Shown in pieces: positions 1 to 64,000 of a stretch of DNA of 64,000 bases. Under the pieces are notes generated by a model that was not told the DNA's origin, ran no database searches, and saw only the letters and a list, made by a program, of their open reading frames with translations. The DNA comes from Phorcus lineatus (lineage: Eukaryota; Mollusca; Gastropoda; Trochida; Trochidae): assembly GCA_921293015.1 (NCBI GenBank), contig OV121091.1, forward strand, positions 32,906,839-32,970,838, given 5' to 3'. Positions within the stretch are counted from its first letter, which is position 1, and each line of letters begins with the position of its first letter. Position numbers and translations under genes: made by a program.

Positions 1-1472
1 AGTAAAATAATTAGGTTTCTATAGTTCGCTGTTTTTAATCCGAACTGCCTACTTCATGATGACATACTACTGTCAATGTTATACATTTTATTCATGTTCA
101 ATATTTTACCATAAAAAATGCAAATTTCGGTGCTCACTCATCGAATTGGGATACAATCTTTAGAACCAATTTAATTGAATTCGTGTATACACGACGTGTA
201 TTCTTCACCGCGATTCAATTGACAGTGCTTAAATCTTAATGATTCTACCCATGTTCTCCGCGTGCACACCACATTTAATATGTCAAATACCAACGACAGG
301 TTCTCTACTGACAAACTAACTCTCTCCCCCCTAGCAAAGTGGATAAAAGCGCTGTATAAACAATAGGAGGGTTGCATGTTCGACTCTTTCAGAAGTTAAG
401 TTTCATAATTGTGACGTTTAAGATTTTTCCTTCATGGCGAAAAATATACTTTTTGTATCATAATTACATGTAAGAATTAAAAACCTAACACCCCTTCTGG
501 CAGGAACAGTCATTGAGCAGGAGTTCTTAAAAATAATCCAATTTAGATTTTAGATGCTCATGATCCAATGATCCAACTACATGATTCAATGTTATACCTA
601 AAAAATGTAGTCAGACTTAAAATTTCACTTGGCTTAAAAGGAAATAAACTGATCAAACATATTAATATTTACTTAAAACCGCAGCATCAATTCTGAAATG
701 TATTTGACGTATCCCACTTACATTTTTTTATTCGACTCATTCTAGTTAATAAATGAATGATACAAAAGTTTCGTTTTTGTAGTATTTCTCAAGTGTCTGT
801 GTGTTGACAATTACACGTGAACTCCTTATGATGACGTTTTAAATACATTGATATTTTTGTTGTTGAGTTCACCAGTTACCATAACACGCTCATCCTAACA
901 GTGAAAAGCTATTTCCTTAGTACTTCCCATCTATTTGTGTAATCAATATAATGGAACGCCTGTGGTTTGTTTTCATCGATCATGATGTGCGTCTTTCTAC
1001 TTTAAACAACACACAACATCGAGATAACATCTTGTACAAGCCAATAGCCAACCATTTTTATCTTTTTTAAATCTGTGTTTTTCTCTGTGAAAATAATTGT
1101 TGTGAAAATTATTAAACTGACGCTCTTTTGAGTGCAATAGAGATCATATATGTAATTTTGATGAAGATTTTTATATCGCAATGGATCATTATCTATTCAA
1201 AGACAACTGTCCGTTATTCTCGTCTGGTTTCAATCTCGATTGGTTTGTGTAAAAAACTTTTACCACTGATGTACTTGATAACTTAAGACATAAAGGTAGC
1301 GTCAACTTCAACTATTAAACAATATTGTCGCTTGTAAGGTATACTGAAATATAGCAAAATAAATTCCGTAGAAATCTTCTGACGTTTTTAAAAAACTCAT
1401 TTCATATTCTAAACCACTCTACTTTGCACAATATAACACTTAACGAGATTGTTGCTTTGTATATCGTTTATT
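1..1472. other. AT-rich stretch without recognisable gene
   Basis: I see no convincing coding region, RNA gene or terminal repeat here. Open frames are short and lack domain signatures or flanking splice sites. It may be intergenic or intronic. Confidence 0.5.
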
Positions 1473-1503
1473 ATAGTCCACCGGCCCAGAGGGGTCCCCA
1501 TGC

Positions 1504-1504
<1 letters not shown>

Positions 1505-1537
<33 letters not shown>
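1505..1537. repeat. Poly-C run of 33 bases
   Basis: An uninterrupted run of C lies about 30 bases inside the outer end of the left arm. The mirrored run at 6067-6080 is only 14 G. Such runs are prone to slippage and can form G-quadruplex or i-motif structures. The length difference could be real polymorphism or sequencing error. Confidence 0.95.
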
Positions 1538-1899
1538 ATGGCAGACTGAGACTAACTTTTTTTGAAGCCTTGACATGTCTATTATGCAAATTTGACTGGT
1601 AACAGTGTATAAACTGGGACGAAATGTGTCATTTTTACATATTTCCATGGGTACCCCCCCTCAGCCACTTATTCTCTGAAGCGTCACACCAAAAGGTGGA
1701 TATCCCCATATCTTTGGTTCTAATTATCATAGAACCATAATCTTGGTATCTAAATGTATGTTTATAAGGTCACTGAATCCATTGACAGACATTTCAGATA
1801 GCTACCATAGGTCATTTGTACGAAATTTTAGGTTTCCATTACAAAAACTCATCATTCATGACTTCGACCGGTCACAATTCTATTTTCTCTTCTCTACAG

Positions 1900-2700
1900 T
1901 TAATGGATATCATTTTATTTTACATTATTTGCACTGATAGTAGAATTATGAGTACCTGTAACCATTTTGTGTACCTATGTGTACTTATAACAAACAAATT
2001 AAGTGTCCAAAAGCAAACCAAGGGACCTACCGTTAATCTACTATCATTGAAATACACCAACTCAGCCTTGGAAATTTTTTTTTCTTCCTCTCTATAGTTA
2101 ATGTATATGATTTTATTTTACATTATTTGCACTGAGAATAGAATCTTGAGTACTTGTAACCCTTTTGTGTACTTATGTGTACTTATAACACATAAATTAA
2201 GTGTCCAAAAGTAAACCAAGGGACCTACCGTTAATCTACTATCATTGAAATACACCAACTGAGCTTTGGAAAAAACTATTTTTTCTTCTCTACAGTGAAT
2301 GTATATCACTTTATTTTACATTATTTGCACTGAGAATAGAATATTGAGTACTTGCAACCCTTTTGTGTACTTATGTGTACTTATAACACATAAATTAAGT
2401 GTCCAAAAGCAAACCAAGGGACCTACCGCTAATCCACTATCATTGAAATACACCAACTCAGCCTTGGTAAAACACTATTTTTTCTTCTCTAAAGTTAATG
2501 TATACTATTTTATTTAACATTATTTGCACTTAGAGTAGAATTATGGATACTTGCAACTCTTTTGTGTATTTGTGTACTTATATCAACCAAGGTTAAGTGT
2601 GCAAAAGCTAACTAAGGGGCCTACAATTAATCTACTATCATTGAAATACACCAAATCAGCCTTGGAAAAAACTCACAATTTTGTATTTTGTTTTACTGTT
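1900..2700 (+). repeat. 198-bp tandem repeat, about four copies
   Basis: The phrase ACATTATTTGCACT recurs at about 1922, 2120, 2318 and 2517, a spacing of 198-199 bases. Each unit also carries TAAATTAAGTGTCCAAAAG and ATCATTGAAATACACCAA. The fourth unit is the most diverged. The array lies wholly inside the left arm and is mirrored in the right arm. Long inverted repeats built from tandem units are a known feature of foldback-type transposons, so this supports but does not prove that reading. Confidence 0.9.
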
Positions 2701-3512
2701 TTACTTCTAAATCATTGGGGATTTAAAGGGTTCAAAGAAGAAAGATAACACATAGGTATTAATTCCGTCATTACACACATCACAGGCATGTAGTACAGGA
2801 GTACATTCTTGCAAATTATTCATTTTTAATCTCCATATGACTGTTTGAATCAGCTGCTTTTTGGACATCAGCAATTTATCAAAATCCTAGTTTTAAGAGA
2901 GAGCATCATCATCAATAACATCACTATACACCACACACCACAACAACGTTCATTATCATCCTCAAAGCTGTCACGTTGCGGGGCCTTGATGTCGACCAAC
3001 TCTCTAGGAAGAGCGCACTGGCTCTAGCTTCCCATCCATAAGAGTCGAACTATGTCTCTCATCAGCAACAAGAACAACAGACATTTGAACAGAGATGTAT
3101 TCTATAGAGCCTCCTGCTAAATGAAATGCATTGTATGATACTCTAGGCTTTTGATGGTATCATGACAGTGTCCATGTTGCATTGTTTGACTCATGTTCAC
3201 AGCAATAGACATTCAGTTGCAGACAGCCAACTTTATCAATAGTTTCTGTCAGGTCCACCATAGACAGCAAAATAAATCCTTATAGATCTTTTATAAGTGA
3301 TATGTACATAAGGAAGACACACTTTATCTTAAAATTCACGTTCCTGAGTACATCATTACCTTGCAATGAGCCTAATCCGATGAGTCCAGCTTCAAGTGGG
3401 ATAAGAATGTCTGAGAAACAACTTCCATCCATTTACTTGCCACGCATCCTTATATATGATCATTCCACTCGGTATGTTCTTATGACTATGATATGGTTTT
3501 TATATCTATCAT

Positions 3513-4092
3513 TGTTATGCCATGTGATAGGACATGCCTTCAATGAAACTTCCAGATCAAATGTGGTTAGACTGAATGTTGAAACCTAGATTACTATTAA
3601 GCACCTTCTGTGTTGATTTGCTGAAGAAAGCACAACTTAACCACATGGATACATCATATATGTGTGATAGTAACTTTAGGCCTTTTGCGGATTGTCATGT
3701 AACCACTGCAGTTCTGTTGTCTAGAGATGCAGACATATTTTGTTTCATATATCTATTGATAAAATTACAGCATTAAGTTTCTCGTTTCTACGGTGACTTC
3801 AAAGTTTTCATTGTCAGATCAAGTGGCTCTTAGGTTGTGCCATCAGATTTGTTTGGTGAGCAAGGTGCCTTAAAATGTGCATTTACTGGAAATCCATATT
3901 GTATTACATTCTCATATGATTAATCTTGATAATTAGGTTTCCTCACTATTGTTTAATGTTTACTTGTTGTGGTTAAATGTACCAAAATTCATATATCCTA
4001 CAACCAACCGGATTGAGTAATGATGTACTCAGGAACGTGAATTTTAAGATAAAGTTTGTCTTCCTTATGTACATATCACTTATAAAAGACCT
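3513..4092. other. Spacer of the large inverted repeat, with a third partial copy
   Basis: About 580 bases separate the two arms. Most of it is unique, but about 4019-4090 is a direct copy of 4249-4320 in the right arm, with two visible substitutions (AAGTTTGTC versus AAGTGTGTC, and AAGACCT versus AAGATCT). The same segment therefore occurs three times, once inverted and twice direct. No gene is recognised. Confidence 0.85.
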
Positions 4093-6112
4093 ATGATAGA
4101 TATAAAAACCATATCATAGTCATAAGAACATACCGAGTGGAATGATCATATATAAGGATGCGTGGCAAGTAAATGGATGGAAGTTGTTTCTCAGACATTC
4201 TTATCCCACTTGAAGCTGGACTCATCGGATTAGGCTCATTGCAAGGTAATGATGTACTCAGGAACGTGAATTTTAAGATAAAGTGTGTCTTCCTTATGTA
4301 CATATCACTTATAAAAGATCTATAAGGATTTATTTTGCTGTCTATGGTGGACCTGACAGAAACTATTGATAAAGTTGGCTGTCTGCAACTGAATGTCTAT
4401 TGCTGTGAACATGAGTCAAACAATGCAACATGGACACTGTCATGATACCATCAAAAGCCTAGAGTATCATACAATGCATTTCATTTAGCAGGAGGCTCTA
4501 TAGAATACATCTCTGTTCAAATGTCTGTTGTTCTTGTTGCTGATGAGAGACATAGTTCGACTCTTATGGATGGGAAGCTAGAGCCAGTGCGCTCTTCCTA
4601 GAGAGTTGGTCGACATCAAGGCCCCGCAACGTGACAGCTTTGAGGATGATAATGAACGTTGTTGTGGTGTGTGGTGTATAGTGATGTTATTGATGATGAT
4701 GCTCTCTCTTAAAACTAGGATTTTGATAAATTGCTGATGTCCAAAAAGCAGCTGATTCAAACAGTCATATGGAGATTAAAAATGAATAATTTGCAAGAAT
4801 GTACTCCTGTACTACATGCCTGTGATGTGTGTAATGACGGAATTAATACCTATGTGTTATCTTTCTTCTTTGAACCCTTTAAATCCCCAATGATTTAGAA
4901 GTAAAACAGTAAAACAAAATACAAAATTGTGAGTTTTTTCCAAGGCTGATTTGGTGTATTTCAATGATAGTAGATTAATTGTAGGCCCCTTAGTTAGCTT
5001 TTGCACACTTAACCTTGGTTGATATAAGTACACAAATACACAAAAGAGTTGCAAGTATCCATAATTCTACTCTAAGTGCAAATAATGTTAAATAAAATAG
5101 TATACATTAACTTTAGAGAAGAAAAAATAGTGTTTTACCAAGGCTGAGTTGGTGTATTTCAATGATAGTGGATTAGCGGTAGGTCCCTTGGTTTGCTTTT
5201 GGACACTTAATTTATGTGTTATAAGTACACATAAGTACACAAAAGGGTTGCAAGTACTCAATATTCTATTCTCAGTGCAAATAATGTAAAATAAAGTGAT
5301 ATACATTCACTGTAGAGAAGAAAAAATAGTTTTTTCCAAAGCTCAGTTGGTGTATTTCAATGATAGTAGATTAACGGTAGGTCCCTTGGTTTACTTTTGG
5401 ACACTTAATTTATGTGTTATAAGTACACATAAGTACACAAAAGGGTTACAAGTACTCAAGATTCTATTCTCAGTGCAAATAATGTAAAATAAAATCATAT
5501 ACATTAACTATAGAGAGGAAGAAAAAAAAATTTCCAAGGCTGAGTTGGTGTATTTCAATGATAGTAGATTAACGGTAGGTCCCTTGGTTTGCTTTTGGAC
5601 ACTTAATTTGTTTGTTATAAGTACACATAGGTACACAAAATGGTTACAGGTACTCATAATTCTACTATCAGTGCAAATAATGTAAAATAAAATGATATCC
5701 ATTAACTGTAGAGAAGAGAAAATAGAATTGTGACCGGTCGAAGTCATGAATGATGAGTTTTTGTAATGGAAACCTAAAATTTCGTACAAATGACCTATGG
5801 TAGCTATCTGAAATGTCTGTCAATGGATTCAGTGACCTTATAAACATACATTTAGATACCAAGATTATGGTTCTATGATAATTAGAACCAAAGATATGGG
5901 GATATCCACCTTTTGGTGTGACGCTTCAGAGAATAAGTGACTGAGGGGGGTACCCATGGAAATATGTAAAAATGACACATTTCGTCCCAGTTTATACACT
6001 GTTACCAGTCAAATTTGCATAATAGACATGTCAAGGCTTCAAAAAAAGTTAGTCTCAGTCTGCCATGGGGGGGGGGGGGGTGCATGGGGACCCCTCTGGG
6101 CCGGCGGACTAT
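4093..6112 (-). repeat. Right arm of the ~2 kb inverted repeat
   Basis: This is the reverse complement of 1473-3512. The inner end is at ATGATAGA (4093) and the outer end is at GGACTAT (about 6112). I see no target-site duplication outside the arms: the left outer flank and right outer flank do not match. Confidence 0.9.
4905..5700 (-). repeat. Mirrored 198-bp tandem repeat
   Basis: This is the inverted copy of the array at 1900-2700, with the same units in reverse order and orientation. The two arrays look identical unit for unit, so the duplication came after the array formed and diverged. Confidence 0.9.
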
Positions 6113-8871
6113 TAGTGTTTTACCTATATCTATACCTATATATTTCAATTCAACTTTGTATAATCGTATCCAATAAGCCTAAATGGCTTGGTGTTTCTTT
6201 TTATCTGATGAAGACATGTCAACCCTATGTAAAGAAAATTTGTGACACCTTAATTAAATATTTTCATTATTTTTCTTCACAATTCTCTGTCCTGTTTCAA
6301 ACAGAAAATCAACTAACATATCTAAAAGTGTATTCATAGTGCTTTTTTAATATCTGTTTTGAATGAGACATAACTTTTATTTACTGCTTTACTCTGTTGT
6401 CCGTATACATCGACTGGGACATTAGCCTGTAAGGATCGTGGTTTATTGCATTTAGAATATCATGCTGTCATAATATACGAATGGTATATGGTGTCTTCAT
6501 TGAGTTTATTCAGTGGCAATTAGAAAATCTGAGATATGTTATGCGAATCTCAACGGTTTCAATGTCAAGAATAAATATGGGATTGTCGTTTAAAATTTGG
6601 CTAAGAAATCATTGTAAAACAGTCTGGGTCAAGTCTTGTAACTTCAATTTCGACAATAAAGATCTTTGTTCGCTCTTCCTTTAGGCAAACTATTGCATTT
6701 AACCAACATCTTGCCAGTTTGAAATGTCATATATATAACAAAACTTTTGAGCATACATCTTTAGGCTCTTGTTACTCGTCTGTTACCGGTATGTCACGAA
6801 ACCAATGAACACGACAAATGTCGGACAACATTGATATGTAGTCAATTGCACGAAGCCTTGATGTTTCTTTTGTCGTGATTACGTTGCGTGATAAAAGTGA
6901 CTGTGTGTTAATTATGACGATTATTGTGTGATAATAAGTTGAACATTGTTAAAACCCCGTCCACATCAAACTAACTCAATAAATTATTATCAATTGTTGT
7001 TTTATCATCATAATTTTATTGTTAACATAAAGTTAATGGGCGTGATTGGACGTAACAAAATAATACATTTACCAGAAGTTATACTATCATATACAGGTTC
7101 ATCATTGCCCTGTGTTCATGTGCGCACAAATGAAATGATTGCGTTTTTTGTGATTAAATCACAGTTATCAGTTTCATCAGATTGAGTCAATAGCAATAGT
7201 TTAATGAATGATTAAATAGATAGATCAAAGCAAACATTTTCGACCTTACAAAAGCCATATCTTAACGACCATCACTTTCCTGCAACTTCTCATGTAAAAT
7301 CCTCTCATACCACATTTAGAGGATAAACAATTCATCCGACGTGGGGTTTATTCAATGCAGGCATTACCGATGTTACTATATTATGAAATGTGCAAATTAT
7401 CCATGACAATTACATTACATTGACATCAACAACTGATCAATACTATTACTTTACTTTAATGCATTGCATAGCCCTGCAGGTAGCAATATCACGCAATGAA
7501 AAGAGTGTTTTAACCAGACGCTATCAGTGTCATTTGTTATCAAAATTGTGATGCTTGAATGTACAGTATAAATTATCGATAAAAGCAAACTACAGGCTTC
7601 CGCAAACAGTAATTACATGATAAGATATGAATAATTCTTTTGATTTGGGTAATAGCTTTTCACTGTTGTTAATTGATCTATCCGATACAGTTTCTTCCTT
7701 GACAGAGAACAAACGTGATTATTTGCATGCACTCTCAATAATGCCCTCAAAAACGTTTGGAGACGATTCTCTTATTTTAAAGAGCAACTCAATAATTATA
7801 AAGTATACTATGAAGTTTTCAACTTTAGGTTTGATTCAGGTAAGGTTGGGTATTTAATGATTAGATGGGAATATAATAAGAATATGTACTTAATTACTTT
7901 TGATAAAAAGAACATCACGGTAAATGAATATATATTACACGTGGTATGAAAAATAAAAAAAATTAAACGTCAGGCATCTATCAAATTTATTTTTATTATG
8001 AACTGATATTTGATTTTATCCCCAGAACTCTACTTTCTTCCCAATTCGTTATTGCATTATCGTTTTTCAGTGACCTTTCACATGACACTTTCCTCCTGCG
8101 GTATTTTTCCGGATTTCCGGATTTCCGCATTTCGGCACAAGGTATAAAAAACAGTATGTCTTAAAAACTTATATGATTGAAAGCATGTTCCCTCTATATT
8201 TTCACATGCTTTCATTCATTCCCTTTAATAAACTATACCTATTAAGATATTATTCCTTGCAATTTGAGTACGAGCATGTGTACCCGATGCTTCTACAATA
8301 TCCTGGTAGCTACCAAGCATAATGCGTCCTGTCATTGATAGCGTGTAATATAGGGCTTATTATTGGATATTTAAGCAAATCATTTTGCAAAGGACTGAAA
8401 CAAAATATCTCGTATGAACCGGGCTCCAAATCCGGGTAGTGCCAATAATGATCACGGCACTTCATTGCATTGGTTGGTAATATGTTGAGGATAGTAACCG
8501 CTGCCGAGGTAGATAAGTGAAATAAAGCAAAGTTAGAGGGCACAAACATAGAATATATTTGGCAAGCGGAAAGGATTTCACGTGTGCTGAACCTGTCATA
8601 AGGTTTTTCCAGTTGTGACGGCTGTCACAATTTCGCATTGAGAATTATTTTTGTAAATAAATATAAGTGTCAGTGAGCGAGTAAATGAGTTGGGGTTTAA
8701 GTGTCTTCAACAGTAATTCAGTTATTAAACACGTGTAACAAAATCATTCAAAAGAGAGGGGACAAATCAGTGCGAAAGGATGAAAGAAAAGACGGAATGA
8801 AGGGCGTTGTGTGACATAAAAAGCAGTTTTCAGAACGACTAAAATTGGTCTGGCTTCTACCCGTCTAGTGT
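6113..8871. other. AT-rich stretch without recognisable gene
   Basis: No supported gene. A short run of three 9-base near-repeats (TTTCCGGAT type) occurs near 8105-8135. Open frames here have no recognisable domains. Confidence 0.45.
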
Positions 8872-8965
8872 CCATCTTGGTTGCCCCTACCAGGAGGAGG
8901 TAAGCTCCGGCTGGCATATCTCTCGGGGTCTCTGAACACGCAAACCAACACACCACAATGGGTCT
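8872..8965 (-). repeat. Fragment of a dispersed repeat, also near 20.0 kb
   Basis: On the minus strand this stretch contains CCAGCCGGAGCTTACCTCC, closely matching plus-strand CCAGCCGGAACTTACACGC near 20,031. Translated, the two share the pattern E-T-x-R-x-x-P-A-G-x-Y-x-L-L-V. The 20 kb copy lies directly before a LINE-like tail, so this may be a retroelement piece. I do not recognise a named family. Confidence 0.5.
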
Positions 8966-9412
8966 AAAATACAGTGGTGGTACAAGTGTCAAAACAAACA
9001 TACACAGGCATTTGACAAAATAAGGAACAAATTCTTTTGTTCTTTTGTCTGTAAAATTGGTTGTATTTTTTAAAAGATCTGCATGTGTATAGCATTCATT
9101 TTCACCAGATTTTTAATGAGTATGCCTATTACTATCTATATTCGTAAAGAATAGGGCATGTTGAAATTCAAATACCTACATGTATGCAGGTTGTGATGTG
9201 ATAGAAAGTCATGGACACTTGACATACTTGGGGATTGTTCACGGATAAAGAAGTTATCATCCAAACAGAACCACTTAGCTGCACATGCGACACTTCATGG
9301 AAGGGTTGATGAAAACTGCCGCGTGCTGGTTTATCCTATCCATGTTTAATATCCTATCTTCTTGCATAAGACCTACTGTTTATCTTATCTTTGTGTGCTA
9401 CGTTTAATTTGC

Positions 9413-10210
9413 AAAGGAACGTCTCCAACATGACGAACATCTACGTGCTATTGGAATGCATAAAATGGGTTCTACACAACGAGCTGTAGCAATCATGCGT
9501 AATGTGTCACAGTCTGTGATCAGCAGACTGTTAAACCGGTACCAACAAACACACAATGTTGATGATATACCTTGTACAGGTCGTCCTAGAGCCACTACAC
9601 AAGACCAGGGTCGATATATTCGTACAAAGCTCCTGCGAAATCGAACACAAACGGACAATCAGCTTTCTGTAAACTTGTACCAAGTTGAAGGAATTCGAGT
9701 TCCACCACAAACCAAGGCGTGTAGGCAGCGTAGAAATTGGGGTAATCGTCGATGGGCTAGTGTGATGTTCTCAGATGAGTCCAGATTTACTTTTGATTTC
9801 ACTGATAGGCATGTTCGCGTTTGGAGGCGTGTAAATGAGCGTCAAGCTAACGTTGGATACGTTACGGTGTGGGCAGGAATAACCTGCAGAACGGACTTGC
9901 ATATTGTTCAATACCTTAAGCATCACCATATTGTCCATACGCCATGAGTCCTAACCTTTCCCCTATAGAGCATGTCTTGGACATGACCGTAAGACCTGTT
10001 TGTCGACATCAACGTCAACCGACAACACTGAAAAAATTGGCCGTGGCCCTGCAAGAGGAGTGGGTCAGACAAATCGATCATGTTCCGAGGAATAAAAGTT
10101 CAGTCTTCAGTATATTGCTTTCCTCTTCACTTGGTCTGACTGCTGCCAACAATGTATTCATGACTTATTTTAGATCAGAAGCAGCTTGTAACCGTTACGT
10201 TATTGATTAG
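9413..10210 (+). pseudogene. Decayed Tc1/mariner transposase
   Basis: The upstream frame (from about 9413; an internal Met at 9456) reads RLQHDEHLRAIG, then STQRAVA, VISRLLNRY and the GRPRATT linker typical of the paired-type DNA-binding half of Tc1 transposases. The catalytic half begins with FSDESRF, which holds the first Asp of the DDE triad. The central QQDNARPH segment is missing: the first frame stops at 9947 and the family resumes in another frame at 9944 with SPNLSPIEHVLD, followed by a Tc1-like C-terminal tail. The linker before FSDESRF is also shortened. The copy is certainly inactive. I found no convincing terminal inverted repeats around it. Confidence 0.88.
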
Positions 10211-13200
10211 GGTCAAATATAATGAGAGATTTGTGAATGTGACGTATATATCATATAGCATTCTATATCATGATCAGTAGATCATAATTATTGAAAAATA
10301 ACCAATCTCGCCTACAATTTTGCCTAATGATAACATCTGCTTCCAAAATAACCCTCTGTTTAGTTCGATTTCTAGCTTTTTCTAGGGAAACCAATTGGTT
10401 GGCTTTAGGACTGTACGTAATCACTTTTCGTCATTTTTGGCACAGGGGACGTACAACACATGTATACATTTCAAATTGAATAACATACATGTATGTCATA
10501 TAATATGTAATATTCTAATACGTTTCGACCGAATTTAACAAGCTAATTCTACGATTCACAAAGTAATCGAATTGAATGATCGAAATCTGTTTGTTTTGTT
10601 TCTTTGCGTTAAGGCCTACCTTAAATGATTTCTTACATTTCAAACCATACTTTATTATCATTATGGATTATTATTACTGATCGAATAACACAAATGATTA
10701 ACGTCAAATCTAATCAGTAATGATAATTTAGATTCACACAATCCTGCTAATCTAGATCGAAATCGAATCACTTGAATTTGACACTTACGTCTGCTGATAA
10801 TTTTTTATTTCATATTTAAAAAAATATATTTATCTTATAATTCGAATTCGATTACAGCCCGAACCTCGGTCAGTTACCCAAGACCACAAAAGCATATACA
10901 GTACAGTTGTAATGACACGGTAAGCTGATGTCTCAATTATCTATTTTCTTTATTGAAATAAGATGAAATACTTGAAATAATTTGATTTTATGGTCAACTG
11001 CTTCTTTTGATTATCATCTTTGGTAACTTAAATTGTGACTAGTCCATGTGTAATCACATCGGAATCGTTAGTGCAACCGAGTTTGGTTGCGTTCCTCGCC
11101 TCGTTCTCGTTATGGAAATGGCGTCGCATGAATAAAGAGCATATCAATATCAATCTCGGAAGAGTCCTATCAGGCCCATACTGGTTTAATCCAGTTATCT
11201 GTTAATCCTTGACCATGTGTAGGTCATCATCCCTGGTTGTGCTTATTGCGATACTAGACATTAGATGTGATAAATAGTATGGTTGTGGAGGAGCTTCGTG
11301 GATAGAAAATACTCCGAATTAGCAGGCTGATACTTGAATATATTCCTTTAAAAAAATGTTTTTATTGTAAGAACAAATCAATACTTATAAATTGCTATAT
11401 GAAAGGTTTTCAAGTAATTTTGATACCCGATACTGAACGATAATTATGCCAAAATGAAAATGTCAGCTATTTTCATGAGAGAAACATTAACATTTAATAT
11501 CTTCAAATTGCAATTTGAAAATCATCGCTTTATTCTCTGCAAAGATCGTGCATGTTCCTGTGTCCTAATGGGCTATCGATTATAATGAGTGTGTTCAAGA
11601 GTATGTGCTTTGAAATTGTATATAATATTCGTGACAGGAAGATAATAGTAAAATTGTGATTAAACCATTTTAAAAGTAGTTTATTATCTTCCATCACAAT
11701 ATCTTTTGATCATTAAGTGGTGTCATCAATCTTTGGTTCATACCAGGTTTTGTTATATGGTTTTTTAAAACAACATCGCTAAAAGAGTGTTTGCCTCATT
11801 TCATGACTTGTATGAACTTCGGGAAGGATTGAAAAACCGGAATTTTAGTTAATGTCATGATTCAGTATGAACGCCATTTTAGTTACATTGATCCGATTCA
11901 TATTTTCTGTTTTTGTCTGAGCAAAAGACACGCCTGTAGATACTCGATCGATAATTACCATGTTAAGTATTTTTGTAAAAGTCATCAAAATCAAACAGTG
12001 AAGTTTCATGGTAGAAAAAAACGTTACTGTAACTGCAATTTGTGATAAGTAGAAGTGCTTGTAAAGACTGAATGACAAAGCCTGATCACCGGAGACACCA
12101 AAACTACTGCTGCATACTAAGATTCTGACCAAATATTAACACTGTTCCTTGGATTCTTTCCAATAGAATACGGTGCCTAAATCCAAAAGCCTCGTATCGC
12201 TAGCTCTCTATCCAGTCAATGAGACGACTCGTATCCAGCACAAGCGGCACTTGATGTGAAAATTCGAGTTCTAGTTTGTAGATTCAAGATCCTTTCTTAA
12301 CGACATTTCATTGGCTGAAAAAATAACAGGTGAACTATCCATGAATATCAAGCCGATCCAGCCAAACGAGGCATTTCGCCAGAAAGAGATCAGGGTAATT
12401 GGAAGGAGCTGAGTGGATTCATATACTGTGATTTAGCAGGGTGCCAACATCCTGGGGTGGAGAATTTGTCGAATTGAGATCTACCTGTTAGGCGATAGAG
12501 TTGTAGACTGCTTTAAATCTTACCGTTTTTCTACAAATTGTAGCTATTAAAAGTTGTTGTAGTTTTGCCAAATAGGAAAATTGTTTTAATATACTGAACG
12601 ATATTGGTCATCTGATTAAAATTTGGCTTCAAGTTACATCTTAAAACTTGCTCATCCTTTCTCAAACTTCTGTATTTGTAGGATTTGTTTTCATTGTTAC
12701 TTATTGTCCATTACAGGTTTTGAACAGCTTCGATATATGTGATGCGATTTTTCCGTTTGATGTCTGACACTTCTCAAGCCGTTTCAATAGAAGATAAAAA
12801 AAGAAAGGTCTTATGCAAATGTTGGAAAACATATCATTCCAATTATATTGATTCTTAGTTATATAGTTTAATAGAAAAACATAATGTGCAAATTTTCTTC
12901 TTTATGAAATGATTATATCTAATTACAAATTCCAAAGCTATATCTTTTGAAGGTATCACATTATATCGTTTCAAGATTTCTAGTTTGAAATATGACAATG
13001 ATGATATATCAAATTTCGTTATGAATTTAATGTATTGCTTTGAAATAAAATCACTTTCTTCTGTTAACTGAATATGATATAAGGGCTTAAATGTTAAAGC
13101 TAAAATCTATTTTGAAAATAATGAAAGAAAACGTAACATAATCTATGAGATTTTAGTTCTAATCATTTTTAGGTTGTTCATTATTTTTAAAAAGGGAACA

Positions 13201-14295
13201 GATTAAAGGATAGTGAAAGATGTCCTAGATTTATTCCAAATAAGAACTTATTTATCATGTTTGAAATTTTATATAGCAACATTAGAGTAACGAAGTAATG
13301 AAACCCTTTTAAATTAAAAGTAGTCTGAAACGTTTATGAAGTAATCAATTCCCACACAGTGTGCAAAGAAAAATAGAGGGGCAGTAGCATATCGTAGAAG
13401 ACAGTTTCAAGTGAACATTGTTGGCGGCCATTTAAGTGTAATCACCATTTAGCCATTGAGGTAGGGGAACTTACCAAAACATGTTACTTCGTTCTAGAAC
13501 TGCTTTTTTCATCATTGGGGATTATCTTGCAATTGCTAACATTTAATTTCGTTTTCGTGAGATCACTTATTTTACCTAAAACACTTTCTCTGCCACTTTA
13601 AACTGGATGTTAGAACATGCAGCGCTAGAGATGCAACAATATGTTTGTTTTAAAAGAAACGATCGCCACACTAACATCTATACAGTTATCAGGTCAGGTT
13701 ATAAACAAAACATTTTGCAGCCTCACAACGTGATCCCCATGTCACAGCGACTACCGTGAAATAAATATGCCATAAGTAAAACCATGCAATTATAACATGA
13801 TGGTCGGTCAATAAGACAGGTTTTACGTCGTTCGTTAGTTATTCCTTAACAGTGAGAGAAATTGCAGGCAAGAAATGTAATACAAACCTCAGGTACAGTC
13901 CTTAGAACAACATGGGCAATCTCATTAGAATGAGTTTCAACTTCAAATAGCGAAAATACTTGTAATCTCATAGAAGGCCGTCAAGAGACGCGCATTGTGA
14001 TTACTTGAAGTTGTCTGCGTCAAGCCAATGACATTTAGAGGTCAAATTGGAGGCAAAGGTGACGGCTTGAGTAAATCTATAATCAACGTAACGAAGTGTA
14101 GCAATATTAGATTTCTTCAATAAGATTGCAGCAAGGGCTGATAAATGTTATATGTTGTGCGTTGAGTGCCGGTGTCAGTGCCAGTTACAGTGACCGATGT
14201 TAAGACCTGAATCAACTCAAACCTGAGCTGTAAAGGTCGGAAACCGACTCAAAATTCCGATCCGAGAACACGTCCCGCAGCAACACATCTTAGAT
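10211..14295. other. About 4 kb without recognisable gene
   Basis: AT-rich. I see no domain-bearing frame, tRNA or element ends. A somewhat more GC-rich patch at 12,140-12,500 has no feature I can name. Confidence 0.45.
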
Positions 14296-14772
14296 GTGGT
14301 CACACGTGACTTAATTTTTCCAAACGCAATCATCCCTTGTAATTCTCATCAAGAGAAATTTCACTCAAAGTTAAACAGTAACCCAATGGAACGACTTATA
14401 AGAGATGTGGAAAAATTGTTTTGTACTGTTGAGTTTGAAACAACACATGCTAAGAAACTTCAATTCACATTCAACAGGAAATATTCGCTTGTGAATATCC
14501 GTGAGCAACAAATTACGAGATGGAAAAAGTGGAATTACATACCCATGTTTTCCATGCATGTCCATTTAGAGCGTGCTGGAACGGGTCTGTTCCTAGATCC
14601 ACTACACCTAGTAGTTTCATTAGCTTGTTCAAAACAAATGCGGGTATCTTCCCCAGCATGGCCTTTTCTTACGCCAGCCCCAATGACTTGCAAAGATAGG
14701 CCTTGCCGCACTTCCCGTATTTTTCTGAGCTTGACGTCTAGAATGCTGCCACAGATCGCGATAGTCCAATGA
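14296..14772 (+). pseudogene. Unrecognised 158-codon frame, in frame with a LINE fragment
   Basis: This frame runs from Met at 14,296 to a TGA at 14,770-14,772. Two codons later the same frame continues into the reverse-transcriptase fragment at 14,779. It could be a rearranged or heavily decayed upstream part of that LINE. I recognise no domain in it: no endonuclease motif and no reverse-transcriptase blocks. It may equally be a chance frame. Confidence 0.3.
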
Positions 14773-14778
14773 GAATTA

Positions 14779-15234
14779 CAACTTGGTGTAAGACAAGAAT
14801 GTTTTTTTTTTAGTCCTTTCTCGTTTTCATTTTTCATGAATGAGCTTGCTGCTCAAATTGAAACTAACTGTTCGAGCGGTATTCAACTACATCCTAAATT
14901 TCTCCAAATTCTCTTATTCGCGGATGACGTTGTCATGTTTTCGAGCACCGTCAGTGGTCTCTAAAATCAATTTTATGAACTTAAACATTACTGTGATACA
15001 TGGAAATTAAAAGTTAATAGAGATTTAACAAAAATAGTAGTCTTAAAAAAGGGAGGTAAATTATCTGAAAAAGAAAAATGGTTATTCAAGGGTATAAATC
15101 TAGATTGTGTTAGTCATTACAAATATCTGGGCTTGTATTTCACAAATGGATTGTCATGGAGCAAACATGTCAAATATATATGCTTCGCTCCAAGGGAAAA
15201 AAGCACTGATTGGTATCCTAAAGAAATCATATGA
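14779..15234 (+). pseudogene. Non-LTR retrotransposon reverse-transcriptase fragment
   Basis: The frame reads QLGVRQEC, the usual GVRQGC block of LINE reverse transcriptases, then SPFSFSFFMNEL. Next comes LLFADDVVMFSS at about 14,911-14,943, the catalytic x-A-D-D motif. After an in-frame TAA at 14,962-14,964 it continues as YCDTWKLKVN, then YKYLGLYFTNGLSW and KHVKYI, the expected downstream blocks of the palm/thumb region. The frame closes at 15,234. The 5' half of the reverse transcriptase, the endonuclease and the 3' tail are not seen. This is a dead, truncated insertion on the plus strand; assignment to a particular LINE clade needs a tree. Confidence 0.9.
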
Positions 15235-16457
15235 GAATTGCAACTTTTCATCTAAAGGGGCGCTATGAATATTGACTGGTTGGCACCAAGGTTTAGCCTA
15301 CATGTAGCTATGATAGAGAATTTATAGCCATGCGGGAAGATGACTGCGGGTATGGTAAGTTCAGAAGGTTAAAAGTCCTTGTTGTGCTTTATTAGAGAGC
15401 ATTTGAATATTCAGCCCTAGGTATGAGATGAAGTCGAATACTTTTTCAATTAAGGATTATATTTGAGGTGTGCAGTCGGTACTTAAAAGCTTTTAAATGT
15501 CTGCTCAGTTGCAATCTTTTTTGATACTTCCATGAAAATATTTAATCGGTTTCAGGTATCGAAATGAAGTCTCTGCCGTCTTAAAATGGATATGAATATG
15601 GTTAAATCAAATGAAAAAAATTATGATTTTTGCATATGTCTTAAGTCTGATTAGTTTTATAGCTTTGACTTCACTTAAATTATTGAAAATTATGTCTCTT
15701 CATACTAAACATGTAGTAGTTTTGTAGCAATTGTTAATGTACCCAGTCGTTAGCAACACGGATTATTTATATAGAATGAATGTATTTAATCCAAAACAAA
15801 CTGGTATGTATTTATACATTAGTATGCGTCTGTGTAGGCATTGCATTAAAATAGCAAGTAACGAAGTAACGAATTTCATGTCAACTAAGTTCTGAGATTA
15901 TATTGATTTCGTTGATATGAAACAATAGTGAACTATAACAATATTCAATACTTTTATTCATGGAGAGATCTTTCTAGGTGCCTTGGGAGTTCCTGACATG
16001 AAAACATGTCGTTCAGTAATGGAAAGTGCGAGTTGTGCCCCTTGACATCACAAATGTCATGTCCAAACCAACTCCAGTATTGACATACACCGCTACATGT
16101 AAATGGGGGACCATGACAATAGAACTTGGATTTACTTGTATTCAAAGCATTCTCCCTCAGATTCTTAGACATTTTTAGACATTAACATTTTAGAGAGAAT
16201 ATTTTTTAATCAATATCATTATTTTTCATTAAAATCAAAATTAGGATAAATTTCCTTTTTTCATTACAGTGGTTTTTTATTTGAATGAAATGACTTTCAT
16301 TAAATTCTTTTTTTAGAATGAAAAATATTGTCATAATTTGATTATATAATTGTATTGATAGATCAATGCATGTGCATGTATATCCTTGATACACTTGGTA
16401 TCGGCAGGTTTGATCGAAAAGTTAAATTTCACAACATTATTTATATTTGCAAGACAT
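15235..16457. other. AT-rich stretch without recognisable gene
   Basis: No supported gene or element ends seen. Confidence 0.45.
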
Positions 16458-17041
16458 TACGGAAGCACCCTAGTGCCACAGTTATTTTTTTTTATCTCCT
16501 AATTAGGACATACTTTCACCTAATTAGGAGATATTAACGCCTAATTAGGAGATAAGTAACCCCTAATTAGGACTTAATTAACACCTAATTAGGAGATAAC
16601 TAAGTACTACTTAGGACATAGCTATTTCCTAATTAGGACTTAATTATTGCTAAATTAGGAGATATATCTCCTAATTAGGAGATGATATCTCCTTATTAGG
16701 TTATACTATCACCTAATTAGGAGAGAGTAACTCCTAATTAGCAGATAGTAACTCCTAATTAGCAGATAGTAACTCCTAATTAGGTGATAATTAAGTCCTA
16801 ATTAGGACTTAGTTATCACCTAATTAGGAGATAACTAAGTCCTAATTAGGACTTAATCATCACCTAATTAGGAGTTACTATCTGCTAATTAGGTGATAAT
16901 AAGTCCTAATTAGGAGATACTAACTCCTAATTAGGTGATTATTATCTCCTAATTAGGCGATGATTAAGACCTAATTAGGTGATGGTATATCCTAATTAGG
17001 GGATAAAACAATTTTGACTGTGGCACTAGGATGCTTCCGTA
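16458..17041. mobile_element. 584-bp inverted-repeat element filled with CTAATTAG palindromes
   Basis: The ends are inverted repeats of about 25 bases starting TACGGAAGCA and continuing CCTAGTGCCACAGT, with one mismatch. They are flanked by a 6-base direct repeat AGACAT (16,452-16,457 and 17,042-17,047), which looks like a target-site duplication; the alternative reading is AAGACAT. The interior, about 16,495-17,001, is a run of short units each centred on the 8-base palindrome CTAATTAG: 21 exact copies and 3 degenerate ones, joined by spacers such as GAGATAA, AGTCC and GTGATAA. No coding capacity. It is a non-autonomous DNA transposon or MITE; the superfamily is not assigned. Confidence 0.88.
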
Positions 17042-17692
17042 AGACATCGATATATTCGTATATTTTATATATACGGTACAACATGCATGTTAAATGAAAC
17101 ACGTCGTAGGCGTATTTGCATAATTGAACGTTTTTTACTCATATTGACAAGAAAACTGCGTTTCACTGTTCATAAGTTGACTTTTCAAATATGTCAATGC
17201 GCTTTCAGCTCTGATTTGTTGGTTTTGTATATTTGTTTTGTCTACTCAACTTTGTACACGCTTAAATCGATATTTTCTCTTGAACAGAAAAACATAATTT
17301 TTGGTTTTGATAACATTTTTCATGGATTAGAATGTTTTCGAGTTTAACCAGCAAAACATAAACAGGCTTCTTTTGATACTTGGACAGAAATACATGAATA
17401 TTGATTCAAATAATATTGTTGATTGGTTAGAATGTTTTCTTGGTTAACCAAAATAACACAAACATGATGCGTTTGATATTTTGGTTATGCTCACGAAAAT
17501 ATTGATATTAATACGAATAATATTCATCAGAAGAAATAATACTTATAGAAGTGAATACCAATAAACCTACTGAAAAAGTGTCTTACTATGTATAATTTCC
17601 TATAAAAAAGCATCATTTTGGGACTTCTTTTGATTAAAACATTTTATTGCGATTGTAAATTTATACAATTCTTTTCTTTTAGACAGGTTAAC

Positions 17693-18130
17693 CTGCTTAA
17701 AGGCACCATTCGAGCGGCTTTCATTCGCCATCTTGAAATGTTAGCATTGCGAGAAATCAAATGTGCTGTATTATGCTAATTCATTGACAAAATTAAGAAA
17801 TAACTAATATATTGATAGAAGAGGGGCATATTTAGAAATGATTCATAAAAAAAGTTGTTAGTTACGACAATGTTTTTTCGTAGTAATGCATTCCACATTC
17901 GTAGCTCCGATGATTGGCTTCATTTCATGAAGTTTTTCTATTTTGATCGATACACTAGATTCTTTGTCAAATTGTTAAATCTTGAACAACAGAAATGTTT
18001 ACCTCATGTACATATTTGAAATTTAGTGTGAAAAGAATCATGTAAAAATCATATATGTTTGTTAACAGGAAAGTCCTCCTGAATTTCGTTTCCACAAAAA
18101 ATACCCCGCTCGAATGGTCCCTTTAAGCAG
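17693..18130. mobile_element. TTAA-type MITE, about 438 bp
   Basis: Inverted ends read CTGCTTAAAGG(C/G)ACC then ATTCGAGCGG, matching at 24 of 25 positions (17,693-17,717 and 18,106-18,130). Both ends contain TTAA, consistent with a piggyBac-like target site, so the element proper may lie just inside. It has no coding capacity. Related TTAAAGG-type ends occur at 35.4, 38.8 and 57.9 kb. Confidence 0.82.
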
Positions 18131-18309
18131 TCATCTTCTCAAAACGGCCACATGTTTGATGCGACCACAGCGAATCCTACCGAACCGATCATTGCCTCCA
18201 TTTAACCGCCAGTTCATTTTTTCCCGTATGTGCACTTATAGCATAGTATTTATATATACAGTATATAATATTTGTCATATTTTTAAAGAAAAAAACATAG
18301 TTTCATACT

Positions 18310-19485
18310 TATTAAGTCATAGAATATTTTAGTGGCTGGAAGGGTACGTGATCTAAAAGGAAGTACAAAATGTTAAGCAGTAGGCAAATGAATAGTTCTA
18401 TCCGATCGATAGTGTAGATGTTCTGTGTAATTCAAAATGTACAATCAGTTTGATTTGTTTCATACTTAAGTCGTAAAATATGTGAGTGGTTGTATGGGTT
18501 TGCGATCTAAAAGGAAGTACAAAATGTTAAGCAGTAGGCAAATGAATAGTTCTATCCGATCGATAGTGTAGATGTTTTGTGTAATTCAAAATGTACAATC
18601 AGTTTGATTTGTTTCATACTTAAGGATATTCGCTCCTCAGTCACAGTAACAAATTTCAATTTACTTTATATAATAATTTTCTTATATAATAAACTAAAAT
18701 GAAGTGGTAATTTCTCAATTTTGATGATTTCTGACTTAATATTCATCAACATAAAGAAACGTAGTATTTTCATTTTGAAATAATTCACAATTTTGCTGAC
18801 TCAGCAATAATAATTGTAACTATTATTTAACCAATTTCTATTATCTGTTTTTCTTAGAAAGTAGATGTTGTTGAATGAATACAATTTGTATGAATGCGTT
18901 CAGGTATATTTTTAGATAATGAGTGGGAGAAAGCATGTTTTAGTCCAAAAATACGTTGAATGTTGATAATTTAATTGAAATGTTTGAATACATGATCTGC
19001 CGTAGCGGCTAAAAACCCATACTACCATGTATATTTTTTACTTTTTTCTGGAAGAAGATTATGTTAACTCTAACATGTTTTCATATTAAAAAAAGTTTAA
19101 TACAGGAACTAATTAAAATTTAAGATTTCTCCGAAAAGGTCATCATTTCCCCATATACTCCCATGTTAAAACTCTGACTGACAGATGGATCTTTGTCTTA
19201 AAATATCTCGAAAAAACCCACACTAACCCCTATTTTTGGGGGTGGATATTTCAAGCAAATACAATAAACCTTTGAAAAAAAACAAGTTAGAAAAAAAGTT
19301 TAATACTTTAAATTTGAGGAGCGGACTTACTTAAGTCGTAAAATATGTGAGTGGTTGTATGGGTTTGCGATCTAAAAGGACGTTTAAAATGTTAAGCAGT
19401 AGGCAAATGAATAGTTCTATCCGATCGATAGTGTAGATGTTCTGTGTAATTCAAAATGTACAATCAATTTAATTTGTGTTGACAG
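18310..19485 (+). repeat. 154-bp tandem repeat, three copies, third interrupted
   Basis: The phrase ATCTAAAAGGA recurs at about 18,351, 18,505 and 19,370. Copies 1 and 2 are 154 bases apart. Copies 2 and 3 are 865 apart, which is 154 plus exactly the 711 bases of the inserted element and its duplicated target. Units share AATGTTAAGCAGTAGGCAAA and CTATCCGATCGATAGTGTAG, the second holding the palindrome CTATCGATCGGATAG-like core. No coding potential. Confidence 0.9.
18624..19330. mobile_element. TTAA-type MITE inserted in the 154-bp array
   Basis: The insertion is bounded by TTAA on both sides (18,620-18,623 and 19,331-19,334; the wider direct repeat is ACTTAAG). Ends are imperfect inverted repeats sharing CGCTCCTCA (left GGATATTCGCTCC, right complement GTAAGTCCGCTCC). 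The empty site is seen in array copy 2, which reads CATACTTAAGTCG. There is no coding frame. The tandem-repeat arithmetic makes the boundaries unusually secure. Confidence 0.88.
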
Positions 19486-19683
19486 GTTGTGCTAAAGTGC
19501 CCATCATTTCAACACCTAGATTCATCGGTGCGCAGTACTTAATTGAAGAGACCATTCTGTTTGTTTTTGTAATGGCTTATTGGTGTCTATTTTCTTGTTG
19601 TATTGTTAAACAATAACACTAATCAATAAAAGCAACATAACAATTCCTGATACATTACCTGACGAGTCATACTAAGTATACTT

Positions 19684-19704
19684 ACGGGTAAAAGAAACGC
19701 TGCC
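19684..19704 (+). repeat. Lone Tc1-like terminal repeat fragment
   Basis: ACGGGTAAAAGAAACG here differs by one base from the terminal repeat of the Tc1 element at 25.2 kb (ACGGGCAAAAGAAACG). No partner is seen nearby, so it is probably a relic of a related element. Confidence 0.5.
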
Positions 19705-19989
19705 TTTTAATTAAAAAATGGGAAAAGATCTGAATACAAATAAGTTTATTTTATGCAAATGAAAATTTCATATGGTTAAAAAGCTATTACATCAATATCA
19801 TGACAAATTCAGAAATTATCTGAATGTTAGTAAAAGATGTGCGGATGCCCATACTTCGATCACGACAATTCAGTTCAAAGACACATTAAATCGTCAATAG
19901 CGAGTGTGCCCACAGCCTCATGTAGCCGGAATGCATCCCAAAAAGACCCACAAACAGGACGTCGAACACACCACTTGACTCAATACCTG

Positions 19990-20335
19990 GTGTGGGGGTT
20001 CTTGTGCTTTAGAGACTCTGAGAGCCATACCAGCCGGAACTTACACGCTCCTGGTACCTGCTATAGACCAAGCTGGACCGGCAAATTTTGAGTCGTTCTG
20101 AAACCTGCTGTCTCTCCCTTACTATGGCTATGTCTCTTCCCCTCAACACTGCCCAGTTTACAATGATGTGCGACAGGTTTTATTAGACTATTGTAACAAG
20201 GTGTTGTGTGATTTTAAAGATGAATGTGATATTGTGAAAGTTTGTTTTATCCTGGCCAGTCCCAGTGTTGTAATGCTCAGTGCCAAATCCTGCGAGGCGA
20301 TCTTACAGCTACATAGAGATATTTCATACACATGA
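19990..20335 (+). pseudogene. LINE-like C-terminal fragment
   Basis: A clean 77-codon tail runs from 20,102 to a TGA at 20,333-20,335. It includes SSPQHCPVYNDVRQVLLDYC, the H-C-P-x-Y-x-x-x-R-x-x-L pattern found at the C terminus of many non-LTR retrotransposon polyproteins. Just upstream, across an in-frame TGA at 20,099-20,101, the same frame reads PAGTYTLLVPAIDQAGPANF, the segment shared with 8,872-8,965. No reverse-transcriptase core is present. It is a truncated relic; the LINE assignment rests on one motif. Confidence 0.55.
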
Positions 20336-22325
20336 ATGTTTTTGTTTAATGATTTAATTTTGTATATACACGGTACAGCTTTTTAAACCACGATAATGTA
20401 CATGCAAACTTTTTATTCATGTCTGTAATTTTATTGTCTCTCATAACTCCAGTAGGAGTGCCTCATTTTATGACACGTTATTAATATCATTTTATATGTA
20501 AATTGAGATGAAACGTAAATAGATATCCTGTTTATCTGTCTGTCTACTTTCGATCTCTTTCTCCCTGATCTACCCACTGTCGTTTGGATTCACGTGTTTT
20601 TCACACACACATATTGCTGAAAACGCGTTAAATCTGTTAACAAAACTCCTCCAGGTTCGTTTTGACAGCATTGTGGAGTACGAGTTCTACTCAAATCTGT
20701 AAACTGAGAATCGACAAGTTTTAGAAATTGACAATGGCGGGATTCGAACTTATTCAATCAGGAACTTTCCTGTCAACAATAATCTGAAACATCCTCATTG
20801 CTCAATGTTAATGTACTATATAAGTATTAAACACACGGCAATAATTGTTTTTTCTTTAAGTAGTATCTATATTAACATATTGACAAAATTTATTCATTTT
20901 GATCATAAATGATTATATACTATAAACATTTTAACTAATTATCTTTCGGTGGTATACGTATTCTTTCATACCGCTTTACAGCTTTTGTCTTTAAAAAATG
21001 AGAAATTTTATCAATTTAACAATCGTTCTTTTATTTTGTCAAATAATGAAATTCAATGCATTGCGTCTTCGTAATTAAATTCCTGTGCAATTGATATTGT
21101 CATTTCAATTCATTAATAAATTTTTGCGTGTATTCTTGATATAAATTATTTATTTTCGATCGTTAGATGTACCACAAGAGAGCATTTCATGTCGCGTTTT
21201 AAAAGAATAGATTTTCGATTGTTACACATAGTGACATTATTAACGAAAATGATATTGATAGGAGTTATGATATTATGTGATAATATAGCTGTAATCTATT
21301 TAATATTATAAGCCATTAAGTACACATGTGAGCTGTTCTTTCTGTCAGATGAATTTTCCATGCAGTTTGTTTGTTCATATAAAATAAAAATCAAGTTTGA
21401 ATCATACATTATTAACAATTTCTGTTGAACTGGTGTAAAAAGTATGGTATACTAGGGAAATTATATATGTTTAAACCGATTTTGGAAAGAGGAAGCAAAC
21501 CGTGAAAGTGGTAAATGTCGCGGTGTAACGAAATGTAAACTCAGACGAGACCCGTTTATCCGGCAGGAAGATAAAACACTATAATAATCAAGCCAACCAA
21601 AGTAGGAGAGAAGCAATGAGTGAATAAAGTGTTTTATTTGCAGTCTAAACAAAACGATAACTGGGTACGACAACTGGCTACCCGTAGACAACTCAACAAG
21701 ATTTAACACCAAATAAGGGAAGTCAATTACCCGTGAATAACAATAGACATATAGACTAGGCAATCACTGTGGCATAATACCCAGACCTTGAAACAGCAGG
21801 GCAGGGCAACAAGATAAACATCAATCAGAACTTGCGTGAAATAACAGGGAACTAGCGGGACGGATAGGAACTAAAATAGGGATGAATAAACAACAAGTAC
21901 ACAGAACTTTAGAAAATTTCTAATCATTACTTGAGTGAGGAAATAAATAAGACTACTACATGGGTATAGTAGAACTTACATAAATAATGTGATGGGGATG
22001 GTAGGGTTAAACTGTAAGTCTTTAAAGGAAGTGATCACATACTCCAAAAAGGTACAGAGAAATAAAGGTATATTAACCTCACCAATCCAACTTCAATTGT
22101 CCCAGTCTTCTTCCATCCGTTCCGTCGCGTCCTCGCCCCTGGCACGCCAGATAGTTCTCCCTGACTAAAAGAGCTAGGGGTATCGATATAAGCTTCCCGA
22201 AGGGACGTCTAATAGGACAATGTGCTTCTTGGCCCAGTGAGTTATAGAGCATACACCAATGTGTGTTTCTTCCCTAAAATAACCCTATCTAAGTAAATAT
22301 TGGATTAACACTTAGGAGATAAACA
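20336..22325. other. No recognisable gene; weak tRNA-like B box
   Basis: No supported coding region. On the minus strand near 20,737-20,760 the sequence GTTCGAATCCCGCC matches an internal Pol III B box and may be a SINE remnant, but no A box is convincing. A more GC-rich patch at 22,100-22,220 has no recognisable feature. Confidence 0.4.
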
Positions 22326-22469
22326 TAGTGTGTTTGAAAATCAGAGACATGTTATACTGGATTGATAGCGAGTAAATTTTAAATTGAAACCTCACGCGCG
22401 TTCGGTTTCAATTTAAAATTTACTCGCTATCAATCCAGTATAACATGTCTCTGATTTTCAAACACACTA
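22326..22469. repeat. Perfect hairpin, 66-bp arms, 12-base loop
   Basis: 22,326-22,391 and 22,404-22,469 are exact reverse complements over 66 positions. The loop is TCACGCGCGTTC. Arms start TAGTGTGTTTGAAAATCAG and end TAAATTTTAAATTGAAACC. There is no coding frame, and no target duplication is seen at the flanks. It could be a small foldback element, a hairpin RNA source or a palindrome made by template switching. Confidence 0.95.
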
Positions 22470-24674
22470 GGTTTAACTCCATTCTACCATGACGATTTTC
22501 ATACTGAACTCTTTTTCATAGCGAAATGCACAGTGTAAAATGTTCCCACTTCTGGAGACAAACATGAACTCGTCAGCATCGGGGATTTTGTGTCATAGTA
22601 TTGAACTAAAATTAAACCGTTAACAAAGTTAAACCTTATACTGCGTGTTCAAGAAATGGTTTCGTACTAGTATGTGGTACAAATGTAAATATCGAAGCGT
22701 TTAAAAAGCCTTTTATCTTGTTTTGATAGCAAACAAAGACCGCGACACCCCCTCATGACGCAAATGGATGACTCTAACAGTAGACCCCCATGATAGGGTT
22801 TATGACGTCAGATGCGCTCGCGAAATTTCATGTGATATTCAAAGGAATCGGATATATTCATAGCTAAATTAAGTCTAAAGTATTTTGCGAGTATAGATTC
22901 CTGCAAGTCTAGGAATTGGAACGTAGGTAGATAAATTTTACTTTAGATAGATATGAATTTGAAATACGAAAATTCCCCTGTCAAACCAGCACATTATTAA
23001 AGATTACAGATGTATATGATTTTAACAATTTTATTCAGTTGAAATATGTTGCTGAGGGTTACATCTTGGTTGATTTAAAATGGACAACTAGATAAATGAG
23101 AGCGCACACTTGGTACAATTAAACAAGAATGAGAACAAGTGAAACCATTCGTCGTTTCTACGAGTGTGAAAAGCCTTGCGGCGTTATAACAAGGCGTGTT
23201 TGATTACTCATATCATAAATCATTTGTAAATGTGAGGAAATTTTGTCCATGCATATAGTTTATTTTTATAATATTGTAAAATTACTCAAAATACAGAGTA
23301 TTTCATTTTGTCATTTTCCCTCAACATATATAGCTGATAGGCCGGCCTCATTTAGAAGTAATTTGTGAGATGTCTGAGAGGGAAATCATATCAACATGTC
23401 AATAAAAATGTGAAATGCGTCTTACTTTGAACATTTATTGTTAAATATCATTGCCTTCACAATGTTTATCAGTAAAACAATGCAACGTGACAGTCCTCGT
23501 CACGAAGAGCAATAATATATAAATAGATAGAAATCACAGCATTGCATTCAGTAGTATCATGTTCACTCGTATTCAAAGTAGTTACTTCTCTACGACATTT
23601 CATAAAAGGCACTAAATCACATTTTTTCCTATACCCCTTTCAAGCAATATTGCGGTTCATTAGAGCATAGTGCCCATGAACGGGATTAAAATAGAAGTTC
23701 TTATAGTTTAATTTGGCTATTAAAGGATAAAAGAGGACATATCCAATGTTTTGGTTTCAAACGATGTAATAAAATGCTCAATGACATTAATATTTATTGT
23801 TAACTTGCAAACAATAGTGAAAATGTTGTGAGTGCAAAAAGTCACTAACAAATCGCAAGAGTCGTGAGTACGCTAAACATCCAAAACCACAGTGTACATG
23901 TCTGACTGAAATTAAAGAGTTTTTTTATGACGTTCATGACAACTGCTTCAGTCCCATGGTAAATGTAAGTTAAAGCATTTCAAATCAATCCATCATCTTT
24001 ATCAAACTCAATGCTAATTGAAAAATGTCGAATAACTTGCAACCAATAACTTATAGACTATATATATGATATTTGATTCGTTCTACATGCTTGATTTAAA
24101 TGTTTTGATTTTCGATTTAAAAAAAGCTCTCTTGCTACGCAATTCTATATTCCTGGTCACCGGAGGACAACAAATCATCATCTTAATTCATTACTTTTGA
24201 CAGATGATAGATATATCTTTGTATTCAAAATTAAACAAAGGCTTCGTACGTTAATATTTGATAATGAATTTGTCAAATCTTCTTAATAAAATCTTCGATG
24301 AATTTAAAGTAAAGATTTAAAGTTTGGGATAACTCTGACATAATGCAATGTCAATAATAATAAAAAAGAACTTATTGTACTTTAACAGAAGTTCTCTTAC
24401 ATGAACATACATCACCCATGTTCTTCGGCTGCTTATATCCAGTTAAACCTCTATGCAAATTTATATCAGTATTTGATACATCCGAATCCACAATAGCATA
24501 CATAGTTACCTAAATGTAGAGCTCCAGTGTGTGAATGAGAAAAACAATTCATAAAGTTTATGATAATGTTTAACTGGTCTTGTTAGTCTTCTATGTTTTT
24601 AAAATATTACTTTTTCATTGTCTCTATATTTTTCAGTTTCTATTTTTATGTTTATATGTAGAAACTCCGAGGCT
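22470..24674. other. No recognisable gene; one consensus CRE
   Basis: No supported coding region. A full palindromic TGACGTCA occurs at 22,803-22,810 beside a CpG-richer patch (GATGCGCTCGCG). A lone site does not show a promoter. Confidence 0.4.
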
Positions 24675-25189
24675 AAAGAAAGGTTTCACTTTTATTTTTT
24701 TCATGAGCGGCTAGTATGGGTTTTGTTCTAAGCAGGAAATAATAGTATTAGTGCATTGTTTTTACTATATTAACGCATCGCATCGAACGCAGCCATTGGA
24801 ATTGTGCATTCACAAACACGTGCAAAACGTGGTTTTGAGGCATGATTCGTGATGCACGTGCAGCAATGTTGCATACATATCCTTACTGGAAAGAGCAGAC
24901 ATTCAGTAACATAAAGAACATCAAAAATATGCCAAAACTTACGAAAGCACTAAGCGATCGGTATGTCCACTATGGGGGCTTCCCAACGTCAAATGGCAAG
25001 AACCTTCAACTGCAGCCAAACCACCATCAGGAGGCTATGAATACGCTACCAGCAGATAGGCCGGTATTTGGATGTTTTTTCAAGAGAATATTTGAAAATG
25101 AATTATGTATATAAACCAATCGTCAGAATTCCAATATCTGCGGGGTTTTTTTATTTTATAGACTTGAAAAATTAGTGAAACCTTTCTTT
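24675..25189. mobile_element. Short inverted-repeat element, about 515 bp
   Basis: The 16-base ends AAAGAAAGGTTTCACT (24,675-24,690) and their exact complement (25,174-25,189) bracket the element. A 90-codon open frame inside it (24,842-25,114) has no recognisable domain and is probably chance. It lies 27 bases before the 25.2 kb Tc1 element, suggesting nested or clustered insertions. The outer boundaries and target duplication are not resolved. Confidence 0.65.
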
Positions 25190-25216
25190 TTCTTGGTAGT
25201 ATTTATATACTTAAAA

Positions 25217-26697
25217 TCACGGGCAAAAGAAACGGTACCACTTTATAATTGAAATTACGAAAAAAATCAAACTCAAATCAAAACCAACCGCATGAAAACA
25301 CATCGCCCAAATACAACAATGATTGTTTCATATTGAACTGGTATCAAACGCACGCTTTTGCCAAATTTTGTCAAATTATGGTTTTCACCTTTTTCATGCA
25401 AAGCAAAATAGCCCCATGCCCGACGGGCATAAAACCAATGCAAATTGGTTGTCAGACACCAGCTTTGTAAAAAGAACACTTAAAGAATGACAGGATTGAC
25501 AACAACGTGAGCGAGCAATCCGGATGATTGAAATGGAAGCCACCCACATCCACGTTGCAAGAACGCTTGGTGGTCACCATACACCTGTCACAAGACTAAT
25601 GCAACCTTATCGTCATTCGGAACAGACCTCAGACAGACCAAAATCAGGCCGACCAAGAGTCTCAATCCACAAGGACGACCAATCTGCACACGTTACACCT
25701 CAGAAACCGCTGACAGTGACGTCATCGGCGTCGAATGCCCTGGGTCATCGGGTATGCAGACGCACAGTGGCCGGACGTCTAAGGTCCCATGGCACCAGGG
25801 CATACAGACCGTTCCGGGGACAGCTGTTGACAGCCGAACATCGCAAACGAAGACTGAGATTGGCGAGCACGGTTTTATGTTGGCAGCGACGTCAGTGGCA
25901 GAGCGTGCTTTTCTCTGACGAAAGTCGGTTCTTTCTCTTCAAAGCAGATGGAAAAGTACGTGTTTAACGCCGTCGGGGAGAGAAAACCGCTGCATGTTGC
26001 GTTCAGGAAGTGGTGCCCTACGGAGGAGGAAGTGTCATGGTTTGGAGAGGCACACTTGGTTATCGTGAATGGAAATCTAACGGCTCAGCATTGCGTCGAT
26101 GACATTCTCTATCCCGTCGTCTGTTCCTTTCTTCGACAACAGGCACAATGTGTGATCTTTCAACAAGACTATGCCCGAGCGGACACAGCTCGAGTAACAC
26201 AGAACTTCCTTGCTAACAACATCTACGTTTTGTCGTGGCCAGCATGATCGCCTGTCACCGATCGAACATCTTTGAGACGCTTTGGATCGTCTTATTCGTC
26301 AACGACTACCACCTCAAGATAACCTCCAGCAATCTGCTGAAGTTTTCCAAGAAGAATGGCTGCGCATTCCATGTAATGACGTCAGACGTTATATGTTCTC
26401 CATGCGTCGGAGGGTTAATGCGTGTATTGTGGCAAGGGGAGGCCGTACTGTTTTCATCACATTGAACTTGGATTTCCCTGCATCGGGATCAGCCATGACA
26501 GTGAACTTGGACTTTTTGACCCCTATGCCAATATTGCAGACTGTGCCGTTGATACCGGAAGCTGATTTGTTGCATTTTTTATTTATATGATATAGTCACA
26601 TCTTCTTGTTGAATAAACATTTTGTTTTTTAATCTCACTTTTGAATTTATTCTGCACTCTAGATTTAAATACATGGTAGCGTTTCTTTTGCCCGTGA
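25217..26697 (+). mobile_element. Tc1-type element with terminal inverted repeats, decayed
   Basis: Perfect 18-base inverted ends TCACGGGCAAAAGAAACG stand at 25,217-25,234 and 26,680-26,697, and matching continues imperfectly into (G/C)TACCA. The total of about 1.5 kb is normal for a Tc1 element. The interior carries a broken transposase. Confidence 0.9.
25504..26469 (+). pseudogene. Broken Tc1/mariner transposase
   Basis: The N-terminal frame starts about 25,504 with QRERAIRMIEME and an internal Met at 25,524. It carries the GRPRVSIHKDD linker and ends with WQSVLFSDESRFFLF, which holds the first catalytic Asp. A frameshift near 25,950-25,967 moves homology to the next frame, which includes CVIFQQDYARADTARVTQNF; the usual QQDNARPH has N changed to Y and P-H lost. 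That frame stops at 26,247, right where the SPDLSPIEHLWD block should be. A third frame gives a normal-looking tail, LDRLIRQRLPPQDNLQQ and CIVARGG. At least two frameshifts and a stop make it inactive. Confidence 0.93.
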
Positions 26698-29600
26698 GTT
26701 TATATTGTGCAATCAGTGTCTATCACGTCATTCATAAAGGTTATGCCAACCTTGGTGTAGTGTGGGTACACAAACGTTTTTTTGTTATTTCTTTCAGAAA
26801 CATTGTGATAAGACAATGACAACCTGAATAACTGTCTGCATTTCTCGAACTTTCTTGAATTCCATGCAAAAATCCTTCCAAAAACCATTTCTTTTCTTAT
26901 ATATAACCAATTGCATTATAAAGGTTTCTCCCATTATATAAAGTCTTATACGAAAAAAGAGTTATTTGAAATAGTTCTCTTGAATGATGTCATTGATGCT
27001 AGTACATCAAATACTTTAATCGTTGGTTTAAATCTAACGCCTTACAGCGTCTTCGAGACCGCTCTTTCTCTTCTTATTGGATAGTCCTACCAACCAGCAC
27101 CAATGCCCACAACCTGTTGCAAAGAAATGCAAGAACATGGCTATTTTGAATATTTTCAAAATTTTGTCAGTTTCCTGAAAATATTCGTACGCTGCTCCCA
27201 CTTCTTGGTTCAATAGACCAGCATTGCTCATTAGTTGTTATCAAAATTTAATCCAAATGTAATATTTTAAAAAACTTAGATTTTTATTCTTTTTTGTGCA
27301 ACGCTTAATGTCAAAATTATTAATTTTAGTTTTTTTTTATTCTCTCAGTTTAGATAATGAAAATTTTCTTTTTCTTCAATTTCTTTCAGTTATGATTTAT
27401 CTAAAGATAAGTCATCATAAATGGATCAACATGACATTAGACATCAGGGTCGTTTAAACATCACGTCTTAGACAAAGTTTGCTACTGAATAACGAATTGC
27501 TAATGATAAAGACATGTCTACAGATCTACAGAAATTATATTCTTGTCATGACTGTCTAAACGATTCTGTTCGTCACAATATATATGTGGCCCATGGCAAG
27601 CTGTGTGATTAGTTCATTTTAATATTATGAGCGTGTTTGTTTTCACTATTTCTCATTATGTGTTGTGAAATGAAGACCATCATGAATTACCTCCCATTAT
27701 TGGTACATGTATGTGCCAAATGAAGCACATTTTATTGAACTTATCTGTTTCTCACTGATTGTATTTAATTTTTATCAATTATCACTTATCACAAAGTATG
27801 TTTCTTTGTGGCGTTTAATTACATAATACAATATTATGTCTAATGATGGTTTGATGAGTGAATTATATATCTTATGTATGTTTATGCAATGTTTTAATGG
27901 GTTTTACAGTTGCATACCGAAAAATTCTTCACATACCTGGGTATATTAGTGCAAATGTCATGTTATTTAGATGTCTTCGAGGTATCGCAGCATTGTGATT
28001 GTGCTGGTTTCGTTCTCAGGGAGTCGATATGAAATATTTTACATGAAATAAACGAAATCAAAATTTCGAAAATATGACCCCCTCTATCTATTGCAACACG
28101 ACAAAATTCAAAATCTTGCACGAGACACCAGATGATTCCTAAGTAAGTTCATGAATGGCTATCTCACACATGGACAATAGGTGATCCTTTGTCAGTTTTG
28201 CTGAACTTATTTTATTGACGTCCAAACTAAACCCAAATTACATGATACCTACTTAAAGGAGATAAGGTTCTCACAAACTTTTTCTGAAGCCTCATAGATT
28301 AAACTTTATTTTGTATTTCAATTTGAGTAACATCGTTTTTCATAGCAGTAAGGAAATTGTTGCAATAAGCCTATCCCCCTTATAAAATTTATTATTTTTA
28401 TTTATTTCTATTACATGCTCAAAGTCATCGGTCCATTTGTTTGTTGCATAAAAATGTTAAACGCAGAATCGTTTGATATTTTATCAATACCATTAATAAC
28501 CTGCCACTGAAGTGATTTGGGGTTGATGCATAGGCAATGTCATCATCAATAACAAATCTTCTCACATTCACGTGTATAAATTACATACATATGGTAAGTT
28601 ACTGCTAGTTATTTGTGAATGTCTTCAGAAACAATGTTTATTTTTGCTTCAATCAGGCCACAGAAAGTGTCAAAGATGCGTAAATCATCAAATAGATTTT
28701 CAAGCTATATAACATTTATATGGTACATACTTCAAAATTTTTTCTTTGATCTAAGTTAAATCCTTAACACGTTAAATTTTATTCCTGATACAATTACCCA
28801 TATGAAATTAAAGCTATGACAATAAAGTGGGTCATATAAAGAGTATCATGATAAGCACGCCTACATTTACCATTACTGCGTTAACAGCCTACGTGAAATG
28901 TAACGTCAATTTGAGTATTTTTGATCAACATATTGTGTAGTAATCATTCAGTAATTTCCTTCGGTTTTGATGTGGGAGTATGTTCAATGTAGTAATTTGC
29001 AAGAAAGGGGGAAATGTTTATGAAATTTCTTAATACGACGATATGTTTTAGTAAAAGGTAAATTTCAGTACGCTTGATAGACAACTATCAAATTAGTAAC
29101 ACTCCGTAGAGAGTTGTTATTTTCAACGCAAATGATATATTATTATTATAAATTATTATATATTTATAAATTATACGATAAAATGTCGTAAATGAGTAAA
29201 TTTTGCCTTACAAATTTCATTATATACATTCCTAAAGTCAGTGTAAATAAAAATGAGGGGAAACTTTTCGTTCAAATGTACAGATTAACCTGAATCTTGT
29301 GTCGTTTCTTGCGTGAAGAATTTCTCTGTAACTAGGTAAATATTACATTGCATGTGTATCAAGTTTGAAGGGAAGTTTTACAGTAATCAATATCATAACG
29401 TCTCTCTAAAAGATTTATCTTGAAAAAATTAACTGATGCATTAAACTGACGGTTTCTGTTAGCTCTAAATGTCGGATTAATCGGTTCTTACTGCTATTTC
29501 AACATGAATTTACTTGGAACTCTGATTTAGTAACCAAATGTAATTAAAGGTTGTAAAATGTTCCTTAATTTGATTACAGAACACTTGATGTCCATTATAT

Positions 29601-30550
29601 TTGTAGAAGGTGAGAATCAACAGCTGAGGATTCGATAAGGACCCTTGTAATGACAGAATGTTAAGCTCAAAGTGTGGTATATTAGATACTATTTATTGCT
29701 TTGCTCATTTACGATGTTTGACAACATGGATGAAAAATACAATTGAATTGGATATCAACCATTTGGCATTTTTGAAACAAGAGAAGTAGTGTATTTATGA
29801 GATCAGAAATGTAAAATCGATTTCACTGTTTGGCTTGGCGTACCATAAATTAATTCAAAGACGTTCAGTGGTTGATGTCTCCCACTGACACGTACATGTG
29901 TGATGTAGTGCTTTAATTTGTCTGAGAGCTGCTTGGCCACTAATTACGTGGCTGGATAACATGATATTGTCTTCGCCAAAATATATTTATCTAGGGAAAC
30001 TGTATGTTAGGTTTCAAGTCAAAGAATGGGAGAAGCTGTAAAGTTGAAGGGTACGTTTTGGAAATGGCAGTATACTTTAAAACGTAAAAGCATTATGTAG
30101 ACTTCGCTTGAAAATATTCAAAATTTCCGTCATAGGGAGAAAAACAAAGAAAAAATTATTTTATCAAATTGACACAAGAGACAATTACAGTTTACAGATT
30201 AGATCGGTATTAAAAGTAACATCCTTCCTATAGGCTTAAGAGACACTAAATATATATTAAAACGGTTTTGATTGTAATTAGATCATGTTATATGTCTTAT
30301 CAAATATTCATTAAAATTCATTGCACATCAATAGATAAATGCTGACACTCATACCAGTACAGTCTAACCCAAAAACCTTAGCAGCTCTCCCTATCACAAA
30401 TGTTCACGCAACCTCTCTCCGCACTTAAGGTTATGCAAATACATACGCAGTCACATGCGCACCAACATACATGTAACATTTACTTACAATTATCCAATGC
30501 AAAATATAAGTTTGCAAAATTGCATACACACACATACATACAGAAAGTTC
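26698..30550. other. Nearly 4 kb without recognisable gene
   Basis: AT-rich throughout. A weak TTAAAGGAGATAAGG / CCCCCTTA pair at about 28,254-28,383 could be a very decayed short element. No domain-bearing frame is seen. Confidence 0.4.
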
Positions 30551-30562
30551 TGTTCTGTTCTA

Positions 30563-30727
30563 TGCATACATACATACATACATACATACATACATGCATA
30601 CATGCCCACACGCATACATAGTATTACATACATGCACATACACACACATACGTACATGCACACAAACACACACACACACACAGATACATACATACACAAA
30701 TACATACATACATACATTTATGTAATA
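30563..30727. repeat. (CATA)n and CA-rich microsatellite
   Basis: Runs of CATA, with ACACAC and ACATACA variants, cover most of this interval. Open frames rich in Thr/His/Ile or Tyr/Met/Cys/Val on the two strands are translations of the repeat, not genes. Confidence 0.95.
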
Positions 30728-30730
30728 CAC

Positions 30731-32080
30731 AATTACATTATGTTGGAAAGACATTTCGATAATAAAAGGGAACAGATGTTCTGGATGTTCGATGTTAATT
30801 TACAGTACACAAAAATTACACAATGTAGATGGCCATATATTATTCCCACGGGATCATTGACAAAACTCCCTTAATTGTCTGACATGAAATGCGCTCACGA
30901 TAAGCATAAAGTATGCAGATTGAACTGTTCGAACAGGCGTCATATTTGAATCGTATTCCGAAGATATATGCTGTAGAAGTGTTACGCTGTTTTAAATCAA
31001 TCTTCTTACGGCGCCGAGCCTAATATTTTATGGTCGCTTTCTTTCTATTTCTTCTTTGATACTTACTTTCCGATTATTTGAATCCACAAATGCAAACATT
31101 TATTTTTTCGCTTTACATGCTAGCACATTTTCTTTTGAGAACTCTGACGTTGGCAAGAGCATGATTTTTATACGTACATATTGAGTGCGTACATTACTGT
31201 TTTATTTCCCCATCTCATGTAATGACTTTTTTCCATGATTACAGAGATATGCGTCGTTAATATATTTTACACACGCTTCAATGTACTCAGTCAGAAACCC
31301 CATCATTCGTCACCATGTTACAAAGAAGGTGACATCCTCACTCAGCAGAATTAATTGTTCCGATACTCTGACTAATTTTACTCTTGGGCATTGATTACAA
31401 CATTATATTCCAAAATTAATGATCCCACTTGTCACTGAGGGTGCTCCTATGGTCTAAGAAGCAATGAAAAAGAGCAAGAACCAGCTATGTCTTATCGTCA
31501 TCAAAGTGAACGATATCAAAGCTACATTTAAACTCTTGAGAACCAATCGAGCGTATTCATTTTCCATTGCAAACACACAAACTGACATTCAATTCTTATA
31601 ATTTCGCACTATATTAGGAATTTGACAGCAAAGTAATATAACTTTTATCTTTGCCGCTGACCGAGTAACATCTTGTAAGGAGAAAAATTCCCAATCAAAA
31701 TTTTAACTCACGTTTGTCCCGTGAAATTAATGAAATTGCCGACTAGCAGCGAATGAAGCGTACACAGAAATACAACCCACGCAAAGACACGAGATCAGAG
31801 TTATCGGCCTTAGAATTACCACCTCATGGCGGCCGCACGTCTTGTTGATTACAGATTACAGTAAGGTTGTGATTACAGTGACTATGCATACGCCCCTCCG
31901 TTGTCAAGTATGGATATATCGTGAGTATCGGGTTTGGTACGTCATGATCGTAATGCGAAATGTATCTTGCGACTGTCTAAATGCATCTCGTGTTCGCTTC
32001 AGTTCAAAGCCCGAAAACACCTGAAGCAATTGTGGCAGGGTGAATTAAAAGCATTCCTTCTGTCTTTGGCCGGAGTGATA
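30731..32080. other. No recognisable gene
   Basis: No supported coding region or repeat structure. Confidence 0.4.
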
Positions 32081-32084
32081 GCTC

Positions 32085-32160
32085 TTTAGCTGAATTGGTA
32101 AAGTGTAGGACTCTCACCCGGAGGTCCCGGCATATCGAATCCCACGGGAGGTAATGTCAC
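32085..32160 (+). repeat. tRNA-derived sequence (SINE head or pseudo-tRNA)
   Basis: TTTAGCTGAATTGGTAAAG resembles a Pol III A box. About 40 bases later ATCGAATCCCACGGG resembles a B box (GTTCGAATCC) in decayed form. Between them lies AGGACTCTCACCCGGAGG, in the position of an anticodon arm. The arms do not pair cleanly and no acceptor stem is seen, so a functional tRNA is unlikely. Confidence 0.5.
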
Positions 32161-32459
32161 AATAACTTCTGTTACACAATGCTTATTTCAGAATCATAGT
32201 ACAAAGCAAGTGATTAAACTCAATTTCCTCCATTTATTTTATTAAGTAACGAAGAACGAATATGGTGAGTCAGATTTCACATAAATTCGTCCCTAGATTC
32301 GATGTGGAAACAGAGAAAGTAGTTCTGGTGATGTTCACACGACCTAAATCGGCTAGAAACTGTTCACACAGGTATGAAAGGTTTTTTTGGATAGTTCACT
32401 GGAAATGAACCTCTAGAATAAAGATCAACTGGCTGTGTTCACAACCAATCAACGTTCAG

Positions 32460-32671
32460 GATTATGTATAAACTTCAAAGTTAAATTATACAAAAATGAC
32501 TGCCGGTTGATGTTGCTTGATACTTGGTAATTTCTTCTATGATTACGGATGGTCGGGTTGAGTACTAACATGTCTGGCCCTCTGAAGATAATATATTTGG
32601 CCTACACTAATGCTTATTGGGAAAACTTTTAAGAAATGAAATTGCCAAAAAACGTGCTTATGCTCCTTTAA
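32460..32671. mobile_element. Partial copy of the GTAGCACG-type MITE
   Basis: The right end AAAACGTGCTTATGCTCCTTT resembles the right end of the 57.9 kb element, and the interior aligns with it (TTGATACTTGG, then GGGTTGAGTA, then a CTAATG-TTA-TGGG(G/A)AAAA stretch). The end includes TTTAA, matching a TTAA target. The left end was not found; the copy is truncated or strongly diverged. Confidence 0.65.
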
Positions 32672-33606
32672 TAGGACGCCTTTTGTGAAACTTGTTTAGA
32701 TATTTATGAAGCTTCCCACAAGTTCACCATACATAGACGCATGCTCTTCGCTACATATTCGAAGTACGATACATGAGTCAGTACGTGATAGTAGTTTAGT
32801 ATCGTGTGAAGTTTTAACGTAGTACTAATGCATATAGTCCGAAATAGGGTAAGTGGTTGATGTTTGGCAAAGTATTTCAGGATTTTAATGGACGCCAAGG
32901 AGTAGTTTATAATCATCCAACAAAAAAGACGTTGCATCTTAATCCTTCCAAACGAATTTAAGTGATATAAAGTTGAAATGTACTATTGCAGATATGCATG
33001 TGTATTTGAAGGTATATTGTTTAGAAATTTATTCTTAGTTATTTCGACATATCTGATTGCACACAGTTGCTTCACGAAAGTCATCCAGTTGTTAAGCAAT
33101 CGTTATTTCGTGACATTAGTCTAATCATCTGTCACTTCAAGACAAAGGTCAAAGACTGCCCTTTAGAACTGTTTGTTCTTGTCTGGGAAAATTAGTTCAC
33201 GGTTATTTGAGTGGGGCAGACAAATATCATCAATAAACTTGTAACATTTAGATAATGATAGCAAACTCTTAGTCTGTCGTCTGGCCTTAGTTTCAGGATT
33301 TTACAAAACTTCAAGCAGATCTGATTTCGCACGAAGCCCAAGATTTTGGGAGAAGTTGTTTTAGAAAAATGTTGAACAATTGATGTTTCAAGCAAGTGCA
33401 ACTTTGATTTCGAATTTCTAAAATATTGAATATGTTATAAAAAGTAAGGATGGGATAGAGTGGTTAGGAGGGTGTATGTATTGTTTAAGCATAGTTATTT
33501 TGTTGCATGAGACTCGAATTATCCATGTGTTTTCCAATGTCATGTTAAACAAGTTTTTAACATTGTGAATATTTAGTGAGTTTCTGTCTGTAAAGTCTTG
33601 CTTATT

Positions 33607-33690
33607 AGGGTTCGGACAGTTCAGTGGTCAGTCTTCACGAGTTTGAATTTCAGGACGTCCATGCTTCAAATCCCGCTATGAGCTCGTAGT
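33607..33690 (+). repeat. tRNA-derived SINE-like sequence
   Basis: GGACAGTTCAGTGGTCAGT resembles a tRNA A box region and GCTTCAAATCCCGCTATG a B box, at about tRNA-like spacing. The intervening region does not fold as a clean anticodon arm. I read it as the head of a SINE; the body and tail are not delimited. Confidence 0.45.
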
Positions 33691-34014
33691 CTGTGTCATT
33701 GTTACTTGATTCATGGCGTCTGTGCAGTGCTCCCACGAAATCAATATTGAGCAACTAATCGTTGCTTACAAGACGATTGTTTTCATCTAAATATGTGTTG
33801 TTTTTTTGCCTTATTCAGTGACAGTATTATCACTGGCCTCGATGCTCCAGCTTTATTAGAAATGGATATCATTGTGTAGAGTGAGATAACTATTCAGAAT
33901 TCATGGTGTTTTCTTAATTTAATGTTTTAATTCAGAATATGCTTTGTCTAAAAGTAACTTTTTATTACATATTTCGTAAGGAATATATACGGAATGCTAC
34001 TTACAAAACGTACT

Positions 34015-34280
34015 TCAGGGTCTGTGAAGTAAGCAACCGTACAGTTCCTAGTTCCTTATTCAAATTGTGAAGTTAGCATATGATTTCAGTTTTTTTTTAA
34101 AATTGTGAAGTTAGCATAAAATCGATATTCATTTAGTTATTACATTTGTGAAGTTAGCATTCAATTTCCAGTTCTGGTTTCAAATTATGAAGTAAGCAAA
34201 TGAATTCAATTACTTATTCAAATTGTAAAGTTAACATAAGTTTGAATTTCCTTTAGTTCATAGAAATGTGAAGTCTAAAA
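34015..34280 (+). repeat. Degenerate ~41-bp tandem repeat, seven copies
   Basis: GTGAAGTTAGCAT-like phrases recur at about 34,024, 34,067, 34,105, 34,148, 34,187, 34,225 and 34,268, spaced 38-43 bases. Units are interleaved with TTCAAATT and TTTAGTTATT segments. Old and diverged. Confidence 0.8.
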
Positions 34281-35441
34281 CAATACTTTTCAGTCGTCGG
34301 TTATGTGTTTTATTTGTAGCTGTACGAATGAAGTTTATTCAGATTGTAGGTTCTGTGTAGCAAACACTCGAAAGTGATCGGTCAAATCAAGGTCAGTAAA
34401 ATGTTTCATCAAATGTGATAGATTCATCTGGAACATTCTGAAAAATAAACTTTTAAAATAGATCCATGATCTCTGCAGATCACTAAGTACTAAAATACTT
34501 GATACTGTCCCTTTCAGAATAAGAGACAAGGTATTTTTTGAAGGTCAGCGTCTATAATAATAAGACATATATCATATATAAGGGAGGCATAAAGTTAACA
34601 ACTTATAATTTGTGTGTTATGGCATATCAGACCTTTGATTTCTTTGGAATAAGTGCCAAACGACCTTTAAGATAGTGTTTTCTTTCATCAACTATTAGAG
34701 TTTTGTACAATAAAAGTCATAGAATCACTATTTCCGCCAAGGAACCGAAGCTCTAAATAGAATTAATGACAGCGGGCTATGTCATAAGGCCTGATGAGCA
34801 AAAGACAATACATACTAGATAGATCATAGTTATTCAGTAATCTAACTAGAACGAATTACAGAATTCTGCAAGAACAAAGACTAGCCTTAAAAGGACAAAG
34901 TTCAATTGGTTGCCATAGACACAGGAAAAATAAAAGTAAAGAGCCTAAATGATCCAAAAGAAATACATACATTTGGAATCAATCAACATCAACATAAGTA
35001 ATAGTTACTGCCATAGTGCCCGAGTTGTATCAAGAAATAACATGGGGAACTTGTCTTTGATTATTGATATTTTCCTTTTTATTTAACTATGGCAAGTCTT
35101 TGAATGGCGTTCATGAAATGACGTACATAATAAAGACAATAATTCCTTCATAACAACATCTTTATTTTGAAGTTCACGAAGAATTTCCTAACTATGATTT
35201 ACATGTATAAATATCCCACCTAATGAAGGAGTAAGCATGTACTTCGTGAATTTCTCAATAAAGAAACTGTTTTCTAGAAAATCTTTGTTATGTAACTGTG
35301 GCAGTTTCTGAATTACATTTCGCTTGGTGTGAGGGAAATAAAGTAATAAGTTGTAATTGAAGTTTTCAAGAATTGTTTAGCACTTTGAATTGTGCAGTAG
35401 CGTGCCGCTTGCTCCTTGAGTATCTTAGCAATAGACACGAA
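34281..35441. other. No recognisable gene
   Basis: AT-rich, with no coding or element signature. Confidence 0.4.
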
Positions 35442-35911
35442 TTAAAGTGACACAGAGTATGTTTCATGAATTTTTTATGTGGCTTAAGTAGAGCAAAAAT
35501 ATCATATAACCTGAGATAAGCTGAAATCGCGTATCTAAAGTTGAACCTTTATCCAAAATTATGACGTTTTCTTGTATCTGATTGTAAATTAAAAACAGAC
35601 CTATAAAATTTAAGTAGCTGAATTTCAGCGTCGCATTTACATGTTATATAACCGACTTAACAATACCAACCTATATTTTTCGTTGTGTCTGCCATTACTA
35701 AGTTTCCAAAATTTCGTTCGAGTCATTGGCGCGCGCCATTGTCTGGTTTTCGATCATCAAACTCGACTTTTTACCTATTTATTGTCACTTTGCTAAATAA
35801 TAAGCATCGCGATGTTAAATGTCATAAAAGAACCACTACTTGTCGATGAAATAATACCATTTATGAATATTGCCATTTTTGACCCAAACAACATACTCTG
35901 TGCCCCTTTAA
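35442..35911. mobile_element. TTAA-type MITE, 470 bp
   Basis: Inverted ends TTAAAG(T/G)G(A/G)CACAGAG then TATGTT, 22 bases with two mismatches, lie at 35,442-35,463 and 35,890-35,911. TTAA occurs at both outer edges, as expected for a piggyBac-like target duplication. The interior contains the perfect palindrome TGGCGCGCGCCA near 35,729. No coding capacity. Confidence 0.85.
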
Positions 35912-36555
35912 GTGTCCTTGGCTAGTGAATTGTCGAAATAAATATTCATTTTTCTTATTTTTCTTTAGGAGGGGGTTAAAGCGTTTGGAAATTTCATTTG
36001 TCAATATGTTTTATTTTGACAGTGGAAATCCGAAAGTAACTGTCCGTTTCTATTTGGGTAGCTTAACCATTTTGTACCGTTAAAGCTTTGCAAAGTCCGA
36101 ATCGAATTAATTTTCATATCTTTCGAAATTTGCGCTCCATTGTCAACCATAAGGTATTTTGTTTTGTTTTGTTATTTATGTGCATTTTCTTGGAGTCGAC
36201 ACTAGTAAATATGATTCAAATATGTTTATTTTTAAAGTGTAATCAGCATTCTTGATGAGTTGTTTTCAGCCTTGTTGAACGGAGGAATTAGAATGTGTAC
36301 ATTCTTTGGCTAAGGAGATTTGATATCTATAATGAACAGGACATGTTTACTAATGGTTGCAATAGGGTTGTAATGGCTATGAGGTGTAAGTTCGTTTTAA
36401 CCTCTGCCACATTACATGCCCTCATATATTCTTTGTTTCCAACATAATTTGCATCAATCGTTTTCTTATTATCTAATAGATTGTATATTCCATTGGGGTT
36501 TGAACAACTGAATCTGTCAAAGTTTATGTCACATAAATGTATCAATAAGCATATA

Positions 36556-36773
36556 AGTATTCATACCTATTTGTATATAATATATAGAGGAACGGCAAAA
36601 AGTCAGCCATCTTGGATGTCTTTCCTGCCTGAAATGGATATCGGGATCCGTTTACAAACGTGATAAAGCGCATTTGAGCCAAGGAACTATTTCTAGACAG
36701 GGGAGAGCTCCAAGATGGCTGACTTTGTCATATCTTCTTCATTTGTCATATAGATACTTTAAGTATGAATACT
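36556..36773. mobile_element. Short MITE with split inverted ends, 218 bp
   Basis: Outer ends AGTATTCATAC (36,556-36,566) and their complement (36,763-36,773) bracket an inner perfect 18-base inverted repeat, AAAGTCAGCCATCTTGGA (36,599-36,616 and 36,709-36,726). The whole could fold into an interrupted hairpin. No target duplication was resolved. Confidence 0.7.
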
Positions 36774-38340
36774 TTCGTGTATATCAAGAGACTTGCACAT
36801 GTGGTATATGTGTACACCTGTGGTATATGTGTATCACATGATTGAAGATGCTTCAGTGTACTTGTAGATCACCTGCTCTCTTTGAGGTGACTTGGGCTAC
36901 GCCGCTTTCAAGAGTTCTTCACTGCAAAATAACTGCAAGAAGAAAGCTCGCAACGCCATTGTGGCTACGCATTTTGGTGAACCTGTGAGCATCGGCTGGA
37001 ACTAGGTGGAACCTTACTGCATTTAGAAGAGTTCTCTTCTGAAGTCCAAGTTCCCTCAAAGAGATGCTTTTTGAAACGTCTCATGATTATTGTTACCCCA
37101 TTATATAAGCTTCGTTTGAAGGTACGACTTTAACATTAGTGGAGACAGAGGTTTTCTGTTAACGAACGTTACGATTATAATTATTTGTATCTATCGATTC
37201 AGGTTCTGTGTGTCATCTTTTTCACAGTTATTTTCAATTGAAAATTAATCATTGAGAAACACGATAATCTCCGTCCACACAACTCTAGACACAACGCCAA
37301 TTTCAGGTATATCATATCTAAAACTGAATCACGTTGTTTTCACAGCATTATAAAGGGCCTTCCTTATTCTCCATAGCAAAGTGTTTTAGAATGTATATAA
37401 TGAAGATACAGTGCATTTGATTAACATTTGAATAATTGAAAGAAACACTTTTTATCATATAAAATTCTTTATTTTTAATGTATGACATCTCCAAGAATAA
37501 TTGATTGATTATTAAGATTTAACCTATTATTGTTAGTATGTTTAAGAACATAAAGATATAAGCTATTTATATTTACATGTAAATCTTTCGCATATTGCTC
37601 TTCAGGTATTGTATTGTTATCGTTTTCAGCAGGATGAATTATGGATTGATCACATTAACTCCGAAAAGAATCAACAAGCGCTAAAAGTATGCCTTGGCTA
37701 AAACACAATAGTCGAGTGATGTTTAAAAACAACAATACATAACTTTAGTTTTTCAAGAATTACAAGATAATCCTTGTGATTGAGTAATTTATTCAGAAAC
37801 ATAATGTGCTACTTTTCACGATCTTTGAAAATGTCATAGGTACGTGTTTAGTCGAGGACAAAAGTCCAAAGGACAGAAGAAAGCCTTTGCATACAAAAAG
37901 GTTAAGGGATATATGACATCGGCTTTCCTAATCTATTTTCAACTTTTCAAATTGTTATCGTCACAATTCTTATCACCGAATACATCACGCAATAATTGAT
38001 GATCACAATAGAATTATTGATCGATAAAACATCGGGCCAGTGAGTCATTTGTATGATCCATGTAGAAGCATCTCGTAAAACAGACAATTTAAAATATCAA
38101 AAGTTTCTCGCGATAGTTAGCTTAATTAGACTTACATTGTAGATCACAATCTCTGGTTATGATATAAGAAGAAATATATAATATAATAATAATCTCTGTC
38201 TTCTGGGCTGTTGTTTTCGACACTACCCCGTATGAATATATGGCCTTTTTGATTATAATTTTCTTTCGATCAACAACATTTGTTTACAAAACAGTCTAAA
38301 ACCCTCAAAAAGATATTTCACTTGATCAGTTTATTCGGAA
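36774..38340. other. No recognisable gene
   Basis: No supported coding region. GTGGTATATGTGTA is repeated in tandem near 36,799-36,832. Confidence 0.4.
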
Positions 38341-38351
38341 TGTGGTCCAGT

Positions 38352-38439
38352 CACGTGAAATTCGTCTCCGAAAATGAGAGGAAGGCACGCAAGGGCCTTG
38401 TCGGATGACAAGGAACTATGACGTCACCGTATGACGTCA
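38352..38439. promoter_or_regulatory. Pair of consensus CREs with an E box
   Basis: Two full palindromic TGACGTCA sites lie at 38,419-38,426 and 38,432-38,439, 13 bases apart. An E box CACGTG is at 38,352-38,357, in a locally more GC-rich patch. TGACGTCA is the known binding site of CREB/ATF factors. The cluster lies some 600 bases beyond the 3' end of the neuropeptide gene. Whether it is an enhancer, the promoter of an unseen gene or chance is unknown. Confidence 0.45.
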
Positions 38440-38810
38440 GTTCAGCAAATCCATCAGTTGAATGTAACCATCACCTGTGAACAAAATGAGCTGAATGTGA
38501 AACGTGTCGCTTATCAAATACATCCCCTAAAATACCCGATATTTGTTAATCTCACCAAATTGAAGTCCAAACATTCTTGACAAAGTCTATTGAATACAAA
38601 TCTATACCTCTATGCCCTAATAACAATACAAATGTCTATAAGATTTACCCCAGATCCATATATCGGTCGAAAGAGGTCCAAGTAAATACTATAATGTAAC
38701 CCTTAGCAGAGTAATCTTTTGTAAGCCACAATGTAATACTATAAAGATGTGACCGAAGAACCTGGCTTTAACTGCTACTGCTAATTCCTTGAAAAAATTG
38801 TGTCTTTGTT

Positions 38811-39087
38811 CAAAGGGCTGTAGCACGTTTATTTAAAAAAATAGTTTATTCCAACTATATTATATCCATAGTGTCAAACATCTCATTACTCAACCATCCA
38901 TTCTCGAAGACGAAATTATCGAATGTCCAACAAAACCACTCGCGGACATTTTTGTTTGAACACCTGTTAATCATTCAGGTAGGGAACTGAATTTGCATAG
39001 CTGAACTAAAAATTATACGTTTGTTTTGGAATTGCTTCTTTTGATTAAAAGATCACTTTATTTACTCAACGAAAACGTGCTACTTTA
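38811..39087. mobile_element. MITE of the GTAGCACG type, about 277 bp
   Basis: The left end AAAGGGCTGTAGCACGTTTA and right-end complement TTAAAGTAGCACGTTTTC match the ends of the 57.9 kb element (AAAGGGGCAGTAGCACG). The right end carries TTAA. The interior differs, so this is an old or internally replaced copy. The neuropeptide gene's probable polyadenylation signal lies within it. Confidence 0.68.
39057..39062 (-). terminator. Probable polyadenylation signal AATAAA
   Basis: On the minus strand AATAAA occurs about 260 bases past the predicted stop codon of the neuropeptide gene. It is the first canonical hexamer I see in that 3' flank. It falls within the short element at 38,811-39,087. Confidence 0.45.
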
Positions 39088-39322
39088 ATGTATATTACCA
39101 TATAAACAGTCTTTGAATTCGCGATAAGCGCAAAAAGAATATTAAACGTGAACAACAAAATGAGAAACATATTCTTGTTGATATTATACAATAGTATAAA
39201 TGAATGTATTATTGTATGGAAAAATGCCAATTCTTCGATTTTCTCTTCAAGAAATAAGATTTAGTTTTCATAATCTAGAGAAAATCGCCGTCTCTATCTC
39301 GACAGCAGGGCGTGCATTGTGA

Positions 39323-40724
39323 TTAGTCCGGGTAATCTGCATCACGTCCATCAGATGAGAGTTTGAACTAAAGTCAAAGGATAACTTCACTACTTTAGTT
39401 CCATCATGCACCAAAACATGACCATATCTTAATGAAATTAAATTGAAATAGTCTCTCTTTACATGCTCATTTCTCCCAACCAACCAAATATGTAACAATG
39501 ACGTACTTCAGTGATACATATGTAAATATAATTACAGCTTACAGCTTGGACTGTGTTAAGTGTCTACTTACCATTTCTATCGAGAGATTTTGCGACCATT
39601 GTTGCGAAGTCGATATCTTTCTCTAGTAAATTAACGAATTCCTCTATCGTCATGTATTGCCTGGAAAAGAGAAATTGATATATCGATAGTTTGTCAATTT
39701 CATTTCATAATGATGTATTTAAGTATAATTGCTCATATATGTGAATTACTCCGGTCATACTTATTCGTATGTGATATTTTGATAATATTTTTATGAAACG
39801 AGAGAGTGGATTTTTTTTTATCAAAGGTCGAGGTTGATTATGATACCATTCACGAATGTCTTTTAAAATGTTATCAACTTTAGTGTTTACTCGCTGAATT
39901 ATGTCAAAAACAGCACGAAATAAAAGAGCTACCAGACAAATCTGCAGCACTGCGCAGAAAAACTTAGAAAAGTCAGTCTTACACGTGGAAAGAACAACAT
40001 AAATATATTCCCTCGATATAGAAACAGTAAAAGGGGAACGATAAAAATGAGCACTGCGACTGATAGTCACATGCTTCAAGGTTGAAATTACAAGTTGATT
40101 TTAATATATGATTTGTAATGTCGATATTGCGACTTTCACATTTTCATATTTCTCTTTAGTTAAGCATCAGTTATGAGACATTGATATCAAAACGTGTACT
40201 GACATGATATGAACGACGTTCTACTGCCTCTTTACAATTCTTTAGCAAATTTAAAGCTTTTATTAACTCTTAACGGTTTTTGGAAGATATACTTCTCTGT
40301 ACACCCTATCTATGATATAGCTCTTCTTGCATATTTGTAAATTATTATTCCTTGTACAACTGTGGATTAATATTGTGGAACCATTAATTGATTAATTATG
40401 ATTAATTAGGCGATCATAATACAACGAGAAAATACAACTACATACTAATTTGATCACTTTGACGTAAACTTTTCAAGAATCCATCCAAGAATTCAAAATA
40501 TGAAACAGAACATTTTGAATGTCTTACCTTGATACGGTATTAAGTTCGCTGTCCTCTGTGACCTGTGACCTCTTGCCGTACAGGTAGCCGCCTATTTGAT
40601 ACTTTGCACGAGCGGTCCGGGAACCACGTGTCGCAAGGCGGCGTCCTGATTGGTCGAGAGATCTCCCCTCTGACACATACGCCAAACAAACACATGCAAA
40701 CAGTATAACCGTTGTGTAGCCCAT
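39323..40724 (-). CDS. Neuropeptide prohormone, three coding exons (bombesin/GRP-like layout)
   Basis: Coding exons on the minus strand are 40,724-40,528, 39,660-39,572 and, less surely, 39,336-39,323. Junctions: donor CAAG|GTAAGAC, acceptor CTTTTCCAG|GC, donor AATG|GTAAG, acceptor GCAG|ATTACC; phases 2 and 1 fit. The ATG is in a strong context (CAACAATGG). Predicted product is 99 residues: signal peptide 1-20 (hydrophobic core VILFACVCLAYV), G-R-R at 27-29, then AKYQIGGYLY (40-49) before G50-K51-R52, so a secreted C-terminally amidated decapeptide if cut after R39. Residues 53-99 form an acidic, probably amphipathic tail with EEFVNLL. No cysteines after the signal. The single amidated peptide, monobasic cut and tail resemble bombesin/GRP prohormones; other families are possible. 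An alternative last acceptor at 39,368 changes only the last few residues. Confidence 0.75.
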
Positions 40725-40733
40725 TGTTGATTT

Positions 40734-40738
40734 TCTGA
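40734..40738 (-). other. Splice acceptor in the 5' untranslated region
   Basis: Directly upstream of the neuropeptide start codon the minus strand reads ACTTTTCAG|AAAATCAACAATGG. This is a good acceptor and implies at least one noncoding upstream exon. The exon base after the AG is 40,734. Confidence 0.6.
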
Positions 40739-41907
40739 AAAGTATAAGAATTGAAGTCCTTAATATATGGAAAGCAATCGTTTGCTAGATGAAATGATAC
40801 GGCCGTAATTTACGATTCAGATCGAAAATGATAAAGAGATAAATGATAAGAATTATAGTGCAGAAAAGATTTGTCATTTGATTCGGTATTGCTAAAAGTA
40901 TCATATTTCGTGCTTGATTGTGATAAAGAACTGACATAACAATCTCTTACGTGTTTTTAAGTCAATATCTTTCGAGTAAAGCCAATCGACGTTAGTGACA
41001 ATGTGCAATTCAAAACATGTTACTAGACAAAAATAATCAGGGATACATGAAAATTCTGAAATTATAAATAATTACTTTTTGCTACCTTGATCACCCGATG
41101 AACTATTTATCTCAAAACTTATATATTTTACAATAATACTGTATGATCACAAGCTAATTTGCGTTTATGATGCATTACAGAATTGCAAACTTGTTATTTT
41201 AAAGTCAACATATAATTTGTCTCTGTGAAAACAGGCATTTCTGATCAATGAACCCTCCCTTTCTTCATTTGGATTCCTCATATCATTTACTTTTACTATT
41301 GTTTACACATTTACCTATAAAGTGTATTATACTGAACTTATTAATACCGGACCTAATCTTCATCTCGTAACTATATCGCATATTCTTTTACCATTCATTT
41401 TACGTTTGTTCTTAAAATCGCAGGCTTAGATTTTTAATGCTACTGGTGATTATGATGAGCACTTTGGATAAGATAATAACCACAGTTTATACATAAATCC
41501 ATGATGTGAAATAATTTGATTTCAAATTCTTTAAAATTTCCGCAGAAACAGATTTACATAATAACATCGACTTTAAGAGTAATTAATAACAAAACAACTA
41601 TATATCAACTGTATATGTTCTTTAACAACCTGCATTAGCCAACTATACTTGGTGGTGGGAAGTAAACAAAGTCCCCTTTCAATTATGAAGGAGACTATAT
41701 CCTCTTGACCACGAGTCTGCAGTCTACGGTCCGTGACTGTATCCATAATGGCGCTTCTGAATACCCGTAAAGCCTGATGACTAAGAACAAAGGGCAAAAT
41801 CTATGGGCCCTATGTATTATAAATTTTCATCGTCCACTGATTTATACATTGATTTGATTGTGTGCTGGTCTGATTAATTGGACAGTAGAAAGCACAAGGA
41901 AAGTCCC

Positions 41908-42235
41908 ATGAAAGGTTTTGTTCTTGAATGCGAAGTTTTATCACTTTCATCTTAACATTTTTGTAAAGGTTTTGTTCTTTAAAGCTAAGTTTTATCAGTT
42001 TTATCTTTACATTTCTGTAAAGGTTTTGTTCTATAAACCGAAGTTGTATTAGTTTCATCATTACATTTTTTAAAGGTTTTGTTCTATAAAGCGAAGTTGT
42101 ATCAGTTTCATCATTACATTTGTGTAAAGGTTTTGTTCTATAAAGCGAAGTTGTATTAGTTTCATCATTACATTTTTAAAGGTTTTGTTCTAGAATGCGA
42201 AGTTCACGGTATCAGTTTCATCTTTACATTTTTGT
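41908..42235. repeat. 54-bp tandem repeat, six copies
   Basis: AAAGGTTTTGTTCT recurs at about 41,911, 41,965, 42,019, 42,072, 42,126 and 42,178, spaced 52-54 bases. Each unit continues with GAAGTT-TAT-AGTTTCATC. A minus-strand open frame through it (repeats of FIEQNLY / FKEQNLY) is a product of the near-multiple-of-three period. Confidence 0.9.
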
Positions 42236-45200
42236 GAATCATCACTACGACTTCTTCAGATAACTGAACTTTTAAGGTGACGAATAGAGAGATAATACAT
42301 AGAGCACAGTCCGTATTCTTTATTTTTGATATAAATCACTACTTGGCCCCAAAAATAGGATTTAGAAAAGCGCAATGATTATTCATTATACGAGTGTTTT
42401 CAATAAAGTGTTTTATGTATGTACCGTACAATTTGCGATTATTTGCATTCTCTTTTTGAGTACATGTATTTAAGTCCTGTTTTGATGAGCACATCGTATA
42501 TATTATGTTAAATTTTATTTTTCAAATAATTTCATCTTAGAACTTTCCTTTCAGCGTAATTTCCGTTCTACTTTGCTTTGACTACTAAAACATCTGATTC
42601 TGACATAATAGTCACACTTGTCCTAAACTCGTTGGTAAAAAGAAATTATAACATTGCGTTTGGCAAAGAGAACTCCTTTTATATGAAGTTTGCCATAGAG
42701 TCCTCTGTAAAACTTCAAACGTTTTCTTAAAAGCACGTAAAACAACAATTCGTGTAATAATCTCCATGTATACCTAATTGACACACATTTCCTTTTTCAG
42801 TTAAAGCTAAGTAGCCCCAACATATCGCTTAAGCCTGAGTTTCAATTATATTGAACTTTGTCGTAATTGGTTCATGTCACACAACAATTCGAAGCGTTGA
42901 AAAATTCGGTCACAGATAGTAAAGTTTGGAAAAATGATCAGGTTTGCTTAATGAATTACTAACAATTGAAATGAGCCCAACCTCTGAGAAACGTGAATGG
43001 AGTTGGAAGTGCATACATGTGTATGCAAAATCGCTGAATTTTTAAGTCCTTCTCCTGTTTTACTTTTGCATATTGATATACATATTGAATGGGTCTAAAT
43101 GATAGTATAAAAACACCTGAATTTTATACAATAGGACGATATGATTTTTTATACAATGTCGAGAAAACTTACCATCTTTGAGCTATTAATAGTTTTTATT
43201 AAGTGACTTTCTTAATTAAAAAAAGATTATTTTTTGGTAAATAAACGTCATTTAAGCCTTATGGAACTGATGCATAACGTGTACATTATGTACATTACTG
43301 TTCATCGTATTCAACTATGCGTATGAAAGAATAACGATACTACAAAACACTAAAGAAATGACGCATTAAACGATCATTGAAGCTACTACCTTCCGATCAG
43401 TCAAAAACAATTTTTGGCACGAGTAGGAACTTTCGGCAAATACCAATCGGAGGATTATTCAAGTCAATATGTCTTGTTTTAACCGCTCAGTCGTCTTTAA
43501 AACGAGTTTTGAATACCTACTTCTAGACAGGTTTCACTAACTGTCTAAATGAACAAGACAGCAGTTAAATATTAACGTTGATTATTCGGAAGCGGAAGCT
43601 CACAAACTCGGTTTCCCATTTCATTCCATCCACCATTTCAAAATGTCTTTCAAAAAACCGTATTTTCTTAGTGGGTAAAATTTTAACCAATTTGAGTTGA
43701 AATCGCCATCATATTAATCAAAACGAATAAAAACTCTCGAAAGGTTGAATTTTCATATTTCCTAAACATTACTAAGCTATTCCCAACAATCATAGATCGT
43801 TTAACTTTACACCTTGCTATTACTAAAACTGCAATTAAAGATCACACAAGGGACTGCCATCAATAAACTTCAAAGGAGTACTAGATGCATCGTTCTCCGT
43901 GTGATATATTAACACAACTATTAAACCAATGTATAAATAATTGAAAGTTGCTAGTAGAGTTATTTGAGATACGTTAGTAATTGCTTACTCTATCGATTTT
44001 ACAGCCTGTCAAATACATTTCAATATTATTTCGGAAAAGTTAAACGACCCATAAACAATCTCTTGAAATATTGATTTAGTACATTTGGCAATAAACGACC
44101 CCTTAAGCGCATAAGAGCCGTTTGATGGAGTGAACATCATTATTAAATAGTGACTATATCTATATACATTCTCGTCGGAGTTGTTCCTACTCGTGGTTGT
44201 GTTTACTTTATTGACATACAATGATTGCTAAACGGGTCTGATCTTGATATCATCTATATAGCAACTATTACTTGTAATTAAGGGGGTACTCAAATGTAAT
44301 CTCTGAATTAATGATATATTCAAGCATTGAATATGGCACTTGACGATATAGATGATAACATTCACAATAAACTATAGCAACAACTTGATTAGTTGTCATT
44401 CAACTTAACAAATGTTTTATGATAAGGCTATACAACAATGCAAAAATGAGATAAGAGATTATCTTATTTTCCGATTGAATCAGAATATCATATTTGATCC
44501 ATTCTGCTTCAAAATTGAAAATTGTAGGTAACAAAGATGTCGCGACTTAAACCAACATCGCCTTTTTGATGACCTAGTGTTGTAATACGCTTTTAAATTC
44601 TATCATTTGTTGTCTTAACGTTGATTCAAGTGAATGCAAATGTCCTTATGAACTTGCTGGACGTAGGTCTTACTCGCAATGCTTACCTCTGACTTTTGCA
44701 GCCAATTAGTTTCCCAAATCATTTGTAAATTTTGTCGATTTAAAGGTGATTTCACATAAAACTCCCAAAGTTTTTATTCTGAAAACTAAATCCCATGCCT
44801 TTTGACGATTCAATCCTTTTTCAAAAGAAATCAAATTCACCATGATGAATACCACTTTTTGCAGACATTGAACATTTTCTTTGATTTGTAGTAAAGTTCA
44901 AAAACACCTGTATATCAAGAAATAGCAAGGACAGCTTGGACGCTAAACTCATGCTGGGTTCTTTCGTCTGTGCAGTTTACTTTAATAGTAATCAAAGGTT
45001 TCCTTTTAAGGTTATCCTTTAGTTTCTCGAGAGAGCACCAATTATGACAGAATGAAACGATGAAAAGAAATTTCCAATATGTGACATTTTGTACTTGTAA
45101 GAAGCGTGATGGTTATTCTCCTGACACAACGTAAAGTCTTTTGAGTGAACGCACAGGTCGCCAGGTGTATCTACGTGTATGCGTCCATCATGGTAAGTGT

Positions 45201-45447
45201 CATATTCAATCGGTCTTGCGGGGAAGATAAGGTCTCGATTATTGTATAAAGTTGACAGTAGGTTAAATTCAAACTTATTTGATACATATCATATCTTTCA
45301 TAATTCAGGCATATTTATATACATATATATAAAATTGAAATTCGGTTGCTTCAAGTGTACAGTCAGCATATATTCAAAAGATTATAAAAGGAATAACAAC
45401 GCTGATTTCCTCCTACATATTTCAACTTTATCCTCGTGGTGGTTTGC

Positions 45448-45483
<36 letters not shown>

Positions 45484-48400
45484 TTTTCCTTAGGCTTGAA
45501 TTTCTTTATACTAACCTGATTCTCATTTAAATTCTACTTGATATGTGTTTTATTTCGTTGAGTGTGAGAAAAACAATACATGCATTGGCATTTTACCAAT
45601 CAACCTAAATAAGTCGATCTATAATTAAAACGATGGCACTTGTTAGAATCATCTTATGGTCTTGAATATATAGACATTTAATCAAAATGCATTAGCATAA
45701 TTTTGTTGAGTAATAACAGCTGCTTACATTCAGGATAACAAAGACTTGCTGTTTGTCTAACATCGTGAACTTTGATGTTGCGGTTGAAAAAGCAAGTTGA
45801 AGCTGCTAATTATCTGTGGCTGATGTGGAGTGCCACGAGAGTCTAACAAGACACATACATTAAAGGCATATGTTTGGGGATATGAAGGGTTCTTCAAGGA
45901 TTCAAGTAGTCCAGGAATAAACCTAAATTACTTTTAGTAGCATAAGTAACTTAGCATAAAGATTAACATCTTGGTTACACATAATGACTTATTATGGAAT
46001 TTTTATTTAGTAACTGTTGCACGATTTTAATAAACTGAAAATGAATTCGAGTAATTTGACGTCTTTCTGTTAGAAAAATGTTGTAATCTTTCAAGATTTT
46101 GAATGATTAGTTCAGCCTTTAATGAAGAGGATATTCCGTTGGCTCATTTTGATAAACTGTTATTTCATATGGTAATATTTACACTTTTATTTGAAATGAT
46201 AGCAGAAAATTTTAATTATCAATTATATATCTTAACAAAAAGTTCAATCTGTACCGCTTGACTAATTTAAATAATAATCATTTTTGCTATAATTAATGTA
46301 TAATTTCACAGTTTTTGAATAATCCTTTGATATGATAAAGGTTGTTGCAAGAACGATGCATCTGTCATCTACGGCATATCGGTTCATTATTCTCCATTTG
46401 TCAGAGTAAATGAACTGACAGTCACGTCCATACAATGGCAACATGAGCACACACAGAGAGTGGATTAAATTGAATCTGTGTTTGCTGTATGAATAAACGA
46501 AGCTGCATCTGTAAAGAGCTGATGCATCCTCATACATTGCTGCTGACCAATAAGCAATACCATGGTTTAATCTCAAGAGATTCATTTGAAAAACATGCCA
46601 TTTGATACTGGAATCCCATTTCTGATAAAATATCTAAAAGTCTCATGAATTTTCGTTAAAATGGTAATTTCGCTCAGGAGACTTGGAGGTTTTGACTAGG
46701 TAAATTTGAGTTACAGCTTTAATATAATTCAAGTTATTGGTGTATGCTTCAATGTTATCTTTAAAAAGATTAAGGTTTCATTCTATCAACAAAATCATTA
46801 TTTATTTGCTATGAAAAAGTGCGTATTCCTTATAATTAGCACTGCATTATTACAGTATTTAACCAGCACCATTTAATGTCATATTATAGCAGAGTGATAG
46901 TCATACACTGCTATGTTTAAATTATGACATCATTATCGTTTTTACTGCAAATCATTGTAAATCATCTACTTGATGATGTCGTGTCATTTATTGAACATCT
47001 TGGCTTTGTTGGAAACCAACTACAAAACTACATTTCTAGAAAATTTCGCTAAATCTCTTAAGAGTTTTACTTGTGTTACATTGTTCATGGATTATAAAAC
47101 ATTTTTAGAATTGTTTTATTCGATTCTATACATGTCATTTTATTTGATGGAACATTGTTTTTGCGTATCCTTGGCTCCCCAATTGCTAGCGAATGTTCAG
47201 TGAACTTCAATATGATAAACTGAACTGAGTATGAATTGCATAGTTGTCAGGTATCAAATTCAACATTGCAATGTCAACGGTTTTCATTGCTTAAGCATTG
47301 TCACACTAGATTACCAAAGCAATGTTGGACAGTCTCCGAACATTAATCAACGTCTCTCAAGACGAACATTATGCAAGTTCGGTCAATACCCATTTTGCAT
47401 TTTTACAGTTGTAAATACTACTATGTTTAATTGTTGCTATAATGAAGTACGCACGCGTTTCCTTCCAAGAATTCACGATAATGCTTTACACAGAGGTCAT
47501 AAAGGTTGTTGATTAAAATCCTTTTTACAACTATTGAAGAATATAAATTGCCATGTGACAGGGTTTGCTAAATATTCGATATTCAGTGCAGTTTAGTAAT
47601 ATCAATATTTGACAGTTTACAACAAAACGCACTGTCGTTACACTGGTTATTACAAGCAATACATTATAAATGTCTATTCTGGGTCACTATTGCAGATACT
47701 TCCACTATGACCTGCTATTTCAGCCTACAATGTAAGTGTATTAACAGAGCTGCAAGGATACCCTGATAGCTATCAGGTCACATGCCTCGTATCGCTGACG
47801 GCTGGCTATTCACTGCTATTTTTAGCTTGACATTTTGTCAGCAAATGAAAAGTCGTTATGCAAGAAGAATGAAGCAAACACTTGTATTTCAACGGACTTG
47901 TAACTGGGTAGAGCCGCTGTTGCTAGATGTGAGTCGTTCCTTTGGCTGGATATGTATAAACAATGATGCATTTTGAAAGTTAGATATCGGATAGTGTAGA
48001 AGCTCCTGTTGAACAATTTCTAAAATATCGTTGAATATCGACAGAACATCTACTTCGAATCGTAGTTCACTCATGTTTGTTACATATTACCTCTACTTTA
48101 TGCTTCTACATGCTCTTTACCAAAGAAGACAAAAGACTACAGAAAAATGAAGTTTAACAATAATGCATTGAATTCAGGAATAAGTTGATATGGAAAATAA
48201 AAATATCTTAATGAAGAGGTTGTATTGACACAGAACCGACAAAAAATATGTTTTGTTGTTGTTGAATAACCCCAATAAATTTCGAAAAGAACATTGTATC
48301 CTACTTTACTATGTACTACACGGCTGTGGTCTATCAATATTGAAGTACAAATATGGGAATTTTTTGCGATTTATCTTTATGACCAAGGTAGCAATGCATT

Positions 48401-50179
48401 TTAGTCACTGAATACGTTTAACTGTTCAAATTAGTTAAACACAGTTGCTACAACCTCCACCCTTCTTGAACAAACATCCCTTCCCACAGAGGTTATCCGG
48501 ATCATTTCTTCCAAAATCTTCTTGGTTACATGTGGATTACTTTTTAGTTGTGAAACCATTCAGCATTCTCTCTTTTCCCGTAACCTTTGTAAAGACTGGT
48601 GTTCTCTATTTGTTACAAGACAGAGGTCAAACGAATATAAGAACGGTTGTAAGAGAAACATGGCCAAATTGTAACAGAGGTCACTAGTAAAAAAGACTGG
48701 GAAGGGCATAGTAATCTCATAATTATCATTTGCATTAGATGGACATATGCTTGAATTGAATACAAACGCTATCATGGACTTTAGCCTTGAGTGCTTCTCC
48801 ATGTGGTTGAATATACAAATTTACAAAGAAAAGGATTACAAACCTTGATAGTTATCATCGATCAAGAACCGCTTGTAAAAATAATCGTTTATGTTTTTAT
48901 GTTTAGGTCATATATCTGACGCAATAGTTATCCAGACAATGCGGCAGCACCAATTGCGTGAATCAAACAACGTGACATAATCATATTGATGGCAATTATT
49001 GTTAATAACATGTTTTCTAACAGAATGTTTGAAGCCTTAGGCTATCTGGAACTGGAACCTGTGTATTTCTGTCACGGTGCTTCCAGAACAAGCAATTGAT
49101 TATATGAAACATGATACACACAAATGACAGGAGTATCTTGTTTTAAACAGTTAAATACACTGCCTTAGCCACTGTGTGGTTTGACTAATTTAGACAATTG
49201 CGATGTCAAATTTTTCAGGATTCAAATCTATTTTTGGAAGTTTAGATGGTGTAGGCTGCAGGATACATGCTGTCATTAATCGAATTCTAACATTTATTTC
49301 TGGGGTCTAAATTTGAACACTCAAATTACCGTTTAAGAAAATGTATTAAAATGCAAATTCGCATCTCACTCAAGGTTATGATCTGATGTTGAGCCATTAA
49401 CTGATACACCCAATACAAATTTGACATTCCAATAAGAATCCTACATTTATCAAACTTGCACGTCATGGTCTAGACATTGAAAATATCATTGAAAGTACAC
49501 TTTTACGCATTTTGATTTGCGAAAGTCTAATTTTATCATTTTTCATTTCATATTGTGTCCCAATTTTTTAGGAATTTGGACATTTTGGAATATGAATAAA
49601 TATTTATTTTTCTTGGACCACCTGACTGAATATTAACTATACAAATACAATATACCTAACATAGCTCGTTCCGTTGATATAATAACAAAGGGAGAACCTT
49701 TTAAAATATGATACTAAGTTACCTTACAATGCAGATTTCAATTCATTGTCATTACTATGAATCTACATTTACACCCATATCTCATACAATGGGATTTCTT
49801 TGAACGCATTCTGCAATTTGTAATATATTTTTCACTTTAAGGTATTTATTAAAAAGCGATATACCTACTAAATTGATGGTTGGATGTTTTAAGTTACTGT
49901 ATCAAGAAAATTAACAAAATTAAAACAGTATTTTAGGCTTTGGATTCTGAATTTCTTTCAATTAAAATGTCTTAGGACGAAGTAAGACTTTAGCAATAAG
50001 ACTTGGAGAGGTCAGAAAATAAAAATTCTTACAACTACTATTTCTTCACGAATAAGGAGACAGAAAACGCATGATTTCTCTACAAAAACAATTAAATGCG
50101 TTTTCTTCAGCTATTTTTTCAATTAAATAACATAACAAAAACTTACTCTAGAATAAATGAGTTTCAATTCGTGTTTTAC
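42236..50179. other. About 8 kb without recognisable gene; probable intron
   Basis: If the upstream exon near 50.2 kb is right, this is the first intron of the neuropeptide gene. It includes a (TA)n run at 45,449-45,481. Minus-strand frames at 46,262-46,585 and others lack domains and splice context. Confidence 0.4.
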
Positions 50180-50590
50180 CTGAGTGTCCTAAGTGTCCTT
50201 CGATTCTTCTTGCGCAGCTCTTAATCCTTTAGATAAAATAAAAGAGAAGACTTTGGCTATCCCTTCCAGTGTGTTGTAGATTCCTTGACCTCTTTCAGAA
50301 CCCTCGCTCGTTGCTAGCTCTTGTTGAGAAATCGCGCCGACTCTGAACTCTAAATATCATTGGACGCCAATTTATGTGTAGGGAGCTTCCACTTTGATCT
50401 CACCGCGCCTACACAACCATGTACGTCGCGTGCAAATCACGAGACAATATGAGGACCCTCCTCTTTCCATCGAATGAAATATTCATCCATCAACCATCAG
50501 GGGACTAGCTACAACACCACTCGAGAATATCAAAAACTGCAACACATGATTACACATCAAGTGCTGAGTGGTATTTAAGTATCCTGACGG
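50180..50590 (-). promoter_or_regulatory. Candidate promoter and 5' noncoding exon of the neuropeptide gene
   Basis: On the minus strand, CACTCAG|GTAAAAC at 50,180 is a good splice donor. Upstream of it the sequence is notably richer in CpG (GGCGCGGTGAG, TCGGCGCGATT) than its surroundings. TATA-like words occur on this strand as CTTAAATACC (about 50,570) and CATAAATTGG (about 50,370). It could supply the untranslated exon that the acceptor at 40,734 requires. Nothing but position and base composition links the two. Confidence 0.25.
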
Positions 50591-52119
50591 TTTGTGTATG
50601 TAGTTTGTTAATGTGTTACGCTGACTACCCAGCCATGCAGCGCCACTGGTAACATTGTTAACGCTCTTGACTTAACTTTAGCCAAAGATTTGCCGAACGC
50701 TTAAACTCCTTGTCGTGTGTGGACACTGCATTCTGAAGTGCTTTAAAGAACCTCTGTTACTTGTCTCACACTCTGCTTCAAAGTGCTGATTAAAAGGTTT
50801 GCTTAAACTTCGTTGACAGAGTCCATCGGAAATCTTTATACTTTTCGCTTCTGAATTAGAATTACGACTAAACGATTTTCCTTGTAAGGTTTAATTATCA
50901 ACTTTTGCTGCAACTTGTAACATAAAGCATTCGGTAACCTTTATGAATTGAATAATATATGTTAATATCACATTAACGTTCCTACTTTTAATATTGATTG
51001 AAGGATTTGGAACTATTTCATTTCGTCAGTTGCTAATGTTAATAATCACCGTTGTCGTTTTGAGAATGATAATCATCAAATATAATATACTCTATTGGTA
51101 TGTCATAATGTGTCATAGCAGATTCTCTTGACTTAAATAAGTCTTAACGTCAAATAAGCCTTGATTTTAAAAGACAAAATAAATTCAACATTTGTTTGTT
51201 GTTATGATTCTTACAACATTTCCTTGTCTAAAACATTGCTACGTAACCCTTAACGCATAGACATTGATTACAATTAAAACGCTATCAAAATACAAGAATC
51301 ATTGATGTATATTCGTCATTCAAAGAAAAGTGTAGTTGCTTCTACAAGGTAATTGTTTGGATGAAATCTTCTTCACCTGATGATTTGACCAGTAGAGAGT
51401 CTGATAGGCCGTAACTTAGCTATTAAGAGGATGACATCAAAGCAAATCTTTTAAACAAGCAGGTAACAGGGCAGGTGTGCTATACAGAAGGTTATTTTAA
51501 CGGCCATTTAACTCATAAGGGGTCCTTTATCATATTACGTCTTGGTGATAATAAAACCTTTTCTGAATTTCGTCCCAATCATTTGGACAATTTTGAATAA
51601 ATCATACGACACGAATAATACAGCTTATAATATGGGAAATAAAAATCACCTGGAAAGTCCATACATATGTACATTACAAACATCACTTTCATAGCATTAT
51701 TCTCTCTAATTGATAAAATGACATGAGGTATTCTTGGAACCTGGAATGTTTTATGCTTTTATATAGGTGCAGTTTTATGTGTAGCATTCAATGTACGGAG
51801 AGTTTGCACATACATGTTAACAGTGACTTGTCATTAGACGTTGCTAAATAAAACTAACAATAGGACAAGTCACATGAATTATGGTCCGTTGTAAGGGATG
51901 TTGATCAGGTATTTGGACTATGAAGAGTGCTTTGCAAGTTAAACATGAGTAATAATTATTTCAACACACACATAGTTTAATGTTGGAAGGTTATCAATAG
52001 TCTAAATAAAATGTCTCCTGACCACTTCTCACATACACTGACTATTCGCACAATGTTCACTTCTGTTGATTACATGATATGAGTCCTAAATCTTAATTGT
52101 TCACAGGCAGATAAACAGT
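50591..52119. other. No recognisable gene
   Basis: No coding region, RNA gene or element ends seen. Confidence 0.4.
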
Positions 52120-53240
52120 TATGAAGAAGTTTATGAATACATATTCGTTATCAAAGAGTCACATGAAGAGGCTATGAGGTTACTATTCGTTATCATATGC
52201 ACATGAAGAATCAATGAGGTTACTACTCGTTATCATATGCACATGAAGAATCTATGAGGTTACGATTCGTTATCATATGCACATGAAGAATCTATGAGGT
52301 TACGATTCGTTATTATATGCACATGAAGAATCAATGAGGTTATTATTCGTTATCATATGCTCATGAAGAATCAATGAGGTTATTATTCGTTATCATTTGC
52401 ACATGAAGAATTGATGAGGTTATTATTCGTTATCATATGCACATGAAGAATCAATGAGGTTATTATTCGTTATTATATGCACATGAAGAATCTATGAGGT
52501 TTCTATTCGTTATCATATGCACATGAAGAATCAATGAGGTTATTATTCGTTATCATATGCACATGAAGAATCAATGAGGTTACTACTCGTTATCATATGC
52601 ACATGAAGAATCTATGAGGTTACGATTCGTTATCATATGCACATGAAGAATCTATGAGGTTACGATTCGTTATTATATGCACATGAAGAATCAATGAGGT
52701 TATTATTCGTTATCATATGCTCATGAAGAATCAATGAGGTTATTATTCGTTATCATTTGCACATGAAGAATTGATGAGGTTATTATTCGTTATCATATGC
52801 ACATGAAGAATCAATGAGGTTATTATTCGTTATTATATGCACATGAAGAATCAATGAGGTTTCTATTCGTTATCATATGCACATGAAGAATCAATGAGAT
52901 TATTATTCGTTATCATATGCACATGAAGAATCAATGAGGTTACTACTCGTTATCATATGCACATGAGGAATCTATGAGGTTATTATTCGTTATCATATGC
53001 ACATGAAGAATCAATGAGGTTACGATTCGTTATCATATGCTCATGAAGAATTGATGAGGTTATTATTCGTTATCATATGCACATGAAGAATCAATGAGGT
53101 TATTATTCGTTATCATACGCTCATGAAGAATCAATGAGGTTATTATGCGTTATCATATGCACATGAAGAATCAATGAGGTTACTTCTCGTTATCATATGC
53201 ACATGAAGAATCTATGAGGTTACGATTCGTTATCATATGC
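52120..53240 (+). repeat. 40-bp minisatellite with 360-bp higher-order period
   Basis: About 28 copies of a unit containing ACATGAAGAATCAATGAGG then TTATTCGTTATCATATGC. Variant units recur in order: the TACTACTCG variant at 52,221, 52,581 and 52,941, and the TTCTATTCG variant at 52,501 and 52,861, so nine-unit blocks of 360 bases have been amplified. No coding role; frames are periodic. Confidence 0.97.
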
Positions 53241-53439
53241 ACTACGTAAGAGGTAGCATGTGCATTTGATAGCGAGAAGTACCTACAAAGAATGTTTCAT
53301 AAGCTTAACGAAAACTACCAACTTCTACTATTCCAATTTATACTATTCCTTGTGTATTTGGTAACTTCATCTAATTCTTCCCGTGCTTTCGATAACGAAC
53401 AGTAACTACATGGATTATTTTCAAATGCATTGATTATGA
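53241..53439. other. Hinge between two opposed minisatellites
   Basis: Diverged sequence lies between the 40-bp and 41-bp arrays. Near 53,389-53,450 it holds degenerate units of the second orientation (CGATAACGAACAGTAAC, then GATTATGAATAGTAATGAC). The orientation switch of the repeat falls in this interval. Confidence 0.7.
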
Positions 53440-54061
53440 ATAGTAATGACATAGACGTTTTAATGTACATTAGATGACGAATAGTAATGACATAGACGTT
53501 TTAATGTACATTAGATGACGAATAGTAATGACATAGACGTTTTAATGTACATTAGATGACGAATAGTAATGACATAGACGTTTTAATGTACTTTAGATGA
53601 CGAATAGTAATGACATAGACGTTTTAATGTACATTAGATGACGAATAGTAATGACATAGACGTTTTAATGTACATTAGATGACGAATAGTAATGACATAG
53701 ACGTTTTAATGTACATTAGATGACGAATAGTAATGACATAGACGTTTTAATGTACATTAGATGACGAATAGTAATGACATAGACGTTTTAATGTACATTA
53801 GATGACGAATAGTAATGACATAGACGTTTTAATGTACATTAGATGACGAATAGTAATGACACAGACGTTTTAATGTACATTAGATGACGAATAGTAATGA
53901 CACAGACGTTTTAATGTACATTAGATGACTAATAGTAATGACACAGACGTTTTAATGTACATTAGATGACGAATAGTAATGACATAGACGTTTTAATGTA
54001 CATTAGATGACGAATAGTAATGACATAGACGTTTTAATGTACTTTTAGATGACGAATAGTA
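53440..54061 (+). repeat. 41-bp minisatellite, about 15 copies
   Basis: Units read GATGACGAATAGTAATGAC then ATAGACGTTTTAATGTAC and ATTA, and are nearly identical along the array (a few carry ACAGACG, or ACTTTAG for ACATTAG). The unit aligns at roughly 70 percent with the reverse complement of the 40-bp unit next door (ATAACGAATAATAACC versus ATGACGAATAGTAATG), so the arrays share an ancestor but run in opposite directions. Confidence 0.95.
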
Positions 54062-54970
54062 ATTACTTATAGTTCTGTGCTGTTGATAAAGAATAGTTAC
54101 TGGATAGAATTATTCATGTTAAATCGAGAACGAGTAGTATTTTCATTGAATTCTCCACGTGCTTTTTATAAAGATTTTATGATACATAGAGGTATGTGTC
54201 TTTTCTTGGCAAGCACCTTGTCTACCTCATCGAATGAGGCAGAAATTATATATGACTTTTCTGCTTCACGAGAAGAGACAAGCATGGTATTTTTCAACAA
54301 AATACAAATTTTCTATTCATTTTATGATTTGCAATTTTATGAAAATTTTGAGTCGGCCCCTTAAGATCCCGTCACCCAACCATCAACATGACGTGTCATT
54401 ACATGTCAGGTCATTGTTATCAATCACTAGTTAAGAAATAAAGTTAGCTCTACCCTAATGCGTTTTTGAAATAAAATATAGTTTTGCCCTGAACTATCAT
54501 AGTTAAACCACGAGGACGGTTGACGCCAAAATGATCTTAATGGGAACCATCCTGATTTTGATAGGCTCGAAACAAAAAATAGTGTTTAAATCGCTCACAT
54601 TATTAATCCAAGAACAGCCTAGGGCCCACTACTGGCTATTTCAAGTATAGAACCCAACCCACTAGTTGAAAACGACATCTAGTTTGTTACAGCTTTGATT
54701 ATTTTAGTTTTGCACTTTAACTTTCTCACTTTTTTAATTTTGAATAATATTTATTTCATTATAAATATCATACTCAAACAAACTGAATTACTTACTGAAG
54801 GGGTTGAACTGTAGTACACTTTATCTGGTAGAGACCGTTGACGTAAACCGCCGTCAAAGTGCAACGGGGCGCCGTGACCTGATGTGATGAATAGCATCTA
54901 AATAGAATTCTTCACGTTCTTTTGATAACGAATAGTAACTAAAATAAATTCGTCATGTTCCTTTGTTTAC
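54062..54970 (+). repeat. Scattered degenerate units of the same minisatellite
   Basis: Isolated units such as GATAAAGAATAGTTAC near 54,087 and TTGATAACGAATAGTAAC near 54,923 match the core of the arrays. Between them nothing is recognised; the open frame at 54,077-54,364 has no domain. Confidence 0.6.
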
Positions 54971-57891
54971 AAATAGCAATTTCTTGGTAATTTTAATTGA
55001 ATAATGGAACCTTTTATGTACCTTACATATAACATACTTTTATTCGAATACGATAGCGTCATATTTATTAGGAAACAGTCACTATATTTAGTTTATTTCG
55101 AGCATTTTCACTCTTAAGACTTACTTTTTATACATCTATCAGATTTTTGTCATGTAGTATAATGTTTCATTATATATTTAGACAATTAAGATTACAGGCA
55201 ATCAGCAATGTAAACAAATTGATTAATTTTCTTAGAGTTCTGCAAAAGCTAGATAAATGATTTCCAAATCATTTGACTTTTAAGGCTTTCAAGCTTTTTA
55301 TGACAAAGACAGTGATCATGCACAAAGCTCATATGTCCTTTAGTAGTTAAGTTGCTAGGGAAACTCCACTCTTCTCATCTGAATGCAAATAAACAGAGAC
55401 GCAATAGAAAATAAGATGTAAATTCAAGCATTTTTTCTGTTTTTCATTGCGAGCACTAGGGTTTGGCTGGGGTGAAAGCTGAAATTACAATTGGACTAAT
55501 ACCTGCAAATGGGCGATCTCGAACAACATCTTTTTTTACAACATATACAATTGACTGAATGGGGAAATCATTTCAACAATAACAAAATCGCGAGTCTTCC
55601 TGTGATGTTCTCGGATCTGGAAAATTTTATCTTTTATAAATATTTTACAATTCTTAAACATCTTTATATCCCATTTAAGAAACATTTCAGGTTAGTTGTG
55701 CAATGTTCTTTTTCATGGGAAATATCATTGCACGTATAGTTGGAACTGCTTTAAAAAATATCTTCGTTTTATCCAAAATATCTCCTATAAATATTATCCA
55801 GAATAGCAAGGTTGCATATAAAGATTCAAGTTGAATGATAGTTCTTTCTTTAAACATACAAACAATGTGAATTTTTTTTATCCTATCATGAGTTATATAT
55901 TTACATGAACAAGATGCAAAATTCACATATAAAATCTTGATCAGTTTCATTAATGGTTTAAAATATATCGATATTGTGAAACATTGAAAGCGTTATCTAC
56001 AGTGCATAAGATAAGTGTAGTGGTCTAAGACTATATCGTTTAATAAATGATTACACTCATTATTTTGCTAAAAAAAACACTCCTTCTTGCATTCCATTAA
56101 AAAGACATTCATGACTAAATTCAATGTTTTCAATAAACACTCACGTAACGTTAGTGGCTTTCGATGATCTTTCTTCTCTATTTGTGAAAGGAGGCCAGTT
56201 GTTATAACTTATTGAGAAAAAATATCTTTTTAGTATAATTTATGCTTATTTTTTTCCTTTTTTTTCAAGATGGTTTTGATTACTTACATAGGTTTAATGT
56301 ATTTAGTTCCCTTGAAATCAGGAGGCTGGTCACTAAAGCCAATTTTCATTTATCAGCATTTAGGTTGAATTAGAGTAGATCTTGAAAGCAATTTTAGCAA
56401 TTGAATGACTTGCTCCGATTCTGTAACAAACAAATCATGTTTTTTGTAATTTGAATCATAGGTAATATTTAGATTTTTTTTACATATCACCTATTGTAGC
56501 CGTTAACACTTCGCATATACGTATTTTATTCTTCGATTTTTCAATCTTCTATTTTAATTTGGGTGAAAAAAAATGAAAATTATCTTTAAAATAGTTAGCT
56601 AAAGAGTTACGATTTCTTTAACTAAGACCAAAGGCCAACGTCAAGTGCACATTGTGTCTGAAATTGAAACAGAAATCATATCTAAATCTATTTACTTAAT
56701 CTAAATATTACAAACAGGACTCACACTTAAATTTAAAAGTGCCTTCAACTTGCTGAGATCAGAAGTCAATTGAAAGGCTGTATTGAAACTGTGAAAGTGT
56801 ATTAATTTTATAATGTATTTCTATGACAGGCAATTTTCTGCCAACATACACATGTATACCCGGTCTCAGCGGGAAACTGAATCTTATCTTGGTTGAAGGA
56901 TGTCATATATATATTGTGTACATTATATATTTTTTCCACTTTCTCAACCTCTACAGCTGTATATGTGTCAATACCACACGTTGTCAAATTGTATTGCTTA
57001 ATGTCAATGTATGATGTATAATATGATGATTAGAAAAATAGAGAATATTATACGATATGAAAAGAATAATCGACAAACGGTGTTATCTACAAATATGATT
57101 TCACATTTCTTTCCATCCTTGCTCAGGGGATTCAAAAGTTTTACGTAAAGTCCAGATTTGTCTAAACTCACATCTAGCCATTAAACTGCAACATGACCTA
57201 AATTTTGTGATCATTCCACGTAACTTACATGTTAAAAATGAATTCACGTGAAAAATCATAATTGGTGTAATATCCGACACATGTATGTAAAAGAAAAGCA
57301 CAATTAAAATGGAAGTTTTGTTCTTCACAAGGTAGGCTGGCACGCAAACGTCACCATACCAAGATGTTAACCAACAGCTACTATTGATGGCAAGCTTTGA
57401 ACATGTCGCAGTAACATGGTTCCTCTGGCGTCGAGTCTTTTATCTGGTAAGGGTCTTAACATGGTTACCAGCAAATTTGAAACGAAATCCAATCTATTCT
57501 GTCACCTTTTGCCAGTTGGAGTATGAAGGAATCCTCTCGGGGGTTAAATTAGGTTTTTACTCAACTGCATTGTTGCGTGTCTCAGGTAATGTACATTTAC
57601 AAGGCACTGGTGGATATGTACAGAGAGGCAGTGGGTTTTAGAATAGCTGCTTTAATAATCCCTATTGCCGTCAAAGAACGTGTACTAGTTTGAAGCCAAC
57701 TCGAAACCGTTCATTTGATATAGATAATTGAGTAGTGGAAAATGATTAGTTTGATATTACCGATTTAGTTTTACTAAAGTTTGTAAAACAATTTTGATCA
57801 CTGGAAACCCTTTAAGTTCACCTTTCCAAATATGTACGTGTTTACGAACAATTGAGGGTCCGCTGCTGCATGGCCAGGACTTTGTTTATGC
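54971..57891. other. No recognisable gene
   Basis: AT-rich, without supported coding region. The 85-codon frame at 57,384-57,641 has no recognisable domain. Confidence 0.4.
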
Positions 57892-58219
57892 TGAAAGGGG
57901 CAGTAGCACGTTTTAAGATACATACAATGATCTCTAGAAAACAAAAATAAATTTTTCCAATTTCAAGACAATTTTGTAAATCAGTTTTTAAAAGGAATGT
58001 ACTATGGTCGGTTAAGCTGTACGAATCCATTTCTCTACATCAAATGATTGAAAGGAGTTCAAAATGGTTACCACTGGTTTTTGTTTGATACTTGATTATT
58101 TCCTATAAGACTACTTATGAATGGGTTGAGTAATTAGATGTACTTTGGCATTAACTAATGTTTACTGGGGAAAATGTGAAGGGATACACCTTATAAAAAA
58201 CGTGCTACTGCCCCTTTCA
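57892..58219. mobile_element. MITE, 328 bp, 23-base perfect inverted ends
   Basis: The ends TGAAAGGGGCAGTAGCACG followed by TTTT (57,892-57,914) are exactly complemented at 58,197-58,219. There is no coding capacity. The ends and part of the interior match the elements at 32.5 and 38.8 kb, making this the best-kept member of a small family in the window. Confidence 0.9.
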
Positions 58220-59795
58220 ACTTATTCTATGTCGATAGCAAACCGAGTTTGTGAATCAAAACTTGAAATGAGGTGAACGAATGATAAACACATATATGAT
58301 AACTTCCAGATAGATATTTGCGAACATGTTATTTTATTTAATTCATTAGTAAACCTACAACATTTCCCAAAAGTGCAATCACTCCCTACTTAAGTCATAC
58401 AGATAATGAGTACATTACCTTTCCGTTTGAGTCTGAAGCGAAAACGACGTTAAAGTGATCACAATGAATCAACCTACACCATCAAGGCTCTGATCATGAT
58501 TAAACCCATTGTTAGTCAAACTCGTCCCTTATGTCCAGGTAAGCAAGTGCAGATTGTACCCATTAATGTTTAACGAATCATTGTTATGAACTTTGGCAAC
58601 GATAAAGTTGATTTAAACAAAGCCTTCTAACGTGACTTTGGGCCTTGATCGTTGGACCTATCGTTAGTATGAATTAATGATTATCTTTTGAATATTTTCA
58701 CAATCGATGGGATAGGTAATGTCATTATGGATATATTAGTTTTACGGTTCCATTCATGAATCTGTTATGAATGCAGTTATTTACAGAACTTTATGGATAA
58801 TGAATCAATAAATCTATATTAAGGTACAAGGGTTCCGCAGGGAGTTGAGGTGTTGAAATACCTGGTTTAAAGGCTTGTCATCATCATGTTGCAAAGGTCT
58901 GATATAAACCCTTTACAATTTTTAGTAACGAATTTTCAATGTTTCAATCGCATATATTTTATCTCCAAGTATTGCGTTTCAGTAACTGTCACACTGAATT
59001 GGTATAACATAACTGATGTTGTTTTTAAGAACAGAAATAAGTCCTTTAGTTAGACTCTAACGTTGAACATACACATATTCACCATAACACTTTATTGATA
59101 ACAATTTTGGCAAAATGTCGACGCTAGATCTTGGTTGAAACTTTACCCCCTATTCTATGTAGGATGATACTGCTGATGGTCAAAGTTCAACATATCAACA
59201 TGAAATACATCCTCCTTATGAGTCCTCGTTACTGATAACTTCTTCTGTCCAGACGGTTTGCTTTATGATTCAGCCTTTGATAAGTTCAAAATCCAAATTT
59301 ACTCTATCAAGTCTTAATGATGCATTGTTAAAATTGACAAAATAACTCATTACTCACTTTATCATAATATTAGGTTGCCATCGTCTGTACACGCCTCACT
59401 TCAAGACACTCTACCAATTATACCGTATTGACATCGATACTCAATGAGGGTTGATGCTTAAAATCTTACTTAAATGTCATTATCTCTCAGCAGAGGTCTC
59501 TTCTTCTCAAATCATTCAATGTCAACTATGATCTTATACTAAATTGTCTTTTTCAACCTATTGAAAATCCTGATAGACAGCAAATAGAAGCCATTGCAAT
59601 CAGATATGTATATTGAGCTGAACATTATAATTGTTCCCGTAACAATCGGGAGACTAGAGTTGCTTCACATGTGGGAGACGCACTTATTTCTATTTCTTAA
59701 AATACTTTTAACCTTTAGTAATTTATCATTACAATACATTATTTATCTAATGTCCTTTTAATGCAAAAGAACGACATTATATACATTATATAAAC
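58220..59795. other. No recognisable gene
   Basis: No supported coding region or repeats. Confidence 0.4.
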
Positions 59796-61294
59796 TCTTC
59801 AAAAAAAGAAACTTGACATTCGTGCGAAATTGATTTTTCGAAACGGGTCAATTTTTTTCATGATACATACCTGTAATTTAAAGAAAGGCTTGCTCAAAAG
59901 TGTAAATCTACCAAAAACAATGGCCCAAAAAGTTTACGTTGTGTTCAGGGAAGAAAACGAGCGAATCGTCCAAATGCATTTTCTGCCAAAGCACGTGCAG
60001 CATGGGATCATGAAGGTTTACAAGCAGACACGTTTGCTTTAGGGGTATAAAAAGCCATATCAGCTGCTGTTCCTTCAGACTACACAACATCGGTACAGCG
60101 ACCTGAAGAATGCCAAGACTGAACAGAGCGCAACGCAACAACGCTATTGGCAGACTGCAAGCAGGAGCGACGCAGCGAGATGTTGCAACACACTTTGGCG
60201 TGTCCAGACAGACCATCTCTTCATTATGGACCCGTTTCAACACCCGAAACAGCGTTGATGATAGGCCAAGGTCAGGCAGACCAAGGGTGACTACTCGGGC
60301 CCAAGATCGGTACATCCGACTGCTCCACCTTCGGGAACGCACCAGGACAGCAACGTCAACAACAACGCAGATACCAGGCCTGCGTCGAATTTCCGACAAA
60401 ACGGTACGCAACAATCTGAGAGAGGCTGGACTTTTTCCACGACGACCGGTTCGACGTCCCGTTTTAACGCAACGTCATCTGGCGGAACGTCTCCAGTGGT
60501 GTCAACAGAGGATGAGATGGGCACGTGCAAGGTGGAGAACCGTTCTCTTCACTGATGGGTCCCGTTTTCTGCTTCGACGAGCACGTGTATACCGACGTCA
60601 TGTAGAACGTTATGCTGCCAACTGTGTTCAGGAGGTTGTCCCATTTGGAGGTGGGAGTGTCATGGGGTGGGCCGGGATTCGTCACGGTGTTAGGACACCC
60701 CTTGTGCATGTTGTGGGTAACCTCACAGGAGTACGGTATAGGGACTTGATCCTACAGCCTTACGTTATTCCTCACGTCAACGTTCATGGTGGTCTCTTTC
60801 AGCAGGACAATGCTCGACCACATGTTGCACGTGTTTGTCAAGACTTTTTACAGCGTAACAATGTCCAGACATTGCCATGGCCAGCCAGGTCACCAGATTT
60901 GTCACCAATTGAGCATCTCTGGGACGAACTGGATCGACGCGTGCGCAGTAGGAATCCACCACCCCAATCACTTCCAGGACTTCTTGCAGCACTTCAGCAC
61001 GAATGGCAGATCATTCCACAGGCTGTGATTGACAACTTGATTGCATCCATGGGTCGTCGGTGCCAAGCAATAATCAATGCCAATGGTGGCCATACCCGAT
61101 ACTAACATTTGTGCACCCCTGTGATGTTGAAACACTTGTGCACCTGTGCATTTCAAGATCATGCTTATTCTGAATAAAATTTACTGAACAGAGATCTTCA
61201 AACAGCGTTTTAGTTTTCATTTCAATGTTTAACTTACATCTGTGGTCTTTATATTGAACTTTGAAAGTCAGTGTCAAGTTTCTTTTTTTGAAGA
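59796..61294 (+). mobile_element. Complete Tc1-type transposon, about 1.5 kb
   Basis: Perfect 23-base inverted ends beginning TCTTCAAAAAAAGAAACTTG lie at 59,796-59,818 and 61,272-61,294. TA-rich flanks (ATATAAAC at the left, AATATATATA at the right) fit the TA target preference of the family. One open transposase gene fills most of the interior. The identical ends and unbroken frame make it the youngest transposon here. Confidence 0.93.
60110..61105 (+). CDS. Tc1/mariner transposase, open frame of 331 codons
   Basis: The protein cuts and pastes its own element in the nucleus by a DDE reaction. The N-terminal half holds helix-turn-helix segments (about 10-45, including RDVATHFGVSRQTIS) and the GRPR linker at 56-59. 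The catalytic residues are readable as D149 (FTDGSRF), D233 (QQDNARPH) and E268 (SPDLSPIEHLWD), with 34 residues between the last two, the DD34E signature of Tc1. Two oddities: the first block reads TDGSRF where the family usually has TDESRF, and the stretch after it (LLRRARVYRR) seems four or five residues shorter than usual, so the enzyme may be weak or dead despite the open frame. The length is close to the family norm of about 340. The start is the first Met after an upstream stop. Confidence 0.95.
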   Translation: MPRLNRAQRNNAIGRLQAGATQRDVATHFGVSRQTISSLWTRFNTRNSVDDRPRSGRPRVTTRAQDRYIRLLHLRERTRTATSTTTQIPGLRRISDKTVRNNLREAGLFPRRPVRRPVLTQRHLAERLQWCQQRMRWARARWRTVLFTDGSRFLLRRARVYRRHVERYAANCVQEVVPFGGGSVMGWAGIRHGVRTPLVHVVGNLTGVRYRDLILQPYVIPHVNVHGGLFQQDNARPHVARVCQDFLQRNNVQTLPWPARSPDLSPIEHLWDELDRRVRSRNPPPQSLPGLLAALQHEWQIIPQAVIDNLIASMGRRCQAIINANGGHTRY

Positions 61295-62640
61295 ATATAT
61301 ATATATTAAATGTATGCACAAGTCTCTCGAATCTAATCGAATGGGACATGTAGTTATTTATATAAAAAAAAAACAACATTTTTTATGAAATGTTGCTGTA
61401 TATACTTGGTGAGCCTTTGATAAGCAATCTGTCTGTCTGCCTGCCTACAGTAAATGATTCACTCGATAAAAGCAAGATGATTCAATTGAATAGAAATAAG
61501 GACAGTGTTCGCGTTGAAATGTTTTACCTGTATAGGAGCTTTGCGAAATGAGAGAATATGCATGTAGCGCAATTGTTAGAATTCCTAGTTGGCGAAAATG
61601 GGTTCTGTCAGGAGAGAAATACTAACGTAGCCATTAGACTTTTGGTCCCACTTGAAAACAATGAAAATAGATAGAATAAAAATTTGGAAACTCTTTGACT
61701 TAATTTTACAAATATTTCGATTTGATCATTGTGTTGTTTGAAGCATAAACTTCCCAGGGCTTGTTCGGTTCCCACAGTTTATCCCTTTAATGGTAGCAAA
61801 CAAATGGTAACAATAGAACCATTTATCAACAAGAATGATCTTATGTGGAAAGCAGTCGACTTCAATGCCTATCAATGCACAAAACAAACATATTTTAATG
61901 ACAATTGTCCTTTAATATCTCATAATAGTTTGTAGTGTGTTACATTACACTTTACTGCAGTGTATCGATTGCAATGCAATGATTTTGTTGTATGTTATTT
62001 GATATTATTGATTACATGTATTTTCTTTTATCGTAATGTACACATGATTTAGTTATTTTCATACACAGCATGTTGCTAGAATTGACAATATGTATCAATT
62101 TTGTAGCCTGATGTTTTCGAAATTATATATAACTTGACTTTACTACAATTAAATTCCTAACGACCGCTCAAACCAACCAAACATATCCGTTTTGGTAACT
62201 ATACATAAGTTTCTAGATAAGGCATTATTAACTCTTAAAAAGAGAAGACGGCAAACAGCTCTAGCGCAAAACAAAACAGGCAGGCAGCAGACATATGACT
62301 ATATACCAATGTGATTATAACTCGTTATGTGTACAGGTTGTACAGCCATCAGTATTGTGGAACTATGAATAAATAAGAAAAATATAAAGATAACTAGATA
62401 TGTATTTGCGGCACACCGCAACAGCAGAGCAGTCCCGAAACTAAGTATTCAGCCCTCCCATGTTCCGCCTTCTTCACAGAAACAATAAAATTGACATTTG
62501 TTTTCTAAATATATCACAAAAGACAACGTGGCATTAAAGTCAAGAGATCGCAATTACAACTAGTAATATTTTGATGTCATGACTTCATTGGGATGATTTC
62601 CCACAATTCTGAACATTTTAGTGATTTCTGAACGTGGTAC
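61295..62640. other. No recognisable gene
   Basis: A short CTGTCTGCCTGCCTAC tract occurs near 61,430. Nothing else is recognised. Confidence 0.4.
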
Positions 62641-62940
62641 TTTAAACTTTGACCTTGAATGTGAACATGTCCAAAGAATTCTCAGGTGTATAATCAATAA
62701 ATGATTAATCTAAGATCTTAGAAAGATATTTCTGATTTTAAATTTGCACTTAGTATAGCCTTATCTCGTGACCTTAACCTGTGACATTCAAAGTCACTCA
62801 ATCTATGACTTTCCATTGGGTATAACAACCATGTAATGATTAAAAGTGTTAATAGTTTTTAAAAAAAAAACATTTTCGTGAAACCATTCTGAAGTCATTA
62901 TCTAACTGTGACCTTGACCTTTGACCGATTGTAGCGAAAA
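62641..62940 (+). repeat. Dispersed repeat with GTGACCTTGACCTTTGACC motif
   Basis: GTGACCTTGACCTTTGACC stands at 62,908-62,926, with related phrases upstream (TTTGACCTTGAATGTGAAC near 62,649 and CGTGACCTTAACCTGTGAC near 62,767). Its complement contains GGTCAAAGGTCA, a direct repeat of the nuclear-receptor half-site with one-base spacing. I know such motifs as frequent in mollusc repeats; whether it binds anything here is unknown. Confidence 0.55.
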
Positions 62941-63214
62941 CCTTTTAAAGTGTTTGTTCTTTTCCAAACTCGTACTAAGGTAATCTACCATATAAGTTAT
63001 TTGACAAATATGTACGTATTACGGTAGTAAAGTCAATGAAAAAAACAAGAAGTATGTTATGCAACAAGTAATAAATCGGTATGAACTATGATATCAGAAA
63101 TATTCAAATTTTGTTTACAGCCGGGAAAATAAAAAGGGCAGCCGCTAAGGTTAATCGCTTAAGTTTCATGATTGCTTTGATAAAAAAATTCATCTTTTGA
63201 TCCGATTTCAGGGA

Positions 63215-63340
63215 TTAAAGCGGTAGTTGCGCGGGTTTTTTTAGATAAATAAAGTGATCTCACGAAACGTATATATGTATATATACAATGTCTTGAAATG
63301 GCCAATTTGAGCCCGAAAATGCGTGCTATCGTGCCTTTAA
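63215..63340. mobile_element. Possible very short TTAA-type MITE
   Basis: TTAAAGCGGTAGTTGCGCGG at the left and, as complement, TTAAAGGCACGATAGCACGC at the right agree at roughly 60 percent and both begin with TTAA. The pattern resembles the GTAGCACG family. Weak evidence. Confidence 0.35.
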
Positions 63341-64000
63341 TTCTCATCCCCAAAACACACACTGTTTCACCTGTTTTTTACCAGAGTAGTTTTTAGATTA
63401 AATCCTATCAATATGTTTCGGTTACCAACACAAATCACATGAAAAACCACAACAACAACCTTGTTTTCAAGTTGACGACAGTCAAGTTGTTCTCCATGGC
63501 CGTTAAATTAAAGTGCTGACAAGCAGAAGGCTCAAACGCTCATGACTGAATCTGAGTTGGTGGTTTCTCTGTCTGTTCCTCAATCAACATTCTCATTCAT
63601 CATTCCTTATATATTTTTAAAAACACGATTCTAAGGAATATTCGTGAAGTTTTTATTTTAAAAAGTGAAATGTATATTTTCATATTTATTACGTGTGAAA
63701 ATTTTGAAGAAAAAATGTCAGTTAACTTACTCAATCTCCTGTATGCGTCGTAGAGCAACTTCATTTGTTACAATAACAATTCTTTTTCAATTTATTGTAA
63801 CAACAAAATATGTGTATACATTTTTCTTAAACACCATTTTATGTATCACTTGCTACTTCAGAATAAAGGAGTTGCAAATCTCTAAATTTGCCTTATCATT
63901 CTTCATCACGTCAACTTCTAGAATGCTAATCAAAGATGCCATCTGATGACATAACGAAACACCTTTTGAATTTTCAAACTCTGAATAGACTCATTTGAAT
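63341..64000. other. No recognisable gene
   Basis: The 93-codon frame at 63,665-63,946 is hydrophobic and AT-driven, with no recognisable domain. Confidence 0.4.

What the first reader, a model, noticed from the sequence alone, without database searches (positions are those of the whole stretch)
39323..40724. Spliced neuropeptide gene with an amidated peptide ending GGYLY
This is the only host gene I can support. The sequence shows a signal peptide, one clear amidation-cleavage site (Gly-Lys-Arg after AKYQIGGYLY), two clean intron junctions with matching phases, and an acidic helical tail. I do not recognise the peptide as a standard invertebrate family such as FMRFamide, RYamide, NPF, tachykinin or allatostatin.
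Basis: partly seen in the sequence, partly recalled or inferred. Interest (0 to 1): 0.85.

Follow-up and report, generated by a model that had tools for sequence, protein, structure and literature searches.

The report
Snail-type neuropeptide gene with EF-hand
A mollusc gene appears to encode an unrecognised amidated neuropeptide followed by a small calcium-binding (EF-hand) tail, an arrangement also found in the snail pleurin/HCS2 genes.

Summary
The gene looks real, but its end was misread. It lies on the minus strand of a 958-Mb genome that looks molluscan (APGWamide precursor; mitochondrial gene order). Exon 1 (40724-40528), intron 1 and exon 2 (39660-39572) stand as described, with splice sites in the top 0.3% of the window. 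A stronger in-phase acceptor at 38474 (top 0.4%) turns the 'acidic helical tail' into an EF-hand loop, DRNGDGYIQLMD, and the protein ends at 107 residues. Of 6419 AG sites in the window only this one continues an EF-hand loop in that phase. Best reading: a prohormone giving AKYQIGGYLY-amide plus an EF-hand tail. The parallel is pleurin/HCS2: this genome's pleurin gene, on the same contig, has an EF-hand tail split at the same codon. That intron also occurs in calmodulin-like genes here (8 of 30 loci), so it does not prove kinship, and the peptide lacks pleurin's PRX-amide. Text searches for GGYLY gave no neuropeptide paper by title. No transcript or relative could be tested.

The parts
40665..40724 (-). 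predicted signal peptide, MGYTTVILFACVCLAYVSEG (cleavage after S-E-G inferred by the small-residue rule; SignalP not run)
40528..40724 (-). coding exon 1 (197 nt, GC 0.52 against 0.31 and 0.33 in the introns); ends in phase 2 at AAG|GTAAGA
40734..40735 (-). possible 3' splice site ten bases before the ATG (CTTTTCAG|AAAATCAACAATG), pointing to an upstream non-coding exon; moderate score (top 3.5%)
40608..40619 (-). R-T-A-R, furin/prohormone-convertase type cleavage site before the peptide (motif recalled)
   Evidence: translation
40578..40607 (-). predicted mature peptide AKYQIGGYLY-amide (MH+ 1174.63)
40569..40577 (-). G-K-R amidation and cleavage site
39661..40527 (-). intron 1, 867 nt, phase 2
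39572..39660 (-). coding exon 2 (89 nt, GC 0.37): ...QYMTIEEFVNLLEKDIDFATMVAKSLDRN + first base of the Gly codon; incoming helix and first part of the EF-hand loop
38475..39571 (-). intron 2, 1097 nt, phase 1, splitting the Gly-4 codon of the EF-hand loop
38437..38474 (-). coding exon 3 (38 nt, GC 0.40) GDGYIQLMDLLN-stop; rest of the EF-hand loop; stop TGA 38439-38437
38330..38335 (-). AATAAA, possible polyadenylation signal about 100 nt after the stop

Best explanation
A nuclear mollusc gene for a secreted neuropeptide precursor of 107 residues. Proposed path: the signal peptide takes it into the secretory pathway; convertases cut at R-T-A-R|A and at GKR, and the exposed Gly is turned into an amide, giving AKYQIGGYLY-amide (longer forms are possible), which would act on a G-protein-coupled receptor of neighbouring or distant cells. 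The C-terminal 40 or so residues form a single EF-hand. In the calcium-rich, acidic lumen of secretory granules such a tail could bind calcium and help fold, aggregate or sort the precursor, as neurophysin and granin segments do for other prohormones (recalled). Shown: reading frames, splice signals, phases, the cleavage sites as sequence, the EF-hand loop, no second copy found. Inferred: expression, cleavage, amidation, receptor, role of the EF-hand.
For: Splice sites in the top 0.12-0.4% of the window with matching phases. Exons 2 and 3 join to a canonical EF-hand loop (D1, N3, D5, G6, I8, D12); 1 of 6419 AG sites in the window does this in that phase. Pfam EF-hand_1 E=0.0046 and EF-hand_6 E=0.0059 (both below Pfam's own cut-off); the 43-residue tail against the PDB gives calcium-binding proteins from whole-sequence E=5e-4 (the best single stretch of that top hit is weak, E about 3). 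1 of 23 signal-peptide-like frames in the window also has an amidation-type site and a strong donor; 0 of 60 random strands do. Exon 1 GC 0.52 against 0.31 and 0.33 in introns. The precursor pattern exists in the same genome: the pleurin gene at C17:15123673 has amidation-type YPRI/FPRI peptides and, across an intron (donor top 0.9%, acceptor above practically every AG site of the window), DTNG|DDILSREEF. [quoted passage not shown]
Against: No transcript, peptide or orthologue was available; all is from one genome. Only two exon matches were found in the whole genome, both this gene, so there is no paralogue to show conservation. Pfam EF-hand scores are below the curated cut-offs. Exons 2 and 3 are only slightly richer in GC than the introns. 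A signal-like start plus G[KR][KR] alone arises about once in eight random 64-kb strands. One EF-hand alone is unusual, as they mostly pair (recalled). Neuropeptide status rests on short motifs.
Confidence: 0.72

Rival explanations
1. A diverged paralogue of pleurin/HCS2 (a narrower form of the best explanation, not exclusive of it): the same EF-hand-tailed precursor lineage, in which the PRX-amide peptide was replaced by GGYLY-amide.
For: Same overall plan and the same phase-1 intron in Gly-4 of the EF-hand loop as the pleurin gene of this genome; both on contig C17, 17.8 Mb apart, a contig holding about 5% of the genome. Thiel 2021 reports a single intron of similar position and phase in the four pleurin genes compared, and proposes an ancestral single peptide copy; nemertean and brachiopod precursors have it directly after the signal peptide (passages).
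Against: No PRX-amide. Two coding introns, not one. The tails align no better than shuffles (59 of 1000 shuffles score as high). The shared intron position also occurs in calmodulin-like genes of this genome (8 of 30 loci), so it may be inherited from the EF-hand superfamily.
Confidence: 0.35
2. A small secreted calcium-binding protein whose G-K-R is incidental; no peptide is released.
For: An EF-hand loop in a protein with a signal-peptide-like start.
Against: The R-T-A-R ... G-K-R frame around a short aromatic C-terminus is the standard amidated-peptide layout; a second GRR site and a basic-rich spacer precede it; a single EF-hand is a poor stand-alone calcium protein (recalled).
Confidence: 0.17
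3. One reading: same exons 1 and 2 but a 14-nt third exon at 39336-39323 ending DYPD, or read-through of exon 2 to LDRNGK-stop.
For: Both frames are open.
Against: Acceptor at 39336 is ordinary (top 32%); read-through ignores a strong donor; the 38474 acceptor completes an EF-hand.
Confidence: 0.05
4. Chance assembly of frames or a decayed pseudogene.
For: No relatives testable; the window holds transposase frames and many tandem arrays.
Against: Four strong splice signals in phase plus an EF-hand across the junction; no internal stop in the 324-nt frame.
Confidence: 0.06

Closest known systems
Pleurin / HCS2 precursors of molluscs (Helix, Aplysia, Deroceras, Lottia; also nemerteans and brachiopods)
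   Same: Signal peptide, amidated peptide(s), and, in the Helix gene by its title and in this genome's pleurin, a C-terminal EF-hand; in this genome's pleurin the loop is split by a phase-1 intron in the same Gly codon.
   Different: Pleurin peptides end in PRI/PRV/PRF-amide and the gastropod precursors described hold 3-4 copies; here one peptide, GGYLY-amide, and an extra phase-2 intron.
Nucleobindin-2 / nesfatin-1 precursors
   Same: Secreted precursor with EF-hand motifs and dibasic sites (PMC9004410 passages).
   Different: Nesfatin-1 is an 82-residue N-terminal peptide, not a short amidated one (recalled), in a much longer protein; no resemblance turned up.
HFAamide (lophotrochozoan family)
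   Same: Peptide followed by GKR in a short precursor.
   Different: This genome has a separate frame ending HFA-GKR: cysteine-rich...CNGFHFA-GKR, no EF-hand in the exon read (L026). Filing that one as HFAamide rests on the motif name alone.
Calmodulin-like EF-hand genes of the same genome
   Same: Same intron position in an EF-hand loop (8 of 30 loci).
   Different: No peptide exon known; their matches span pairs of EF-hands. Whether they have signal peptides was not examined.

Membership tests
Amidated neuropeptide precursor (general) | signal peptide, basic cleavage sites, Gly before a dibasic site | tested here: met
   (motif level; SignalP not run)
Amidated neuropeptide precursor (general) | expression in neurons and release of the amidated peptide | not testable with these tools
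   no RNA or peptide data held
Pleurin/HCS2 | peptide ending PRX-amide | tested here: not met
   ends GGYLY-amide; pleurin peptides
Pleurin/HCS2 | C-terminal EF-hand motif region | tested here: met
   own-genome pleurin
Pleurin/HCS2 | single intron of conserved position and phase (PMC8557429 passage) | tested here: not met
   two coding introns here; the second matches the intron of this genome's pleurin
EF-hand | loop with acidic/oxygen residues at 1, 3, 5, 12, Gly at 6, hydrophobic at 8 (pattern recalled) | tested here: met
   DRNGDGYIQLMD, residues 93-104; Asp, not Glu, at 12
EF-hand | Pfam gathering score | tested here: not met
   16.8 bits against 25.4 (EF-hand_1) and 16.7 against 25 (EF-hand_6)
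NPY/NPF | C-terminal R-F/Y-amide with an intron inside that Arg codon (PMC4200219 passage) | tested here: not met
   no Arg there and no intron within the peptide
Bombesin | Pfam PF02044 match | tested here: inconclusive
   no match in this genome, but the control rang in no genome either; not among the Pfam hits of the protein
HFAamide | peptide ending HFA-amide | tested here: not met
   ends GGYLY; separate candidate at C17:4101399
PXRX family | four Cys and P[FM]R[WY] | tested here: not met
   section 11 of PMC6425005 read; the only Cys are residues 11 and 13, in the signal peptide, and the motif is absent

The most novel reading that the evidence does not exclude
Molluscs have a class of prohormones in which unrelated amidated peptides are carried on a calmodulin-type EF-hand tail that retains the old EF-hand intron. 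Pleurin and this GGYLY-amide precursor would be two members, and the tail would work as a calcium-dependent granule-sorting module, a counterpart of neurophysin built from another fold.
Probability: 0.3. Interest if true: 0.65.

Novelty: new variant of a known kind. Interest (0 to 1): 0.48.

Why it matters
New amidated peptides are found often in mollusc surveys, so the peptide alone would be ordinary. A second peptide type on an EF-hand tail would make the tail a shared module rather than a quirk of pleurin, and the question whether prohormone tails act as calcium-driven sorting devices could then be tested with two genes in one animal. It also adds a ligand candidate for unpaired mollusc receptors.

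Tried and rejected
Paralogues: the 99-residue and then the corrected sequence found only their own exons in the whole genome. Viral and prokaryote collections, exon 1 as query: 87 and 593 stretches matched a pattern, none was confirmed, as expected for an animal gene. Rfam: 0 matches at gathering scores. Bombesin/GRP, considered because both end G-x-L-x-amide (recalled): Pfam model silent but uninformative. HFAamide, considered as another lophotrochozoan family: this genome has a separate frame ending HFA-GKR. Pleurin as a straight identification: rejected on the peptide motif, kept as a rival for descent. Intron position as proof of kinship with pleurin: weakened by the calmodulin-like control. 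Tail alignment with pleurin: not significant. First pleurin probe, from the scallop peptide, found nothing; slug peptides did. My first regular expression for whole EF-hand loops was off by one place and would miss most loops; the mended one finds 0 whole loops in the unspliced window and at least one in 28 of 30 EF-hand control loci. Papers: GGYLY, YLYGKR, YLYamide and similar (7 papers listed, none with a neuropeptide title; not opened), LYGKR with neuropeptide (0), YLYa with neuropeptide and mollus (1, a conotoxin paper, not opened). Supplementary files could not be searched, so the gene may be listed in one.

Full report
WHERE IT IS. The window is G000:C17:32906839-32970838 of a 957.8-Mb genome in 74 contigs. 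The contig C74 (19,115 bp) is mitochondrial: COX1 is read through 13 TGA codons, and the open frames under code 5 run atp6, cox2, cox1, nad2, nad3, cox3 on one strand and nad1, nad6, cob, nad4L, nad4, nad5 on the other (genes other than cox1 named by me from the translations). From recall, this is the ancestral molluscan arrangement, seen in vetigastropods, neritimorphs, chitons and octopods. An APGWamide precursor is present. I take it as a mollusc, probably a gastropod; the species is not established.

THE OBSERVATION. The gene is on the minus strand. Exon 1 (40724-40528) encodes MGYTTVILFACVCLAYVSEG-RSLDQSGRR-LATRGSRTAR-AKYQIGGYLY-GKR-SQVTEDSELNTVS. Donor, acceptor and second donor rank in the top 0.12%, 0.17% and 0.29% of the GT or AG sites of the window, by weight matrices typed from general knowledge, and the phases match. 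In a scan of both strands, 23 ATG frames were signal-peptide-like; 1 of 23 also had G[KR][KR], and that one had a strong donor. Random strands gave the first two features 0.12 times each on average and all three in 0 of 60. The thresholds were chosen with the gene in view, so the figures show rarity, not a formal P value.

THE CORRECTION. Listing acceptors downstream showed one at 38474, TTTTGTTCACAG|G, in the top 0.4%, in phase, that continues ...SLDRN with GDGYIQLMDLLN-stop. The joined loop DRNGDGYIQLMD has the EF-hand pattern. Of 6419 AG sites in the window only this one gives such a continuation in that phase. The complete frame is 324 nt, 107 residues, with introns of 867 and 1097 nt; exon 1 has GC 0.52 against 0.31 and 0.33 in the introns, exons 2 and 3 only 0.37 and 0.40. 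An AATAAA follows about 100 nt after the stop. Pfam gives EF-hand_1 at E=0.0046 and EF-hand_6 at 0.0059, both under the curated cut-off; phmmer of the tail against the PDB finds calcium-binding proteins from whole-sequence E=5e-4, though the best single stretch of the top hit is weak. A regular expression that finds a whole EF-hand loop in 28 of 30 control loci finds none in any unspliced frame of the window, so exons 2 and 3 are not the edge of an obvious larger EF-hand gene within it.

WHAT IT RESEMBLES. [quoted passage not shown] seen in reference lists; that it is called HCS2 is recalled, the name being seen only in another reference title). The oyster paper states that the Aplysia counterpart of this snail precursor was named pleurin (passage). 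With slug pleurin peptides I found a pleurin gene in this genome at C17:15123673-15123864, E=8e-12. Its frame carries DNDYPRI-GRR, SYPRI-GR and SFPRI-GR peptides, then ILFFAWDTNG; a donor (top 0.9%) and an acceptor above practically every AG site of the window join it to DDILSREEFVNGIANARKRRD-stop. So this genome's pleurin also ends in an EF-hand, and the intron cuts the same Gly codon in the same phase as in the window gene. Pfam EF-hand_6 on the joined pleurin protein is E=0.015, again below the cut-off.

HOW MUCH THAT PROVES. Less than it seems. Among 30 EF-hand loci fetched from this genome (the best of 148 matches listed; many are one cluster on C7), 8 have a donor at the same Gly codon. 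The position may come from the EF-hand superfamily. The two tails align no better than shuffles (59 of 1000). Both genes lie on C17, which is about 5% of the genome, a weak hint. The peptide lacks PRX-amide and there is an extra intron. I therefore do not call it a pleurin; I say it is built like one.

HOW IT PROBABLY WORKS. Secretion, cutting at R-T-A-R and GKR, amidation, and receptor activation by AKYQIGGYLY-amide are inferred from the layout. The EF-hand tail, in a calcium-rich granule, could promote folding, aggregation or sorting. That is by analogy with neurophysin and granins (general knowledge) and is untested.

NOVELTY. String searches of the paper library for GGYLY and like terms gave no neuropeptide paper by title. 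String searches inside the main texts of eight mollusc or lophotrochozoan neuropeptide papers (PMC8398477, PMC5996578, PMC6523705, PMC8270824, PMC3890597, PMC8557429, PMC4200219, PMC6425005) showed no such peptide; of these I saw passages, and one whole section of PMC6425005. Novel peptides on new precursors are common; the EF-hand tail with a non-PRX peptide is the less usual part.

LIMITS. One genome, no RNA, no peptide data, no relatives held. Signal-peptide and convertase sites are by rule of thumb.

Noticed in passing
G000:C17:4101399-4101415 (L026): A separate cysteine-rich frame with signal-like start ending ...VCKCNGFHFA-GKR, probably this species' HFAamide gene, on the same contig.
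   Followed up: partly
L010 (G000:C17:15122173-15125364): A pleurin gene of this genome: three PRI peptides before G-R sites and a C-terminal EF-hand split by an intron.
   Followed up: yes
G000:C7:4.13-4.58 Mb: A large cluster of calmodulin-like EF-hand genes, dozens of exon matches in under 0.5 Mb.
   Followed up: no
L004:6300-9200 (mitochondrial contig C74): About 2.8 kb of a short simple repeat in the mitochondrial contig, read as alternating Met-Tyr in several frames.
   Followed up: no
window 60110-61105, 25524-25967, 9456-9947: Tc1/mariner-type transposase frames on the plus strand: the first is 331 aa (Pfam DDE_3, HTH_Tnp_Tc3_2), the second a piece with HTH_Tnp_Tc3_2; the third looks alike by eye but its frame gave no Pfam match at E 0.01.
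   Followed up: partly
window 1876-2673 and 4932-5725: Two four-copy arrays of a 198-bp unit that appear to share sequence in opposite orientation, like the ends of one mobile element (judged from the printed units).
   Followed up: no
window 52142-53242, 53438-54063, 16492-17006, 41911-42235: Tandem arrays: 40 bp x 27.5, 41 bp x 15 (98% matches), a 21-bp unit holding the palindrome CTCCTAATTAGGAG, and 54 bp x 6.
   Followed up: no
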